From: Pleurocapsa sp. PCC 7319
Lineage (GTDB): Bacteria > Cyanobacteriota > Cyanobacteriia > Cyanobacteriales > Xenococcaceae
DNA: 64,000 nt
Direction: 5' to 3'
Assembly: GCF_000332195.1 (NCBI RefSeq)
Contig: NZ_KB235922.1
Location: 1,822,211 to 1,886,210 of the forward strand
Shown here: piece by piece, positions 1-64,000 of the stretch
How positions within the stretch are numbered: position 1 is the first letter of the stretch
How the letters are laid out: each line of letters opens with the position of its first letter
Notes under the pieces: model-generated
The model's database searches: none
What the model was told of the DNA's origin: nothing
Seen by the model: the letters and a program-made list of their open reading frames with translations, nothing else
Translations under genes and position numbers: made by a program

Positions 1-801
1 CAATATAATATCACCAAACAAGAACACCTACGGGTATTGGACGGACTATTTAATTCTCTACGCCCCAAAGCTGAGAAGCTCCTAGCACTAGTACAAGTAG
101 AAAACTCTCGTTATCAGATAATTAGTGACTTTCAACCTCATAGCAATGCACCAATCTTTCATCTGTTAGGCAAATTATTGCTGGCAAAAAAACAATTGAT
201 TGTTACCCCCCTCTTGGCAGTATTAGAATTACTAAAGGATGAACCAGATGTAGTTCCACTGGCTCGTAGGACAGGTATTTTAGCTCCACACGCGATCGCC
301 CAGGTTTTTGCTACTGAACCCCAATGGCAACAGCGTTTAAATCCACAAATTCTCCGAGAATTAATTCCCAGTAACTTAAATAATAGCCAAATAAATGTGA
401 TTCAAGACGAAGAAGCTGAAACTTTAAAAGATCGAGAACCTTTCTTGGCACAAGCAGTAGAGGATGTTCTATTAGAGTTGTTACAAGAGCCCAATCCTAT
501 TACCGAATCAGTAAGCCTATATGCTTTAACTCAACTCAATCAAACTCAGGGGTTAGCTAAAGCTCAACAAATACTCCAAAAACCGTTTTCAGATGATTTA
601 GTTAAAGACACCGCTGCTAGTCTTTTGGCTCCATCATCCAAAGGTGGGGTAATTGAGCAATTACTGAGTATCTCCAGGCAGCCTCATTTTAAGGCAATGA
701 CACCAGAGCAATTATTGAGCATCTCTCAACACCCTCATTTTAAGACGATGCCACCAGAACAGTTACTGTCTCTTTTGAAACAGATACAGATCAATGATTA
801 A
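1..801 (+). CDS. C-terminal part of an unrecognised protein (cut by window start)
   Basis: The reading frame is open from base 1 to a TAA at 799-801, giving 266 visible residues; the true start lies outside the window (an internal TTG at 37 exists but nothing supports it as a start). The visible part is soluble-looking and alpha-helical, with many Leu/Ala-rich helices that could be HEAT-like, but I do not recognise a family. The C-terminus has a 17-residue repeat starting EQLLSIS, encoded by a 51-bp tandem repeat at 655-705 and 706-756 and a partial third copy to about 783. It lies 77 bases upstream of the FHA-reductase gene on the same strand and could share its transcript. Function unknown. 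Confidence 0.6.
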   Translation, partial: QYNITKQEHLRVLDGLFNSLRPKAEKLLALVQVENSRYQIISDFQPHSNAPIFHLLGKLLLAKKQLIVTPLLAVLELLKDEPDVVPLARRTGILAPHAIAQVFATEPQWQQRLNPQILRELIPSNLNNSQINVIQDEEAETLKDREPFLAQAVEDVLLELLQEPNPITESVSLYALTQLNQTQGLAKAQQILQKPFSDDLVKDTAASLLAPSSKGGVIEQLLSISRQPHFKAMTPEQLLSISQHPHFKTMPPEQLLSLLKQIQIND

Positions 802-878
802 GAGAGCTCAGATCTGAAATAACCTTAATGGTTAAAAAATTTATTTTCACATTAACATTATTTGTATAGAGGAAAACC

Positions 879-2588
879 ATGCCAGAAATCATACTTATTG
901 ATACTAGAAAGCCCCAGGAAACAAAATCAATTTTACTGACTCCTGAAAACCAACTAAATCAAGAAAGTCTTTTAGGTCGAGATGGGCGTAGCTGCATTGT
1001 TCTAGATGATTCCATGGCTAGTCGTACCCACGGTAAAATTGCTTTCCGCAATGGTAGTTATTACTACTCAGACTTGGGTAGTAGAAATGGTTCTAAAATT
1101 AATAACCTAGATATCAAACGTAACCAAGAATATTTATTAAAATCTTTAGATACTATTACTGTGGGGCGTCATCTCTTGTGGGTCAAAGCAATTAATAATG
1201 GACAAGAGACTCCGACTGTTCTTCAGTCATTGACTCCTGACCAGTATATGCCCCTGGCTACTATTGATACTACCAGCCTAGAAACTTGGACTCAGGGGAA
1301 AAAGCAGCTTAAATGTGTACAGATTATCAATGAAACTGCTGATGTGAAGACTTTTAGCTTCATCTCTGACCCTCCAGTTAAGTTTAACTATCAACCAGGA
1401 CAATTTGTTACCCTAAGTTTGGATATTAATGGTAAAAAAGTTAAACGTTCTTACTCAATCTCTTCTACCCCTTCTCGTCCTCATAGTCTTGAAATTACTG
1501 TCAAAAGAGTTCCTGCACCCAGAGATGAGCCTAGCGCGCCTCCAGGATTGGTAAGTAATTGGTTGCACGATCACATGAGAGTCGGTAGTCAGATTGAGGT
1601 CAATGGACCAATGGGCAAATTTACCAATTTTGCTAATCCTTCTAATAAATTACTCTTGATTTCCGCAGGTAGCGGGATTACACCGATGATGTCAATGTCC
1701 CGCTGGATCTGCGACACTGTATCAAATATAAACATTGTTTTTGTCCATAGTGCCCGTAGCCCAGAAGATATTATTTTCCGACAGGAGCTGGAAATGATGT
1801 CAGCTCGCTATCCTAACTTTGAGTTGGCTATTACCATAACTCGCCCCCAATCTGGTCAATCCTGGTGTGGTTACACGGGTAGAATTAATGACACTATCTT
1901 ACCGGCGATCGCCCCCGACTATAAAGAGCGTACTGTGTATGTATGTGGTTCAAATCCTTTTATGAAAGCTACCAAAGAATTGCTGCAAAAAATTCATTTC
2001 CCCATGGAGAACTACTATGAAGAAAGTTTTGGTGGACCGAAGAAAAAGAAAAAATCTACACCTAAAGTACCTATACTAGGTCAAACAGCTGTTACTCGCT
2101 TGCAAACATCTTCAGGTCGCCTGATACCTATGCCTGCTCCAGTTGCGCCTAGTTCCGTAACTATGTTGTCCAGAGTTAGCGGTGGTAGTGTCTCGGCACC
2201 TGTAACTATTTCGACCCCTTCTCCAGCAAACACGACTAGCTTTCCATCGACCTCGACAACTATTTCTTCAAGCACGACTAGTTTTCCATCGACCTCGACA
2301 ACCCCTTTAACAACCCCTTCGACACCTAAAACTACTGATTCAAATCCTGTAGTTGTTCTAGCTGAATCTGGTCAGGAAATTTCTTGTGATGGGGATGAAC
2401 CTATTCTAGACGTTGTTGAAGCTGAAGGCATAGATTTACCTTGTGGTTGCCGTGTGGGAGCTTGCGGAGCTTGTAAAGTAAGGAAAATTGCAGGTGAAGT
2501 TACCTATGATGATGATGTCGATTGTGATGATGGTTATGTTTTGACTTGTGTTGCCAAGCCATTAGGGAAAGTAACTATTGAAGCCTAA
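879..2588 (+). CDS. FHA domain - FAD/NAD(P) reductase - [2Fe-2S] ferredoxin fusion
   Basis: 569 residues with three modules. An FHA phosphopeptide-binding domain spans about 22-102 (LLGRDGRS at 31, SRTHGKIA at 48, SRNGSKIN at 68). A ferredoxin-reductase module follows: FAD motif RSYS at 190, nucleotide-binding GSGITPM at 264 and CGSNPF at 356. A Ser/Thr/Pro-rich linker (about 388-488) contains the decamer TTSFPSTSTT twice. The C-terminal plant-type ferredoxin has Cys524, Cys529, Cys532 and Cys557 as likely cluster ligands. The reductase-ferredoxin part resembles Hcr-type NADH oxidoreductases that pass electrons to a partner protein; the FHA part implies docking to a Thr-phosphorylated protein. 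AGAGGA upstream of ATG 879 supports the start. The partner is unknown; no kinase is adjacent. Confidence 0.9.
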   Translation: MPEIILIDTRKPQETKSILLTPENQLNQESLLGRDGRSCIVLDDSMASRTHGKIAFRNGSYYYSDLGSRNGSKINNLDIKRNQEYLLKSLDTITVGRHLLWVKAINNGQETPTVLQSLTPDQYMPLATIDTTSLETWTQGKKQLKCVQIINETADVKTFSFISDPPVKFNYQPGQFVTLSLDINGKKVKRSYSISSTPSRPHSLEITVKRVPAPRDEPSAPPGLVSNWLHDHMRVGSQIEVNGPMGKFTNFANPSNKLLLISAGSGITPMMSMSRWICDTVSNINIVFVHSARSPEDIIFRQELEMMSARYPNFELAITITRPQSGQSWCGYTGRINDTILPAIAPDYKERTVYVCGSNPFMKATKELLQKIHFPMENYYEESFGGPKKKKKSTPKVPILGQTAVTRLQTSSGRLIPMPAPVAPSSVTMLSRVSGGSVSAPVTISTPSPANTTSFPSTSTTISSSTTSFPSTSTTPLTTPSTPKTTDSNPVVVLAESGQEISCDGDEPILDVVEAEGIDLPCGCRVGACGACKVRKIAGEVTYDDDVDCDDGYVLTCVAKPLGKVTIEA

Positions 2589-2626
2589 AAAAAGCGATCG
2601 CTTAATCATTCAGGCGATCGCTTTTT
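2588..2626. terminator. Bidirectional terminator made of two HIP1 octamers
   Basis: A 13-bp stem AAAAAGCGATCGC / GCGATCGCTTTTT (second arm 2614-2626) closes a 12-nt loop between the convergent FHA fusion gene and the ABC permease gene. It has an A-tract on one side and a T-tract on the other, so it can work on both strands. Confidence 0.8.
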
Positions 2627-2655
2627 AAGAACTGACAACTACCGGTTAATCATAA

Positions 2656-4365
2656 TTAGTTCGATCTAGCCAGTAACATTTTGGTTTCTGATGCCCCTGC
2701 TTGTCTCAGTTTTCTGGTCATTTGCCAGCCAATAATAGAGATAGCTAACCATTGTCCGAAGATCGCCAGCATAATTGCCGACAGAGGGGCGTATTCCGTG
2801 GCAACTGAGGGTAAAAAGCTAAATAGCCAGGGTTGAACCCATGTATGAGGCGAAATTTCAGCAAAGCCCAGACAAACAGGGGGAATAATGATTAAGGAGC
2901 CAACAGAAATGGCTGACCAAATTGCCCGTTTGCGGGTCTTGATGGTTAAAATTAATTGAGCTACTACTGCATAAATCACAATGCTGCCAGCACTCAGAAT
3001 AAATCCCCAGAAGATGGAGCGTCGATCGTGATTCAGCATCAAAAATATGGAAGGGACAATATAAGCGATCGCGATCGCGAGATTAATGGCAACTGCAATT
3101 GTTGAAGGGCTATTTTCCCCAAAGACTAATTCTTTCCAAAGTACTTTGCCCTCTTGACTCATTTGATGGCGATACCGCGCCCAATCATGTAAAGCTTGAC
3201 GATGAGGACTTAAAGCAGCAATTAGTAGTAGCCCCAATACACATAAACAAAATTGCAGAAAAGTAAAATTGTCTGTGAGGCGATAATCATTAGTGCTTTG
3301 GAGAGTAAAGCCCAGTGCAAAAGCGGTTAACCAGCCAGTAATCCAATAACTTTGGGTTTTGCTCAGTAAAGTATGTTCAGGATTGTGAAAACGGCGTTTT
3401 AAAACAGACCAACACCAATATGTCCAGAGGCTAAAATTAAATATGATAAAACTAGTACCGATACTTGCTTTACTCCATAAAGCCTGTCCGTAAAATAATA
3501 GTTCGCCTAAATCTTCTGCGGGTAAAAAATCAATCTTATTTTGAGGCAGATACGTAGCATCAATTAAATAAGATAAAACTATGCCGGGATGAAATAAAAA
3601 TATCCAATCCCAAGGCGCATTACCGATTAAACTTCTGTTATGGAATAAAGCAGTAGTTAAGCCAAATAACACAAAACCTAATGCTCCACTAGCCAACCAG
3701 GGTTTAAAGCCTGATAAGCCAAAATTCATTAAGCTCCAGAGTAAAGCTAAGCTATAGAAAAAAGCACAGCTAGCAATGATTACCGCATCCAATCCCATAA
3801 TCATAGTCAAGGGAATATTTGCGCTCAAACCAGCTAGAAGATGTAAAGGAAAGAATAGTAATATAGCCCCATAAAGCAATATGGGTACCCCTAAAATTTT
3901 GCCCAGTAGAATACTCCCCGCAGATTGAGGAGTTAGGCGAATAAAGTTAAGTGTGCCTCGGCTTTCTTCTTTAACTACGTCGGCTATTAGCATATATGTA
4001 CCGACTATTAGTAGAGTCAGAATACTGGTAATACTTAAAGCAAGAAATAAATCGAGCCAGAGTAATTGCCAATTAATTACCCAGTTACCTAACATATCTT
4101 TGGTATATGCCAGACTATTGCTATAGCCATTACCCATACCATAACGACCCGATTGTTGTAATATCCCTTTGGGGTCGGGATCTGGTAATTCACCCAAAAG
4201 AGACATACTAATAATGAATTGGGTAAAAACAGAAATAGCAGCCGCAATCACTACATTTCTGGTTTTCAGTTTGCCTTTAATCTCTCGAAATAGTTGAGGA
4301 TTCCAGTCTAAAAATTTCTCCCATAACGAACTTGAGTTGCGAAACAGTTGCATATTTTGTTTCAT
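2656..4365 (-). CDS. ABC-2 type transporter permease
   Basis: 569 residues, rich in long hydrophobic segments (roughly a dozen predicted membrane spans), with a short cytoplasmic N-terminus. The segment around VKEESRGTLNFIRLTPQSAG is typical of ABC-2 type (exporter) permeases such as those of ABC-2/gliding-type transporters. The gene follows the ATPase gene at 4420-5370 by 54 bases on the same strand, so the two should form one exporter in the cytoplasmic membrane. The substrate cannot be inferred. The gene ends 30 bases from the shared terminator at 2588-2626. Confidence 0.85.
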   Translation of the reverse strand: MKQNMQLFRNSSSLWEKFLDWNPQLFREIKGKLKTRNVVIAAAISVFTQFIISMSLLGELPDPDPKGILQQSGRYGMGNGYSNSLAYTKDMLGNWVINWQLLWLDLFLALSITSILTLLIVGTYMLIADVVKEESRGTLNFIRLTPQSAGSILLGKILGVPILLYGAILLFFPLHLLAGLSANIPLTMIMGLDAVIIASCAFFYSLALLWSLMNFGLSGFKPWLASGALGFVLFGLTTALFHNRSLIGNAPWDWIFLFHPGIVLSYLIDATYLPQNKIDFLPAEDLGELLFYGQALWSKASIGTSFIIFNFSLWTYWCWSVLKRRFHNPEHTLLSKTQSYWITGWLTAFALGFTLQSTNDYRLTDNFTFLQFCLCVLGLLLIAALSPHRQALHDWARYRHQMSQEGKVLWKELVFGENSPSTIAVAINLAIAIAYIVPSIFLMLNHDRRSIFWGFILSAGSIVIYAVVAQLILTIKTRKRAIWSAISVGSLIIIPPVCLGFAEISPHTWVQPWLFSFLPSVATEYAPLSAIMLAIFGQWLAISIIGWQMTRKLRQAGASETKMLLARSN

Positions 4366-4419
4366 AGTTCTAATCGAAATAACTCTGTAGTATTTTGTTA
4401 TAGTCGCCGAATCAATAAT

Positions 4420-5370
4420 TTAAGAAGTTTGTTGATGTCCTAATTTAAGGAATATAGTTTCGAGATCTTCTTGGCTACAGTGGAATTCTGTAAGAGGAAT
4501 CTCTGCAAGAACGAGCGATCGCAATAGTTCGGCACAGTCTGATTCTCCCCCGGTAAAATTGACTTTTAGACGATTAGTTTGAGGGATGACCTCCCATTCC
4601 TCTACGAACGAGTTCTGGTTGAGTTTTTGTTGCAATATCTCCATCTTACCCAAAGAGCTGAGGATAATTTGTTGACGAGATAAACGCCGATATAGTTCTT
4701 CTAAAGAAGCACTTTCAACCAAAAACCCTAATTCCATTATCCCCACTGAAGTGCAGAGTTCAGCCAAGTCACTGAGAACATGGGAAGAAATTAAAATTGT
4801 CATTCCCGCTTCTTGTAAAACTTTAATTATTTGGCGAAACTGTTGACGTGCAATCGGATCTAAACCTGATACAGGTTCATCTAGCAATAATAATATGGGT
4901 TCGTGAATAATGGTTCTCGCCAAGCTCAGGCGTTGTTTCATTCCTCTCGATAGAGTAGAAATAATACTTTTACGTTTATTTTCGAGTTGAACTAGTTCTA
5001 AAACTTCCTGAAGACGGCGACGCCGAAAGGGTTGTTTTAAGCGATACAAACGAGCAAAGTAATCTAAATAATCCCAGACGATTAAATCATCATAAAGCGG
5101 AAAATCATCGGGAAGATAACCTAGACGTTTTTTTAAGATGGGATTAGAGTCATCTCTTAGCAAGCGATCGCCATTAAGATAAATCTCCCCTGTGGTTGGT
5201 TCTTCTGCTGCTGCGAGCATCCTAATCAACGTCGTCTTTCCCGCACCATTGGGACCAATTAAACCGTAAACTTCACCACTTTTGATTCTCAAGTCAATTT
5301 CATTTACAGCAAGATGACGCTCAAATCTTTTGGTTAATCCGTAGGTGGCGATCGCTAATTCCTGACTCAT
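4420..5370 (-). CDS. ABC transporter ATP-binding protein (exporter type)
   Basis: 316 residues from ATG at 5370; an in-frame TTG at 5376 is the only upstream alternative. Walker A GPNGAGKTT at about 39-47, signature LSRGMKQR, Walker B LLLLDEP and the H-loop (ISSHVLSD) are all present. The C-terminal ~90 residues are the accessory region seen in CcmA/NatA-like ATPases. It partners the permease just downstream. The upstream neighbour, the ureidoglycolate-lyase-like gene, ends 18 bases away on the same strand, suggesting one transcript. Confidence 0.9.
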   Translation of the reverse strand: MSQELAIATYGLTKRFERHLAVNEIDLRIKSGEVYGLIGPNGAGKTTLIRMLAAAEEPTTGEIYLNGDRLLRDDSNPILKKRLGYLPDDFPLYDDLIVWDYLDYFARLYRLKQPFRRRRLQEVLELVQLENKRKSIISTLSRGMKQRLSLARTIIHEPILLLLDEPVSGLDPIARQQFRQIIKVLQEAGMTILISSHVLSDLAELCTSVGIMELGFLVESASLEELYRRLSRQQIILSSLGKMEILQQKLNQNSFVEEWEVIPQTNRLKVNFTGGESDCAELLRSLVLAEIPLTEFHCSQEDLETIFLKLGHQQTS

Positions 5371-5388
5371 AAGCAATTATTCATAGCG

Positions 5389-5892
5389 TTAATTAATAAT
5401 TTCAAACTTAAGATTTTGATTAGTAGCAAAATTATAGGTAAAGTGATCGACAATATTAGTATCACTAAGTTCCAGATTATAAAAATCTACTACTTGATGC
5501 TCAAAATAAGGTCCTGCGTGCCAAGTTCCTACCTCTAGTTTAATAAAACAATCTCCTGGAATACGAAATGCACCCATCTGGCTAATATCTGGTTCGTTAC
5601 TTGCTGAAGGTGGACATACCGCCATCAACCAATCTTTACCATTGAGTGAGCCTAAACATTGAGTACAATAATTGTGACGAGTAATTTTGCTAAATATTTT
5701 GCCTCTCTGTTCTAACCGCATAATATAAAAACGAGGAATTCCATGATCTAGTTTTAGTACTGCGTCGGTTTCATCAAAAGCTTTCCCATCAGGAGAAGGT
5801 AAAATCAATTGACCATAAGCTTGAAAGTTTTCTAGTGTAATTCTGACAGCAGATATTTGTTTTAGCGTAAGATTTTTAGGATTTTTGAGCAT
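5389..5892 (-). CDS. Ureidoglycolate lyase-like protein (AllA family)
   Basis: 167 residues, the usual length for AllA. Family hallmarks are visible: ITRH...TQCLGSLNGKDWL, PPSASNEPD, then IKLEVGTWHAGPYF and DFYNLEL.DTN..DH. AllA-type enzymes are cupin-fold lyases that split ureidoglycolate to glyoxylate and urea in allantoin degradation. No other purine-catabolic gene is in the window; the gene instead heads the minus-strand cluster with the ABC exporter, so its physiological substrate is uncertain. In cyanobacteria the family occurs without a complete allantoin pathway, so the call is at family level. Confidence 0.8.
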   Translation of the reverse strand: MLKNPKNLTLKQISAVRITLENFQAYGQLILPSPDGKAFDETDAVLKLDHGIPRFYIMRLEQRGKIFSKITRHNYCTQCLGSLNGKDWLMAVCPPSASNEPDISQMGAFRIPGDCFIKLEVGTWHAGPYFEHQVVDFYNLELSDTNIVDHFTYNFATNQNLKFEIIN

Positions 5893-5945
5893 ATTATAGT
5901 AACCAACAACTCGATCAATTAATATTTCAGTAACAAAAGTTGGGT

Positions 5946-6482
5946 ATGACTTCTAGGGTTTATCAACTAAACAGTCAGAGAATCAAGATTAGCTATAGAA
6001 TTGTTTCTTCTAGTTTAGGATATATGCTGATTGCCAATAGCGATCGAGGTATTTGCTCCATTAATTTAGGGGATTCTCCAGAGAACTTAACCCTTAGCTT
6101 GACTGAAGAATTTAACCAAGCAACTATTACTCAGGACGAAACAAGCTATCAAGATTGTCAAGAGCAAATTCTCAGTTATATTGCCGGAAAAAAATTTAAT
6201 CTAGAATTTCCTTTAGCTCTACAGGGTACGCTATTTCAACAACAAGTTTGGCAATCCTTACAAAGAATTCCCTATGGTGAAACTCGAACTTATGGAGAAA
6301 TTGCTAGGGATCTTGGTAAACCAACAGCCTCGAGAGCAGTTGGTAATGCTTGTGGTGCTAATCCAATCGCTCTAATCATTCCGTGTCATCGGGTTATTCG
6401 TAGTGATGGAAGTCTCGGTAGCTACCGTTGGGGAATTGAACGCAAACAAAAATTGATTGAGCTCGAAAGAATTAAATATTAA
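5946..6482 (+). CDS. ogt: Methylated-DNA--protein-cysteine methyltransferase (Ogt/MGMT)
   Basis: 178 residues from ATG at 5946; an in-frame TTG six bases upstream is less likely and neither start has a clear ribosome site. The catalytic motif IPCHRVI (Cys at about residue 146) and the following G.LG.Y..G...K..L..LE pattern identify a suicidal alkyltransferase that takes the O6-alkyl group from guanine. The helix-turn-helix region is GETRTYGEIARDLGKP...AVGNACGANP. It is divergent from the ureidoglycolate-lyase-like gene, so 5893-5945 holds both promoters. Confidence 0.9.
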   Translation: MTSRVYQLNSQRIKISYRIVSSSLGYMLIANSDRGICSINLGDSPENLTLSLTEEFNQATITQDETSYQDCQEQILSYIAGKKFNLEFPLALQGTLFQQQVWQSLQRIPYGETRTYGEIARDLGKPTASRAVGNACGANPIALIIPCHRVIRSDGSLGSYRWGIERKQKLIELERIKY

Positions 6483-6590
6483 TCAAAAATATATTAATCA
6501 AAAATGGGCAATCAATTACTGATTACCCACCCGCAGGAGCGTTATTTAAAATAAGTGTAGTTAACATTAAGAAAGTATCACTTGATGAAC

Positions 6591-6758
6591 TTAAGAAAGG
6601 CAGCCTTTAGCAATCTGAGCAAACATTACTTGCTGTTGTAAGTAAAGTAGATGCAGCTTGCCTACTTGCTGTTTTAATTCGTTCAGATCATCAATATTTT
6701 CAATGGCATCGCAAAAACAACGATGTGCTAACTGTTTTTCCAAGGGTAAATTTTTCAT
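6591..6758 (-). CDS. Small NblA-like protein (55 aa)
   Basis: A 55-residue frame from ATG (6758-6756) to TAA (6593-6591). It begins MKNLPLEKQLAHRCFCDAI and continues as two predicted helices rich in Leu and Gln. The start LPLE.QL..R.F.D and the size and helix-pair layout resemble NblA (Ycf18), the 55-65 residue adaptor that directs phycobilisomes to Clp proteolysis. The usual second-helix residues are poorly matched, so it may be a divergent NblA or an unrelated conserved small protein. It stands alone on the minus strand, between ogt and the SH3 gene, in an A/T-rich gap. Confidence 0.45.
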   Translation of the reverse strand: MKNLPLEKQLAHRCFCDAIENIDDLNELKQQVGKLHLLYLQQQVMFAQIAKGCLS

Positions 6759-7168
6759 GACTTGCTTTTAATTTAAGTATTAGCGTTTTGTTCAATTATG
6801 AAATAACTATGTCATCTTCAAGAAATTTATGCACAAATTCTCTTGAAAAAATAAAATATTTTAATCAATCGCTCCTACTCTGTTGATTCCATGCTTTACC
6901 CATAAGTCTCCGAACTATTATGATCACGGGCATATAGCAATTCCTAAGTAGAAGCAATATCATGTAACCGTTGTAATTCTCGCCAATAATTGTATTCTTA
7001 TTACTTCTTTTAAAAGTCAATTTATTATTTGTCATACCCTAACTTGATAATATTTTGGCTGATTAAAATCACTTGACTTTTCTCAAGAAAATCACAGTTA
7101 TTCTTGGGAAACTTTTTCATAATTAACTCAAAGATAATTTTAATAAATAGACAATATATTTGAGAATA
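6759..7168. other. Intergenic, A/T-rich
   Basis: Between the divergent NblA-like and SH3 genes. It must hold both promoters. No convincing gene, RNA or repeat was seen in it. Confidence 0.5.
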
Positions 7169-7486
7169 ATGAAAAAACTTATTAGTAAGCTGGCAATGTT
7201 GAGTCTTGGTTTGACTGTAAGTTTGATGGCGGTGGAAACTACACAAATAAAACCAGCTCAAGCTCAAAGACTTTGTAGCTCCTATAGGGTGGTTCGACCT
7301 AATGGTTTGTATGTGTATATCAATGGAGGAAGTCAAATTATCACAACTCTTCCTTATAACAATATTGTTAATGTTAATGGAATAAGTGCTGATGGATCTT
7401 GGGCAAAAATTCAATATTTGAGAGTTGATGGACAAATGGGTTACGGTTGGGTAGCCCAAGAGTTTTTAGAATGCTATCAACAATAA
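7169..7486 (+). CDS. Secreted SH3b-domain protein
   Basis: 105 residues from ATG 7169 (MKKLISKLAM); an in-frame TTG nine bases upstream is not needed. A signal peptide runs to about AQAQ at residue 32-35. The mature part (about 70 residues) contains RVVRPNGLYVYINGGSQI, VNVNGISADGSWAKIQY and MGYGWVAQEFL, the pattern of bacterial SH3 (SH3b) domains that bind cell wall. The two Cys (in RLCSS and LECYQQ) flank the domain and could form a disulfide in the periplasm. Followed by a terminator, so monocistronic. Confidence 0.75.
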   Translation: MKKLISKLAMLSLGLTVSLMAVETTQIKPAQAQRLCSSYRVVRPNGLYVYINGGSQIITTLPYNNIVNVNGISADGSWAKIQYLRVDGQMGYGWVAQEFLECYQQ

Positions 7487-7515
7487 ATTTAAAAGATATT
7501 AAACGATTTCATTAG

Positions 7516-7544
7516 CTCTACCTCACTAACAGGTAGGGTTTTTT
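7516..7544 (+). terminator. Rho-independent terminator after the SH3 gene
   Basis: Stem CTCTACCT / AGGTAGGG (one G-T pair) with a 7-nt loop, followed directly by TTTTTT at 7539-7544, 30 bases after the SH3 stop codon. Confidence 0.8.
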
Positions 7545-8329
7545 GCATTCATTTTACTACTATTGAGCATTCAACAACCAGATCAATTTTTAGCAAGTCT
7601 CAGACAAAGCACGAATTAACTAAAATTTAACAATAGTTTATATTTCAAAATATTGAAATATAAAACTTATTATTTGTCTTTATTATACTTATAAATAATC
7701 AAGTTTTTATCTGATATGATTCATTCATCAGATTGATTTATTCAAATTACATTCACTTGAGAAAAGAAAGAAACACTTACTCAATTTGAAGTGAATTTGA
7801 ATAGTTAACTGCAAACTTTAATTGATTAATAAATAGCAATTAAATTATCAAAATATCAACTAAAGAGTGATTTTTGGGCTGATATCATTTCTTAAACGAT
7901 CTACCTTACTCTTGTGTGGAGTAAAATCGCTACTAAATGATTAAAAGTTAGTTCTTTTGTCCTAAAATTTTTTTTTCTGATTGAGATTATCAGAAAAATC
8001 ACGTAAAACGCTTAAAGAAATTGGCTGAATTAAGTAAGATCACGGTTGATTTTAACCTAAATAAAAAGGCTAATGTAGGTTAAAGATAAAAAAATAAAAA
8101 CAGTTTATGCAGCACTATTCAGAATAAATTACAGCGAAAAGTGTTAAAAAAATATTACTTTGTTGTAGAACACTGTATAAAATAACTCTAATCGCATTGA
8201 CCATTCTTGGTTTTTCTTATCAGCTAGTAGAGCCAAATGCTGCATAACTAAAGCATATTGTCGGTATCTACTAGTAACTGGGATTGAAATTAATAGCCTT
8301 AAGTAATTATTCTCATACAGGAGTTGGCA
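7545..8329. other. Long A/T-rich intergenic region
   Basis: 785 bases with no supported gene. It contains a 10-bp inverted repeat TTTTTCTGAT (7972-7981) / ATCAGAAAAA (7989-7998) and a looser inverted pair around 7740-7800 (ATTCAAATT...AAGTGAATTTGAAT). Neither has terminator polarity. Function unknown. Confidence 0.4.
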
Positions 8330-8539
8330 ATGGAAATTCAAAATGTAGTAGGAATTAATGGCTATACTTTGCTAATTTATCGTTCTTTAGATCAGTTATA
8401 CCGTTTTAGTATTATTGATTTTTCGGGAATTGCATTTAACTTCGACAGTATCTTTTTAACTGCTGAAGAAGCTAATTATAAAGGACGTGCTGCCGTAGAG
8501 ATTGCATGTGATTTCGACCATAATCAACATCAGTATTAG
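8330..8539 (+). CDS. Small protein of unknown function (69 aa)
   Basis: 69 residues from ATG 8330, with a good ribosome site (AGGAG, 8319-8323, six bases before ATG), which decides this start over an in-frame TTG at 8324. The sequence begins MEIQNVVGINGYTLLIYRS and looks like a compact alpha/beta domain with beta strands first and a helix AEEANYKGRAAVEIA near the end. No membrane span, signal or known motif. Not recognised. Confidence 0.6.
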   Translation: MEIQNVVGINGYTLLIYRSLDQLYRFSIIDFSGIAFNFDSIFLTAEEANYKGRAAVEIACDFDHNQHQY

Positions 8540-8608
8540 GTTAAATGGATTTGTTTGCCGTATTTTGGAGATGGTTGAGAATTTTCATAAATTCATAAAT
8601 TAATTGCT

Positions 8609-8654
8609 CCTAAAACAAACCTAAAACAGACACTGCATACAAATTGTTTTAGGT
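8609..8654. repeat. Three CCTAAAACA boxes, two direct and one inverted
   Basis: CCTAAAACA occurs at 8609-8617 and 8620-8628, and as its complement TGTTTTAGG at 8645-8653. The last two form a 10-bp inverted repeat (ACCTAAAACA / TGTTTTAGGT) with a 16-nt spacer. The spot is 70 bases after the 69-aa gene and about 200 before ccaA. It could be an operator for ccaA or a weak terminator for the upstream gene. Confidence 0.4.
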
Positions 8655-8856
8655 CTGTAAATATTTTCGTGATCGCTCCAAGAAGTCCAGAGCTAATAGT
8701 CCTTAATTTTAGCTATAAGAGCGATCGCTATTACCAACAATGGAAAAAACTGGTAATTACAGCGATCGCCAATTCAACATTTTTTTTAGATAAACTTAAT
8801 CTTTCTAATTTTGTCCGATAATAGAAACTATGGTTTTGAATTCAATATAGGTCAAA

Positions 8857-9741
8857 GTGAAAAAGTTAATTCGTGGTCTAGATAAGTTTAGGCAAACATA
8901 TGTCAGTACCCATCAAGAGCTTTTAGAACAGCTTTCCCACGGTCAAAAACCGAGAGTTTTGTTTGTTACCTGTTCTGATTCTAGAGTTGCCCCCAACTTA
9001 ATCACCGATACTGATGTTGGAGAACTATTTGTAATTCGTAATGCTGGTAATATCATTCCTCCCTATGGCGCAGCTAATGGTGGAGAAGGAGGAACAATTG
9101 AATATGCCATCAATGCTTTAGGTATTGAGCAAGTAGTTATTTGTGGACATTCCAATTGTGGAGCCATGAAAGGACTGCTGAAGCTCAATAAGCTACAGAA
9201 AGATATGCCTTTAGTTTATGATTGGCTGAAACATGCAGAATCGACTCGCCGTCTAGTGCTAGAAAACTATCCCGACTACGAAGAAGACGATCTGATTGAA
9301 GTTTTAGTGGCGGAAAACGTATTAATTCAAATTGAAAATCTTAAAACCTATCCTGTAGTTAGAGCTAGATTACATCAGGGAAGACTGAAAATTTATGCCT
9401 GGATCTATAATATCGAAACAGGTAATGTCCTCGCTTACGATGCACGTACTCATACTTATGTACCCCCAGAAGGTCAGTTACTTGAAGAAGAGGATTCAGT
9501 TCGTCCTTTCGTCAGCGGCGGTGATAATGAATCTTTGATTCCCATTAAAAAAGAGTTGGAGGCTTTATTAAAAGTTTCTCCTGAAACCTCCAATGCAGCT
9601 GAAGCAGCAACCCGATCGCTGTTGACCTTATTTGATAAAGCGCGACGTATGGGAATGAATAACATTGAGTTACAGAATTATCATTCTTTATTTTCAGAAT
9701 CAGTGCAGCTTTGGGCAGAAAAAATGCATTCCCGCGCCTAA
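8857..9741 (+). CDS. ccaA: Beta-class carbonic anhydrase, carboxysomal type
   Basis: 294 residues from GTG 8857 (MKKLIRGLDKF), a start that aligns with the family. Zinc ligands Cys39, His98 and Cys101 and the catalytic Asp41-Arg43 dyad are present (TCSDSR, GHSNCGAMKG). NAGNIIPPYGAANGGEG and VYDWLKHAE..RR are characteristic of cyanobacterial CcaA/IcfA. The enzyme dehydrates bicarbonate to CO2 inside the beta-carboxysome. The extended C-terminus (after about 200) is expected: in CcaA it attaches the enzyme to the carboxysome scaffold. The gene stands alone, with HIP1-rich sequence upstream. Confidence 0.92.
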   Translation: MKKLIRGLDKFRQTYVSTHQELLEQLSHGQKPRVLFVTCSDSRVAPNLITDTDVGELFVIRNAGNIIPPYGAANGGEGGTIEYAINALGIEQVVICGHSNCGAMKGLLKLNKLQKDMPLVYDWLKHAESTRRLVLENYPDYEEDDLIEVLVAENVLIQIENLKTYPVVRARLHQGRLKIYAWIYNIETGNVLAYDARTHTYVPPEGQLLEEEDSVRPFVSGGDNESLIPIKKELEALLKVSPETSNAAEAATRSLLTLFDKARRMGMNNIELQNYHSLFSESVQLWAEKMHSRA

Positions 9742-10054
9742 AATAGCTAGATAAATTTCATACGTCAAAACTTAGAGCTGATAAATGGCTTTGCCCTAGC
9801 TAAGTAGAAGGACAAAATTAAATTCATAGTCAGAGATAGGGAACAGGGAACAGAAAAATAATTTGTGTAATTAATTCTGTCTAAGTAGGTAGGCATAATA
9901 ATTTATAAAACCCAGGTAGTTAATTTTTTCCCTATCACCCATCCCCTAACCCCTAACCCCGGCCAAAACCGTTTTATATTTAATTTCACCCACCTGCTTA
10001 TATACTTATTAGCTATTAGCTCCAATCAAAACTAAATCAATAACATAAATAATT
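9742..10054. repeat. Intergenic with short heptamer repeats
   Basis: Holds GGGAACA twice (about 9839-9852) and CCCCTAA units around 9943-9960, both 7-nt tandem repeats like the short tandemly repeated sequences of filamentous cyanobacteria. No gene seen. The hisA promoter should lie here. Confidence 0.5.
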
Positions 10055-10825
10055 ATGGAAGTTATTCCGGCGATCGACTTACTCGATGGTAAATGCGTGC
10101 GTCTATATCAAGGAGATTATAATCAAGCATCAATCTTTAATGAGAATCCTGTAGAAGTAGCCCGTCAATGGGCTGAGGAAGGAGCTACTAGACTTCATGT
10201 CGTGGATTTAGATGGAGCCAAAGCGGGAAAATCGGTTAACTTGCCTGTAATTGAAGCGATCGCTCAAGCGATCTCTATTCCGGTGCAAGTTGGAGGTGGA
10301 TTACGCGATCGTGCTGGGGTATCCAGGTTATTAGATACAGGAGTACAGCGAGCTATTTTAGGTACGGTAGCTGTAGAACAACCAGAGTTAGTCACCGAAT
10401 TGTGTAGTGAATTCCCTGAGCAAATTGTCGTAGGTATCGATGCCCGTAATGGCAAAGTAGCCACTAGAGGATGGTTAGAAACTTCAGAAGTAACTGCTAG
10501 CGAGTTAGCTAAACGCATGGCACAGCAAGGAGTAGCAGCAATTATTTACACTGATATTCACCGTGACGGTACACTTTCTGGTCCTAACATGGAGGCTTTA
10601 AGAGAATTAGCTGAATCCGTAACAATTCCTGTTATTGCCTCTGGTGGAGTTAGTTCTCTAGCCGATCTCTTAAGTCTTTTGAGTTTAGAATCGGTAGGAG
10701 TTACTGGGGCGATCGTCGGTCGAGCTATTTACACTGGTGATGTGAGTCTTAAAGAAGCGGTGCGAGCTGTTGGGGATGGTCGTTGGCAAGATGTTCCCCT
10801 AGATACTGGTAGCTCTTTTGCGTAA
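10055..10825 (+). CDS. hisA: HisA, ProFAR isomerase
   Basis: 256 residues, normal length. The opening [20 protein letters not shown] carries the catalytic Asp8, followed by [22 protein letters not shown] and [14 protein letters not shown], all standard for the (beta/alpha)8 isomerase that converts ProFAR to PRFAR in histidine biosynthesis. The phosphate-binding site is ASGGVSS. No other his gene is adjacent, which is normal for cyanobacteria, where his genes are scattered. Confidence 0.96.
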
Positions 10826-11042
10826 ATTCATGATAGTCCTATAGAAATAATGATCTAAAATAAGTAGGGTAAGTTAACGATTCAATGTGACGAATTATGG
10901 TCATTCGTGGATTTTAAGGATAACAATTATTGATATTGTCAGTCACGATAAATTGTCGAAAGAGAATACAAACCGCAGCTTATACTCAAAATTTGGATTA
11001 ATTGCTAAATTATTCTCAGCTAACCCACGCTCTCTGACAATA

Positions 11043-12326
11043 ATGCAATTGTCAATCCAAAATAAACTTATTTTTCCCCTTATTCTTCTCAGTTTTATCA
11101 CAGCTAGTACCTTTGGCTGGCAATGGTTTCGCTCTCAGAACCGCGTTTATTCCCTCGCGATCGCCGCTGGAAGCCCTCAAGGAGAATATTATGCTTTTGC
11201 CAAGGCTTTAGCTCAAGTAGTCGCCAGACATCAACCGAAAATCCAGATTGAAGTCTTAGAAACAGAAGGCTCTCTAGAAAACTTAGAGTTACTCTCAGAT
11301 GAGCGGGTGCAATTAGCACTGATCCAGAGTGATAATATATTGTCCCCCTCGACCAAGGCGATCGCCTCTTTATTTCCAGAAATATCACATTTAATTGTTG
11401 CCAAAGAATCTAATATCGATAGCTTCAGTGAGCTGAAAGGGAAAAAGATTGCTTTAATGCCGCCAAGGAGTGGTTCTTATCAACTTTTTTGGTCTTTAAG
11501 CTCTCATTATGGTTTAACCGAACTAGATTTGGAAGCGGTGGCATATCCTCCTGCCAAAGCTCATGCAGCTCTTTTAGAAAGAAAAGTAGATGCTTTATTT
11601 CGCGTTATTGCCTTGGGCAATCCTGGGGTTAGCCAACTTCTGCACCATGGTCAAACCGATCTGGTGGCTATTAAGCAAGGTGCAGCACTACAACTTTTTC
11701 GACCAGCACTGTTTCCCAGCCAAATTCCTCAAGGAACTTACAATGGTGCAGTTCCCATTCCTGCCAAAGATTTACCAGTGGTTGCAGTAGAAGCAGTCTT
11801 AGTTACTCGTGAAGATATCCCCCATAGTATTGTTTATGAGATTACTCGTATTTTGTTTGAGGCACGCAATGAATTGGTCAAGCAGAATATTCAAGCAGCA
11901 ATGATTAGTCAGCCATCTGAATCAAGCCATTTAAGTCTATCGTTTCATGAAGGAGCCAAGACTTACTACAATCAAGATCGACCTAGCTTTCTGGTCGAAT
12001 ATGCCGAATTCCTAGGATTGTTACTTTCCCTCATCGTACTGTGCATTTCAGGCATTTGGCAGTTAAAAATGTGGTGGCAAGGAAGACAAAAAAACCGTGC
12101 CGATCTCTACAATCTCGAAATTTTGCAACTCATCGCTCAAATTAATTCAATGGAAGATTTAGAGCAACTGATTTTGGTGCGTCGTCACTTATTTGAAATT
12201 TTAGCCAAAGTGATTGTCGATTTAGATGAAGATCGAGTTTCCCCAGAATCGTTTCAATCTTTTACTTTTACTTGGAAAATAGCTATGAAAGCAGCTAGTC
12301 ATCAAGAAACTATTCTGAGAAATTGA
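11043..12326 (+). CDS. TAXI-family solute-binding protein with membrane anchors
   Basis: 427 residues from ATG 11043; the frame is open upstream to GTG 10887, but the first membrane segment (FPLILLSFITASTFGWQWF) sits naturally just after ATG 11043. The binding domain shows AAGSPQGEYYAFAKALA, EGSLENLELL, LALIQSDN and MPPRSGSY, typical of TAXI proteins (TRAP-transporter associated, extracytoplasmic). A second membrane span near residue 330 (LLLSLIVLCISGIW) and a cytoplasmic tail follow, so the domain is tethered rather than free. No TRAP permease is present; the next gene is a Liv-type ABC fusion on the same strand 91 bases on. The pairing may or may not be functional. Confidence 0.75.
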   Translation: MQLSIQNKLIFPLILLSFITASTFGWQWFRSQNRVYSLAIAAGSPQGEYYAFAKALAQVVARHQPKIQIEVLETEGSLENLELLSDERVQLALIQSDNILSPSTKAIASLFPEISHLIVAKESNIDSFSELKGKKIALMPPRSGSYQLFWSLSSHYGLTELDLEAVAYPPAKAHAALLERKVDALFRVIALGNPGVSQLLHHGQTDLVAIKQGAALQLFRPALFPSQIPQGTYNGAVPIPAKDLPVVAVEAVLVTREDIPHSIVYEITRILFEARNELVKQNIQAAMISQPSESSHLSLSFHEGAKTYYNQDRPSFLVEYAEFLGLLLSLIVLCISGIWQLKMWWQGRQKNRADLYNLEILQLIAQINSMEDLEQLILVRRHLFEILAKVIVDLDEDRVSPESFQSFTFTWKIAMKAASHQETILRN

Positions 12327-12340
12327 CCATATGAACTTAC

Positions 12341-12407
12341 ATTAGGACACTCATTACTTACGAGCAATCAAATAAACTTGTCCTAATACAACTTTCGTAC
12401 GGCTATA
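12341..12407. repeat. Inverted repeat and dispersed 23-mer between TAXI and Liv genes
   Basis: ATTAGGACA (12341-12349) and TGTCCTAAT (12379-12387) form an inverted repeat. The stretch 12385-12407 (beginning AATACAACTTT, ending GGCTATA) is found again, reverse-complemented with one base missing, at 21868-21889. It is therefore a dispersed repeat. Confidence 0.6.
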
Positions 12408-12417
12408 TCTATTGCTT

Positions 12418-14853
12418 ATGCGCTATCTCTATTGGTTAGTTTTATTTATTGTTGCCTTAGTAGCAATTCTCTTAGCCCCAAATACTTATTATTTATATAT
12501 TATCGGCACGATCGCTATAACTACTTTAGTAGGTGTCGGTTTAAATATTCTTACTGGATTATCGGGACAGGTTTCCATCGGTCATGCAGGGTTTTTTGCC
12601 ATTGGTGCTTATACAGGATCTTTACTGATGACCAAACTACAATGGAACTTCTGGTTAGCCACAGTTATCGCTGTGATTGTAACGGTAATTACAGGCATCG
12701 TTTTGGCTGCTCCTGCCTTGCGGGTTCAAGGGCCATATTTAGCAATGGTGACGGTTGCTTTTGGTATTATCGTTGAGCGGGTATTAATTGAGTGGGTAGA
12801 TTTGACAGGCGGTTTTGGTGGAATCTTTAATATTCCTAAGCCAACACTGCTTAATTTGCAACCTGCATTACGAGACGTGGTTTTGCTAGCCTGGATAGTT
12901 GCCATTTTGGCTTTAATGTCATTTGCTGTTCTTAAAAATCATCCTTGGGGAAGAGCTTGGCAAGCAGTCCGAGATGATGAAATTGCTGCAACTGCCATTG
13001 GTTTAGATATATTGAGAATTCGCTTAATGGCTTTTGCTGTATCGGCAGCTTTTACAGGGTTGGGGGGCGTTTTTTTTGCTGCCATCGTCGGGTTTATCAG
13101 TCCCGATAGTTTTAATTTTCATCGTTCAATTTTATTTCTCTTAGTAGTTATTCTGGGAGGTTTGGGCACAGTAGCGGGGTCAGTTATTGGTGCGATCGCT
13201 TTGGTGATTTTCCCTGAGCTGCTTAATGATTTTGCGGAATATCAACTGTTAGTGTTTGGCATTTTACTCTTACTTACTCTTTGGCTTACGCCAGAAGGGG
13301 TGGTCAGCTTTTTTGTGAAGCGTTTTCGTCGCTCGAATCCTCTTTATCCTCCAAAAATGTCTCTCCAAGATTTACCAGCATTAGTTGTCAAAAATCAAAC
13401 TGATTTACCATTGGAAGTGAAGCAGATAGGGATTAGTTTTGGTGCTATCAAAGCTGTTGATCAGGTCGATTTGGTGGCACGATCAGGAACTGTAACCTCA
13501 GTAATTGGTCCTAATGGTGCTGGTAAAACCACCTTACTCAATCTTTTAACTGGTTTTTATCGTCCCGACTCGGGAAGCATCAGTCTTGGTAAGCTCAATT
13601 TAACAGCCAAAAAGACTCTAGATATAGTTCACAGTGGCTTGAGTCGTACTTTTCAGACTACTCGTCTCTTTAATTCGCTTTCGGTCTTAGATAATTTACT
13701 TGTGGCATATGCTGGGGATAACTTAGGGAACATCTTAACTGCTTTACTGGGATGGAAAGATCAGCAAAAATCAGCTATAGAAATCAAACTATTGGGTCTG
13801 TTAGCTTTTGTCGGTTATCGAGGGGATATTCATGCTCAAGCTGCTAGTTTATCCTTTGGCGATCGCCGTTTAGTGGAAATTGCTCGTGCCTTGGCTACCA
13901 GCCCTCAAGTACTACTTTTAGATGAGCCAGCAGCAGGACTGGAACAACAACAGCGAGATTGGCTGGTAAAGTTATTCCGCCGCTTAGCAGATGGCGGAAT
14001 TAAAGTGATTATCATTGAACATGATATGAATTTGGTGATGCAGATTAGCGATCGCGTTGTAGTTCTCGATCGAGGCAAAGTAATTTGCAACGATATACCA
14101 GCTAAGGTTCAGAACGATCCCCAAGTTTTAGAGGCTTATTTGGGGATTACTAAGAGTAATTTCAGTCGTACTGCTTCTGAGGCAAAACCACCAATTTTAG
14201 CGGTGGAAAACTTGACATCAGGTTATGGAGAGCTACAAGTTTTACAGCAAGTGTCTCTGGAAGTCGGGCAAGGAGAATTGGTAGCAGTTGTTGGTGCCAA
14301 TGGTGCGGGCAAAACTACCCTACTGAAAACTATTGCTCGGTTACTTACTCTGCGATCGGGACAAGTCTTATTTCGTGGTCAAAATTTGTCGAAACTATCG
14401 CCCCAGCAACTTGCTACCAAAGGAGTTGTCTTAATTCCCGAAGGTAGGCAGGTATTTAGGCAGTTAACTGTGATTGACAATCTGCGTTTAGGGGCATTTT
14501 CTCGTCGTGATTCTCACATAGAGCAAGATATGGAATCGATGCTAGACCGTTTTCCTGCTTTAAAACCCCTGCAAAATCAAAGGGCTGGATTACTCTCAGG
14601 AGGAGAACAACAAATGTTGGCGATCGCCAGAGGATTGATGGCTCGACCGCAAATTTTGCTGTTAGATGAACCTTCTCTGGGATTAGCACCACAATTAATA
14701 GTTTCTCTTTACGAAACTCTGGCATCATTATGCGATGAAGGCATTTCAATTTTGTTGGTAGATCAAATGGCTCAATTAGCTTTCTCCGTTGCCCATCGTC
14801 ATTATGTGCTAGAAACAGGGAAAATTATCCAAGCAAATAAGTATACTAATTGA
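12418..14853 (+). CDS. Single-chain Liv-type ABC transporter: LivM-LivG-LivF fusion
   Basis: 811 residues from ATG 12418 (MRYLYWLVLF); an in-frame TTG six bases upstream is less likely. Residues 1-300 are a LivM permease with about eight to ten spans and GLSGQVSIGHAGFFAIGAY. Residues about 325-575 are a LivG ATPase (GPNGAGKTT at 363; SFGDRRLVEIARAL; LLLDEPAAGL). Residues about 590-811 are a LivF ATPase (GANGAGKTT at 625; LSGGEQQMLAIARGL). LivM, LivG and LivF are normally separate chains that, with LivH and a binding protein, import branched-chain or other amino acids. LivH and a Liv-type binding protein are not in the window, so the complex must be completed elsewhere or by unusual partners. 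Confidence 0.9.
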   Translation: MRYLYWLVLFIVALVAILLAPNTYYLYIIGTIAITTLVGVGLNILTGLSGQVSIGHAGFFAIGAYTGSLLMTKLQWNFWLATVIAVIVTVITGIVLAAPALRVQGPYLAMVTVAFGIIVERVLIEWVDLTGGFGGIFNIPKPTLLNLQPALRDVVLLAWIVAILALMSFAVLKNHPWGRAWQAVRDDEIAATAIGLDILRIRLMAFAVSAAFTGLGGVFFAAIVGFISPDSFNFHRSILFLLVVILGGLGTVAGSVIGAIALVIFPELLNDFAEYQLLVFGILLLLTLWLTPEGVVSFFVKRFRRSNPLYPPKMSLQDLPALVVKNQTDLPLEVKQIGISFGAIKAVDQVDLVARSGTVTSVIGPNGAGKTTLLNLLTGFYRPDSGSISLGKLNLTAKKTLDIVHSGLSRTFQTTRLFNSLSVLDNLLVAYAGDNLGNILTALLGWKDQQKSAIEIKLLGLLAFVGYRGDIHAQAASLSFGDRRLVEIARALATSPQVLLLDEPAAGLEQQQRDWLVKLFRRLADGGIKVIIIEHDMNLVMQISDRVVVLDRGKVICNDIPAKVQNDPQVLEAYLGITKSNFSRTASEAKPPILAVENLTSGYGELQVLQQVSLEVGQGELVAVVGANGAGKTTLLKTIARLLTLRSGQVLFRGQNLSKLSPQQLATKGVVLIPEGRQVFRQLTVIDNLRLGAFSRRDSHIEQDMESMLDRFPALKPLQNQRAGLLSGGEQQMLAIARGLMARPQILLLDEPSLGLAPQLIVSLYETLASLCDEGISILLVDQMAQLAFSVAHRHYVLETGKIIQANKYTN

Positions 14854-14887
14854 CACTCCCAGGGCTGTGCTACGCTAAAGCCGTGAT
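14847..14887. repeat. Short hairpin relic at the Liv/mutL junction
   Basis: Starts TTGACACTCCC and continues with GGCT...AGCC inverted arms between the convergent Liv fusion and mutL genes. The layout resembles the right end of IS200/IS605-type elements of cyanobacteria (compare TTGACATCCTCCC at 24212), so it may be a scar. It may also serve as a terminator. Weak evidence. Confidence 0.3.
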
Positions 14888-14893
14888 CAAAGC

Positions 14894-16633
14894 TTAAATC
14901 CCGTGGCTCTTGCCAATTACCCAATGGCGACGGAAAAATCGAGATAGGGTAGATTCTTCCAGGGAAAGATAAATTGGTCTACCGTGGGGACAGGTGCGGG
15001 GATTACGGGTAACTTGCCAGAGGTCTAATAAATTTTGCATTTCTTCTGAACTTAAACTCGTTCCATTGCGAATCGCACTACGACAGGCGGTAGCAACCTG
15101 AGCCGAGCGCAAATCGCCTCCCCAACTTAATTCGATAAGAGCATCGGCACAATCATCTCTTTCAGCAAGTATTTTGGGAGCATTACGCACTGCCCAAATG
15201 TTTTCACCAAATGGTTGAATGTCTATGGCTAATTTTTGTAATTGCTCTAGTTGTCTTGGTCTTAAATGCTCAAAAACAATTGGAGTATTTAGGGGGACTA
15301 ACTCCCAGCAATCTTGTAGCTGTTCATAGAGTACTCTTTCGTGGGCAATATGCTGTTCAATCAACCACAAGCCAGAAGAATGTTCGGCAACAATATAGGT
15401 TTTGTTGACTTGGGCTACTGCCTTCAGTTTCAGTGAGTTGATTGCAAGCTTTGAGGGAGTTTTATTTTCTAAAGTATCAGCTAAATCACGGTCAATTCGA
15501 TATTTGCTAGACGCTTCGGCAACCCGTAAAATTTTACTAATTCGGCGATCTCCGACAGCAGTAGGTAGATTAGCCGTATTGAGCTTCAAAGCTTGAGAAA
15601 TTGCTTTGGTTACTTCAGCTTGCCAATAGGGAAGAGAATGAAGATGAATTTCAGTTTTGGCTGGATGACGATTCCAATCGATTTGGCTAGGACAGGTATG
15701 GAGATGTAACAAACACACAGGAAAGCGATCGCGGGGTAGGGTTTTCGTCATGCTATTTAAGATCGTCTGCTCTAATTCTGGTGATCGCACATAGCGATTA
15801 TTGACCGATACTTTTACCCAATCTGCTCGATGACGATGACAGCGATCGGGTAAACCCATCACTAATTCTATAGTTGAGGGTTGATCATTGATGGTTGTTG
15901 AAGATAAGTGGCTCTGTTTACTCTCTTCATCTAAGGGAGTTGAGGTTTCAAGTTTGAGGTAATGTAAATCACTGCTGCTGATTTTTTTCAGTAATTGGGG
16001 CAAAATATCTTTCGGTGTTACACCAGGACTAAGATTAAACCACAGACGATTGTTTTGCTTAATTTGCCAAGTAACTTGTGGATGACACAGAGCAATTTGA
16101 TAAATGATTTTTTGGATCGCTTTTAGCTGCTGAGGGAAGGAGGGTAAACCACGACGACGAACGGGAATTTTGCTAAATAAGTTGGAAACCGTGACCATAG
16201 TGCCTTGGGCGATCGCCATGACTGATGCCTGGTATAATTTGCCCTCTTGATAGATAACTTTCCAACCAACAGCGTTCGATTCAGCTTGAGGACGGCTACA
16301 AATAGTTAAATCTGCCACTTGAGCGATGCTGTGTAATGCTTCCCCACGAAAACCGAGACTGGTGATATGCCAGAGGTCTTTGCAAGTACGAATTTTACTA
16401 GTGCTATGGGGATGAATACACACTTTTAAGTCTGACAAAGACATCCCACTACCATTATCTATCACCTGAACTTGCCATAATTCAGGGTTTAAAAAAATAG
16501 TAATTCTAGTTGCTCCTGCATCAAGGGAATTTTCGACCAACTCTCGTACCACCGCCGCTAGAGAATCAATAACTTCTCCCGCAGCAATGAGGTCGATTAC
16601 CTCGTCTGGTAGAGTCTTTATCTCTGAAGGCAT
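14894..16633 (-). CDS. mutL: DNA mismatch repair protein MutL
   Basis: 579 residues. GHKL ATPase motifs are clear at the N-terminus: LIAAGEVIDSLAAVVRELVENSLDAGA, DNGSGMSLSDL and TSLGFRGEALHSI (the usual V in AGEVI.RPA is followed here by DSLAAV). The C-terminal dimerisation domain ends ACRSAIRNGTSLS and TCPHGRPIYLSL. No DQHA(X)2E(X)4E endonuclease motif is visible in the C-terminal domain: the equivalent place reads WLIEQHIAHERVLYEQL, which keeps QH.AHERxxxE but not the leading D. The protein couples MutS mismatch recognition to downstream repair. It follows the J-like gene by 52 bases on the same strand. Confidence 0.93.
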   Translation of the reverse strand: MPSEIKTLPDEVIDLIAAGEVIDSLAAVVRELVENSLDAGATRITIFLNPELWQVQVIDNGSGMSLSDLKVCIHPHSTSKIRTCKDLWHITSLGFRGEALHSIAQVADLTICSRPQAESNAVGWKVIYQEGKLYQASVMAIAQGTMVTVSNLFSKIPVRRRGLPSFPQQLKAIQKIIYQIALCHPQVTWQIKQNNRLWFNLSPGVTPKDILPQLLKKISSSDLHYLKLETSTPLDEESKQSHLSSTTINDQPSTIELVMGLPDRCHRHRADWVKVSVNNRYVRSPELEQTILNSMTKTLPRDRFPVCLLHLHTCPSQIDWNRHPAKTEIHLHSLPYWQAEVTKAISQALKLNTANLPTAVGDRRISKILRVAEASSKYRIDRDLADTLENKTPSKLAINSLKLKAVAQVNKTYIVAEHSSGLWLIEQHIAHERVLYEQLQDCWELVPLNTPIVFEHLRPRQLEQLQKLAIDIQPFGENIWAVRNAPKILAERDDCADALIELSWGGDLRSAQVATACRSAIRNGTSLSSEEMQNLLDLWQVTRNPRTCPHGRPIYLSLEESTLSRFFRRHWVIGKSHGI

Positions 16634-16685
16634 ACACTTCTTAATTTTTCCAGGTAATTCACTCCTTTGGCAATACTATTGGCTT

Positions 16686-17432
16686 TTACAAAGTGTTCAT
16701 GGTGTCGCTGGGTGTCGTCAAATCTCCTAAAAAGTTCTGGGAAATAGACCAAGCGGTATTTACTAGTTGCATAGCCCGTTCTGATCCATCTAAATCAGGA
16801 TGATATTTAAAGCTCATTTTGCGATAAGAGGAGCGACCAAAAGCAATAAAAGCTACCGCGTACCAAATTAAGTCTAAGCCATCAACAATATAATTTTGAT
16901 AGGTTTTATATTCTTCTAAATAGCCAGCAACTAGCTGTTGATAGACTTTTTCAGCATTTGGTAAAGCTTCTTTGATCTCATCTATAGTGATGGAATAATT
17001 GGCATAACTGTTATGGTTATCTTCTGGGGATTCGAGTTCAGGTTCAGGTTCAGGTTGATTCAAGTCAAGTATCAAAGGATGAGAGAAATTTTGACCCTTG
17101 TTTTCAATTGATATATTGGAAACAGAGGAGTATAGAGTATTCAACAAATCTTGATTATCTTGACATTCGGCGTGCAATTCCAGGAACTCTTGAGATAAGT
17201 TAGCAATTCTGGTTAATTTATCTAATTTGGGTCTTAGTTCCTCAGCTTGGGTGTAAAGCTGCAAAGCTTCATCATCTAATTCACTACGGCGTTTATGTTG
17301 TTGCTGAAGTTCAGATTCAAGCTCGATGATGCGTCGATTAACAATTTCTTGTTCTTGCTGATTAGCTTTTTCCTGTGCATCAATCTGCTCTAACTGAGAC
17401 TTTATTTGAGCAACATTCTCCATTATGTTCAT
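16686..17432 (-). CDS. Coiled-coil protein with a C-terminal J-like domain
   Basis: 248 residues. The first ~110 are strongly heptad-like (MENVAQIKSQLEQIDAQEKA and on to EELRPKLDKL), so a coiled coil. A Glu/Pro-rich linker (PEPEPELESPED) follows. The end contains SYRKMSFKYHPDLDGSERA and LVNTAW, the helix II-HPD-helix III pattern of DnaJ J-domains, near residue 212. J-domains recruit Hsp70 and stimulate its ATPase; the substrate here is unknown. Upstream on the same strand of mutL with a 52-base gap. The start at MNIMEN is ambiguous between two close Met. Confidence 0.65.
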   Translation of the reverse strand: MNIMENVAQIKSQLEQIDAQEKANQQEQEIVNRRIIELESELQQQHKRRSELDDEALQLYTQAEELRPKLDKLTRIANLSQEFLELHAECQDNQDLLNTLYSSVSNISIENKGQNFSHPLILDLNQPEPEPELESPEDNHNSYANYSITIDEIKEALPNAEKVYQQLVAGYLEEYKTYQNYIVDGLDLIWYAVAFIAFGRSSYRKMSFKYHPDLDGSERAMQLVNTAWSISQNFLGDLTTPSDTMNTL

Positions 17433-17628
17433 GTTGATATAGTCAGTCTGAAGATAAGATTAATTAATCATGAATAATGATTAGAAACTTATGACTAGAT
17501 ATGCCATTAGATATTAATTAGTATTCCCATATATTTTAGGATTACTATAGTTTTACCCCAATGTTCAACTGACTTTGCTTGAGCAGAAGAGACAGTTTTC
17601 TCCTCGCTAAATCATCTTGAACTTTCTG

Positions 17629-18822
17629 TTATTTTAAAGCAATAAAGCGATTTCCGCTTGATGTTGTTTCGGCGTCAAGAATTGCCTGTCTTGCCCATTG
17701 ATCGGCAGATATAATATCTTCTAAGCTGGGATGAATATTATTTTGAGCTTTGAAGCGATCGCAAACTTGCTCGATTAAACGAGGAATATCTAAAAAGCCA
17801 ATTTTTTCCCTTAAAAATAACGCTACTGCCTGTTCGTTGGCTGCATTTAATACCGCAGGCATTAATCCTCCTGCTCTTCCCGCTGCATAGGCTAGTTGCA
17901 TACAAGGATATTTTTGATGATCTGGTTCACGGAAAGTTAAATCCCCAGCTTTGACTAAGTCTAACTGTTCCCAATCAGTATAAATTCTCTCAGGCCAAGA
18001 TAGAGCATAAAGCAATGGTAAACGCATATCAGGCCAACCTAACTGGGCTAGCATAGACGTGTCTTGGACTTCGATTAAAGAGTGAATGATACTTTGAGGA
18101 TGAATCACAATGTCGATCTGGTCATAATCTACACCAAATAAATAGTGAGCTTCAATTACCTCTAAGCCTTTATTCATAAGGGTAGCAGAATCAATCGTAA
18201 TCTTTTGACCCATGGACCAATTGGGATGTTTGAGAGCATCTTGAACTGTTACCGAGCTTAATTGTTCTACAGGTAGGTCACGAAATGAACCTCCAGAAGC
18301 CGTGAGAATAATCCGCCTGAGACCACCTTGAGGAACACCTTGAAGACATTGAAAAATTGCCGAATGCTCTGAATCCGCGGGTAATAGCTTTACCTGATGT
18401 TTGGCTACTAAAGGTAACACCACCGGCGCTCCAGCAATCAGAGTTTCTTTATTAGCTAGAGCAATATCTTTTCCTGCTTCAATCGCAGCGATCGTAGGTA
18501 ATAGCCCGGCGCAACCAACAATACCTGTAACGACACTTGCTGCGTCTCCGTAACGCGCTACTTCACAAATCCCTTCTGACCCAACTAGTATTTGAGGTTG
18601 ATGGGGACAAGATGCGATCGCATCTTGTAATTGGGTTAATTTATCTTGATTACCTAAAGCGACAATTTCTGGTTGGAATTCACGGATTTGTTCTGCTAAG
18701 AGGGAAACATTGCTCCCGGCAGCTAATCCTACTACCCGAAATTTATCGGGGTTATGACTCACAATATCAAGAGTCTGGGTTCCAATAGAGCCTGTAGACC
18801 CCAAAATAGTAATTGCTTTCAT
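17629..18822 (-). CDS. dxr: 1-deoxy-D-xylulose 5-phosphate reductoisomerase
   Basis: 397 residues, full length. N-terminal NADPH fold [20 protein letters not shown], followed by [37 protein letters not shown] and [21 protein letters not shown], all diagnostic. The enzyme makes 2-C-methyl-D-erythritol 4-phosphate in the MEP isoprenoid pathway, which feeds carotenoids, quinones and chlorophyll side chains. Alone on the minus strand; no other MEP gene nearby. Confidence 0.97.
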
Positions 18823-18904
18823 GATATTTTTTATAGTGATTGATATTCCTTAACTATAAGTTCTAAGGTGGTATCTAGTTAAGTGTTTCTCTCATTTAAC
18901 ATCA

Positions 18905-19057
18905 CTAGTCTTCAGCCAACAAAGAATGATGAGTTCTTGATTCTGAGTCCAATCCAGCTTCTATGTTGTTTAAAATTTGACTGCGGACTGCATCATCTTC
19001 CGCTTCTATGGTTGCAAATACTAGGGTGAAAATAAAGATGGCTATACAATCAATCAT
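18905..19057 (-). CDS. Possible small membrane protein (50 aa)
   Basis: ATG (19057-19055) to TAG (18907-18905). It begins MIDCIAIFIFTLVFATIEA, one possible membrane span or signal-like segment, and is followed by an acidic hydrophilic tail. It is the only coherent small frame in the 487-base dxr-argZ gap (18823-19309). No recognised family and no strong ribosome site; it could be chance. Confidence 0.3.
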   Translation of the reverse strand: MIDCIAIFIFTLVFATIEAEDDAVRSQILNNIEAGLDSESRTHHSLLAED

Positions 19058-19288
19058 GACCCAAACTTCTCTAAGTAGTGATCGAGCAAATTTATTGTTG
19101 AAAAATACAACTGTTGCTCTACCTCATGAGGCATGAAATTCAAAAATATGTTTTGCTAGCAATTTTGAATTTCTACATTTAACTATTGCAAAAGCCAACA
19201 GAGAATACAACTCCAAAAACTAAGACTTTTGTAACACTTTTTTATGATTCTTTAACACTTCTTTGACACTACTATATTTGGTTTGTAA

Positions 19289-19304
19289 GGGAGAATATTC
19301 TCCC
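19289..19304. terminator. Perfect 16-bp palindrome after argZ
   Basis: GGGAGAATATTCTCCC lies 6 bases beyond the argZ stop codon. As RNA it forms an 8-bp stem with little loop and lacks a U-tract, so it may be a weak terminator or an operator. Confidence 0.4.
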
Positions 19305-19309
19305 CTATT

Positions 19310-21415
19310 CTAGATAGTTTGGTAGGGACTAGTTAATTTTTCTAATTGATTAACTAACAAACTGAGAAACAAACCCACATCAGTCACAACACCAACTGAT
19401 TCTACTGAACCGCGATCGCTCAACTTAGTCACCACAGCAGGGTTGATATCGACACAGACCATTTTTACTCCTGCTGGAGTCATATTACCCACTCCAATCG
19501 AATGTAGCATGGTGGATAACATCAGAATCATATCTGTACCTTCTAGTAGTTGAGCATATTCTGACTGGGCTTTAATCAAATCCATTTGAGTATCGGGTAG
19601 AGGACCATCATCCCGAATTGAACCAGCAAGAGCAAAAGGCACATTGTGTTTAACGCATTCATACATAATTCCCTGGGTAATTACTCCCTGTTCTACTGCC
19701 TTGGCAATACTGCCGTAACGACGAACTGTATTAATTACTTTTAGGTGATGACGATGTCCTCCCCTGACAGGAGTACCTTTTTGCATATCTACCCCTAAGG
19801 AAGTACCCATTAAGGATTGTTCAATATCATGAACCGCGATCGCATTTCCCCCTAGCAATCCCTGGATATAGCCACCACGCACAAGGTTAGAAAGGTGCTG
19901 GGCTCCTCCTGTATGAATTACCACTGGTCCAGCCGTAACAACTACTTTGCCACCGCGATCGCGAATTTGGCGTAGCTCCCAGGCAATTTGTTCTACTACC
20001 AACTCTACTCTGCGTTCGCTAGATACTCCAGCACCCATAAAGCTAAATTCTTCTTTAGCTTTGGTTTCTCGATTGGCTTGTTTTCGCACTGTACGGATAC
20101 CTTCTACCCCGACTACCACGCGATCGCCTTGATCTAAATCTCGTAGAATTTTACATTGGGCGGTTATCTTACCAGCGTTCTCACTAACGATAATTGCCCC
20201 ATCCATGCGCTGTTTTTGCACTCTAATCCACTGGTTGTTAACCCTAACTTCGGTGGGATAGATATTAGTGACATAGAAATCATCAGGTGCAACTCCTGCC
20301 AAATCACAAATTTCTGTGACTGCATTTTCAACATCATCAGTAGGAACTACTGCGCCGATCTCAATGAGCTGACTCATGATTTTTTCCATCACTTCATGGT
20401 CAGGAGCAGAAATGCGAACATCAGCATTAGAGGTACTTTGCCTCTCTATACCGAGATGGAAATTCAGTACTTTAAAACTACCGCCATTATCTACCACTAA
20501 ATCTAAGGAACGGTTCATAATACCTGCATCTAATAGGTGTCCCTCCATGTGAATCACACGACTTTCAACAGGAGTACTACCATGAACCTCTGGCAATACT
20601 GGTTCATTAATTCTCAGGGTTAAACATTTAGCTGCACCACCAGCTTTGAGAAATTCTGTTAGAGGTGTTTCGATCACCGTAAACCCGACATCCTCTAGAT
20701 GCTGCTTAAGACTATCGCTAGCCTTATTCATTACGACTGTATCTTCTACATTTACGGCATTACAGGCAAAATTAATCGCATCTGCTTCCGCGATCGCTAT
20801 ACGTTTTGATTCTGGGACTCGTTTTTCAATGATATGGTTGGAGTAAGAATCAAATGCTCCAGGATAGTAAAGCAAATAGCCTCCCTTCAAGGGACAAAAA
20901 CAAGTATCTAGATGGTAAAAGCGATCGTCAATTAAACGCAACGATAGCACCTCAATATCTAACCACTTGGCAATATAGGGATGAGAGTCTAATTCAGAAC
21001 GGAAGCCATAACCAGCCCATAACCAGCGTCCTTCCCGATCTAATAGAGCATCCCCAGCCCCTTCAAACGGTAAATCCTTAGGTAATTCAAAGACATTAAA
21101 GCCATTATCTTCAAACCATTTTTTAAAGTAGGGTTCTTCTCCTTGACGTTCTGGATGAAAAAAGCGACTAAGAACTACATTATCCGCCAATACTAGACCT
21201 GCATTGGCAGTAAATACCATATCTGGGACTCCTGGTTGTCCTTGTACTAAATCTACTTGAGCCAAATTATTCAGGACAAAATTCAGTTTTGACCACTGTT
21301 CGACAGCACGATCGCGGGAGGATTTGTGAATATTGCCCTCCATCCAAGGATTGATTACGTAATCTACATCATAATAATCGGGAGCACACATTAAGATGCG
21401 AATTGGTTCAGCCAT
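19310..21415 (-). CDS. argZ: Arginine dihydrolase / ornithine cyclodeaminase-type bifunctional enzyme
   Basis: 701 residues, the length of cyanobacterial ArgZ (Synechocystis) and AgrE (Anabaena). The N-terminal ~280 residues are a guanidine-modifying (GME/amidinotransferase-fold) domain opening MAEPIRILMCAPDYYDVDY, with the catalytic Cys in GGAAKCLTLRINEP at about residue 264. This domain hydrolyses arginine to ornithine, CO2 and ammonia. The rest is the LOR/SDH-type domain with a nucleotide-binding region (GGNAIAVHDIEQSLMGTSLG), which in AgrE turns ornithine into proline. The protein mobilises nitrogen from arginine and cyanophycin. It follows a broken methyltransferase relic upstream. Confidence 0.93.
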   Translation of the reverse strand: MAEPIRILMCAPDYYDVDYVINPWMEGNIHKSSRDRAVEQWSKLNFVLNNLAQVDLVQGQPGVPDMVFTANAGLVLADNVVLSRFFHPERQGEEPYFKKWFEDNGFNVFELPKDLPFEGAGDALLDREGRWLWAGYGFRSELDSHPYIAKWLDIEVLSLRLIDDRFYHLDTCFCPLKGGYLLYYPGAFDSYSNHIIEKRVPESKRIAIAEADAINFACNAVNVEDTVVMNKASDSLKQHLEDVGFTVIETPLTEFLKAGGAAKCLTLRINEPVLPEVHGSTPVESRVIHMEGHLLDAGIMNRSLDLVVDNGGSFKVLNFHLGIERQSTSNADVRISAPDHEVMEKIMSQLIEIGAVVPTDDVENAVTEICDLAGVAPDDFYVTNIYPTEVRVNNQWIRVQKQRMDGAIIVSENAGKITAQCKILRDLDQGDRVVVGVEGIRTVRKQANRETKAKEEFSFMGAGVSSERRVELVVEQIAWELRQIRDRGGKVVVTAGPVVIHTGGAQHLSNLVRGGYIQGLLGGNAIAVHDIEQSLMGTSLGVDMQKGTPVRGGHRHHLKVINTVRRYGSIAKAVEQGVITQGIMYECVKHNVPFALAGSIRDDGPLPDTQMDLIKAQSEYAQLLEGTDMILMLSTMLHSIGVGNMTPAGVKMVCVDINPAVVTKLSDRGSVESVGVVTDVGLFLSLLVNQLEKLTSPYQTI

Positions 21416-21480
21416 AATAGGTTCTGTGTAAGTTAATTAATATCTAGGTAGTTGAAAAGAGTATCAATATTGGTTAGTAA

Positions 21481-21690
21481 TCATCCTGGTTCTTGCTGAC
21501 AGAAATTTCCTAGTTTTATTTCAGTTCCTGAACCTATAACTAACAACCTGGCTAATGATTTGATATTTACCGATGATAAACTGGTCGCCATATCACGCAA
21601 AGTTTCATAACCAGGTATTACCTTACGGATATCAAAATTATCTTGACCTACACGATCACAATCAAATTCAAGTTTTGCTTCTGCTGTCAT
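21481..21690 (-). pseudogene. N-terminal remnant of a class I SAM methyltransferase
   Basis: 69 residues, MTAEAKLEFDCDRVGQDNFD to LGNFCQQEPG. The stretch YETLRDMATSLSS..IKSLARLLVIGSGTEIKLG corresponds to the beginning of small SAM-dependent methyltransferases, whose motif I reads LDIGCGTG or VGSGTG. The frame stops just after motif I, where about 150 more residues would be expected, and no continuation is seen in the 65 bases before argZ. Likely a truncated gene; a short functional peptide is less likely. Confidence 0.5.
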
Positions 21691-21867
21691 GCTAGCACTG
21701 ATGAAAGTTAGTAATTAATTACTAACTGAAAATCGAGATTCTACACTAGATATAAAACATTAATTTAGTACTAGATGATATTACTATAAAATGCTTGACT
21801 GAACCATATCGCCAGAGGACGTAATGTCATCAATTCTTGATATTGCTCGGACTCCCCCACAGGAAAC

Positions 21868-21955
21868 TATAGCCGTACAAAGTTGTATTAATACCGTTTT
21901 AAATTTAAAAGACAACAGATCGTTTGTGTAGGGGCGCATGGCAATGCGCCCTTAC
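21868..21955. repeat. Dispersed 22-mer and GGGCGCA hairpin
   Basis: 21868-21889 (TATAGCCGTAC...TTGTATT) matches the reverse complement of 12385-12407 apart from one base. Just beyond, GTAGGGGCGCA (21928-21938) and TGCGCCCTTAC (21945-21955) form an 11-bp hairpin with one mismatch around TGGCAA; GC-rich hairpins of this kind are common dispersed repeats in cyanobacteria. The rest of the 309-base gap 21691-21999 holds no gene. Confidence 0.6.
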
Positions 21956-21999
21956 GATCAATGTGTAGTCAAAGCTATTCAATTTAGTATAAGATAAGT

Positions 22000-22647
22000 T
22001 TATTTGATTAGTTCAAAGGAACTAAAAAAAGTATCGATTGATTGGGGAGAGATCGCATCGTTTTGCTGATTTACTGCCAAAACATAAAGACGTTGTTTCA
22101 CTAAAATTAGACGAAAAACGATAGTTTCATCTTTGTTTTGCAATTGAAATTGCTTACCTGGATAATCTTTGAAAGTAATATCATCATCAGCAATTTTGTT
22201 CAAACCCACCTTATTATCAATGATATAATCCCGCGATCGCTCTAATACTTCTTGAGCGTTTTTTACTCTTTCGGGAGTCACTTCTTCCGAGTAAGCAATC
22301 ACATACCGAGAAGAGGAAGGATGAGTAGCAATAATATCAAAGTTAATAACTCCTTTAGAAGCTTCAACTGTCTCCACTTCATGGGTAATAGATCCACTCG
22401 GCATCATAGCAGTGAATCCTGCTTCTCGAATGACAACTCGTGACCAAGGTAAAGAAGTATCATCAATTGTGAGGTTGGAATTGGGAACAGTCTGTTCTTG
22501 CTCAAATCTACGAATTTCTTCATCAAATTGATCGCGACCCTGCTCAAAAAAATCAGGACGATCAAACAAACCTGCTATTACAGGAGTAGTTGTCATGTAT
22601 GATGCAGTTATCAGAATAGGAATTCTAAATAGAGAATATATTTTCAT
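22000..22647 (-). CDS. Secreted protein of unknown function, PsbP/DUF1795-like layout
   Basis: 215 residues from ATG 22647 (MKIYSLFRIPILITASYM); the frame is open ten codons further upstream but the signal peptide begins naturally here. Cleavage is likely near VIAG. The mature part has a charged linker (FEQGRDQFDEEIRRFEQEQ), then an alpha/beta domain beginning WSRVVIREAGFTAMMPSG, with IYKDYPGKQF-like FKDYPGKQFQL and the end LAVNQQNDAISPQSIDTFFSSFELI. That order (MPG start, ..., FxxSF end) is seen in PsbP/DcrB-like fold proteins. The resemblance is by pattern only. Alone on its strand. Confidence 0.6.
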   Translation of the reverse strand: MKIYSLFRIPILITASYMTTTPVIAGLFDRPDFFEQGRDQFDEEIRRFEQEQTVPNSNLTIDDTSLPWSRVVIREAGFTAMMPSGSITHEVETVEASKGVINFDIIATHPSSSRYVIAYSEEVTPERVKNAQEVLERSRDYIIDNKVGLNKIADDDITFKDYPGKQFQLQNKDETIVFRLILVKQRLYVLAVNQQNDAISPQSIDTFFSSFELIK

Positions 22648-22912
22648 ATTATGAATTACTAACAATATTAGTAACAATTACTTATATTGTTATCTCCAAT
22701 ATGAGACAAGTTTAAAGTAAAGTTGGGTCAATTATAGAAGCGAAGAAGCTGAAAACTTTTTTATTCCGCTTTGTAACCGAAAAATCCCTACATATTCCCG
22801 ATTTTTCCCTATTAATATGCAAAGTGAAATATAAAAAAGCTTATTTCACCCTCAAAGGAAAACAAAAAATGTTTTTTCATGAATTTATGAGCATTATCTG
22901 CATATAAATATA

Positions 22913-23021
22913 TATAGCAATCCTATCTGAGTTGTGAAAATTATTAGTCTTGATGTCGTTCGTCATCCGTCATCCGTCATCCGTTATTAGTTGTTTTCAT
23001 GAATGATTTAGGACTGCTATA
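22913..23021. repeat. 109-bp inverted-repeat (MITE-like) element with GTCATCC triplication
   Basis: Ends are TATAGCAATCCTA (22913-22925) and TAGGACTGCTATA (23009-23021), complementary in 12 of 13 positions; inside lies TGAAAA / TTTTCA. The loop region carries GTCATCC three times in tandem (22962-22982). No coding capacity. The form fits a non-autonomous repeat. The rest of the 582-base gap 22648-23229 shows nothing else. Confidence 0.6.
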
Positions 23022-23229
23022 GACTCTCACAATTGACAGGTTTACCAAGAGTACAACAGACTTACCTGGGGATTCTCAAGTAATTAAATTAACTGTTTGT
23101 TGATCTTGGAAGAGATCGCAATTTGATTTTGAATAATTCACGAGTTTATTTTGGAGAAGAAAATTAGGCACTATCGTATATTTAATTGGCATCAGACGTA
23201 TATTATTAATCATCAACAAGGAGTATCAA

Positions 23230-24204
23230 ATGTCAAATAACTATCAAACTAGTCTAGATTTAAAACCAGTACCGTTTAGTAACCTGGTAGTATTCGGGGA
23301 TAGTTTATCCGATACGGGCAACTTATTTAATGTTAGCGAAGGCTTATTTCCTCCTTCTCCTCCCTATTTTGAAGGGCGTTTTTCTAATGGTAATTTAGTA
23401 GTAGATGCGATCGCTGATTCTTTAGAACTGGGAGAGAATCAATCTTTCCTAGAAGGTGGTAGTAACTACGCTTTTGGCGGAGCACAAACAGGAGAAGGTA
23501 CTTCTAATTTTGATTTATTTGGCACTGTAGAAGAAGGTATCGATATTCCTAACCTAGGACAACAAGTCGATCTTTATTTATCCAATCAAACACCTACAGA
23601 AACGGACTTATTTTATGTTTATGGTGGTGCCAATGATTTTCTCGATGCTCTAGGTCGAGGTCAAGAAGTACCCAGCCCAGAAGACGTTGTCGATAATATT
23701 ACCGATCACATTAGCGAACTAGCAGAGGCAGGAGCGAAAACTTTTGTCGTACCTAATTTACCCAATTTAGGAGATATTCCTCTATTATCAGGACAACCAG
23801 AAGGCGTAGCTATTCTTAACGATGTTACTGATGGTTTTAATCAATTACTCGACATTGAACTCGATGTGATCGCCACAGAGTTGGAAGTTACGATTATTGA
23901 ACCTGACTTTAATACTATCACCCAGGAAATTATTGCTAATCCTGATGAATTCGGTTTGACGAATACTACTGATGCAGTTCTCGATCTTAATAGCGGTACT
24001 TTAGTTGGCGATCCCAATGAATTCTTGTTCTGGGATCCCCTGCACCCCACAACTACCGCTGTGAATATTATTGCCCAAGAAGCTATAGACATCTTACCTG
24101 ATGGTATTACTGAGCTTACAGATGACGACTATGGTAATGATCTTTTCTTTCTCGGTACTGATGACTATGTCTTAAGTGGAGAAAGTGCAGATCCGGTACT
24201 GTGA
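23230..24204 (+). CDS. GDSL/SGNH-type esterase, probably 3'-truncated by the adjacent IS
   Basis: 324 residues with a fair ribosome site (AAGGAG at 23217-23222). SGNH blocks are present: block I VVFGDSLSDTGN (nucleophile Ser), block III GGANDF, block V DPLHPT with the catalytic Asp and His. The family includes secreted lipases and esterases. No classical signal peptide. The end, FFLGTDDYVLSGESADPVL, looks like the first line of an RTX-type calcium-binding repeat and then stops at the right end of the IS200/IS605 element, so the repeat tail is probably missing. An RTX tail would have directed type I secretion. Confidence 0.8.
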   Translation: MSNNYQTSLDLKPVPFSNLVVFGDSLSDTGNLFNVSEGLFPPSPPYFEGRFSNGNLVVDAIADSLELGENQSFLEGGSNYAFGGAQTGEGTSNFDLFGTVEEGIDIPNLGQQVDLYLSNQTPTETDLFYVYGGANDFLDALGRGQEVPSPEDVVDNITDHISELAEAGAKTFVVPNLPNLGDIPLLSGQPEGVAILNDVTDGFNQLLDIELDVIATELEVTIIEPDFNTITQEIIANPDEFGLTNTTDAVLDLNSGTLVGDPNEFLFWDPLHPTTTAVNIIAQEAIDILPDGITELTDDDYGNDLFFLGTDDYVLSGESADPVL

Positions 24205-24208
24205 GGTT

Positions 24209-24430
24209 ATTGACATCCTCCCATCGCGGGATGCGGGGGATTCCTAAGACTCACGACTTAGGTTTCTGTTTCCTTGCTGAAAGCGAGAGTCTCCTTCGCG
24301 AAGAAAAGATGATGAACGACATGAGATAATGAGGAAATATTGTTCGATAAATTTTTGATTTACTGAAAATACTTGATGAAGCCTCTCACACTTGCCTTGA
24401 GGCGAAGTGTGAGTATCCTGCTCTACAATA
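24209..24430 (-). ncRNA. Candidate omega RNA / right end of the IS605-type element
   Basis: The tnpB 3' end and the following region fold well: stem CTCACACTT (24385-24393) / AAGTGTGAG (24405-24413), stem CCTAAG (24243-24248) / CTTAGG (24257-24262), and a GC-rich hairpin next to GGAGGATGTCAA at the outer edge. TnpB guide RNAs (omega/reRNA) are made from this position in the family, with the guide read from the flank. The guide would be the GDSL gene end. Extent estimated. Confidence 0.45.
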
Positions 24431-25748
24431 TTGATGGAACTACCCATAACATTGAAAGCGTTCCCCGACTTCTAGGTGACGGGCAGGAATTTTTACCTTG
24501 CCCTACCTCTGGGCTGTTTCCACCACAGAGCTTAAGAATGCCTTTAGCACCAATATTATAAGAGGCCGAAAGATCGGCATTATAAAGTTTTGAATTGGCG
24601 AATCGTGCTAGAGCATCATTTTGATTATTTCTTTTTAACTTTCCACTGCCATCATAAGCATAGCTACTAGTACCACGAGGATTAACCAACACTACTCTTC
24701 CACCTAATTCTGACCACTTCATTTCAGTTAGATTAACTATTCGACGATGCAGCCAGTTGTGGAAACGTTGTTTTAAAGTAGAACGCTTCTTGCCTCCTCG
24801 TGGTCGCCAACCTTTCAGATGCTCAAATACTATATATTTGATACCGTATTGTTTGGCTATCTTAACCAACCTTGCCGATACTTTTTGTCCGATTTCTCGG
24901 TTGATATTTCCTGCTTTACGGTACAGTCCACGAGCAAACCCTCGTTGAAGCTGACCTGTGAGAGAGGCTTTTTTGCTTATACGTTTTAGTCGTTTGTCGC
25001 GACGGTCTATGTCTCTACCTGGGTGAATGAATTCACGATGGCTTACAGTGCCGTCGAAGTTAATAACTGAAACAGTAGCAGTGGTATTAATCCCCAAGTC
25101 CGCAGACAAAACTGATTCAGTGTCTTTGAATTTAGGGGTTTTAATTTGAAATGGTACGGATAGATGACAACTCCTGCCATTCACAATTAAGTATGGTGAT
25201 TTGCGAACATTGTTGGGATTTAGATGACGTTTTCTATGTCCCTCAATACCAACAGTAATCCACATCCAATCTAACCCGTCAAAAACCTTAATCGCTGCAC
25301 TATTATTATCTTTGGCAAACTTGACACACTGCCCTTTATATAGAGGTGGATATGTACCACAATCAGCATTTAACCTTGGAGGGTTAGAATCTTGGCGTTT
25401 TCTAATCCCCGATTGCCATTCTCTGTATCTTGTATTGAAACTCGATACTTGTCCTATAGCAAATTGAATTGCTCCACGACGATAATAGCTTGGAAATTTG
25501 AAGAAACGGCGATTAAAGTATTTATATCTAGGAGATGGATTTTTGGCTGTTTGGTGTATTAGTTTTTCCACTGCTGGTATCTGAGATAAGCCATCTAGCA
25601 AACCAATGGTTGACCAGTGAGTGTTGACCACTCCTACCAAACAACGCACTAAACGACGAAATTCAAACACAGTATTTTGTAACAACTCTTTTTGCTGTCG
25701 AGTTGCTACAATTTGCCACTTGTCTGTTCGCACATTTAGTTTTACCAT
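24423..25748 (-). CDS. tnpB: TnpB-type RNA-guided nuclease, zinc finger absent
   Basis: 441 residues from ATG 25748 (MVKLNVRTDKW); in-frame ATGs upstream at 25781 and beyond overlap tnpA and are less likely. RuvC motifs: LSADLGINTTATVSV (Asp), YIVFEHLKGWRP (Glu) and NADLSASYNIGAKG (Asp). The place of the CxxC..CxxC zinc finger between RuvC II and III reads NPRGTSSYAYDGSGKLKRNN and has no cysteine, unlike canonical TnpB. TnpB proteins cut DNA guided by an RNA from the element's right end and help keep the element. The cysteine-free form is a recognisable lineage in cyanobacteria as far as I recall. Confidence 0.88.
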   Translation of the reverse strand: MVKLNVRTDKWQIVATRQQKELLQNTVFEFRRLVRCLVGVVNTHWSTIGLLDGLSQIPAVEKLIHQTAKNPSPRYKYFNRRFFKFPSYYRRGAIQFAIGQVSSFNTRYREWQSGIRKRQDSNPPRLNADCGTYPPLYKGQCVKFAKDNNSAAIKVFDGLDWMWITVGIEGHRKRHLNPNNVRKSPYLIVNGRSCHLSVPFQIKTPKFKDTESVLSADLGINTTATVSVINFDGTVSHREFIHPGRDIDRRDKRLKRISKKASLTGQLQRGFARGLYRKAGNINREIGQKVSARLVKIAKQYGIKYIVFEHLKGWRPRGGKKRSTLKQRFHNWLHRRIVNLTEMKWSELGGRVVLVNPRGTSSYAYDGSGKLKRNNQNDALARFANSKLYNADLSASYNIGAKGILKLCGGNSPEVGQGKNSCPSPRSRGTLSMLWVVPSIL

Positions 25749-25779
25749 AAAAGTTATTTTAGCATAGTGTTTATACTTC

Positions 25780-26196
25780 ATGGTTGAGCTAAAACCCCAC
25801 AATCATAGTTTTGGATACAATGCAGTTCATATAGTGTTTGTGACCAAATATCGTCATCCAGTTATTACAAAAGCTATAGAATCTAGACTAAACGAGATGT
25901 TTAGTAGGCTTTGTCAAACTCAAGACTCGGAACTACTGGAGTGTAAAGCAGATTTAGGAACACGCGACCATATACACTTGCTAGTAGACCTTGCTCCAAG
26001 AATCTCTTTGGGCAAGTTGTGTAATATTTTGAAGACTATTAGCAGCAGAGAAATCAGAAAAGAATTTACTACAGAACTCAGACCTTATTATTGGAAACCT
26101 GTTTTTTGGAAACGAGGGTATGGCTATACGTCTTCAGGAGGCGCACCAATAGAAGTTCTCAAAAAATATATTGAAAACCAAGGATATAACGATTAG
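25780..26196 (+). CDS. tnpA: TnpA, Y1 HUH single-strand transposase (IS200-like)
   Basis: 138 residues. The HUH motif is DHIHLLVDL (His64, His66) and the catalytic Tyr is probably Tyr130 in IEVLKKYIENQ. The opening has the usual VKYRHPV-like VFVTKYRHPVI. Y1 transposases excise and insert one strand using hairpins at both ends. The start codon is 32 bases from the tnpB start on the other strand, so one short region drives both. The protein looks complete. Confidence 0.92.
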   Translation: MVELKPHNHSFGYNAVHIVFVTKYRHPVITKAIESRLNEMFSRLCQTQDSELLECKADLGTRDHIHLLVDLAPRISLGKLCNILKTISSREIRKEFTTELRPYYWKPVFWKRGYGYTSSGGAPIEVLKKYIENQGYND

Positions 26197-26324
26197 GCTT
26201 CGCTTTGTACCGTCGCCCTAACCACCATATGCTCCGCGGTATCCTTTAGGGCTTGCTATCGCGAAGATGGTGGAGTGCGGGCTGATTGTCCGTTCAAATC
26301 AACACAAAAAAGTTGACTTTGTGA

Positions 26325-26726
26325 TTAAACTACCAGAGTATCAGTCGCTGCGGCGATTGGAGAAGCTAGCGCGCCAGAGGCGATCGCCTGATAATTATCC
26401 GAGGGCATAAAATCCACCGCAGTTACTCCTCCGCTAGCTGCAAACGAGATATCCATCCGAACTATGTCTTCGACATCAAATCCTAGTTCTTGGAAACTAT
26501 TATTTTCGAGTTCTGGTATTTCTAATGTTTCAATCACCTGAGAATTTTGGTCGAAAAAGGTAATTGAACTTCCTGGCTCATCAATATCTAATAGACCGAC
26601 ACCTGTAATATCAACCAAGCTATCCCATTCAAAGGTCAAGATTCCGCCATGGGAATTATCGTCTGGATCGGAAGTATCTCCGTCTTCTGAGATGCCATGA
26701 GAATTATTCGATTCATAGGGGATTTG
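26325..26726 (-). pseudogene. Truncated C-terminal fragment of a secreted-protein-like ORF
   Basis: An open frame of 133 codons after a stop at 26729-26727, without a plausible start codon. It has acidic stretches (EDGDTSDPDDNSHGG), then GGILTFEWDSLVDITGVGLLD, GSSITFFD and VRRMD-like IVRMDISFAASGGVTAVDF. This matches the layout of a domain found in bacterial extracellular proteins that begin HGG..TFEF and end with SGAVDDV-type strands. The end (ATDTLVV) falls next to the IS left end. Both ends missing, so a relic. The following gap (26727-27021) is A/T-rich with one HIP1 and nothing else. Confidence 0.5.
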
Positions 26727-27021
26727 TTAAATTAGTGGTGGAAATTTGCTAAGAATTGAGGCGTTGCCTAATAACGCAATGACTTGATTAATTGCGATCG
26801 CCTTCAATCTTTTTGAAAACTATTGTTTTTCGAGTAAGACTGATTTACTCAACTTACGCAGCGAAGTTTACAAGTGCCAGCAGTAAATTACAGCTATAGC
26901 TCCTAGTCTGCTCTAACTGTTGATTAAATTTATTGATATCCTGACTAAAGTAGTTATTGAGAAAATGCTTTCAATTTAGTAGGATTAACTCTTGTTTGGC
27001 TGTTCCCTGTAGACCCATAAG

Positions 27022-27891
27022 TTAAGAGTTAAGTGTAACTTTTGCCCCTAGCATTTCATCATAGATGTCAGTACGGCGATCGCCGATTATGTGGTTATAT
27101 TTATTCCATTTACGGTTTTGTTTAGCATCTGCTAGGTTGGCTTCGGCATAGATAATTTCCTCTTTGTCTGGGCTCGCTGGTCCTCCAATAGACCAGCCAG
27201 TATGACTGACAATCAAGCTTTGTCCGATAAATGGCTGTTGACGCTCTACTCCCACTCGATCAGCAGCAGCAATGAATAGCGAGTTAGTGTGGGCGGCAGC
27301 CATCACTAAAATATTGGCCATCGCTTCTCGATTTTCGACTTGTCCAGGAATAGGAACCCAATTAGTGGGAATGCAGATAATGTCTGCTCCTTGCAAGGCA
27401 GATAAACGATAACTTTCGGAAAACCAGCCATCGTAACAAATTAAAGTGCCAATTTGACCAATTTCAGTGGTAAAAACTGGAAAATCCAAGTTTCCTGGTT
27501 CAAAAAATGAATTTTCTTCATTCCACAAATGAACTTTGCGATAGGTGCCAATATATCCCTTGGGACCAATGACAACTGCACTATTGTAAAGGCGGTCATC
27601 CTCGCGTTCATTAATCCCCGCTACTAAGTAGATTTGATGTTCCGCTGCCACATCGCTCCAAGCTTGACAAGTTGCTCCTTCTGGAATGGCTTCAGATAAT
27701 TCCCAAGCTTCATCGCGGTCTTTAAATACATACCCAGAATTACACAATTCTGATAAAACAATTAGCTTTGCTCCCTGAGTCACAGCCTCTTTAATCGCCT
27801 CAATGCTTCGCCAGAGATTTTTTTCTTTTTCACCTACAATAGGCTCCATTTGAACGCAGGCAATCTTAATTATATTCTGTTGCTTGCTCAT
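27022..27891 (-). CDS. Nitrilase / carbon-nitrogen hydrolase family protein
   Basis: 289 residues. Catalytic triad residues Glu48 (VLSELCNSGY), Lys119 (YRKVHLW) and Cys152 (LICYDGWF) are in place. PRKVHLW-like context and WNEENSFFEPG are typical of amidase branches of the superfamily (hydrolysing amide or carbamoyl C-N bonds) rather than true nitrilases. Substrate not identifiable. Cytoplasmic. Monocistronic, 270 bases from the ISAs1 element, which may mark the left edge of the acquired region. Confidence 0.88.
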   Translation of the reverse strand: MSKQQNIIKIACVQMEPIVGEKEKNLWRSIEAIKEAVTQGAKLIVLSELCNSGYVFKDRDEAWELSEAIPEGATCQAWSDVAAEHQIYLVAGINEREDDRLYNSAVVIGPKGYIGTYRKVHLWNEENSFFEPGNLDFPVFTTEIGQIGTLICYDGWFSESYRLSALQGADIICIPTNWVPIPGQVENREAMANILVMAAAHTNSLFIAAADRVGVERQQPFIGQSLIVSHTGWSIGGPASPDKEEIIYAEANLADAKQNRKWNKYNHIIGDRRTDIYDEMLGAKVTLNS

Positions 27892-28164
27892 AACTTTTTA
27901 CGTACACCAAGTTGTCATGGTGTCTTCTCGAACGTAACTATCTTAAAAGTAAGTATTAATCGAGGGGAGTAATCAATAAGTAGTAAGACAGAATTAATTG
28001 TATATTTTAAGATAAAGTTTTAAGTGACTATTTTCAGGTTAAATTAAGGGGTCATTATAGGAGAAGTTGAGGCAATCGCTGAAAGTTCGGGAGAACCCAA
28101 AGTGCTCGGCGATCACCTAAATAAAAGAAACCAGATTAAGATGAGATATATTAAGGGTTTAAAC

Positions 28165-29313
28165 CAGGGCTATTTCATTCTAAATGGTAGGATAACCATG
28201 TTAAGTTAGAATCGAATTGAATAAATGAATCAAATCGCACTTCTAGATGTCTTTGAGGGAATGCCAGACTGTAGAAGAAAACAAGGAAGAAGACATTCAC
28301 TAAAATTGTGTTTAGCTTTGTTTACCTTGGCGGTGGCTGCGGGAAATCAAGGGTTTCTGGCGATAGGAGATTGGCTCTCGTCTTATAGCAGACAGTTAAA
28401 GGAACTGTTTGGCGTAGAGCGGTTGCCATCCTACAGTACCATTAGAAGAGCCTTGCTGGGTCTAGATTATGAAGAGTATTCATCTAGATTAGCTCGTTTT
28501 TTGGAGATTACTCCCAGAGAAGGGGAAACTTTAGCTGTCGATGGCAAAGTCTTGAGAGGCTCATACTTGTTATCGGAAGACAATCCTAACTGTGAGCCAC
28601 ATCAAGCGATAACGTTGGTTAGTGCTTACTTGGTCGAAAGAGGATTAATTTTAAGACCGCAGGAAGTCGAGAATAAGAGTAACGAAATTAAGGCGGTACC
28701 GCAGTTAATCGAAGCTTTAGCACTAAAAGGTGTCGTAGTGGCATTTGATGCCATGAACACCCAAAAAAACAGTAAAAACAATTGTCAAGAGTGGGAATCA
28801 TTACTTAGCAGCAGTCAAAGGTAATCAGCCTCAGCTTTTTCCAACTATTCAATGGCATTTTATCCCAGAAGACAGTTTTGAACAGATCAATTCAGGACAT
28901 GGACGGATTGAAAAACGAAGAGTAAGTATCGCTCGAATCAGTCTTCATCTGACGGATTGGTTAGCAGTCAAAACAATTATTAAGGTTGAATCTGAACGTA
29001 AAACGAAATCTAAAATAGAATTTAATAACAGATATTATATTTCTGACTTAAAAGAAACAGCATTTCAGTTTTACCAAAGAATTCGTGGTTATTGGGGAGT
29101 TGAGAACAAAGTTCACTATGTAAGAGATGTAACTCAAGGTGAAGATAAATCGAGAATTCGTACCACTCCATTACCTCAAATCATGGCGATCGCGAGAAAT
29201 TTAGCCCTAAATTTATATCGAGATGCTGGATTTTCTAATATGGCTCAAGCAGAACGAAAATGTAAGTATGGTCTTGAGCGCATTTTGGAAATTTTTAGAA
29301 TGAAATAGCCCTG
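28165..29313. mobile_element. ISAs1-type insertion sequence with 20-bp terminal inverted repeats
   Basis: The ends CAGGGCTATTTCATTCTAAA (28165-28184) and its exact complement (29294-29313) enclose one transposase gene. The element is 1,149 bp. The flanks show no target duplication (AAGGGTTTAAAC left, TACTTGTGC right), so a deletion or recombination may have followed insertion. Confidence 0.88.
28225..29308 (+). pseudogene. ISAs1-family transposase, frameshifted in an A7 run
   Basis: Frame 1 (28225-28824, 199 residues) covers the N-terminal DDE_Tnp_1-associated domain (LFTLAVAAGNQGFLAIGDWL) and the first catalytic Asp (LAVDGKVLRG). The second frame resumes after 28770 (SGNHYLAAVKGNQPQLFPTI) and runs to TAG 29306-29308 (RYYISDLKETAFQFYQRIRG, HYVRDV). 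Both halves align to one ISAs1 transposase. The break is at A7 (28763-28769): six A's would restore the frame. Catalytic residues are split across the break, so the gene is inactive unless slippage restores the frame. Confidence 0.88.
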
Positions 29314-29581
29314 TACTTGTGCTATTAAAAAAGGTCAAACAATTAGCTTCAAAGGTATCAAAGAATATGTCTGCCGATTGAAAGAAAACTTGAGAAAAGA
29401 TCGAAGACATAGCAATTTCTGGGTGGGGTTGTATGGTGGTTTGTGGGTTGAATCTTTTCAAATATGCCATAAGTGGGTTGAGCAACTAATGATACTTACT
29501 CCTAATAAGCTACCTTTTTATCAACAGGGTATAAGGGCTAAAATGCTTATCCTATCTTCCTTTTAACTCCTCTGTCACCCC
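29314..29581. other. Region between the ISAs1 element and the coupling-protein relic
   Basis: An open frame on the plus strand (to TAA at 29564-29566) encodes WVGLYGGLWVESFQICHKWV and similar, but I do not recognise it and it has no clear start. It may be a relic of the gene disrupted by the insertion sequence. Confidence 0.3.
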
Positions 29582-29965
29582 GTGAGACAGGGAACTAAAA
29601 CTAAGCTTATTTTGGGCTGTGCTGACCCTCAGACAGCAGAAACAATGGTCAAGATTATTGGCAGACAGGAGTATCGTCATCTTGCAGAGAATCATAGTCG
29701 TTCGCGCCATACTGGAAGAAGTGGCAATGGTAGGACTGTGACCCTCAATGAACAGCTACGAGAAGGTTATGCCGTGATGCCCGATCAATTAGCTAATTTA
29801 CCAGATCTTCAAGGGTATTTGAAGATCGCTCAATATTGTGCTCCCATTAAGTTAAAGCCCAAAAAGTTGGCTGCTCGTGCTAGAAAATTTGTCCCACTGT
29901 TAGGTTCATCTATGAATAACAAGAAACAGAGTATTCAAGAGCAATGGGATGATTTGAAGGAGTAA
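29582..29965 (+). pseudogene. C-terminal relic of a TraD/VirD4-type coupling protein
   Basis: 127 residues without the nucleotide-binding core. TKTKLILGCADPQTAETMVKI followed by GRQE, then QLREGYAVMPDQLANLPDLQGYLKI is the tail of type IV coupling proteins, the hexameric ATPases that feed DNA to conjugation machines. Walker A and B regions are absent; the frame begins after the preceding stop. GTG 29582 is only the first codon that can be used, not a real start. It shows that conjugative DNA once came in here. Confidence 0.7.
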
Positions 29966-29971
29966 ATAGTT

Positions 29972-30059
29972 GCCAGTCGTCGGGCTGCGATGGCTCGGCA
30001 AGATAATGTTTTGGATGTCCAATACCTCTTCGCACGCCCGATTCGCTTCGCCGACTGGC
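29972..30059. repeat. 88-bp inverted repeat at the coupling-protein relic's end
   Basis: GCCAGTCG (29972-29979) and CGACTGGC (30052-30059), plus CGGGC (29981-29985) and GCCCG (30036-30040), form a long-range dyad. It separates the coupling-protein relic from the minus-strand partition genes and may be a terminator-like or mobile repeat. Confidence 0.5.
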
Positions 30060-30079
30060 TCAAATAGTTAAGAAGGACC

Positions 30080-30337
30080 TCAATCTCCATAATGTTTTTC
30101 TAAAAGCGATCGCAGTTGGTCAGCCATAGTCTCTCCATCCTCTACGGCTTTTTTCTTGATCGCTCGATGCAGAGATTCAGGAATATCTAAAGTTAATCGC
30201 TTCATTTTAATAGATGCTTCTGCTGACTGTGATTTAGAATCAACAGCCTTTAAATCTCGATTGACTACCCATTCATCAACGTTTTTCGGTTTTTCTTGTT
30301 TGGGTTTGGCATTAAAGCTTACTTTCTTCTGTGGCAT
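30080..30337 (-). CDS. Ribbon-helix-helix partner of ParA (ParG/ParB-like)
   Basis: 85 residues: a basic, disordered N-terminus (MPQKKVSFNAKPKQEKPKN) and a C-terminal ribbon-helix-helix domain (MKRLTLDIPESLHRAIKKKA, then GETMADQLRSLLEKHYG). That is the build of ParG-like centromere-binding proteins, which bind operator/centromere repeats and stimulate ParA. It begins two bases after the parA stop, so translation is coupled. Confidence 0.8.
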   Translation of the reverse strand: MPQKKVSFNAKPKQEKPKNVDEWVVNRDLKAVDSKSQSAEASIKMKRLTLDIPESLHRAIKKKAVEDGETMADQLRSLLEKHYGD

Positions 30338-30339
30338 AA

Positions 30340-30969
30340 TTATCCTCCTATCTCCATCAACTCATCAACTAAAGCCTTGATTTCAGATGCAGCAGAACTT
30401 TTACTATTAGTTTCTAAAACCGTCATTCCTGTAGCTGCTGATTCAGCAAAGACAATCCTCTGACAAACTGATGACTTCAATACTGGAATCTCATAACCAC
30501 TGAGGGCATCAACTACATCTCTGCCGATTGCCGTATTTACGATTTTACGATTAATTACAAATGCAGATTTCAGGTTTTCTTTATATACAGAAGCTTCTTT
30601 GATTAGATTGACTACATCATTAGCTGCCCAAACATCATAGGGAGAGGGCTGTACAGGTATAACAACTAAATCGGCGGCAATAATTACCGATCTGGCTAAA
30701 TCTGTAACTCGCGGCGGGCCATCAATTACTACATGATCGTAATTAGCTGCGATCGCTGGTAAATCACGATGCAAAGTAGGACGATCTAAACCGACAACTG
30801 AAAAATCAGGAGGACTTTCTCTCGCTGCTGCCCAATCACGAGCAGAACCTTGGGGGTCGGCATCTACCAACAATACAGAAGAGTCTCCCATAGCTAAAGC
30901 TTGAGCTACGTGAATGGCGAGCGTTGTTTTGCCAACTCCTCCCTTTTGATTCTCAATTGAGATAATCAT
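30340..30969 (-). CDS. parA: ParA-family partition ATPase
   Basis: 209 residues, short ParA type without an N-terminal DNA-binding domain. Deviant Walker [10 protein letters not shown] (Lys9, Lys14), switch I region [11 protein letters not shown] and VVIDGPP are conserved, as are [14 protein letters not shown] and NRKI. These ATPases segregate plasmids or integrated elements with an RHH partner. The gene is followed by such a partner. The region upstream holds a perfect 10-bp dyad that is a likely operator. Part of its sequence is duplicated at 36402-36465. Confidence 0.93.
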
Positions 30970-30978
30970 TCTTTTCTT

Positions 30979-31013
30979 TATTTACGATTAATCGTATTTC
31001 TGTAAATACGATT
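30979..31013. promoter_or_regulatory. parA operator candidate: AATCGTATTT-ctgt-AAATACGATT dyad
   Basis: A perfect 10-bp inverted repeat with a 4-nt spacer (30990-31013), preceded by a related TTTACGATT, 10-45 bases upstream of the parA start. Its right part, TTTCTGTAAATACGATT (30997-31013), recurs exactly at 58609 and 63405 and, as 16 of 17 bases, at 60993. In ParA/ParG systems the partner binds such repeats for autorepression and segregation. Confidence 0.6.
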
Positions 31014-31087
31014 CTAAGATAGCAGAGGATTTTGGTAAATGGGAAAGAAGCAAGAAATCACACAAGATCTCAGTAAGCTTTACCTGA

Positions 31088-31603
31088 TCAACTGCTTTCA
31101 GTGTCAGACTTTTGAGTTCTAACAACGTTGAATAGACGTTTTTCCTCTTTTTTGGCTGCTAACAATAAACTGTTCCAATCATCAGGAGGATTGCCATGAT
31201 CCAGCATTTTCTCAAATACCTTATAAGCATCAGTTTTACTTTCATAGGCTCGTTTCGATTTTTGATCGTTAACCCAGGCATAAACGATGATTTTAGAGCT
31301 TTGATGGTAACGAAAAAAGAGTCGATACTGCTGAAAAAACTTGGCTCTAAACCAGTGTTTGTAATTTTTCCCTAATGTCTTACCTTGACGATCTTCTGTG
31401 CGCGTTGGGTCAAGAGGAATAATTTCAAATGCTAATTTGGCGATCGCGGCAAGTCTTTTAGTCGCATTTTTACTATGATAAGTCTCAGGATTTTTTGGTC
31501 GCAGCTTTTCTACCGTAGCTAGAAGTTCTTCAAACTGACTTAAAAAGAGTGGATGGGCATATATTTTCCACCCATTAACTATTAATGGTTGATTTTTCGC
31601 CAA
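31088..31603 (-). CDS. yhaV: YhaV-type ribonuclease toxin
   Basis: 171 residues. VNGWKIYAHPLFLSQFE, KNATKRLAAIAKLAFEIIP, GKNYKHWFRAKFFQQYRLFFRY and IIVYAWVNDQKSKRAYESKTDAY are the family signature (RelE-like fold). YhaV cuts mRNA in translation and is held off by PrlF, which is encoded just upstream. The start codon is TTG at 31603, three bases after the prlF stop; no closer ATG fits. Confidence 0.93.
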   Translation of the reverse strand: MAKNQPLIVNGWKIYAHPLFLSQFEELLATVEKLRPKNPETYHSKNATKRLAAIAKLAFEIIPLDPTRTEDRQGKTLGKNYKHWFRAKFFQQYRLFFRYHQSSKIIVYAWVNDQKSKRAYESKTDAYKVFEKMLDHGNPPDDWNSLLLAAKKEEKRLFNVVRTQKSDTESS

Positions 31604-31605
31604 GT

Positions 31606-31944
31606 TTACTCATCCTCTTTGTTCAGAGGTTGATCTAGATCCACTTCTATCCCAGCTACTAATCTATCTACTTGCCCTTTTAAACTAGAATCTATTGCTT
31701 TGATGTTTTCTGGAGAGGTTTGAATATCGGTTGCTATGAAATCTAAAAAGTTGGCTAAAACAGGGTCTTCTTCCTCAGCATTATTTTTGGCTATGGTTAC
31801 AGTACCATCTTGATGTATGACATAACAAATTTTGTCTTTCTTGCTTAAGCCCAAAGCATTACGAACAGAAGCAGGGATTGTGGTCTGATAGCGGTCAGTA
31901 AGAGTAGATTCTGTTTCTATAACTGTGGGTTTAGTCATGACCAT
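31606..31944 (-). CDS. prlF: PrlF-type antitoxin (AbrB/MazE fold)
   Basis: 112 residues. The swapped-hairpin DNA-binding domain is ESTLTDRYQTTIPASVRNAL, the usual AbrB/MazE start. The acidic C-terminal half (DQPLNKEDE and upstream) would wrap YhaV. Directly upstream of yhaV in one transcript, where PrlF usually represses its own promoter. Confidence 0.92.
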   Translation of the reverse strand: MVMTKPTVIETESTLTDRYQTTIPASVRNALGLSKKDKICYVIHQDGTVTIAKNNAEEEDPVLANFLDFIATDIQTSPENIKAIDSSLKGQVDRLVAGIEVDLDQPLNKEDE

Positions 31945-32055
31945 TAAACATCAACAATTAGACTCTTTTTATAGTAATGCATTTGCATTACTATAACAAC
32001 TGTTGAAGATAAAACTAGCTAAATATTCTGCTGATAAATCTTTATTTAATATCTA

Positions 32056-32472
32056 ATGTTAAAAATTTCAGAGCAAGTCATTATTCCTAGCCGTGAAATT
32101 GATATAAGAGCTGTTCGTTCAACTGGAGCAGGTGGTCAAAACGTAAATAAAGTAGCTACGGCTATACATCTACGTTTTGATATTTTAGCGTCGTCACTTC
32201 CTGATTATTACAAAGAAAAGTTGTTGAAATTAAGTGAGTCGAGAATTTCAAAAGACGGAGTTATTGTCATCAAAGCACAGCAGTTTCGCACTCAGAATCA
32301 GAATAAAGAAGATGCCTTAAAACGACTGAAAAACGTCATCAAAAGTGTATCCATTCCGAAGAAAAAGCGACTCGCGACTAAACCTACTAAAGGAGCAAAA
32401 AGAAGGCGATTAGATAGCAAAGCTAAACGAAGTCAATTAAAGGCATCGAGAAAAAAGATTGACTATGATTAA
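32056..32472 (+). CDS. arfB: ArfB-type alternative ribosome rescue factor
   Basis: 138 residues. The release-factor-like GGQ loop (RSTGAGGQNVNK, Gln28) sits in the N-terminal domain, followed by a lysine-rich tail (KKKRLATKPTKGAKRRR) that in ArfB enters the mRNA channel of stalled ribosomes. It lacks codon-recognition domains. Divergent from the prlF-yhaV pair; possibly ancestral chromosome or a passenger. Confidence 0.9.
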   Translation: MLKISEQVIIPSREIDIRAVRSTGAGGQNVNKVATAIHLRFDILASSLPDYYKEKLLKLSESRISKDGVIVIKAQQFRTQNQNKEDALKRLKNVIKSVSIPKKKRLATKPTKGAKRRRLDSKAKRSQLKASRKKIDYD

Positions 32473-32669
32473 TCTCGCTCATCTCCTAATCGAATACCAA
32501 TTTAGGAGTTATCGGTAGTTCAACCTGCGAGACAGCCCGTCGCTTTTACCTATATGTCCGCTGCAATGAAATGTTACACAACGCAAAAACCTATGATTGT
32601 TCAAGTTGCACATCTCAACCCAACCTTCAAGACTGAACCACGTTTTTCAACCTCATCATCTGCTTGAAT
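32473..32669. other. Intergenic, arfB to the nuclease-transposase gene
   Basis: 197 bases between convergent genes. No hairpin with a T-tract stands out and no gene was seen. Confidence 0.4.
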
Positions 32670-35516
32670 TTATGTCTTTTTACGCTTAGATGCGAGATGT
32701 TGTGGTACGAATCCCTCTGGATAAAGTTCGATAGTTGACAGCTTATGTTTCCGATGTTTTCTTCGGTTAAAAGTGTCTATATCTTGTTCCTTAGAAAGAA
32801 GAAATTTCAGGAAATCTATGCCTTTGTAATGACATGTCTGACAAATACTCAACAACACAAGATAATTTTCAAGTCCACTTTCTGTAATAATTCCATGATA
32901 AATCTCTCTATAATAGGCGAATTGCTTGATAGCATGTTCTGCATTGTTATTATTCCAAGGGATTCCGTCATACTGGATAAACGCGAACAATTTATCACGA
33001 TTTTTTATCAATCGTAACCGCAAGGCTTCCGCTGCATCGGATGAAATAAGTTGATTGTCTATGGAATTGAAAAATTCTTCAACTGCTAAAGTATGTCGCA
33101 TCAGATACTTTTTCCGAAGACCATGTTCATCAATTGATGTAACAATTTCTCTAAGCAACACACCAAAGGGTTGGGTAATCGACTTGAGTTCGTCGTCAAA
33201 CGGGTTGTTCAGCAACTCTTGATTTATATCTCGTATTAGATGAATAAGACATTTTTGTTGTGGACATTCTATACCGTCATATGCAGCATAGAAATCAGAA
33301 ACTAGAACACCTTTGAAATCAGCCAATAACTCATGTAAAAAACTTCCTTCCCTTGAGGGTCGATACAAATAAACAACTTGTTCAAGATTCGTAAAGACCC
33401 AAACATATCCTTTCTGATTTTGCAGCTCTATTTCTGTTTCATCTACATGTAGAAGTTTTCCAGCAACGATATCTGCTAATAGTCTTTGATAAGTAGTTTC
33501 ATAGTATCTTGCCATTAATGGCTTCAGCATGGAAATTTCATTAGAAGCAATACGTATTCCAAAAAATTCTTCAAACATCTTCGATAGTACTTGAAGATTT
33601 ATTTTATATTCCACATGCTGAAACATAACCCAGCTTTTGAGACCATGAAAATGTCTATCTAGTCTTTGATGCTCAATGGGAATAAATTCTTTATTACATT
33701 TAAGACACTTGTGTACCGAGGTTCTACACTCTATTACTCTACGCCTGATGCCAGTTGGTGTAAATATGATGTCGAAAGCTCTCTTGACTCTCGGTTCTGG
33801 AGTTCTAACTGGCTTCTTAATACCATTGACTACATCTTCGCTCTTGCAAATGGGACATTGTGAAGCAAGTATCGTGATTTTTTCAGATGCTGGCAGGCTG
33901 CGATTGGGAGAAGGAGCTTTAGTTGATTTAGCTTTTTTGATGGCTTTGCTACTATGTATATAAACTCGCTCTTGTTGATAATCAAAATATGCCCTCTTAT
34001 TGATAAATTCAAATTCGGGTTGGGCAAAATTTATTTTATTCCATTTGTGAAAATCAGATAGCTTTTCAATATCTTCTATAAAACCAACTGATTTATGGTT
34101 GACATTATCTACAACCGACTCTTTTTTCGGGGTGGTTATAGTTAAAATTTGCCGTATAGTTTCAGTAACTATTTTTAGTGCTATACAGTCCTCTAAATTG
34201 TAGGTCAATAGCTTATATTTCCAGCTATCATCGTAACTGGTTTCCCATTTTGCTCTCCAGACAATACTTTGAAGCCCTGAAGCATTTGATTCACTCCACG
34301 AAAACCCTAAGTATTTGCCTATATCCTTGAGACCATTCGAGTAGGTGGGGAAGTAGATATGTGCATAAATTAGGGAAAGAGTATTGACCATAGCATTCAA
34401 TATTCGCTCGATTAAAGCCTTATCAAGCGAGGCTTTGGTCATTTTCTTGATGAATGCTCGTTCATAACCACCATAGCAAAATATAATAAATTCTTCTCGT
34501 CGCGTAACCTCGTTGACAAACTGTTCAAATATCTGTGTCTCTTGCTCTTTACTCTCAGCCCAGAAAGAATAACGTTTTTCCGAACCTTTTTCTACAATAA
34601 GCAACCCAATAAGATAAACAAAATCGATGTCAGGATCGCTCTCTACATCAAGATAGATACATACTGGACTATCAGGTACTTGCACAGTTCCGAGGATGTA
34701 TATCTTTTCATCGCGTATCGCTAATGCTTGGAGGGCATGATAACGGCGTTGCGATTCTTTGGTCGCATTCTTTCTTTTTCTTCGAGGTCTAAATGTGTGA
34801 GCAAGTTGGGTAACTGTCAAAATCCCTTTGCGATTCAATGATTTGATTTCCTTCTCAGATATTCCTCGAATCAAACTGAGGTTGTCTTCTTGATGAGCTT
34901 GTTCGTAACAGTAGTTTTGAAACTCACATATTTGGCAGTGATTGTTGAGGACTAACCTGGGAACTTCCTCCCCGACACACATCTTTTTTAGGTCTAACTG
35001 GATTTGTTTAACTTTGCGTGAATCTGTATTAAGACGCACAGTAGTCTGCTTACATTCTTTGCCATGCCAAACACTCCCGACTACTGGAATTACCGTTTGA
35101 TATTTGACGAGAAATGTAGCCAATAATTCTAAAAAAAGCCTTTGCTCTTTACGAATTCGGCTTCCTTCATAAAATAACATCGGTGCATAGAAAGAGTGAT
35201 CCTGTCGCTTTGTTGCTACTTTTTTAATTCCATCTAATACCAAAGAAAAATGATTGTCTTCAACAGATAAGTTAAGAATAAAAAGACTACCTTTTTCTAA
35301 TATCGAAGTAATAAGAGAAACATCACTTATTACTTGCTCATCAGTAACTTTTGCCTGGATTTTACTAAGTGCATTGCGTTTTACGTTACTTCTTAATTTG
35401 AGCTGTAAGTCCTCATAATCCGATTTAATGCCTGACTGGCCTATCAGTTTGAGATAGCCCTTGTATCTACAATGAATATAACTTTCAAGCACATCGTTGG
35501 TAACTATTGCTTTCAT
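32670..35516 (-). CDS. TM0106-type RecB-like nuclease / DEDD exonuclease fused to IS66-type transposase
   Basis: 948 residues from ATG 35516 (MKAIVTNDVLESYIHCRYKG). Residues 1-240 are RecB/Cas4-like as in the TM0106 family, with the Cys cluster CQICEFQNYC near 199. Residues ~285-470 look like an RNase H_2/DEDD exonuclease: YLDVESDPDIDF near 294, CYGGYERAF, NGLKDIGKYLGFSW and YNLEDC. From about 530 the protein is IS66-like: a zinc finger CPICKSEDV...CLKCNKEF near 555, catalytic HVDETE near 692, SDFYAAYDG near 743 and NNNAEHAIKQF near 857. No IS66 accessory genes or ends were seen. I recall fusions of this type but not a described function. Proposed to process or rejoin DNA ends; activity inferred only. 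Confidence 0.85.
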   Translation of the reverse strand: MKAIVTNDVLESYIHCRYKGYLKLIGQSGIKSDYEDLQLKLRSNVKRNALSKIQAKVTDEQVISDVSLITSILEKGSLFILNLSVEDNHFSLVLDGIKKVATKRQDHSFYAPMLFYEGSRIRKEQRLFLELLATFLVKYQTVIPVVGSVWHGKECKQTTVRLNTDSRKVKQIQLDLKKMCVGEEVPRLVLNNHCQICEFQNYCYEQAHQEDNLSLIRGISEKEIKSLNRKGILTVTQLAHTFRPRRKRKNATKESQRRYHALQALAIRDEKIYILGTVQVPDSPVCIYLDVESDPDIDFVYLIGLLIVEKGSEKRYSFWAESKEQETQIFEQFVNEVTRREEFIIFCYGGYERAFIKKMTKASLDKALIERILNAMVNTLSLIYAHIYFPTYSNGLKDIGKYLGFSWSESNASGLQSIVWRAKWETSYDDSWKYKLLTYNLEDCIALKIVTETIRQILTITTPKKESVVDNVNHKSVGFIEDIEKLSDFHKWNKINFAQPEFEFINKRAYFDYQQERVYIHSSKAIKKAKSTKAPSPNRSLPASEKITILASQCPICKSEDVVNGIKKPVRTPEPRVKRAFDIIFTPTGIRRRVIECRTSVHKCLKCNKEFIPIEHQRLDRHFHGLKSWVMFQHVEYKINLQVLSKMFEEFFGIRIASNEISMLKPLMARYYETTYQRLLADIVAGKLLHVDETEIELQNQKGYVWVFTNLEQVVYLYRPSREGSFLHELLADFKGVLVSDFYAAYDGIECPQQKCLIHLIRDINQELLNNPFDDELKSITQPFGVLLREIVTSIDEHGLRKKYLMRHTLAVEEFFNSIDNQLISSDAAEALRLRLIKNRDKLFAFIQYDGIPWNNNNAEHAIKQFAYYREIYHGIITESGLENYLVLLSICQTCHYKGIDFLKFLLSKEQDIDTFNRRKHRKHKLSTIELYPEGFVPQHLASKRKKT

Positions 35517-35645
35517 TAGCTTTATGATAGTTGGCCACAAAAATATCTTTAGAAAGTGAAAAATTGCCGCTTAAACTCTATCTAAAGTGTTTTCAGACAG
35601 CCAATCTATCTCGTCACGCAGAATTGAATTCCATCAGAAAAATAA

Positions 35646-35993
35646 TTAACTGGCAATCAGATTAGTTTCTTTTCTAATAGATTGTGTAATTGCTTCTACT
35701 AATAACAATCGTTCATTAATAGATAATTGAAGAATTGATTCAGTTAAAGATTCTAAAGTTTTTGGGGATTCTGTCTTAGATGAAACACTTAGACTTATTT
35801 GTTCTCCTCTATTTAGATTCTGCTCTATTTCTGACTTCAGAGATTCTAAAAACATACAGTCATTACCTAAATCAGAAGCTTCATCTTCATATTCTTCTTG
35901 GTCTTCAATTTGAGCCAGCCGACCATTATATTGACTTAGTAGATGATTAATTGCCTCTAACATAAATTTAAGATCTTTAAACGATAAATTCAT
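35646..35993 (-). CDS. Small protein, candidate antitoxin to the Tse2-like gene
   Basis: 115 residues from ATG 35993; GTG at 35999 is the alternative. It begins MNLSFKDLKFMLEAINHLLS and is helical and acidic; a Ser/Thr-rich middle (SLSVSSKTESPKT) precedes a second helical region. It starts within 10 bases of the upstream gene's stop, so it is co-translated. No homologue recognised. Role as antitoxin follows only from position and size. Confidence 0.55.
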   Translation of the reverse strand: MNLSFKDLKFMLEAINHLLSQYNGRLAQIEDQEEYEDEASDLGNDCMFLESLKSEIEQNLNRGEQISLSVSSKTESPKTLESLTESILQLSINERLLLVEAITQSIRKETNLIAS

Positions 35994-35999
35994 AAACAC

Positions 36000-36347
36000 C
36001 TAACTCACTTTATAAAAAGACTGACCACTTATTAGCAAAGCTTTTTTGTATTTCTCCAATGGCATTGTTCGACTAGGTTTCCACAGCCAATGATTTCCCC
36101 TGTCGTTAATTAATTCTAAATCTTGTGGAATGTCTATGCCAGCATCTATTTTCCACCAATTTTTCCCTTTTCCTTGAACTGAAAAAGTTGAGATGCCTCC
36201 TGGTTCAAATCCTTCTGGTACTGTTTCTTGGACCCAAGTTTTCCCTTCCCTTTCGTATGTGGCAATATCTTTATTGAGACGAACATTGTCCATTCGAGGA
36301 GAATTAGCATTACCTCTTCGATATAAGTCAACTGGTGTTTTTGCCAT
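36000..36347 (-). CDS. Possible Tse2-family ADP-ribosyltransferase toxin
   Basis: 115 residues. LYRRGNANSPRMDNVR, GGISTFSVQGKG, IDIPQDLELIND and HWLWKPSRTMPLEKY line up in order with the Tse2-type ADP-ribosyltransferase toxin domain as I recall it (LYR, GGxSTF, DIPPDL, HYTxxPxxxM). Tse2 in Pseudomonas is a type VI effector; chromosomal relatives form toxin-antitoxin pairs. NAD-binding residues cannot be confirmed by eye. Paired with the 115-residue gene directly downstream. Confidence 0.5.
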   Translation of the reverse strand: MAKTPVDLYRRGNANSPRMDNVRLNKDIATYEREGKTWVQETVPEGFEPGGISTFSVQGKGKNWWKIDAGIDIPQDLELINDRGNHWLWKPSRTMPLEKYKKALLISGQSFYKVS

Positions 36348-36401
36348 AGGCTAAGAATTGCGAGGGCATAACTATCTTAATGTTTTTCCTGCTCAATGAG
36401 C

Positions 36402-36465
36402 GCCGTATTTACGATTTTACGATTAATTACAAATGCAGATTTCTGGTTTTCTTTAAACACAGAAG
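36402..36465. pseudogene. 64-bp duplicated fragment of parA
   Basis: Matches 30530-30593, inside parA, at 61 of 64 positions and in the same orientation. It lies 5.9 kb away with no remaining coding function. It marks a past duplication or recombination of the partition region. Confidence 0.85.
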
Positions 36466-36533
36466 TTCTATGGTGAAAACTACTGTCAGAAATATCATTT
36501 GCCAGAGTCGAGCTGAGTATTGTTGACTCGTTC

Positions 36534-36572
36534 AATTGTAAATTTTGGCGCGTTTATTCCTAAAATTTACAA
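36534..36572. promoter_or_regulatory. 12-bp inverted repeat upstream of the serine recombinase
   Basis: ATTGTAAATTTT (36534-36545) and AAAATTTACAAT (36561-36572), spacer 15 nt, 137 bases before the recombinase start. It may be a recombinase (res-type) site or an operator. Confidence 0.5.
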
Positions 36573-36708
36573 TCGCTTTTTCCAAAATTCGGCGATCGCC
36601 CTAAAATTGGTTGTTCTGATTTTTAGACAAAGTTCATTATTGTTGTTTAGCTAATCAAAGTATACTGTTGTCTTAAGTAAATGAGTTTAGTAAACAATCC
36701 CGAATCAA

Positions 36709-37302
36709 ATGCTCCTTGGTTATGCTCGCGTTAGTACAAAAGATCAGAATTTAGATTTACAGCTTGATGCTCTCCGTTTGCATGGATGCAAAAGATTTTT
36801 TACCGATACTGTTAGTGGAGCAAAAGCGAAACGTCCTGGTTTAGATGAAATTTTGAAAGAAGCACGTCCCAAAGATGTAATTGTAATTTGGAAATTAGAT
36901 CGACTAGGGCGATCGCTTAAGCATTTAGTTGAATTGGTAGCTGAACTCAACGAAAGAGATATTGGTTTGAGGAGTTTGAACGATCCGATTGATACCACTA
37001 CTGCCCAGGGGAGGTTGGTATTTAACATTTTTGCCTCTTTAGCAGAATTTGAACGAGAGATAATTCGCGAACGTACGAATGCGGGATTAGCTGCTGCTAG
37101 AGCCAGAGGGAGAGTGGGAGGACGTAAACCTGGGTTATCAGAAGATGCTCAAAGAAAAGCCCGTATTGCTCAATCCTATTATGAGGAAGGAATGCCAGTT
37201 CATCAAATTGCCAAGAATTTGGATATATCTAAAGCTACTCTCTATAAATATCTGAGATTTAGAGGAGTAGAGATTGGTAAATATGAAAAACAGAAGTCAT
37301 GA
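36709..37302 (+). CDS. Serine recombinase (resolvase/invertase type)
   Basis: 197 residues. Catalytic Ser9 in YARVSTKDQ, then VSGAKAKRPGLDEIL, WKLDRLGRSLKHLVELV and FEREIIRERTNAGL are standard. The C-terminal helix-turn-helix is MPVHQIAKNLDISKATLYKYL. Such enzymes resolve cointegrates or invert segments at short dyad sites. It stands next to the DISARM locus on the opposite strand and may have carried or bounded it. Complete length. Confidence 0.93.
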   Translation: MLLGYARVSTKDQNLDLQLDALRLHGCKRFFTDTVSGAKAKRPGLDEILKEARPKDVIVIWKLDRLGRSLKHLVELVAELNERDIGLRSLNDPIDTTTAQGRLVFNIFASLAEFEREIIRERTNAGLAAARARGRVGGRKPGLSEDAQRKARIAQSYYEEGMPVHQIAKNLDISKATLYKYLRFRGVEIGKYEKQKS

Positions 37303-37413
37303 TGATAATTGGTCTATATTACCTGGTTGAAAATGACAGAATCTATACATACCAAAACATTCAAGTTACTTTTTCTGGCGTTACAAATAGGTGCATATGA
37401 CTATGTAACAATT

Positions 37414-38265
37414 TTAGATTAAGACCAATACATCATGTTGGATTAAATCTTCTATTTGACTTTCAACTTGATTAGCTAGATAACGACTCCGAACCAAAAC
37501 ACCCATTTCCATATTGAGAGTAAAAGCATACTGAGTAAGATTGGCACTTGTAATAAAGAGTTTATGAGAATCAGCAATAGCAGACTTAATATGCAAAGAA
37601 CCATATCGACCTTCACTATCTACAGGTCTTTTGTGTTTCGGCCAAATAAATACCTGTGCTCGTTCAATAATTTCTTTTCCTAAAGCCTCTTTTATCCCAA
37701 AAGGAATTTTATCAGCAACTTCAGGGTTTTCTGCAATCAGTCTTACTTTAACTCCACGGTTCAGAGCTTTTATTAGTACCTGAGCGATGTCTGGAATTTT
37801 ATAGATAGCAAAACTAATCAAGGTCAATTCATCTTGTGCATCACGAATTAACTGTAGTAAGACTTGGTCAGTCCGGCGAAAAGATGGACCATTAGTTTCT
37901 GGGCCAGTCCAAACTAACTCTACATCTAAAGCTTGGCGAATTTGAGTAACAGAATATGCAGCACTGCTTAAAGCTGCTGCGAGAGAGCAACTGTTCCAAT
38001 TATTCTGATCCTGTTGCCAAATTGAGAGTAGTTCAGCAACTACACGCCGAAATTTTGGATTGGGTAGTTTTCCTAACAACTTTGCTACAAGAGCTTCATT
38101 GTATCCAGAAGGAGAGTCATGGAGACCAGCAATAACAGAATCGAGAACCGACGGTGATAAAAAATTTACGACTTGATCGATCTGTTTCAACAGTTTAATG
38201 TGGCGTAAGCTTGCTTCTGGTGTTACGTTTTCACGAGTACTATCCAGTGATTTCTCGTCTTTCAT
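37414..38265 (-). CDS. drmC: DrmC, phospholipase D-like DISARM protein
   Basis: 283 residues. A single HKD-type motif lies in YGSLHIKSAIADSHKLFITSAN (His near 225), as in DrmC. The N-terminal half is a helical domain of unknown role. DISARM (Ofir 2018) is a restriction-like anti-phage system; drmA, drmB and drmC form its core. drmC is often dispensable for defence against some phages. Start ATG directly follows the drmB stop, so translation is coupled. Confidence 0.88.
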   Translation of the reverse strand: MKDEKSLDSTRENVTPEASLRHIKLLKQIDQVVNFLSPSVLDSVIAGLHDSPSGYNEALVAKLLGKLPNPKFRRVVAELLSIWQQDQNNWNSCSLAAALSSAAYSVTQIRQALDVELVWTGPETNGPSFRRTDQVLLQLIRDAQDELTLISFAIYKIPDIAQVLIKALNRGVKVRLIAENPEVADKIPFGIKEALGKEIIERAQVFIWPKHKRPVDSEGRYGSLHIKSAIADSHKLFITSANLTQYAFTLNMEMGVLVRSRYLANQVESQIEDLIQHDVLVLI

Positions 38266-40140
38266 TTAAGTTTCAAAAAAGGCTAAATTATCGCTCGCAA
38301 CTGTGGCAACTGTAGAAACGAGAACCGAACGGTCGAGAAATTTATTTCCCCGTTCGCAAGAAGTTTCTGGTGAGAACAAACAAGCGTGACAAGCTGCCCA
38401 ATGTAAAGAATATGTACCACCATGGGGTTTGTGTTCGGCACACAGAGGGTCTGAAGCACACAAACGCATTTGTTGAAGAGCTTGGGCAATATGATAACCA
38501 AGAGTTTGCGATTCTCCCAACTTTACTAATCCACCCAAAGTCCCTTCACTATCGGGAGCAGCCGTGTAAATTAACAAGCCTGCTTGCGCTCCATTTTCAG
38601 CCTCTGGTGGCTGAGAGTAAATGCGTTCTCTTAAGCTGGCTACATTGTAACCACATTCAAGAGCTAACTGGCGCATTAAAGCATGAGCAAAAGAATGTAA
38701 TAGAACATAACGAATACCAGGAAAAGGAACTTTATCTACAAGTTCTGAATTGCGACTATTGAGCCAGTCTTTTTGAGCTACTTTGATCTGTGTTTCATGT
38801 TTTTTGACTGCTGACAGTTTTTCCCATGCTTGTAATCTATCTTCGTTAAATTGAAGAAAAATTCCTTCTCCTTTAATTTCTGTTGCTGGCAGCCACTTGG
38901 GCTTGTAACGGCTGAGAGGAGCAATACATTCGTCATTTTGTTGTTCTATATCGGCAAAATCTCCTGGAGATTGAATTCGAGTAAACCCAATTAAAGCCCT
39001 AACTTCTCTTAGTCTTTCAATAAGAACAATTTGCCTAAAATATTTTTCATAGCCAACAGGAGCAGAAACAGGGTGCAATTGAAAATCTCTAGTATTTTTA
39101 CTAGAGTCAGCTTCAGAGAAGATCTGCCATTCTGGTGTTTTTAAATCTTGGTAATTAGTTTCAGTTTCTTCAATTCCTTGCTGTTTAGCTTCGACGATCG
39201 CCCAAATTTCTTCTAGAGAGTAAGAGGTAAAATCTTGAAGCTGTCCTGTTGCTTGTAAGGCTGATAGTAAAACCTGTAATGTTTCTTGGCTATTAGCTTT
39301 ACCTATAGTGACCCAGTTTTGTTCCACTAATTCTTCTAGCTGGTTTGAAGCAGAGGGAATGGAAAGAGCCGAAAGAGTAGAAGAAAACCAACTATTGGAC
39401 GCACCTAAAAGAATACTTTTCATCTGACGATCGCAATCCTCAAAATTGCGGAGATGAGGATGACGACCTCTACAAGCTGGGAGATTATTTTTCCCTACCT
39501 CACCAAAAGCATCGGATAAACGACGACTGGATTTACAACCATCACAGTTAACTACAATGTCAGTGGCAGCACCCGATACCCCATATTCTTCTAAACGCAG
39601 AGACCCCTTACAATCACTATTACCTTGGTGAACGAAATATCGCCAGGGAAAATCATCGAGATGTCCATTTTCACAGGCAACGAGAAAACGAGCAGGAATT
39701 ACGGCGGGTGGTTTTTTGGTTCTTGGGCAGTGAGTATGAACATAACGGGCTTCGTTAGGGCGGTAAGGATTATGTTTGAGTTCAAATAATCCTGATTGTA
39801 AAGGAGCAAGCAAACGACATTTGGGACAAACCATCCAGCTTGGGAAAGGGGCTACGGGTATGCCAATTCGCGCTGCTTCATCTAAGGGACTTTCGGCTGT
39901 TTCAGAAGGCATTGGGGGGAGGCGAAGCTCTTTTACTTGAGAACCGAGTCGGCGACGTACGGCAACCAAAAGTCTTGGCTCTGACAATTCGGCAGTGCGA
40001 TTTTTCTCCCATTCTTCCAACCCCATGACCATAACTGCTAAATTTGGTAGATCGGCGATCGCACCAATACCGTAGGTAAATAAAATCTGACTGGGGCGTA
40101 ATTCACCTACTTTGTACTTTTTAAAATCACGTTGAGTCAT
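38266..40140 (-). CDS. drmB: DrmB, DUF1998 DISARM protein
   Basis: 624 residues from ATG 40140 (MTQRDFKKYKVGELRPSQIL); an in-frame TTG 12 bases earlier is less likely. The start GELRPSQ...TYGIGAIADLPNL is DrmB-specific. Zinc-binding clusters: CPKCRLLAPLQ with HCPRT, and near the end CHACLFSPETSCE. The DUF1998 block is RYVLLHSFAHALMRQLALEC and TLGGLVKLGES. DrmB forms a complex with DrmA on DNA. It begins 20 bases after the drmA stop. Confidence 0.93.
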   Translation of the reverse strand: MTQRDFKKYKVGELRPSQILFTYGIGAIADLPNLAVMVMGLEEWEKNRTAELSEPRLLVAVRRRLGSQVKELRLPPMPSETAESPLDEAARIGIPVAPFPSWMVCPKCRLLAPLQSGLFELKHNPYRPNEARYVHTHCPRTKKPPAVIPARFLVACENGHLDDFPWRYFVHQGNSDCKGSLRLEEYGVSGAATDIVVNCDGCKSSRRLSDAFGEVGKNNLPACRGRHPHLRNFEDCDRQMKSILLGASNSWFSSTLSALSIPSASNQLEELVEQNWVTIGKANSQETLQVLLSALQATGQLQDFTSYSLEEIWAIVEAKQQGIEETETNYQDLKTPEWQIFSEADSSKNTRDFQLHPVSAPVGYEKYFRQIVLIERLREVRALIGFTRIQSPGDFADIEQQNDECIAPLSRYKPKWLPATEIKGEGIFLQFNEDRLQAWEKLSAVKKHETQIKVAQKDWLNSRNSELVDKVPFPGIRYVLLHSFAHALMRQLALECGYNVASLRERIYSQPPEAENGAQAGLLIYTAAPDSEGTLGGLVKLGESQTLGYHIAQALQQMRLCASDPLCAEHKPHGGTYSLHWAACHACLFSPETSCERGNKFLDRSVLVSTVATVASDNLAFFET

Positions 40141-40160
40141 AAAAGTTATCAAAAAATCGT

Positions 40161-43100
40161 TTATGGGGTTTGGCTAAATGGCTGGGGCAAACGAGAATTA
40201 TCTTCATCGGGAGGAGAGTCTGTTAAGACTAAGCCCACGGTAGGTTCGACATTACGCAGAGAATTAAGACAGGTAAAATCATCCCATTGTCCCTTACCCG
40301 CAGCTTCGATTAACTTAATTGCCGTACCGTCTCTAGAGGATGTTTGATATTGCAAAGTAGTGCCTGGTTCTAATTGCTGTATTCGTCTTAACCATCGATC
40401 GAGTTTAGCTGACAACTCCCGACGTAGGCGATCGCCTGCTTGAGTTCCTTCAATTTGTTCGACGCGACCGATAATAGCATCGAGGGCTGCTTGGACGTAA
40501 GGATGATTGCGTTCAATTGTTCCAGCGCGATCATTGCCATTAAACTCTTCTCCAGTTTGTCTGATTAATGAGATTAATAGAGCCGTTAAACCCCGATCTA
40601 ATGCCCCCGATGCAAAAGGTGTGACGGAAAGTGCTTCTACGTGCTGATAAAAAGTAGCGTGATAATGGGCAAAACGTTCGTAATGGGATAAGTCTCTGGG
40701 TCGCGCCCAATTATAAACTGTAATTACTAACCCTGGATGAGTTCTGCCTACCCGTGAAGTAGCCTGAATGTATTCGGCAGTATTTTTCGGTTGACCACAA
40801 GCAACCATCACTCCCAAACGTTTGACATCAACACCCACAGAAATCATATTTGTCGCCAAAATCACATCTAATGGATCTGGCTTTTCAACTCGGTCATTTG
40901 CTTTGCGACGGGATTTATTTTCGGCTTCGGTTTTGGGATCGAAAGGAATTTCCAATTTATCTAAAATGACGGGAATTTCAGTAGAATCCTTGCGAGAGGT
41001 CAATTCGTCCATTAGTATGCGAGTTCTTTTAGCAAGTCCTCGCCGTTCCATTTTTGCCAAACGGTTGCGAATATCATCTTCTACTAAACGCCTTGTTCCC
41101 CCCAATTCCCGCAGAGAATTGAAGTAACCAACTAAAGTCATCCAGGGGTCTGCTTTTTCACCATACTGTTCGTATAAAGCCTGAGATGCAGATAAAACAG
41201 CAAGGTAAACACGAATCATAGTTGCTTTTAAACGCCGTCCAGGGGCGCAGATACCTAAATAACGACGACCAGGGTTAGCCTCGCTGGGTAATCTTTGTCG
41301 TGAGAAGAAATTATCTTGAATATCTAAACCTTGGGGTGGGAAAATCTGAAGCTGGCGTAAAAAGAGGTTGTAAACTTGGGTTTGAGCTTGACGAATGGTA
41401 GCAGTTGAAGCGATAACTTTGGGGCGAACTAGTTTACCGTTAACTTCCCAAGAGGCTAATTTATCTATGGCAGTTTCATAGAGTCCCACCAAAGTTCCCA
41501 AAGGACCACTAATTAAGTGTAATTCGTCTTGAATGATTAAATCTGGCGGACGCAATTTAGCACAGGCTATGGTTTTGGCAGCAGGAAGAGAACCAGTTTT
41601 ATTGTGTCGCTCCTTATCATCTACATCGGAGGAACGAAAACCATGTCTTTCGCAGTAACCACTAACTTGCCCAAACAGCATTTGTACTTGACCTTTCCAG
41701 GGCATTTGAGCAAACTTATCGACTGTGGCAATCAGTAAAGTAGGAAGACGACGATAAATTTCTTCATCAACGACTAAAATAGGCAAACCTTCACCCTTAG
41801 AAAAGATACAGCGACCTAAACTATCACCACATCTAATAAAGGTGCGTCCTCTACCTTTATCTACTGGTTCGACAGTAATATTTTTACCTGGATCGATTTT
41901 GCTACCGCACCAAGGACAGTTAGTAAGCTGATGGGGTGTACCGCCTTTGATCTGTCGAGATTGTCCTCGCAGTTGTTTGATACACTCTTCACTTTGAGAG
42001 GTATAGTTAGGGGTGCTATTTTGACCTACCCACAAACCAATGCGAAAAGGTTCATTGCCCCATTTAGATTCATCTTGACGACGAATCTCTTCACAAGCAC
42101 AGATTAAAGTAGTAGCTCTTTGGAATTGTTGGAGAGTAAGCAGACGCAAAGTGTAGCGCATCAGAACTGCTACGCCGTAATTTCCATCTCTACCTCCTAC
42201 TTTCCCCTGTAATCTTCTTAAGCCAATAGTATGTGCAGTTAGTCCTAAATAAGCTTCTGTCTTACCGCCTCCTGTGGGAAACCAAAGCAAATCGGCGATC
42301 GCTTTGGTGGGGTCAGAACGGTCTTGATGATGTAGATCGGTAACGCTAGGGAGATTGAGCAGAATAAAAGCTAACTGGAAAGGATACCAACTGCGGTTTT
42401 TAGGTATGTCTATATCTGCTAATTTAAGTTTTTCGCCTCTTCTGATTTTCTCTGCATAGAGTGAATGGATGCGCTGCTGCCACATAGCATGATTCATAAA
42501 CTGGAAGGCTTCAACAGCTTGAGGATTATCTTGCAGCACAGCTATACCAGCTTGAATGCGTTCTAAAGTCTGTTGGCAATTGGCGATCGCACTTTCAGCT
42601 ACATCCTGATATTCTGTCAGTTCCTCGGTAGGATCGTTGATGCGTTGTTGCTGCTGTTCGAGCCAGCTAGAATAAGCAGTTACCAGAGGATTGAGATAGG
42701 TCGTTAATTCTTGAGCTTTCCCTTGGGCTAATTGCTGCATATCTAAAACCAAGCCTGTCAATTGGGGAATTTCCTCTTCAGTAGGAGGGGTAGTTTTGGC
42801 AACTTCATAGGCAGGAACAAAGCTAGTAGCTAAACAAAAGGCGCGTCTGGGATTTTCTGCTGTAGTTTCGGCGCGAACGCTGACCCCATGTCCCACGGCA
42901 AACTCTACCTGGTGACGATACAGCATTGCCATGGCTTGGTTTTCCTGATGAATTAATGGGTCGAGATTTTTAATCGAAATAGGTATGGGTTTACGCAGGA
43001 AAATATCTGGATTCGACGAGTCTAGAGAATTAACAATTAATTCTGGTTGAAATAGCCAAGCGCGATCGCGCAGTTTATTTGGTTCTTGTTGGGCATTAAC

Positions 43101-44198
43101 TAGAAAAAGTGAAATAATCCAATCTTTATTATCTAGACGGCGTATTTTCCCACTTACGTACACATCTGGCTCTTCTTGGGGTGAAACTACCCAGTGAATT
43201 TCTCGCCCATTAGCTAAAGCTTCAGTCGTTGTTCCTGAATGAGGATAGCGTTTCCACACCTGTCGAGGACTGCCATCTTCCTTAAAACTAATCTGACTCT
43301 TTTCTCGTTGATATTTACCCCATTGGGCAGTAATTGCTATTGTCTCTACTTCCCCGCTAACGCAAAAGGTCATCCCCATTGAAGAGGGGAACATGGTGTT
43401 GGGAGGAGGAACACTTCCTTGGGTACTGTCTTCTTCTGGACTATTTTGACCAGCAATTCCCAAACTTTCTTGCAGTTCTGATTCTTCTTCTAAAGGAACT
43501 TCATCTGCTTGTGGTTCGTTCTTTTTGCGTCGAAATTGAGGGGCGAGAAGACCTACTAGATAGCGATCTGTAACGCTTCTTTCTTCGATTTCCTCTTCTG
43601 CACCACCTACAGGACCATGAAGGTCTTTGAGAATGGCTGCTTCAAGTTCGGCACGAATTTGATAGGTAGTGGCTTTATTTAGTATTTGTGTATTGTCGTT
43701 CTTATTTTGGTTGGAATTAGCTGTTTCGACGGAGATAATAGTTGGAACGGATGAAGAACTCGATCGATCTTCTTCTGTGGCAATTTTCAGTTTTGGGTCG
43801 ATCGTAAATTGTTCTGTAACTAAACTACTTTGTGTACCTTCATTTAAATTTTCAGTAGCTACATAGTTTGTTTCTAGAAAACTAGATTGTGACCAGACTT
43901 GAGGAGTAGATTTAGATTTGGATTGCTTTTTGGTCGAAGATTTACTTTTTTTAGGCTTTACTTTTTCAAAGCAACGAATAATTCGATCGGCTATATCATC
44001 ATCGATCGCGCCATCGATTCCTAAGACCTCAGCACGATCGGAAAGATCGAGTCGGGCTAATAAAACTTCTAAATACTTTTGCTGGGCAGAAACTACTTCA
44101 CTCCAGTCCAACTGTGCCTTTCCAGCTTGTAATTGTTGATTGATCTCGGTTAAATCTAATCCGCCAGGTAATATAGGAGGAAGTTTAATGATGTTCAT
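40161..44198 (-). CDS. drmA: DrmA, DISARM helicase
   Basis: 1,345 residues. Superfamily 2 motifs: Walker A FPTGGGKTEAYLGL near 641, motif II LIIQDELHLISG near 889 (DELH), STATI, and motif VI EYIQATSRVGRTHPG near 1151. An N-terminal acidic and Ser-rich stretch precedes the helicase. The DrmA-specific MISVGVDVKRLGVMVACGQP is present. DrmA with DrmB binds and loads on DNA with a 5' overhang and blocks incoming phage DNA. Preceded by a heptamer array, then the RelE-UvrD gene. Confidence 0.93.
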   Translation of the reverse strand: MNIIKLPPILPGGLDLTEINQQLQAGKAQLDWSEVVSAQQKYLEVLLARLDLSDRAEVLGIDGAIDDDIADRIIRCFEKVKPKKSKSSTKKQSKSKSTPQVWSQSSFLETNYVATENLNEGTQSSLVTEQFTIDPKLKIATEEDRSSSSSVPTIISVETANSNQNKNDNTQILNKATTYQIRAELEAAILKDLHGPVGGAEEEIEERSVTDRYLVGLLAPQFRRKKNEPQADEVPLEEESELQESLGIAGQNSPEEDSTQGSVPPPNTMFPSSMGMTFCVSGEVETIAITAQWGKYQREKSQISFKEDGSPRQVWKRYPHSGTTTEALANGREIHWVVSPQEEPDVYVSGKIRRLDNKDWIISLFLVNAQQEPNKLRDRAWLFQPELIVNSLDSSNPDIFLRKPIPISIKNLDPLIHQENQAMAMLYRHQVEFAVGHGVSVRAETTAENPRRAFCLATSFVPAYEVAKTTPPTEEEIPQLTGLVLDMQQLAQGKAQELTTYLNPLVTAYSSWLEQQQQRINDPTEELTEYQDVAESAIANCQQTLERIQAGIAVLQDNPQAVEAFQFMNHAMWQQRIHSLYAEKIRRGEKLKLADIDIPKNRSWYPFQLAFILLNLPSVTDLHHQDRSDPTKAIADLLWFPTGGGKTEAYLGLTAHTIGLRRLQGKVGGRDGNYGVAVLMRYTLRLLTLQQFQRATTLICACEEIRRQDESKWGNEPFRIGLWVGQNSTPNYTSQSEECIKQLRGQSRQIKGGTPHQLTNCPWCGSKIDPGKNITVEPVDKGRGRTFIRCGDSLGRCIFSKGEGLPILVVDEEIYRRLPTLLIATVDKFAQMPWKGQVQMLFGQVSGYCERHGFRSSDVDDKERHNKTGSLPAAKTIACAKLRPPDLIIQDELHLISGPLGTLVGLYETAIDKLASWEVNGKLVRPKVIASTATIRQAQTQVYNLFLRQLQIFPPQGLDIQDNFFSRQRLPSEANPGRRYLGICAPGRRLKATMIRVYLAVLSASQALYEQYGEKADPWMTLVGYFNSLRELGGTRRLVEDDIRNRLAKMERRGLAKRTRILMDELTSRKDSTEIPVILDKLEIPFDPKTEAENKSRRKANDRVEKPDPLDVILATNMISVGVDVKRLGVMVACGQPKNTAEYIQATSRVGRTHPGLVITVYNWARPRDLSHYERFAHYHATFYQHVEALSVTPFASGALDRGLTALLISLIRQTGEEFNGNDRAGTIERNHPYVQAALDAIIGRVEQIEGTQAGDRLRRELSAKLDRWLRRIQQLEPGTTLQYQTSSRDGTAIKLIEAAGKGQWDDFTCLNSLRNVEPTVGLVLTDSPPDEDNSRLPQPFSQTP

Positions 44199-44205
44199 GT
44201 GTTGG

Positions 44206-44352
44206 GTTTTAGTTTTTAGTTTTTAGTTTTTAGTTTTTAGTTTTTGGTTCTTAGTCCTTCGTCCTCTATTTCTACAAGAAGTATAGATACTCATCGAAAT
44301 CTACTGTAAATTAAACTAACTACTAACTACTAACTACTAACTACTAACTACT
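44206..44352. repeat. Heptamer arrays (TTTTTAG and AACTACT) between drmA and the RelE-UvrD gene
   Basis: About six units of TTTTTAG (44206-44254; complement AAAAACT) and about five of AACTACT (44313-44352). The second array overlaps the last codons of the RelE-UvrD gene and supplies its stop codon. Confidence 0.85.
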
Positions 44353-46478
44353 CCCAAATTCCACCATTGAGGGTCAAAATTTTGCAGTAAGATTCCAGGT
44401 TTTTGGGCTGGCACTACTATTAGTAAGGCACGCATGGCTCTTGTCATGGCAACAAATAAGGTGCGACGTTCTCGATTGTAGATTTCAGTTTTAACATCCT
44501 GGGGTGTACCTCTGGCAATAGTGGGGAAAGAAGAAGTAAGAAATCCCGCGATCGCGACTATGGGAAATTCCAATCCTTTGGCTGCTTTTAAGGTCAGAAT
44601 TTTTACTCCCTGCTTATGCAAATCTAATTCTCGGCTGTCAGTGTAATGAGCTTCTAATCCTTGATAATTTAGTTGTTGGGCTAGTTTTGTTCCCGATTCG
44701 GCTGTCGGTACGAGAATGGCACAAGAGCCAATACCAAGGCGGTATTCGCGAGTAGCAGTTTGACCGTGAGGGATGCTCTCGGTTAGAGAGCATATCCAAT
44801 CACGGTGTTGACAGAAACGGGTTAGTAAAATAGCTTCGTCTTCAGCATGATTAACGGCACGTACCGCAGGTAATGCACCATTGTTAATGTATTCACGATC
44901 GCCAATCTCGCAGTCGATTACGCTTTCATTAAGGTAAGAATGGGCAGCTAAATCGATTTCTTGAGTGGTACGGTGATTAATGCGAAGAATGCCCGTACGT
45001 CCGACAAATTTGAGGTCACTATGAATATCGCGCCAACGGAAACTACTGCCATAAATAGATTGATTAGCATCTGCGGTAATAAATAGGCGGTTTGGGGCGC
45101 GACAAAGTTGAATCAAGATACGCAGACCATTAGGATCGAGGTCTTGGGCTTCGTCGATAATAACTGCATCGTATAAAGGTGGATTTGGGCTTTGACGTAG
45201 TAGTTGTAAGGCGTGGGTACGGAGTTGCTGCCACGTTACCAGATTATTTTGCTTGAGGAGTTGATAGAATTGTGACCGTAGATGCCAGATAGCTTGACGT
45301 TGAGTTTTATTCAGAGGAATTTTGCGCCCATTTCTCGGCGTAGCTTGATAAGCTTCAAGAGTAGTAATTTCTCTGGCTTCAATAATGCTGTTGATTTCTT
45401 CGAGGAGATAATCTGGGTTGAGACGGTCGAGAATTTGTTGTTGAGCATATCTTTGTAGTTTGTTACCAGGTAAAGAGGTAATCGCCTTTGATAATGCTTG
45501 TTTGAGTAATTTACGAGCTTGTTTCGTAGTAAGCAGTTTAGGGCTTTCATGGCGAACCAAAGAAAAAGCGATCGCGTCTGCTGTTTTTACCTCAACGTAC
45601 TTAATATCATCTCCCAGTAAACTGGTTAGCAGTTGCTCGGAAAACGCCACTAGAGCGTTAGTGTAAGTAGTAAATAAGATTTTGGGTTTCTCAATGCCAG
45701 CAGCTTTGAGGGCTTCTATAATTGCCTTAACGCGATAGAGGGCAACGGTACTTTTTCCCGTTCCTGGACTACCTTTAAGCAGAGTAGGACCTTGAGCATC
45801 GATCGCCCAATTTACGTATTTTTCTTGTTCGGGATTGAGTTTGAGCAGAAAACCGAGTAAATTGCCTTGTTTGAAACGAAGTAGATCGTCAGTACTGCCA
45901 GTAACCAAAGAAGGTTGAGCCAGAACGCGATCGAAGTTAGGTGTGGTAATGCAATCAAAAAGACGATTTCTGATTTCTTCGGGTACATCTACTGTAATTA
46001 AATCGTCTAAAGTGCGACAGGTGATGAGGGGAACAAAACATTCTTGAGGGATTCGCAAACTTTGAAGTAGCTCTTCGTCTATTGTGACTGGTAATAAAGT
46101 TTTCTGGTCTTTTTCTTGAATAATTGGAGGTTGAGGCGCAATTTCGGGACTTAAAATTGTTTCTAGATCGGGCAGGTTACTAATATCTATTTCGGGAGTT
46201 TCCGCGACTAATTTGCTTCCTTTATAGACATCTTTACGGGCATCAACTCCCAGGAGTGTTACCCAACCATCTCCATAGGTGTAGATGATGCGATAATCAC
46301 CAGAACGCAGGCGATAGACGTTACCTTTGTAGCCATGGAGTTTTTTCTTGAGATTGCCATGAGGTTTAGGCTCGTTGCGGAGAACTTCAATTTTTTCAAG
46401 TATCTGAACTACTCGCTCTTTGGGAATGAGAAGTAATTGATTGGTAAAAGTGGGTTTATGAATAATTTCAAAGGTCAT
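44337..46478 (-). CDS. RelE/ParE-like domain fused to a UvrD-type helicase
   Basis: 713 residues. Residues 1-95 have a RelE/ParE toxin fold pattern: LLLIPKERVVQILEKIEVL, then KKLHGYKGNVYRLRSGDYRIIYTY. A variable spacer follows. From about 225 it is a UvrD/Rep-like superfamily 1 helicase: Walker A GSPGTGKSTVAL near 243, IIDEAQDLDP near 446, GRTGILRINHRTT, and the C-terminal LTLKAAKGLEFPIVAI and FVAMTRAMRAL. It is upstream of drmA in the same direction. The RelE part may act as a ribonuclease or a ribosome-sensing domain; function not known. The last residues come from a heptamer array. Confidence 0.88.
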   Translation of the reverse strand: MTFEIIHKPTFTNQLLLIPKERVVQILEKIEVLRNEPKPHGNLKKKLHGYKGNVYRLRSGDYRIIYTYGDGWVTLLGVDARKDVYKGSKLVAETPEIDISNLPDLETILSPEIAPQPPIIQEKDQKTLLPVTIDEELLQSLRIPQECFVPLITCRTLDDLITVDVPEEIRNRLFDCITTPNFDRVLAQPSLVTGSTDDLLRFKQGNLLGFLLKLNPEQEKYVNWAIDAQGPTLLKGSPGTGKSTVALYRVKAIIEALKAAGIEKPKILFTTYTNALVAFSEQLLTSLLGDDIKYVEVKTADAIAFSLVRHESPKLLTTKQARKLLKQALSKAITSLPGNKLQRYAQQQILDRLNPDYLLEEINSIIEAREITTLEAYQATPRNGRKIPLNKTQRQAIWHLRSQFYQLLKQNNLVTWQQLRTHALQLLRQSPNPPLYDAVIIDEAQDLDPNGLRILIQLCRAPNRLFITADANQSIYGSSFRWRDIHSDLKFVGRTGILRINHRTTQEIDLAAHSYLNESVIDCEIGDREYINNGALPAVRAVNHAEDEAILLTRFCQHRDWICSLTESIPHGQTATREYRLGIGSCAILVPTAESGTKLAQQLNYQGLEAHYTDSRELDLHKQGVKILTLKAAKGLEFPIVAIAGFLTSSFPTIARGTPQDVKTEIYNRERRTLFVAMTRAMRALLIVVPAQKPGILLQNFDPQWWNLGVVSS

Positions 46479-46560
46479 GGCAAGGAGTCAAGAATTTAGT
46501 ACCTTTGTTACTATCATTCCCCAATGAGTTTGATTTCTCTCTATTTAAGATCGATCGACA

Positions 46561-46945
46561 CTACCGAATAACTTGAATAATCTTATTAATCCCAGTCTTT
46601 AAATTGGGTAAGTCATTAACGATGATGCCCCATACCTCATCTAAATCTACCCGAAGATAGTCGTGAATTAAAACATCTCGCAATCCAGCAATTCTTCTCC
46701 AAGGTACTTCTGGATATTTTGCTCTAAATTCAGGCGATAATCTTTTTGTTGCTTCACCAATCACTTCTTCTTGGTGCGCGTTCCCTTGCTGATTAAAAAT
46801 CAGCGGGGTCGCACCGCAAATTGCGAATGACGGCATCTTGAATCATACGAGTCTGCATAAATATTTTTTTCCCATCAAGGGTATAAGACTCAATTGCTTC
46901 AATACATTCTTGTATATTACTGAGATAAAGTAGATCGTTTTTCAT
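46561..46945 (-). pseudogene. hepT: HepT toxin gene disrupted by a palindromic insertion
   Basis: Two frames: the first from ATG 46945 (MKNDLLYLSNIQECIEAIES) to about 46823, the second carrying [18 protein letters not shown] and the RNase motif [10 protein letters not shown] (RX4HXY) from about 46770 to 46561. HepT is a HEPN ribonuclease. The halves are joined by a 49-nt insertion that shifts the frame and adds a stop codon, just before VIGEATKR. The gene overlaps the mntA stop by four bases, as in intact pairs. Confidence 0.85.
46773..46815. repeat. 43-bp palindromic insertion in hepT
   Basis: Outer arms GGTGCG / CGCACC and inner arms GCTGATT / AATCAGC around AAA. The insertion, with a few extra bases (49 nt), splits hepT. 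It resembles the very small mobile repeats reported in cyanobacterial genomes (Elhai 2008). Confidence 0.75.
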
Positions 46946-47232
46946 AAAGGGATAGCTTCTTTTAATACCTGTTCGCGAATACATTCATGTAGGATTTCTG
47001 GTTTGGCAACATCCACTTTGCGATCGAGTAAATCTTCTAAATCTTGAATTAAAGCGATACGATTTAACAAACTGCGTCCAGCTTGAATGTCCATCAAGAA
47101 ATCTATATCACTATCTGCGGTGACTTCTCCCCTAGCTACAGAACCAAAAATCCGTACATTAGAAGCTCCATATTGAGCAGCAATTTTGAGGATTTCTGCT
47201 CGTTTTTCTTGAAGTAATTCTTTTATTTCCAT
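46942..47232 (-). CDS. mntA: MntA-type minimal nucleotidyltransferase antitoxin
   Basis: 96 residues from ATG 47232 (MEIKELLQEKRAEIL); the frame runs further upstream but that part does not look like the family. The catalytic motif GSVARGEVTADSDIDF (Gly30-Ser31, Asp42, Asp44) is intact. MntA adenylylates HepT and so silences its ribonuclease. With hepT broken, the enzyme now has no target at this locus. Confidence 0.85.
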   Translation of the reverse strand: MEIKELLQEKRAEILKIAAQYGASNVRIFGSVARGEVTADSDIDFLMDIQAGRSLLNRIALIQDLEDLLDRKVDVAKPEILHECIREQVLKEAIPL

Positions 47233-47342
47233 ATCTTTTTCAATTGAATAGATTTTCTGTCGGTATAGATTTTCTTCTTTTACTCCTAATTCAAATGTAC
47301 GAAATGGATAATTTTCTTCTTTAACTTGATTAATCAATATTT

Positions 47343-47597
47343 CTAACCTATTTCTTTTTTTGAAGTTTCATTAGCTAGTTTATTAAGCTCTGTGGTTATG
47401 TTCATTAAGTCTCTCAACAAGTCGATTAGAGATGCGGAGGCAACCTCCGCCTCTCTCGACTTCAAAATTAGTCTGGCTGTTTCTGGTTCGCCGTTTAGAA
47501 AAAGAGAAATAGCTTCATCTAGCAATGCTTTAGCAAACGCAGGGTCTTTTTGAACTCTGTCATTAATTGTTTCTTTAAAATTTCTAGTCATAGACAT
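47343..47597 (-). CDS. Antitoxin-like protein with in-frame palindromic insertion
   Basis: 84 residues. It begins MSMTRNFKETINDRVQKDPA and LLDEAISLFLNGEPETARLIL, the start of a common cyanobacterial antitoxin-like HTH family. The usual next part (RDLVNAT-like) is separated by a 16-residue insertion KSREAEVASASLIDLL from RDLMNITTELNKLAN. The insertion is a 48-nt palindrome. The usual C-terminal HTH is missing, so this may be a relic. It begins two bases after the HigA-like gene's stop on the same strand. Confidence 0.5.
   Translation of the reverse strand: MSMTRNFKETINDRVQKDPAFAKALLDEAISLFLNGEPETARLILKSREAEVASASLIDLLRDLMNITTELNKLANETSKKEIG
47421..47460. repeat. Palindromic insertion in the 84-residue antitoxin-like gene
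   Basis: GTCGATTAGAGATGCGGAGG and CCTCCGCCTCTCTCGAC form a hairpin around CAA (47441-47443). The insertion (48 nt with its edges) keeps the reading frame. Confidence 0.75.
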
Positions 47598-47599
47598 AA

Positions 47600-47953
47600 T
47601 TATTCTGAAGACAAAAACATGATTGGAGAAATATGAAAAAACTCACTAAGTTTTTTAACTTGTTTGGCAGTAATTTTCTGCTTCTTTTCTAAAACTTTAG
47701 TAATTGTAGATTCATCACCAAAAATAGAAATAAGGTCACAGGGTTGCAAATTTTCTTCAGTCATTAAAGCCTGAATAAGTTCGATTCCTTCTACTACTGG
47801 CATTGGTTCGTGTTTTTGCTCGTATTCATAGACGAGAGTCCCTAATACTTTAAGGTAGTCTTTATCATCTTGAGTAATATTTTGTTTATCTAAAATTGCA
47901 TCAATTCGTTCTTGAGTTGCCAGCAGTTCGGCTTCATTATTTATTAGTCTCAT
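47600..47953 (-). CDS. higA: HigA-type antitoxin (orphan)
   Basis: 117 residues. MRLINNEAELLATQERIDAI and VEGIELIQALMTEENLQPCD plus IFGDESTITKVLEKKQKIT are the HigA pattern, with a helix-turn-helix at the C-terminal half. No HigB toxin directly upstream: the next gene upstream is an XRE antitoxin of another pair. It may act on toxins elsewhere. Confidence 0.75.
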   Translation of the reverse strand: MRLINNEAELLATQERIDAILDKQNITQDDKDYLKVLGTLVYEYEQKHEPMPVVEGIELIQALMTEENLQPCDLISIFGDESTITKVLEKKQKITAKQVKKLSEFFHISPIMFLSSE

Positions 47954-48016
47954 ATTTATTGTCTTAAAAAGAGCAAAGATTCATAAGTTACAATTTAATA
48001 GTCAATTCACGATCGC

Positions 48017-48047
48017 ACTAAAAACTAAAAACTAATAACTAACAACT
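48017..48047. repeat. Heptamer array between two antitoxin genes
   Basis: About four units of AAAAACT, AATAACT and AACAACT next to the XRE gene stop codon (48053-48051). Confidence 0.75.
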
Positions 48048-48050
48048 GTT

Positions 48051-48377
48051 TCAACAAGATATTGGCTCTTTAGTGGGATTATCTTCAAGAGGAACGAGAT
48101 TGAGTGTCAGTTTTTGATTTAGAGCGATCGCAATTTTGTGCAGCATTACCAACGAATTTCCCTCGTAATCAGCTTCTTCTAAATCGTCAATTAAAGTTTC
48201 TGTCGTTCCAACAAGTTCGGCAAGTTGTTGTTGAGTTAAACCTGCTTTTTGACGAGCATCATATATAAGTTGTCCTACTTCGGCATTGAGTGATGCTTCT
48301 GCCAGCATTTCCCGCATTTGAGCATCATCTCCAATCATATTGTCTATAATTTTCATCGCGTCAGTTGTCTTTGCCAT
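48051..48377 (-). CDS. XRE-family antitoxin of a HigBA-like pair
   Basis: 108 residues. Helix-turn-helix ARQKAGLTQQQLAELVGTTE, followed by IDDLEEADYEG and a C-terminal strand region. The RelE-like toxin gene ends one base before its start. In HigBA-type systems the antitoxin neutralises the toxin and represses the operon. Confidence 0.85.
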   Translation of the reverse strand: MAKTTDAMKIIDNMIGDDAQMREMLAEASLNAEVGQLIYDARQKAGLTQQQLAELVGTTETLIDDLEEADYEGNSLVMLHKIAIALNQKLTLNLVPLEDNPTKEPISC

Positions 48378-48378
48378 T

Positions 48379-48762
48379 TTAAATTTCTCCTTGATAAGTA
48401 TGAGCGGTTGGGTTTTGCTCGAATATATTTTTTCTGGTTATCGCTTTTTCTATATCGGTATTGGGAACGGCACTTCCCTTTTTAATTATGGCGTGGGCAA
48501 GAATTGCTATGTTTTGTCCTTGAAAAAAGTAAAGGATTCTATATTGTACATTTCGGTGTTTTGCTCTTAATTCTCTAATACTACCTCGTAGATAGTCCGA
48601 TGCGGGGCGGCGAAGTTCGTGACCTGATGCTTGTAATTGTTGAATTCTGGCTAAACAGTTGATAAAGCCTTTGGGATTCTTTTTCTTAAGCTCATTTAAC
48701 CATTCCACTACTGGAACAGTTCCATCTTCCTCTTGGTAAAAAAATATTTGTGTTTCTGGCAA
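48379..48762 (-). CDS. RelE/HigB-like toxin (phage Gp49-type)
   Basis: 127 residues from TTG 48762 (no ATG nearby). VPVVEWLNELKKKNPKGF, SIRELRAKHRNVQYRILYFF and IAILAHAIIKKGSAVPNTDIEKA are the Gp49/HigB pattern. These toxins cleave mRNA on the ribosome. Paired with the XRE antitoxin downstream. Confidence 0.88.
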   Translation of the reverse strand: MPETQIFFYQEEDGTVPVVEWLNELKKKNPKGFINCLARIQQLQASGHELRRPASDYLRGSIRELRAKHRNVQYRILYFFQGQNIAILAHAIIKKGSAVPNTDIEKAITRKNIFEQNPTAHTYQGEI

Positions 48763-48835
48763 ATCGTTATCCTGGCAAAAATCTATTTTTCATATTCATC
48801 AACCAAAATAATTGTAATTGTCTAGGAGTATCCTT

Positions 48836-48877
48836 AAAAACTAAAAACTAATCACTAATATGCTCCGCGGTATCCTT
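48836..48877. repeat. Heptamer array and 20-mer shared with the IS605 flank
   Basis: AAAAACT units (48836-48860) run into ATATGCTCCGCGGTATCCTT (48858-48877), which is identical to 26227-26246 beyond tnpA. Confidence 0.75.
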
Positions 48878-48899
48878 GTATCTTGAAATTAGGATTTTA

Positions 48900-50100
<1,201 letters not shown>

Positions 50101-50261
50101 AAATCGTTTAGTTCAATGACCGCGATCGCTTTGATTTTGTCTTGTTTGCAGCAAGTTGTGACTGTGACGAGGGAATTTTCTTGCTTTATTTAGTCGTAGC
50201 GCGATCGCCTGAAAAAAACAAATTTAACTTGACATTCAAGACAATCGCTTTAGGGACAACT

Positions 50262-53200
50262 TCAAAACAAACTTTTCTGATTAATTTTGCTGTTACTTGC
50301 TTTTTTCTTCTTCTTAGACTTCCCTTTCTTCTTATCGTGTAAACCTTGGGCTACTTCCTCTGCATAGCGGTCAAAGTTCAATTGCAGCAGGCGATCGAGG
50401 ATTTCTCGGCGGATGAGTTCGCTAATGGTGTACCGCAATCCCTGTTTGGTTTCTTGGAAGTCGTGGTTTAATCCCCCCATGCCCCCCTTAATAAGGGGGG
50501 TGCGCGACAGCGCGGGGGGATCGAGGGCAGGGGGGATCAAATCGTCCCAACCGTAGGCTTGTGCCACAGCGTAATCCATTTCTACATGGAGTTGACGGAG
50601 TTTGATAATATCTTCGCTGGTTTCTGCGGGATCGTGGAAACGGTTATAGGTTTTGGTAAGTCCTTCCTGGCGAGTTTGCATGATGGCTTGGCGGTGATTG
50701 TAGTAGGTTTCGCCAATGGTTTCTAGGTTGCTGGTTGATTCGGGGAAAGGGAAAGTTTCAAAGCAGTCCGTGGGAGCGTACATCATATCTTTCCTCAAAG
50801 TGCTACTGTATTTTCTAGCCCAAATCTCATGAATATTAGATTGAAGCAAAACTAAATCTTTATATTTGCTAAAAGCAAAAACTGTCAGCCTTTCGTTCAA
50901 AACAATATTGGCAGGAACAAAAGCAATGCTATGTATATCAGCTACACGACTGCGAACTAAAACCCGATCGCGTCCTGCGATCGCTTCATAAAGTTCCATT
51001 GTTGGTCTAGTAAAACGCCACCAAATTTCACGACGTTGTTTGTTTTTATTTTTATCTCTCTCAGGCTTAACTTTCTCCTCAACAATTTTTAAAAGATCGG
51101 GATAGTCAGCAGCATAGGGTCTACCTTTAGGCTTTTTAGGGTCTTCATGTTCCTCATCCAAAGCCCAATCTTTGAAATTGATTACCCAACGGCTAGGAGA
51201 CTGATCGGGATTAGAATTAAGGTCTTGTCCGTTGAGATAGGGAAACAATACATCTTTATTCCGAGGGTCTTTTTCAATCAGTGCTTTGGCTTCTTCGGGA
51301 GTCAAAACAAACCCCATTCCTAAAACGTAAGAACCAATAAAAGATTTACTTTGATTAGCTGCTAACTTGTTAGGTTTGCCAACTGCTTTACCTGGAATAG
51401 TTAAATAAGGAGTAATCCCAGTGACGGTTTTATCGTCGAGGTAATATTCACTTTGCCATTGTCCTTTTTTCAGCCAGACATAAGCTACTTCTAAACTTGC
51501 CGAACCTTCCCATGTTCGACTGGGAACAGCACGATAAATAGTTGACGCTGATTCTGTTGATTGACCCGCAAGAACAGGAGGGCTAACAATTTGGTCTAAT
51601 CCTACTTCTCTAGTATCTCCTTGAGCAATGGTATTAGTAGCGACTAAACCTAAATATCCATTTGATTGAACTAATTTATTCGCTCTCAAAAAGAAGTAAG
51701 AACATAAATCCGCTTGTCCTCTGGTTTCATGAGCTAAATAATCAACTAAATATTCTCTATAAGCTTCGCCCAATGTTCCTGTAATCTTTTGGCTACCCAT
51801 AAACGGCGGATTTGACACCAAAGCCGAAAAACCCCGAACCGTATCAGGTATCTGCGAATCGCCGTTCGCCCTCTCGGACGCAGGAAAGAAAACTTCAGGA
51901 AATTCTAATTCCCAGTGAAAAGTAGCTAAATTCTGCGGTAATTTCTTTAAATCTCCTTCGGGAATACTCATGCCACTATTAACAACGTTTAACATTCTTT
52001 CCCGCAAAGCTTCTCTCTCAGTTTTCTTCAGCCCAGAATGATAAACTTCCATTAATAAATCTGCCCGCACTTTGAGATCATGAATCCGTGCATTAGCCTC
52101 AGTTAGCAGATTGGTTTTTTCTTTCTGTTCCAAAGGCGAATTTACAGGGCGAGACTGGATTTGTAGTCGTTTTGCGATCGCAGATTGAACTTCATTCCAG
52201 AGAATATCTACCCCGATATTAAGATTAGTTCCTTCTGTCGTATCTAGATTCCAGCTTTTTAACTGCTCTATATTTACCCCAACTAAAGAATCACCAGTTT
52301 TCAAACAATGATCTAAAAAGGTAAAGGGCTTATCTTTTTGCATCGTCTCCAACCACAGCGATAACTTTGCCATCTCTACCGCCAGGTGATTTTTATCTAC
52401 ACCATACAAACATCTCTCAGCTACCGTGCGTTTGGCATAGATTAACCTTTCCTCCCCATCCACAGGAATCATACATTCTTCGGGACGCGATCGGGATAAT
52501 TTGCCTTCTGGCGCAATTACTACCTTTCCAGGGTTATTTGCTTCTGCCATTACCCACGCTTGAACCAGTTTCTCTCCTAAATACCTACAAGCTTGAACTA
52601 AGAAAGCTGCCGACCCCATACAAAAATCACAGATATTCAGTGCCAGCAATTCTTCTGCGGGTTTTAATTGCCATTCTTCTGCTGGTTTGCCCTCTGCTAC
52701 TCCTTCATAAACTAATGGTTCGAGGGTATAGCGAACGATTTCTTCAGTGACATTCTTACTGGTGTAGTGCGTTCCTGTATCTCGTCGATCCGATCCTTGA
52801 GTAACATAAACACTGCCTTGAGGAATCACCAAAGGATAACCAAAAGTATCCTCCCGCAACAAATAATAAAAAGGTAATACTCGCTCTACTAATTCCTTAT
52901 TATTTTGGCAAGCAATTAATAGTTTATTTCGAGTGAGAGGATCTAGTGTCTCTTCTTTTTCTACACTATTTTTTAAAGCAGATTTAGACCTTTTAGTTTC
53001 TTTATAGAGATACTTGACTAAACTATCTATTCCCTCGCTATATTTCGCCTCCAATTCCGTTAAATCTAGCTCTGGCTCTTTATTTTTAGTTCCTGCTATA
53101 CCTAATACTGCTTTATGCGATCGAACCGCAGTATGATCTAACAAACCTTCGTAAATATGCCCGATCTGTTCCACATCCAAACCCTTAAAAGAAAGCCGAC

Positions 53201-54401
53201 GGGGTTCGCTTTTTCCCCCTGGTAACTTGTCCTGTAAAATCTGTAAGGCTTCGAGTAGATGTAAAACCGTACGATTATCTACCTGCAAAGGTCGATCGTC
53301 TCCTTCTAAAAAGGGAAAGCGTTTCGGGTCAAATAAATTCCCACCATAGGCAGGTAATTGGATTAAATGATGGTCGATACCACCATGTACCCCGCGAAAT
53401 AAAGCCAGCAAACGACACCAAGCATCATAACGACGCTCTAAAATCTCTTCTCCATAACTGTCTGCTTGAGTTCTCAACTCTTCCCGAATAGTAGAAACTG
53501 CATAGGATTTATCGTAAAGACTATTACCAGCAAGCAATAAACCCTTTTCCTCCGCACAAAAGAGAAACACCAACCGCATCATCACTACCAATGCAGATTC
53601 ATATAAAGTCTCTTCCGAAACATCTCTCAGCAAACCCCTGTCTTGGTCTAACTTATCGATCTTCTGGACTAAAACCTCAACCGCTTTCAGAACCTGTTTC
53701 CCTAACTGGTCTGTTACCTCTTTTTGAGAATCCTTACTGTTTTGAAATAACGCCGTGAGAGTCTCTTCTGCTTCTACCGCAAAAAACCGCCTTACCCCCA
53801 ATAAAGAACGAAATGCCCTGAGAGTAACTTTTTCTTCTCCCCAGAGATTGCTATACCAAGAAATAAAACTACTACTTTGTCCTTGGGGGGCATAAACCAA
53901 CATCCATTGTTCCCCATTTGTCACCAAACCCAAGTTAATATTTGTCCCCCGCAACAGTTCCAGCATCCGTGTGGCAGGGGAAGCCGTCCAACGAGATTTC
54001 TTATAAGACTTTTCTAAACCCTGGTCAAAAGGCACAATTTTCACCAGTAATTGAGGTTTCCCAGTATCGGGTTCGACCAAAACCACATCGGGAGTTAAAC
54101 TTTCGCCATGCTGCGCCACTTTAACCGTCAGACTAGGAGCAATCTGTTGCCGTTGCTGAAGTAATTCTTCGGGAAATTCTAAAGTATTCTCTAATACCCA
54201 ATCAATCCAAGCGCGATGAATCTCTGGATTAAATTTTTCATATGACCACTCATCATAAGCAATCTTGAGCAAATTAAAATGTTCTGGTTCATGGGCATCC
54301 AACCCTTGAGGAAAAACTTTTAACAACTCTTCGATGCTCAAAAAAGCACCCTGGGCTTCTACTAAAGAAAGCCACTCAGCGTGATGACGAGGGACAGACA
54401 T
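50262..54401 (-). CDS. drmMI: DrmMI, DISARM adenine-specific methyltransferase
   Basis: 1,379 residues. Starts MSVPRHHAEWLSLVEAQGAF. N6-adenine methyltransferase motifs: motif I ICDFCMGSAAFLVQACRYL near 595, and NPPF (SNPPFMGSQKITG) near 863. The rest resembles PglX/type IIL enzymes with TRP-rich C-terminal recognition regions. It methylates host DNA so that DISARM acts on unmodified DNA. About 22 residues (IPPALDPPALSRTPLIKGGM and neighbours) near the C-terminus come from a palindromic insertion between GWDDL and NHDFQETKQGLRY. Separated from drmD by a four-helix-bundle gene on the other strand. Confidence 0.92.
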   Translation of the reverse strand: MSVPRHHAEWLSLVEAQGAFLSIEELLKVFPQGLDAHEPEHFNLLKIAYDEWSYEKFNPEIHRAWIDWVLENTLEFPEELLQQRQQIAPSLTVKVAQHGESLTPDVVLVEPDTGKPQLLVKIVPFDQGLEKSYKKSRWTASPATRMLELLRGTNINLGLVTNGEQWMLVYAPQGQSSSFISWYSNLWGEEKVTLRAFRSLLGVRRFFAVEAEETLTALFQNSKDSQKEVTDQLGKQVLKAVEVLVQKIDKLDQDRGLLRDVSEETLYESALVVMMRLVFLFCAEEKGLLLAGNSLYDKSYAVSTIREELRTQADSYGEEILERRYDAWCRLLALFRGVHGGIDHHLIQLPAYGGNLFDPKRFPFLEGDDRPLQVDNRTVLHLLEALQILQDKLPGGKSEPRRLSFKGLDVEQIGHIYEGLLDHTAVRSHKAVLGIAGTKNKEPELDLTELEAKYSEGIDSLVKYLYKETKRSKSALKNSVEKEETLDPLTRNKLLIACQNNKELVERVLPFYYLLREDTFGYPLVIPQGSVYVTQGSDRRDTGTHYTSKNVTEEIVRYTLEPLVYEGVAEGKPAEEWQLKPAEELLALNICDFCMGSAAFLVQACRYLGEKLVQAWVMAEANNPGKVVIAPEGKLSRSRPEECMIPVDGEERLIYAKRTVAERCLYGVDKNHLAVEMAKLSLWLETMQKDKPFTFLDHCLKTGDSLVGVNIEQLKSWNLDTTEGTNLNIGVDILWNEVQSAIAKRLQIQSRPVNSPLEQKEKTNLLTEANARIHDLKVRADLLMEVYHSGLKKTEREALRERMLNVVNSGMSIPEGDLKKLPQNLATFHWELEFPEVFFPASERANGDSQIPDTVRGFSALVSNPPFMGSQKITGTLGEAYREYLVDYLAHETRGQADLCSYFFLRANKLVQSNGYLGLVATNTIAQGDTREVGLDQIVSPPVLAGQSTESASTIYRAVPSRTWEGSASLEVAYVWLKKGQWQSEYYLDDKTVTGITPYLTIPGKAVGKPNKLAANQSKSFIGSYVLGMGFVLTPEEAKALIEKDPRNKDVLFPYLNGQDLNSNPDQSPSRWVINFKDWALDEEHEDPKKPKGRPYAADYPDLLKIVEEKVKPERDKNKNKQRREIWWRFTRPTMELYEAIAGRDRVLVRSRVADIHSIAFVPANIVLNERLTVFAFSKYKDLVLLQSNIHEIWARKYSSTLRKDMMYAPTDCFETFPFPESTSNLETIGETYYNHRQAIMQTRQEGLTKTYNRFHDPAETSEDIIKLRQLHVEMDYAVAQAYGWDDLIPPALDPPALSRTPLIKGGMGGLNHDFQETKQGLRYTISELIRREILDRLLQLNFDRYAEEVAQGLHDKKKGKSKKKKKASNSKINQKSLF
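50471..50537. repeat. 67-bp palindromic insertion inside drmMI
   Basis: ATCCCCCC at one end and GGGGGGAT at the other, with a perfect CCCCCCTTAATAAGGGGGG core (50482-50500). It adds codons in frame. Family members typically lack this segment. Confidence 0.75.
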
Positions 54402-54474
54402 ATTTAGAAATATTTTGTTAAAGAACTTTTTATCTTCTTAGAGTTCCCTTAATAGTTCCTTAAGCAATCATCGA

Positions 54475-54515
54475 GTTTTTAGTTTTTAGTTTTTAGTTTT
54501 TAGTTTTTAGTTTTG
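54475..54515. repeat. Heptamer array TTTTTAG upstream of drmMI
   Basis: About six units of TTTTTAG, 70-110 bases before the drmMI start codon. The rest of 54402-54719 is A/T-rich and holds a second array (54644-54712). Confidence 0.8.
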
Positions 54516-54643
54516 GGAGTTAAGTAATAACCACTAGTAAAGCTTATTTATAAATTACTTTACCCTTAGTTTTACGGAGACAGCTAAACACTAATTTTTC
54601 AGATTAGTATTTAAAACATATCGGTTATTATAATTATTATTGG

Positions 54644-54712
54644 TAACTAATAACTAACAAATAACAATCAATAACTAATAACTAACAACCAATAACTAAT
54701 AACCAATAACTT
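54644..54712. repeat. Heptamer array (AATAACT, AACAACT) before the four-helix-bundle gene
   Basis: About nine degenerate AATAACT/AACAACC units ending 8 bases before the GTG start at 54720. Confidence 0.8.
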
Positions 54713-54719
54713 ATCGATC

Positions 54720-55079
54720 GTGCAAGATTTTACGAAATTACAAGTCTGGCAGAAAGCTCATCAGTTCACATTAGGAATTTATAAAATTACTAAAGACTTT
54801 CCAGCCGATGAGAAGTTTGGTCTAGTCAGTCAGTTGAGAAGAGCATCTTGTTCTATTGGTTCTAATCTTGCCGAAGGATGTGGAAGAACTACAAATAAAG
54901 AACTAGCAAGGTTTATTGCCATAGCACAAGGTAGTGCCTTCGAGGTAAGATATCAGTTAATTCTTGCCAGGGATTTAAATTACATTTCGTTAGAAAGATT
55001 CAAGTTTTTTGACCAAAAAATCACCGAAATTAGTCGAATGCTGAACAGCCTAACTCAAAAACCAACAACTAACAACTAA
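54720..55079 (+). CDS. Four-helix-bundle protein (S23/23S rRNA intervening-sequence type)
   Basis: 119 residues from GTG 54720. LQVWQKAHQFTLGIYKITKDFP, FGLVSQLRRASCSIGSNLAEG and ELARFIAIAQGSAFEVRYQL are the S23 family pattern, with NLAEG the signature. The family is widespread, forms pentamers, and its function is unclear. It lies on the opposite strand between drmD and drmMI. Its last residues (KPTTNN) and stop codon come from the heptamer array that follows. Confidence 0.85.
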   Translation: MQDFTKLQVWQKAHQFTLGIYKITKDFPADEKFGLVSQLRRASCSIGSNLAEGCGRTTNKELARFIAIAQGSAFEVRYQLILARDLNYISLERFKFFDQKITEISRMLNSLTQKPTTNN

Positions 55080-55291
55080 CAACTAACAACTAACAACTAA
55101 CAACTAATAACTAATAACTAATAACTAATAACCAACAACTAACAACTAACAACTAACAACTAACAACTAATAACTAATAACTAACAACTAATAACTAACA
55201 ACTAATAACTAATAACTAACAACTAATAACTAATAACTAACAACTAACAACTAACAACTAACAACTAACAACTAACAACTAACAACTAACA
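55059..55291. repeat. Long heptamer array (about 33 units of AACAACT/AATAACT)
   Basis: A 233-bp array of a 7-nt repeat between the convergent four-helix-bundle and drmD genes. It provides the stop codon of the first and lies three bases from that of the second. Homogeneous stretches of AACAACT alternate with AATAACT. Confidence 0.92.
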
Positions 55292-55293
55292 AT

Positions 55294-58200
55294 TCACGCA
55301 TACTTCTGCGGAACTAAAAACGCGATCGCCAGAGGAAAAAGGCGCGAACTCAAATTAGCAAAACGGTCTTTAATTAACTTGGTTTCCTGTTCGATTTCCT
55401 GGGGAATGTCTTCTAATCTGGCTTTGAGACTATTGCGATTGCTTTCTAACTGCTCCTGTTCAGCATCATTAAATAAATCCAGCTTTAACTGGAGAGGTTT
55501 GGCAAACTCAGCCAATTCCTGTTCGATACTGCGCTGTAATTCAGTTAGGATAGCGGTAAGGTCACTGACTTCTTTGTCACATCTTTTTTGTAAGGATTTT
55601 TCTGAAGCTTGAGTCCGTTCTTCTGCTCGTTTTTCTAAACTGTTGAGCAACGATTCTTCATAACTGTCCCAGATTTTAACCAGACTCTCCTTAGTTGAAT
55701 CTTTTATTTCACCACTATAAGAAGCAGCCAGAGCCTCGCGGATTTTCAGCACATTGAGCCGACTAAAACGACCCTCTTTGATAATTCCCCCTGCGGTAAT
55801 CACCTCTTCATGGAGTTTTTGACTGTCATTACCCAAAATTAGCAGTCTGCCATAAGCTACAACTGTAGGAAATTCGAGAACGCTATTCGGCACAATTTTT
55901 GCCGTAACCCTGTGGAGATTTTTCTGACTGCCTCGCGACCAAACCTCTGCCCGCAACAGGCGCAAACACATCTGTACTAAAGGATGATTAAGATGAATCA
56001 ACACTAAATCTTCTCGCCCTCTGGTCAAGTCGGGATTAAAAGTTACCGCCCGAATCTCACCTGTATGGGGGTCTGGTAATCCTTGAGTGCAGTTCGCCCA
56101 ACTGCCTTTAAAAGCAGGTAGATGATAAATACCTTCTTGGTTTGTCACGGGCTGAAGGGGTTGTTGTTCGGCTAGTTCCAAGCCAATTTTAACTACAGTT
56201 TCAATATTTTCAGGTTCGAGTCTTAAAGTGCTGCGAGTTTCATCTAGATGCTCTTTGAGCTTGGCAATGCGATCGTTTATCTGACGCTCAAACTTGAACA
56301 TCTTCCGCACTGCTACACCCTGTTCTTCAGCTTGTTCGGTATCAAAATTAGTCCGCTTACCCAACATAGCTTCTTCAACTTGGCTGGCAATTACAGAGCC
56401 AACTTTGCCAAGATCCTCGCGAATATTATTTACCTTGAGAGCTGCCCGCATTAAAAATTCTAAATCCCCTTCTAATTCTCCTGGAGAGACTCCCCGATTA
56501 TTAGCTTGAGCGTAGTTTTTACCGACGAAATGATAGATTTTTACTGCCTGAGCTTTTTGTCCGTGGCGATCGATTCTACCGTTACGTTGCTCCATCCGAT
56601 TGGGATTCCAAGGAATTTCGTAGTGAATTAAATTAGAACAATAGTTCTGTAAATCCAAACCTTCTGAGGCTGCATCAGTAGCCAAAAGAATACGGACGTT
56701 CGATACTTCAGGATTGGCTTGAAATGCTGCTTTAACCTGCTCGCGTTCATCAGGTTTCATACCCCCATACATAGTCATCAGACGATTATCCTTCGCAAAA
56801 CCGCTGTTAGCTAGAAGATCGTAGAGCCACTTTTGGGTAGCGCGATACTCGGTAAAGATAATTACCCTCTCATTTGACCACTTGCCATTAGGTTTAATTA
56901 CCTCTTCTAACCAGGCTAATAAATGCTGGGCTTTAGCATCAGGATTTCTCTCGGCGGTAACTGCCCAATCTAGCATTTGCTCTACAAGCTGTTTTTCCTC
57001 TGTATTCAATTCAGAAAACAAACGAGAGGTAATATCTAAAACGCTGCTGGTGGTATCTTCGTACATTTCGTCATCGGCAAAATCTTCTTCTAAACCCGCA
57101 AGCTGACGGCGCAAAATTCCTAGATTTGATTTTTGTAGGCTGGTTCGGGATTTTCTAAGTTTGGATTCAATAGATTCGTGATGTTTTTCCAAAGTGGTAA
57201 GAAAAGCAGCAGGAGAAGAAAATAACCTTTTTTTCAGGAGCTTCAAGACAAATTCCGTTGAATACAACTCAACGTTATCTTGAGCATTTTTACGTCTGAG
57301 GTTGGTGTATTCTCCCAACATCCCATTGACCGCTTTTTCTTCTGGGCTATAGTCAACAGCGATCGCTTCTAACTTTCTTTGAGGAAAACGGGGAGTGCCA
57401 TCCCATTTTGGCGGTAATTCTCTTTTGAGACGGCGCACCATCACCACTTCTAGTTGAGAACGATCTGGTGTTACTCCCCTGGCAAATCTTTGAGAGTCGA
57501 GTAACTCTAGTAGTGCGGTAAAACTCTCTGGATAACCGTTGTGGGGAGTGGCAGTCAAAAACATTTTATGTTCAAAATGCGGAGCTAGCAAGCGAATAGC
57601 TGCCGTCCGTTGGGAGTCTATAGCATAGTTCCCACTTCCCGAGGGGGCAACGTTATGGGCTTCATCCACAATCAACAGATCGAAGCGACGGGGATAAATC
57701 GATTCTCCTTCCTTGGGTAAAACCTCCCTCATTAACCTTAACGGGCGATCGCGCTTAAGAAAATCAATGGAGGTAATTAAACGAGGATAGTGAGTCCAAG
57801 GATTAACGTGAATTCCTCTAGTCCTTCTCAATTGCTTCATCAGATCGCTGCCAACTATGCGAAAATCCAAACCGAATTTATCCCGCATCTGTTGTTGCCA
57901 CTGCACCTGTAACGAAGATGGACAAACAACTAATATCTTCTGTACTCGCTGCCGAAGCATCATTTCTTGAGCCACTAACCCCGCTTCGATGGTTTTACCC
58001 AACCCAACGTCATCAGCAATTAAAAGACTTACGCGGGGCATCTGAATCGCCCTAACTACGGGGTCTAACTGATAATCTTCAATATCGATACCACTGCGAA
58101 ATGGAGATTGAATATTTCTCACATCCGCCGAAGAAGCTGCACCCCAACGAACTGCATCTAAAAAAGCATCCAGGCGATCGGCTAAATCAAAACCTCCAGG

Positions 58201-58500
58201 ATAAGGTAGTTCCCTTGTTTCATAGGTGGCAGCATCTATCTCTAATTCCCAGATAACTTCTAGTTCTGCACCTAGATCGTCATCTTCCACCGACTTCACC
58301 TTGACTAAATGATGATTCTCAGTTTGCCTACTTCTGACCATATTAGTGGAACTGGTTGAGGCGTAAACATCCGTGACACAGAAACGACGACCTCTTAGAG
58401 TCACTAATTGACCAGCTTCGGGAATACTTTTAAAGTCGATTGGAGATGGCGGGCTTGGTTTGTCGTCCTTCGACTTGTTGATGGAATTGGAAAGAGACAT
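55294..58500 (-). CDS. drmD: DrmD, SNF2-like helicase of class 1 DISARM
   Basis: 1,068 residues. Superfamily 2 SNF2 motifs: Walker A ADDVGLGKTIEAGLVAQEM near 165, LLIVDEAHNVAP near 277 (DEAH), FLTATPHNGYPESFTALLEL, and motif VI MEQRNGRIDRHGQKAQAV. The C-terminal ~350 residues include coiled-coil segments rich in Glu and Lys. DrmD with DrmMI defines class 1 DISARM. It reads toward drmMI and the rest of the locus. Confidence 0.92.
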   Translation of the reverse strand: MSLSNSINKSKDDKPSPPSPIDFKSIPEAGQLVTLRGRRFCVTDVYASTSSTNMVRSRQTENHHLVKVKSVEDDDLGAELEVIWELEIDAATYETRELPYPGGFDLADRLDAFLDAVRWGAASSADVRNIQSPFRSGIDIEDYQLDPVVRAIQMPRVSLLIADDVGLGKTIEAGLVAQEMMLRQRVQKILVVCPSSLQVQWQQQMRDKFGLDFRIVGSDLMKQLRRTRGIHVNPWTHYPRLITSIDFLKRDRPLRLMREVLPKEGESIYPRRFDLLIVDEAHNVAPSGSGNYAIDSQRTAAIRLLAPHFEHKMFLTATPHNGYPESFTALLELLDSQRFARGVTPDRSQLEVVMVRRLKRELPPKWDGTPRFPQRKLEAIAVDYSPEEKAVNGMLGEYTNLRRKNAQDNVELYSTEFVLKLLKKRLFSSPAAFLTTLEKHHESIESKLRKSRTSLQKSNLGILRRQLAGLEEDFADDEMYEDTTSSVLDITSRLFSELNTEEKQLVEQMLDWAVTAERNPDAKAQHLLAWLEEVIKPNGKWSNERVIIFTEYRATQKWLYDLLANSGFAKDNRLMTMYGGMKPDEREQVKAAFQANPEVSNVRILLATDAASEGLDLQNYCSNLIHYEIPWNPNRMEQRNGRIDRHGQKAQAVKIYHFVGKNYAQANNRGVSPGELEGDLEFLMRAALKVNNIREDLGKVGSVIASQVEEAMLGKRTNFDTEQAEEQGVAVRKMFKFERQINDRIAKLKEHLDETRSTLRLEPENIETVVKIGLELAEQQPLQPVTNQEGIYHLPAFKGSWANCTQGLPDPHTGEIRAVTFNPDLTRGREDLVLIHLNHPLVQMCLRLLRAEVWSRGSQKNLHRVTAKIVPNSVLEFPTVVAYGRLLILGNDSQKLHEEVITAGGIIKEGRFSRLNVLKIREALAASYSGEIKDSTKESLVKIWDSYEESLLNSLEKRAEERTQASEKSLQKRCDKEVSDLTAILTELQRSIEQELAEFAKPLQLKLDLFNDAEQEQLESNRNSLKARLEDIPQEIEQETKLIKDRFANLSSRLFPLAIAFLVPQKYA

Positions 58501-58608
58501 TGGTGGGAATAAAAATAAATGACTTTATCTTTAGCATTCCCTTTTTGCTTATTTCTGTTGATAGATCTCACCTTTTACGCCAAATAATTTTAGAGCAGTA
58601 TTTTAGTT

Positions 58609-58649
58609 TTTCTGTAAATACGATTTTCTGTAATTGCTGATTTACAGAA
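58609..58649. promoter_or_regulatory. Shared motif TTTCTGTAAATACGATT before the PD-(D/E)XK gene
   Basis: The 17-mer (58609-58625) is followed by a further dyad TTCTGTAA (58626-58633) / TTACAGAA (58642-58649). It lies in the divergent gap between drmD and the nuclease gene. Same 17-mer near parA and at 63405. Confidence 0.6.
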
Positions 58650-58781
58650 TCAACCCCACTTACCGATCGAATAGTCCAAAATTGAATATATTTTTCTCGA
58701 TCTTCTCGCCAATTATAGGATTGTCTCATTATCTTGAAGGAGATTTAACCAGGAAATAATCCAACTTAACCCAAATTATTA

Positions 58782-59900
58782 ATGCTGTCTGACAAAAATC
58801 AACAGGAAATCTTAGGAAAACTAATCATCGATAATCAAGATTTAGATCGATTAGAGTCAATTCTCTCGGAGTTTAATATTTTTGAAGCTGTTGGAGTAAT
58901 TCGGCAAGAAATTAGACATTCTAATTTTCTCGCTTTTTTACTGAATCCACTAGAGACTCATAGATTAAGAGATTTATTTCTCAAGAAATTATTAATTTGC
59001 GCCTTACTTAATTCGGAAAATCCCCCTCTTAGTCCTATTGAAATTGATATCGCCGATCTAGAAAATGCAGAAATTCGGCGGGAGTGGAGAAATATTGATA
59101 TTTTGATTTATTCACCGAACAATAATCTAGTTTGCGTTATTGAAAACAAAGTTGATTCTTCAGAACACTCAAATCAACTAAAAAGATACGAAAAAACAAT
59201 TGCGATCGAGTTCTTAAAATGCCAAAAAGTTTTTCTATATCTAACTAAGGAAGGTGACTCTGCTTCTGATGAAAAATGGTTATCACTTAGTTATAACGAA
59301 GTAGCCAAGCTGATGAAATCTATCTGTAATCAATATCAATCGACAATGGGTGATGACGTTTATACTTTGATCGGTCATTACGTTAGTTTAATCGAAAGAC
59401 ATATTGTGAGTAACTCAGAAATCGCCAAGCTATGTCAGAAAATCTACAAACAACACCGACAAGCACTGGACTTGATTTATGAACATCGTCCAGATCTACA
59501 GTTAGACATTTCGGAGTTTGTCCAACAAATTATTGAAGGAAATAAACAAGACAACATTAAAGCAGATGATCGCAATAAAAGATATATTCGCTTTGCTCCC
59601 CAAGAATGGGACAATTTATCTTTCCAAAAGACTTGTACGCAATGGACTAGCAGTAATCGCATTTTGTTATTTGAATTTGTTAATGAGCCTCAATATTTAG
59701 GCTTACATTTAGTTATTGGTCCTGGTGAGTCAAAGATAAAACAAATGATTTTTCAAGCTGTACAAAAATTGCAAATTCCAGGATTTGTTACTGGGTGTAA
59801 ATTAAAACCAACAAAATGGAGTCTTATTTATAAGCGAGAAATTCTCAATAATGCAGATTATTTAGACGGAGAATGGAATAATCTACAAGCAAAAAATTAA
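58782..59900 (+). CDS. PD-(D/E)XK nuclease, probably 3'-frameshifted
   Basis: 372 residues as read. RRENRNIDILI-like EWRNIDILI (Asp106) and VIENKVDSSEHSNQLKRYE (Glu121-x-Lys123) form the catalytic core of the PDDEXK_4 group; LESILSEFNIFEAVGVIRQEIRHS is the family start. If one A is removed from the A6 run at 59891-59896, the frame continues 33 codons (IKSSWREYLDYEVKSIRKAI) to TAG 59992-59994, giving the expected C-terminus. Possibly still active, since the core is intact. It is divergent from drmD and shares the motif at 58609. Confidence 0.8.
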   Translation: MLSDKNQQEILGKLIIDNQDLDRLESILSEFNIFEAVGVIRQEIRHSNFLAFLLNPLETHRLRDLFLKKLLICALLNSENPPLSPIEIDIADLENAEIRREWRNIDILIYSPNNNLVCVIENKVDSSEHSNQLKRYEKTIAIEFLKCQKVFLYLTKEGDSASDEKWLSLSYNEVAKLMKSICNQYQSTMGDDVYTLIGHYVSLIERHIVSNSEIAKLCQKIYKQHRQALDLIYEHRPDLQLDISEFVQQIIEGNKQDNIKADDRNKRYIRFAPQEWDNLSFQKTCTQWTSSNRILLFEFVNEPQYLGLHLVIGPGESKIKQMIFQAVQKLQIPGFVTGCKLKPTKWSLIYKREILNNADYLDGEWNNLQAKN

Positions 59901-60021
59901 GTCTTCTTGGCGCGAATATCTTGATTATGAAGTCAAATCAATTCGTAAAGCAATATCTGATTTAGAAATTAATTTAGATATAGATTGTAAGTAGAAATCT
60001 CATTCTGGCAAACCATAACCT

Positions 60022-60948
60022 ATGACCGATTCAGCCAACCTCAAAATTGTTTCCCTACTTCCTTCTGCCACAGAAATTATTGACTGTTTAGGTTTAACCG
60101 ATGCTTTAGTCGGACGCTCTCACGAATGCGATTATCCTCCTTCTGTTAAAGACTTACCTGTATGCACCGAAGCCAGACTCAATAGCCATAAAAATAGTGG
60201 TGAGATTGATAATGATGTCCAAACTTTGATGCAAAAAGCTCTAAGTATTTACAAAATAAAAACCGAAGTTTTAGAAGATCTTCAGCCAACTCACATCATC
60301 ACCCAAGACCAGTGTGATGTCTGCGCGGTTAATTTACCAGAAGTGGAGCGTGCGATCGCCAAACTAACTAATTCCCATCCTCAAATTATTTCTCTCCAGC
60401 CAGATCTATTAAACGAAGTCTGGGAAGATATCGAACGAGTTGCTAACACTCTGGGAGTTGAAGCCAAACCTGCTTTGAATAAATTACAAAGTCGGATTAA
60501 TATAATCTCTGACAAAGTTAAAGACCTCAGTGAAAAACCTACTGTCGTCGCTATTGAATGGACTGAACCATTAATGGTAGGAGCAAACTGGATTCCCGAA
60601 TTAATTGAAATTGCTGGAGGCAAATCTCTATTAAGCGTCAAAGGAAAACATTCTCCCTACATATCTTGGGAAAGTTTAGTTGAAGCCAACCCTGATGTCA
60701 TCGTAATTATGCCCTGTGGCTTTGATTTGGAACGTACAGAAAAGGAATCACAAGTATTAACCCAAAACCCAAACTGGAACAGTTTGAAAGCCGTTAAAAA
60801 TGACAAAGTTTTCATCGTCGATGGCAATGCTTATTTCAATCGTCCTGGCCCTCGGCTAGTTGATTCTGCTGAAGTCCTAGCCGAAATTTTCCATCCCCAA
60901 TTATTTGATTTCAATCATCGGGAAAAAAGCTGGAAGTTATTTTCCTAA
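60022..60948 (+). CDS. BtuF-like cobalamin-binding protein
   Basis: 308 residues. KIVSLLPSATEIIDCLGLTD, ALVGRSHECDYPP, HIITQDQCDVCAVNLPEV and the end PNWNSLKAVKNDKVFIVDGN are typical of BtuF-type (class III) periplasmic-binding-fold proteins. No signal peptide or lipobox at the N-terminus, so it may act in the cytoplasm or belong to the soluble group seen in cyanobacteria. No BtuC/D genes nearby. Confidence 0.85.
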   Translation: MTDSANLKIVSLLPSATEIIDCLGLTDALVGRSHECDYPPSVKDLPVCTEARLNSHKNSGEIDNDVQTLMQKALSIYKIKTEVLEDLQPTHIITQDQCDVCAVNLPEVERAIAKLTNSHPQIISLQPDLLNEVWEDIERVANTLGVEAKPALNKLQSRINIISDKVKDLSEKPTVVAIEWTEPLMVGANWIPELIEIAGGKSLLSVKGKHSPYISWESLVEANPDVIVIMPCGFDLERTEKESQVLTQNPNWNSLKAVKNDKVFIVDGNAYFNRPGPRLVDSAEVLAEIFHPQLFDFNHREKSWKLFS

Positions 60949-60992
60949 ATCGCGATTACCAACCTCATATCTGAATAGTCTTAGAAAAAAAA

Positions 60993-61042
60993 TTCTGTAA
61001 ATACGATTTTTTACATTTAAGTATTTACGTTTTTCTGTATTT
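60993..61042. promoter_or_regulatory. Shared motif TTCTGTAAATACGATT before recD2
   Basis: 16-mer (60993-61008). An 8-bp dyad GTAAATAC (60998-61005) / GTATTTAC (61021-61028) overlaps it, and TTCTGTATTTCAG follows at about 61033. 40-90 bases upstream of the recD2 start. Confidence 0.6.
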
Positions 61043-61081
61043 CAGCAATTGCACTTTTCTTTAAAGCTGTTAAACTTGCAG

Positions 61082-63361
61082 ATGAATTCAACACAGAACA
61101 AGCGTTCTATGACATCATCAACTGTTGTTTCTGCACCGCTATCCTCTCTGACTGGGGTTATTGAGCGAATTACCTTTCATTCATCTGAGTCTGGTTATAC
61201 CGTAGCGCGATTAAATACGGGGAATGTTAAACAGTTGCTTACTATTGTGGGAAGTTTTGCCAATATTCAGGCAGGACAGACGCTACAGCTACAAGGACTA
61301 TGGCGAGAACATCCCCAATATGGTTCACAGTTTCAAGTAGTTCAATATCAAGAAACTAAACCCGCCACCCTCACGGGAATTGAAAAGTATTTAGGTAGTG
61401 GTTTGATTAAGGGAGTAGGACCAGTAACCGCCAAACGCATAGTCAAACATTTCGGTTTGGATACGTTAGAAATTATTGAAAATCAAATAGATCGCCTGTC
61501 GGAAGTACCAGGAATTGCCAACAAACGAATTGCGATGATTCAAAGCACCTGGTCAGAGCAAAAGTCGATTAAAGAAGTAATGATCTTTCTTTCTGGACAT
61601 GGGGTATCTACTACCTATGCAGTTAAGATTTACAAGCAGTATGGCGACGATGCTATTACCACTGTCACTACTAATCCCTATCAATTAGCGCTCGATATTT
61701 TTGGCATTGGTTTTTTAACCGCCGATAAGATTGCCTGTAATGTTGGAGTTGCTCCTGATTCCCTGTTTCGTTACCGTGCAGGGATTCTCCATGTGTTGAA
61801 TAAAGCCAGTGAAGATGGACATTGTTATCTGCCTGAAAGCCAGATTGTTCCTTTTACTAAAGAGCTATTAACTACAGACGAGTATGAAGCTGAATCTAGA
61901 GTGATTGTTGATATCCTCTCCCAGATGGTTATTGAAGAACAGTTAATTAGAGAAAAAGATGATGATGAACTGCACGGACATCTCACGGTGCTGAATTCGA
62001 TTCAGCACCCGTGTCCTCTTTATTACCAACCCAGCTTCTTTTATAGTGAGCAGCATTTGGCGAAATTATTACAGCAGAAATTAGAAACTAACTTAGATGT
62101 AGATAGAAATAGAGTAAAAAGTTGGATTGGTAAGTTTACTGCATCAAAACAGATTAAATTATCACCTCAGCAGTATGTGGCTGTAGAAATGGCAGCGAGG
62201 GAAAAAGTGATGATTCTCACTGGTGGCCCTGGTACAGGAAAAACTTTTGTCACTCGTACTATCGTTAAACTCTGGAAGGCAATGGGTAAATCCATTGCCT
62301 GTGCTGCACCCACTGGTAGAGCAGCCAAAAGATTAACTGAAATGACGGGAATAAGCGCGAAAACTCTACATCGATTGCTGGAATTTGACCCCAGTCAGAT
62401 GGGTTTTAAACGAGATGGGGATCATCAACTTGATTGCAGCGCGATCGTGGTAGATGAATCTAGTATGGTGGATTTGTTTATGGCTCATTCTCTACTCAAA
62501 GCTATACCTAAAAATGCTTTACTTTTGATGGTGGGAGATATAGATCAACTTCCTTCTGTTGGTCCTGGAAATGTCCTCAAGGATTTAATTGGTTCGGATA
62601 AGATTCCCGTCGTCCGTTTAACTCAAGTATTTCGTCAGGCAGCAGAAAGTGCAATTATTACTACCGCCCATCAAATCAATCGCGGTTCTTATCCTCAACT
62701 AGAGAAGATTTCAATGAAGTCTACTGCTGATTGTCTTTGGCATCCTGGAGGTACGGAAGCCGAACATGGGGTACAAACTATCTGCGAACTGATTGAGCAT
62801 TATATTCCCCATGCTGGTTTTAATCCTGCTACTGATGTCCAAGTGTTATCTCCCATGACTAGAGGCGTGGTAGGCACTCGTAATTTGAATAAGGTACTGC
62901 AACAACTGATTAATCCTCCTGATCTTCACCAGGAGGAGTTGGCTAGGGGAGATAGTATTTTACGGATTGGCGATCGCGTGATGCAGTTAAAGAATGACTA
63001 CACTAGGGAAGTCTTTAACGGTGACTTGGGTATAGTAATTAATATCGATCATACTGAGAAGGAAGTCACTATTAATTTCGATGAGAGAGAGGTAGTTTAT
63101 GATTTTGCCGATCTCAATGAAATTACTCTCGCTTGGGCTACCAGTATTCATAAAAGTCAGGGTTCGGAATATCCTGTAGTTATTTTGCCTTTGTATACTC
63201 AGCACTACGTCATGCTGTCGAGGAATTTGTTTTATACGGGACTTACTAGAGCCAAGAAATTGGCTTTAATTGTGGGTTCTCAAAAAGCGATCGCGATCGC
63301 CGTTAAGCAAGTTAAACAACAGCAGCGATATACAAAGTTGAAGGAAAGACTAGAAATATAG
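61082..63361 (+). CDS. recD2: RecD2-type 5'-3' helicase
   Basis: 759 residues from ATG 61082 (MNSTQNKRSM); TTG 61049 in frame is less likely. N-terminal OB-like region: LTGVIERITFHSSESGYTVARL. Walker A GGPGTGKTFVTRT near 380, VDESSMVDLFMAH, GDIDQLPSVGPGNVL and, at the end, WATSIHKSQGSEYPVVILPL and FYTGLTRAKKLALIVGS. RecD2 proteins (also called RecD/TraA) are superfamily 1B helicases that unwind DNA 5' to 3' outside RecBC. The gene follows a shared upstream motif, so it may be controlled with the nuclease genes. Confidence 0.93.
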   Translation: MNSTQNKRSMTSSTVVSAPLSSLTGVIERITFHSSESGYTVARLNTGNVKQLLTIVGSFANIQAGQTLQLQGLWREHPQYGSQFQVVQYQETKPATLTGIEKYLGSGLIKGVGPVTAKRIVKHFGLDTLEIIENQIDRLSEVPGIANKRIAMIQSTWSEQKSIKEVMIFLSGHGVSTTYAVKIYKQYGDDAITTVTTNPYQLALDIFGIGFLTADKIACNVGVAPDSLFRYRAGILHVLNKASEDGHCYLPESQIVPFTKELLTTDEYEAESRVIVDILSQMVIEEQLIREKDDDELHGHLTVLNSIQHPCPLYYQPSFFYSEQHLAKLLQQKLETNLDVDRNRVKSWIGKFTASKQIKLSPQQYVAVEMAAREKVMILTGGPGTGKTFVTRTIVKLWKAMGKSIACAAPTGRAAKRLTEMTGISAKTLHRLLEFDPSQMGFKRDGDHQLDCSAIVVDESSMVDLFMAHSLLKAIPKNALLLMVGDIDQLPSVGPGNVLKDLIGSDKIPVVRLTQVFRQAAESAIITTAHQINRGSYPQLEKISMKSTADCLWHPGGTEAEHGVQTICELIEHYIPHAGFNPATDVQVLSPMTRGVVGTRNLNKVLQQLINPPDLHQEELARGDSILRIGDRVMQLKNDYTREVFNGDLGIVINIDHTEKEVTINFDEREVVYDFADLNEITLAWATSIHKSQGSEYPVVILPLYTQHYVMLSRNLFYTGLTRAKKLALIVGSQKAIAIAVKQVKQQQRYTKLKERLEI

Positions 63362-63404
63362 CCTGTGGCGATCGATCAAGTTTTGCTTGTTCTTTAAAAG
63401 AGTA

Positions 63405-63421
63405 TTTCTGTAAATACGATT
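63405..63421. promoter_or_regulatory. Shared motif TTTCTGTAAATACGATT before the last gene
   Basis: Exact copy of the 17-mer near parA and at 58609, within GTATTTCTGTAAATAC, a dyad. 150 bases upstream of the HTH gene; TTTATTTCAGTATTT follows, like the tail at 61033. Confidence 0.6.
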
Positions 63422-63570
63422 TTCTTTATTTCAGTATTTCCAGAAGCGATCGCGCTTTCAGCTTTCTTTTGTGATGCCACAATTAAATATTGTTCCCGCT
63501 AACTACAAAACTGGTTTATTTGCTATTCGCGAATATAGAATAGAAGTAGTAATGTGAAATTAATTTCAGA

Positions 63571-64000
63571 ATGCTCAAACCCCAAGATATTTTAGTTCTA
63601 CTCAAAGTTTATGGCTTAAAGAATGAGTGGACTTATAGCGAACTGGCAAAAAGTTTGAAGATGAGTTCTTCGGAGGTTCATGCTGCTTTGAAACGATGTT
63701 CTACAAGTGGTCTATATAGCGACAAAAGAAGAAGGGTTTTAAAACCCGCTTTAGAAGAGTTTTTAATTCATGGTTTGAAGTATGTCTTTCCCACTCAACC
63801 AGGAGCTTTAGTGCGAGGAATACCCACGGCTCATTCAGCCGAACCGTTAAAGGATTTGCTGGTGACAAGCGATCGCGATATTTATGTTTGGGCTTTTTGT
63901 TCGGGAAAGGTTAAGGGTCAAGAAATTAAACCTCTATATCGTTCCGTGCCTGAAGCGGTATCAGAAGATCCTCAGCTATATGAAATGCTGTGCTTGGTAG
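63571..64000 (+). CDS. Helix-turn-helix protein, 5' part (cut by window end)
   Basis: 143 visible residues from ATG 63571 (MLKPQDILVLLKVYGLKNEW) with no stop before 64000. A winged-helix-like start: TYSELAKSLKMSSSEVHAAL then KRCSTSGLYSDKRRRVLK. The middle, EEFLIHGLKYVFPTQPGALV with PTAHSAEP and LYRSVPEAV, is a pattern I have seen beside nucleotidyltransferase (AbiEii-type) genes, though I cannot confirm that here. Possibly the first gene of a further toxin-antitoxin or defence unit. Confidence 0.6.
   Translation, partial: MLKPQDILVLLKVYGLKNEWTYSELAKSLKMSSSEVHAALKRCSTSGLYSDKRRRVLKPALEEFLIHGLKYVFPTQPGALVRGIPTAHSAEPLKDLLVTSDRDIYVWAFCSGKVKGQEIKPLYRSVPEAVSEDPQLYEMLCLV

What the first reader, a model, noticed from the sequence alone, without database searches (positions are those of the whole stretch)
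32670..35516. RecB/DEDD nuclease fused to an IS66-type DDE transposase
One uninterrupted frame of 948 residues joins a TM0106-type nuclease with a cysteine cluster, a DEDD exonuclease-like domain (YLDVESDPD, YNLEDC) and an IS66-like DDE domain with its own zinc finger and D, D, E motifs (HVDETE, SDFYAAYD, NNNAEHA). Two nuclease chemistries with a strand-transfer domain in one chain suggest trimming of DNA ends followed by joining, as Cas4 does for Cas1. It lacks IS66 accessory genes and terminal repeats, so it is not simply an insertion. I recall similar fusions in databases but no described role.
Basis: partly seen in the sequence, partly recalled or inferred. Interest (0 to 1): 0.8.

Follow-up and report, generated by a model that had tools for sequence, protein, structure and literature searches.

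The report
Nuclease–transposase fusion without transposon ends
A large protein that joins a DNA-trimming enzyme to a DNA-joining (transposase) enzyme belongs to a conserved family found patchily across many bacterial phyla, and because no transposon ends were found around its genes it is probably not an ordinary jumping gene but an accessory DNA-processing enzyme whose job is still unknown.

Summary
It is not a chance fusion. Of 94 loci examined, 83 (window included) keep the layout in one frame; the DEDD and DDE residues are intact in 83 of 83. The Cas4-like head has lost its nuclease motif (present in 0 of 83), so one nuclease chemistry remains. The loci do not behave like an insertion sequence: a scan that finds inverted ends in 4 of 4 IS66 copies of the host finds no shared ends here, and 17 of 17 within-genome pairs are only 31-71% identical. 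The gene is rare (full-length in 7 of 291 genomes of the order), spread across phyla, and in a number of loci lies beside unrelated toxin-antitoxin or restriction genes. Here a Tse2-like toxin pair adjoins it, with a DISARM set beyond. Best reading: an accessory one-chain enzyme that trims 3' DNA ends, then cuts or joins them, travelling with addiction/defence modules. Substrate and role are not shown; a mobile gene with unrecognised ends is a serious rival. My paper searches listed no description of the fusion.

The parts
32670..35516 (-). Fusion gene, 948 aa: Cas4-like Fe-S head, DEDDy exonuclease, zinc-finger-like part, IS66-type DDE domain
34884..35516 (-). Cas4-like head, about residues 1-211, with C16/C194/C197/C203 (likely 4Fe-4S, inferred) and no [D/E]-x-K nuclease motif
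   Evidence: Pfam Cas_Cas4 on 118-204, Foldseek Cas4 1.8e-5, residue counts
34158..34658 (-). DEDDy-type 3'-5' exonuclease domain, residues 287-453 (D290, E292, E352, Y439, D443)
   Evidence: RNase_H_2 2.5e-24; residue counts
33696..33857 (-). Zinc-finger-like part of the IS66-type half, residues 554-607 (C554, C557, C604, C607)
   Evidence: sequence; counts
32868..33644 (-). IS66-type DDE domain, residues 625-883 (D692, D741, E860)
   Evidence: DDE_Tnp_IS66 3.5e-31; best Foldseek match of the whole model ISCth4 transposase 1.3e-7
35646..35999 (-). 117-aa ORF directly upstream, unknown; partner of the Tse2-like ORF by position (inferred)
   Evidence: no Pfam match; matched together with its neighbour in other genomes
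36000..36347 (-). Tse2-type ADP-ribosyltransferase toxin homologue, upstream neighbour
   Evidence: PF18648 7.6e-11

Best explanation
The gene encodes a one-chain DNA-end processing enzyme. A Cas4-like Fe-S head that has lost its own nuclease motif binds DNA ends, the DEDDy domain trims the 3' strand, and the IS66-type DDE domain makes the second cut or joins the trimmed end to other DNA. It is a horizontally exchanged accessory gene that in many loci lies beside toxin-antitoxin or restriction modules. It does not look like the transposase of a conventional insertion sequence carrying its own gene; it most likely acts in trans on foreign or mobile DNA, in a defence or DNA-maintenance role. Shown: domain layout, conservation of both active sites, loss of the Cas4-type motif, mixed-phylum tree, no detectable ends. 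Inferred: order of trimming and joining, action in trans, defence-like role.
For: DEDD residues (position 352 Glu in 75, Asp in 8) and the DDE triad intact in 83 of 83 rows; [D/E]-x-K in 0 of 83. DDE halves of 32 fusions chosen for diversity form one side of a branch against 6 IS66 proteins, consistent with one fusion event (quick tree, one long branch and odd composition flagged; the nuclease half was not treed). Phylum labels change 34 times on the full-length tree (least possible 10; shuffles mean 45.5). A TM0106 match is in 272 of 291 genomes of the order, the full-length fusion in 7 of 291. No ends: scan positive in 4 of 4 IS66 copies of the host, no common repeat in 66 fusion loci. Neighbours: Tse2-like; PIN, PemK, Phd/YefM, Gp49, HTH_37, MqsA, UPF0175, DUF6088/AbiEii; a methylase shares a moved block in L018/L019; in Bacteroidota the fusion moves with an AbiE pair in a unit with attC-like edges. 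DISARM genes lie near in the window.
Against: No activity is measured. PADLOC gives the fusion only weak Cas4 matches. Its hits among near ORFs are led by one AbiE lineage and otherwise resemble those far away (first 25 of 42 and 56 families seen). The toxin-antitoxin excess near versus far is modest and its cases are not independent. Several neighbours are housekeeping-type genes, e.g. Peptidase_M50 and YchF. A DDE triad kept in 83 of 83 is also what an active transposase would show, and the 830-aa filter favours intact genes.
Confidence: 0.42

Rival explanations
1. It is the recombinase of a minimal mobile gene whose ends are short, variable or unconventional: the element is little more than the gene and picks up neighbouring addiction modules as cargo. 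The exonuclease would take the place of TnsA-like second-strand processing.
For: Intact DDE triad, mixed-phylum tree, two plasmid records covering at least 80% of the protein, DNA similarity of many related pairs stopping at or near the gene edges, several broken copies, blocks shared by distant genomes: L071/L072 95% over 4298 bp, L018/L019 93% over 6005 bp.
Against: No shared ends or telling motif; 17 of 17 within-genome pairs 31-71% identical (most are bins, where identical repeats can collapse), against 99.7-99.9% for five comparisons of the host's IS66 copies; none confirmed in viral contigs, with two short peptide patterns only.
Confidence: 0.33
2. It is a self-contained addiction or anti-plasmid passenger module in which the DDE domain is a structure-specific endonuclease and never joins DNA.
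For: attC-like edged unit in Bacteroidota; in genome G279 DNA matching the two flanking genes of one fusion (88% over 371 bp, 87% over 343 bp) surrounds an unrelated 336-aa ORF elsewhere (no intact copy of either flanking gene was listed there).
Against: No common antidote gene: of 38 neighbour clusters only 3 occur in more than 3 of 94 loci (6, 5 and 5).
Confidence: 0.12
3. It is an ordinary IS66-type insertion sequence whose terminal repeats are too degraded to see.
For: IS66-type domain; single-ORF IS66 elements exist in the same genome.
Against: The same scan finds repeats in 4 of 4 IS66 copies but nothing common here; intact active sites in the family argue against decay; one copy in the host genome, no near-identical copies elsewhere.
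Confidence: 0.08

Closest known systems
TM0106 / COG2251 / TIGR03491 RecB-like nucleases
   Same: Residues 6-452 match over the curated cut-off; the four Cys and the D-x-E, E, Y-x3-D residues are also in 14 of 14 standalone rows compared
   Different: The 14 standalone forms are 478-520 aa; PMC3985635 (passages read) names DUF83 and AAA domains with COG2251, and those passages name no DDE transposase
IS66 family, single-ORF type as in the host genome
   Same: DDE domain; zinc-finger-like cysteines in the N-terminal part (recalled as an IS66 trait)
   Different: No terminal repeats found, no near-identical copies, an extra nuclease half of about 530 residues
Cas4 of type I-C CRISPR adaptation, and Dna2
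   Same: Foldseek matches: Cas4 1.8e-5, Dna2 9.9e-4; profile match to Cas4 1.4e-5
   Different: Catalytic [D/E]-x-K absent in 83 of 83; no CRISPR-like array found in 94 loci
TnsA-TnsB fusions of Tn7-like transposons (recalled; listing and start of abstract of PMC8188705 seen)
   Same: A nuclease and a DDE transposase in one chain
   Different: The intact nuclease site here is DEDDy, not TnsA-type (recalled); Tn7-like ends and partner genes were not searched for specifically

Membership tests
IS66 insertion sequence | TnpC-type DDE transposase | tested here: met
   Pfam PF03050 109 bits against 23.1; NCBIfam 177 against 180, just under; DDE in 83 of 83
IS66 insertion sequence | Terminal inverted repeats | tested here: not met
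   window; family; 4 of 4 IS66 copies positive (two kinds; three near-identical)
IS66 insertion sequence | Accessory tnpA/tnpB (absent in single-ORF types) | tested here: not met
   none among 8 window neighbours; for the family inconclusive: only the first 25 of 130 families of 150 near ORFs were shown
IS66 insertion sequence | Near-identical copies in a genome | tested here: not met
   one copy in the host genome; 17 of 17 within-genome pairs elsewhere 31-71%
TM0106 (TIGR03491) | Match over curated cut-off | tested here: met
   236 bits against 97.45
TM0106 (TIGR03491) | Cysteine cluster and DEDD residues as in standalone members | tested here: met
Cas4 | PD-(D/E)XK nuclease motif | tested here: not met
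   0 of 83 with [D/E]-x-K at that place; alignment with 8d3l
Cas4 | Association with CRISPR arrays | tested here: not met
   none in 94 loci with exact 18-mers, spacing 40-110; cas genes were not searched for
Integron gene cassette (five Bacteroidota loci only) | attC-type hairpin at the junction, and an integron integrase | tested here: inconclusive
   two junctions folded, z -5.4 and -2.8; integrase over cut-off in 0 of 5 genomes, sub-cut-off matches in 5 of 5 and in 14 of 14 controls
Anti-phage defence system | Protection against phage | not testable with these tools
   -

The most novel reading that the evidence does not exclude
A single polypeptide that does what CRISPR adaptation needs several proteins for: a Fe-S Cas4-like head recognises a DNA end, a DEDD exonuclease trims it, and a DDE integrase inserts the trimmed piece at a chosen site, giving a DNA-capture or immunity system without CRISPR.
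Probability: 0.1. Interest if true: 0.93.

Novelty: new variant of a known kind. Interest (0 to 1): 0.62.

Why it matters
It is a cross-phylum enzyme family with two intact nucleic-acid active sites and no role that my paper searches turned up. If it acts in trans, it is a transposase turned into an accessory DNA-processing or defence tool; if it is mobile, it is a transposon kind without recognisable ends. Either outcome can be tested directly with purified protein and catalytic mutants.

Tried and rejected
Chance fusion or frame artefact: rejected, 83 of 94 loci carry it in one frame. Ordinary IS: rejected on ends and copy pattern. The strong inverted repeats at L056 and L092 lie beside ORFs that I read by eye as REP-associated transposases; I take them as REP sequences, untested. 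Sharp right end of L099: 58 bp of its flank recur at 98% at the end of another contig, so I take it as an unrelated repeat. Empty sites: the two window flanks, searched apart in 27 genomes of the family, matched as separate modules; joined flanks of L098 and L108 in 291 genomes gave no match across a junction among the rows listed, with at most two candidates scored per genome. The genus search around G279 held that genome alone. Rfam at gathering score: none in the window or in nine loci. Viral contigs: 19 pattern stretches, none confirmed; the phage record collection was not searched. Literature: eight searches listed no paper that I recognised as describing the fusion; only PMC3985635 was opened, passages only. 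Rows dropped: 11 of 94 loci had under 830 aa in one frame and were left out of the alignment of 83 (L043, L052, L057, L067, L079, L089, L093, L095, L103, L104, L106; L104 is a standalone TM0106); L031 was left out before the 94, 100% identical to L030 over its whole 12,649 bp; L072 and L019 were left out of the neighbour sets as near-duplicates; 12 of 83 near-duplicates and one short flank were left out of the upstream k-mer count, 16 in all of the downstream one.

Full report
WHAT IS THERE. The frame lies on the minus strand, 32670-35516, taken from the ATG at 35516, 948 residues. NCBIfam gives TIGR03491 (TM0106) on 6-452 and IS66 transposase on 530-907, the latter 3 bits under its cut-off; Pfam gives Cas4, RNase_H_2 and DDE_Tnp_IS66, each over cut-off. 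The AlphaFold model, from an alignment of 51 members, has mean pLDDT 86.4 and pTM 0.54: the domains are well predicted, their arrangement is not. Foldseek against the PDB, nine matches at E <= 0.001, finds ISCth4 transposase (1.3e-7), type I-C Cas4 (1.8e-5) and Dna2 (9.9e-4).

NOT A CHANCE FUSION. A scan of the species-genome collection with six short peptides of this protein confirmed 153 of 160 stretches as relatives; the best 80 were kept. With 13 matches from 291 genomes of the order (the window among them) and two plasmid loci, less one duplicate, 94 loci counting the window were examined. In 83 of them one frame of at least 830 aa covers the family. Counts over these 83 rows: D290, E292, Y439, D443, C194, C197, C203, C554, C604, C607, D692, D741 and E860 in 83; position 352 Glu in 75 and Asp in 8; C16 in 79 with a gap in 4; C557 in 81. 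The Cas4-type [D/E]-x-K is in 0 of 83 and an Asp at the preceding catalytic place in 30; against a solved Cas4 the profile has Pirf where Cas4 has PVEYK. The 14 standalone TM0106 proteins aligned also show no clear [D/E]-x-K there, so the loss may predate the fusion. The 830-aa filter favours intact genes; of the 11 loci that fell out, some are split between two frames, some are cut by a contig end and one is a standalone TM0106.

HISTORY. DDE halves of 32 diverse fusions form one group against six IS66 proteins (support 95, quick tree; one IS66 row flagged as a long branch, five for composition; two are near-identical). On the full-length tree 70 of 83 rows have a phylum; the labels need 34 changes where 10 is the least possible and shuffles average 45.5. 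That is no proof of transfer, since bins may hold foreign contigs and paralogues split groups. The nearest relatives of the window protein are a protein of an Acaryochloris plasmid (66%) and one from a deltaproteobacterial bin (59%). A TM0106 match is in 272 of 291 genomes of the order; the best matches, those listed, have frames of 482-601 aa. The fusion search hit 9 of those 291: full-length in 7 (window included), partial in one, and the standalone L104 in one. In a sample of the phylum it hit 2 of 386, the window's genome being one.

NOT AN ORDINARY INSERTION SEQUENCE. The host genome has one copy. In 11 other genomes or bins with more than one copy, 17 of 17 pairs, broken copies included, are 31-71% identical in protein. 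Five comparisons of the host's own IS66 copies give 99.7-99.9% over 1,522-1,536 bp. An inverted-repeat scan scores 17.5-21.5 on four of four IS66 copies, of two kinds; for 66 fusion loci the median is 12 and the 95th percentile 15.75, against 11 and 13.0 for 200 mismatched pairs (maximum 15.0); four loci exceed 15.0, each with a different repeat. The null came from fusion flanks, not from IS66 loci. A narrower scan of 87 loci gave medians of 10 against 9.5, with three loci above the null maximum. Among 70 upstream and 67 downstream flanks the commonest words are A/T-rich or CCG-type and exceed shuffles by one copy at most. Alignments of many related pairs lose similarity at or near the gene edges unless a companion gene is shared.

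COMPANY IT KEEPS. In the window a 117-aa ORF and a Tse2-type toxin homologue lie directly upstream, then a resolvase, then DISARM genes (drmC, drmB, drmA, drmMI, drmD by PADLOC); on the other side are an RF-1-like gene and PrlF/YhaV. In some searches I scanned 20 neighbour ORFs from 17 loci, picked because they looked promising: 13 loci gave a toxin-antitoxin or methylase family (PIN, PemK, Phd/YefM, Gp49, HTH_37, MqsA, UPF0175, DUF6088/AbiEii, N6_N4_Mtase), L051 only a generic HTH, and L050, L020 and L110 nothing. The less biased comparison took the 150 nearest of 267 ORFs within 1 kb and 150 random of 253 at 3.5-8 kb. Near: DUF6088 4, Gp49 3, PIN 3, HTH_37 2, MqsA 1, besides HTH_3 4 and HTH_31 4, which are ambiguous. 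Far: ParE 2. Only the first 25 of 130 and 160 families are shown, and lineages repeat, so this is suggestive only. With PADLOC the near set is led by one AbiE lineage and the rest looks like background.

MOVED BLOCKS. L071/L072 share 4,298 bp at 95% (fusion plus AbiE pair); L018/L019 share 6,005 bp at 93% (a 262-aa ORF without Pfam match, a methylase and the fusion). In five Bacteroidota loci with the AbiE pair the left side begins with a GTTATGCC- or GTTAC-type word; its complement at the right side is exact in L063 and L072, off by one base in L076, imperfect in L071, and the right side of L062 is missing. The joined junctions of L063 and L072 fold better than 200 of 200 shuffles. This resembles integron cassettes, but an integron integrase passed its cut-off in 0 of 5 genomes. 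In the single-contig genome G279, DNA matching the genes on both sides of one fusion surrounds an unrelated 336-aa ORF at another place, though neither flanking gene was listed as an intact ORF there. In these cases the gene looks like cargo or an exchangeable module (inference).

HOW IT LIKELY WORKS. From general knowledge of the families: DEDDy domains are 3'-5' exonucleases, and IS66-type domains perform DDE cleavage and strand transfer. The most economical model is an end-binding Fe-S head, 3' trimming, then DDE cutting or joining, in trans. Substrate, order and purpose are inference. I give this reading 0.42, a mobile gene with unrecognised ends 0.33, a passenger addiction or anti-plasmid module without joining 0.12, and a decayed ordinary IS66 0.08.

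NOVELTY. The parts are known; the combination stands in public records as TM0106 nuclease or putative IS66 transposase. Eight paper searches listed nothing that I recognised as describing it. PMC3985635, of which only passages were read, reports DUF83 and AAA domains with COG2251 and places IS66 in another clade of the RNase H-like superfamily. Most papers of subscription journals are not in that library.

Noticed in passing
window 37414-58500: A DISARM set (drmC, drmB, drmA, drmMI, drmD on the minus strand, PADLOC) with a UvrD/GajB-like helicase and several small ORFs between drmA and drmMI.
   Followed up: partly
window 35646-36347: A 117-aa ORF plus a Tse2-type toxin homologue; the whole pair is matched in G280 and G120 and part of it in G272 and G046, genomes without a fusion match; the match begins at the stop codon of the 117-aa ORF.
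   Followed up: partly
window 31088-32472: PrlF/YhaV toxin-antitoxin pair (31088-31944, minus) and an RF-1-like (ArfB-type by reading) gene (32056-32472, plus).
   Followed up: no
L063 244-4827; L072 1-4792; also L062, L071, L076: Fusion plus AbiE pair with attC-like edges in Bacteroidota; L071 and L076 share similar DNA just beyond the right edge although they come from two genera.
   Followed up: partly
L172 3367-5548 and L161 5660-9181: DNA of the same two flanking genes surrounds a 336-aa ORF at one place and the fusion at another in one single-contig genome.
   Followed up: partly
L056 and L092: Strong inverted repeats around the fusion, beside ORFs that read like REP-associated transposases.
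   Followed up: no
L039 7707-13401; L043 3209-11104: Two fusion genes close together on one contig, 35% and about 31% identical; the first copy in L043 is split between two frames.
   Followed up: partly
L001-L006: The host genome carries single-ORF IS66 elements of about 1.53 kb, nearly identical, with 25-base inverted ends.
   Followed up: yes
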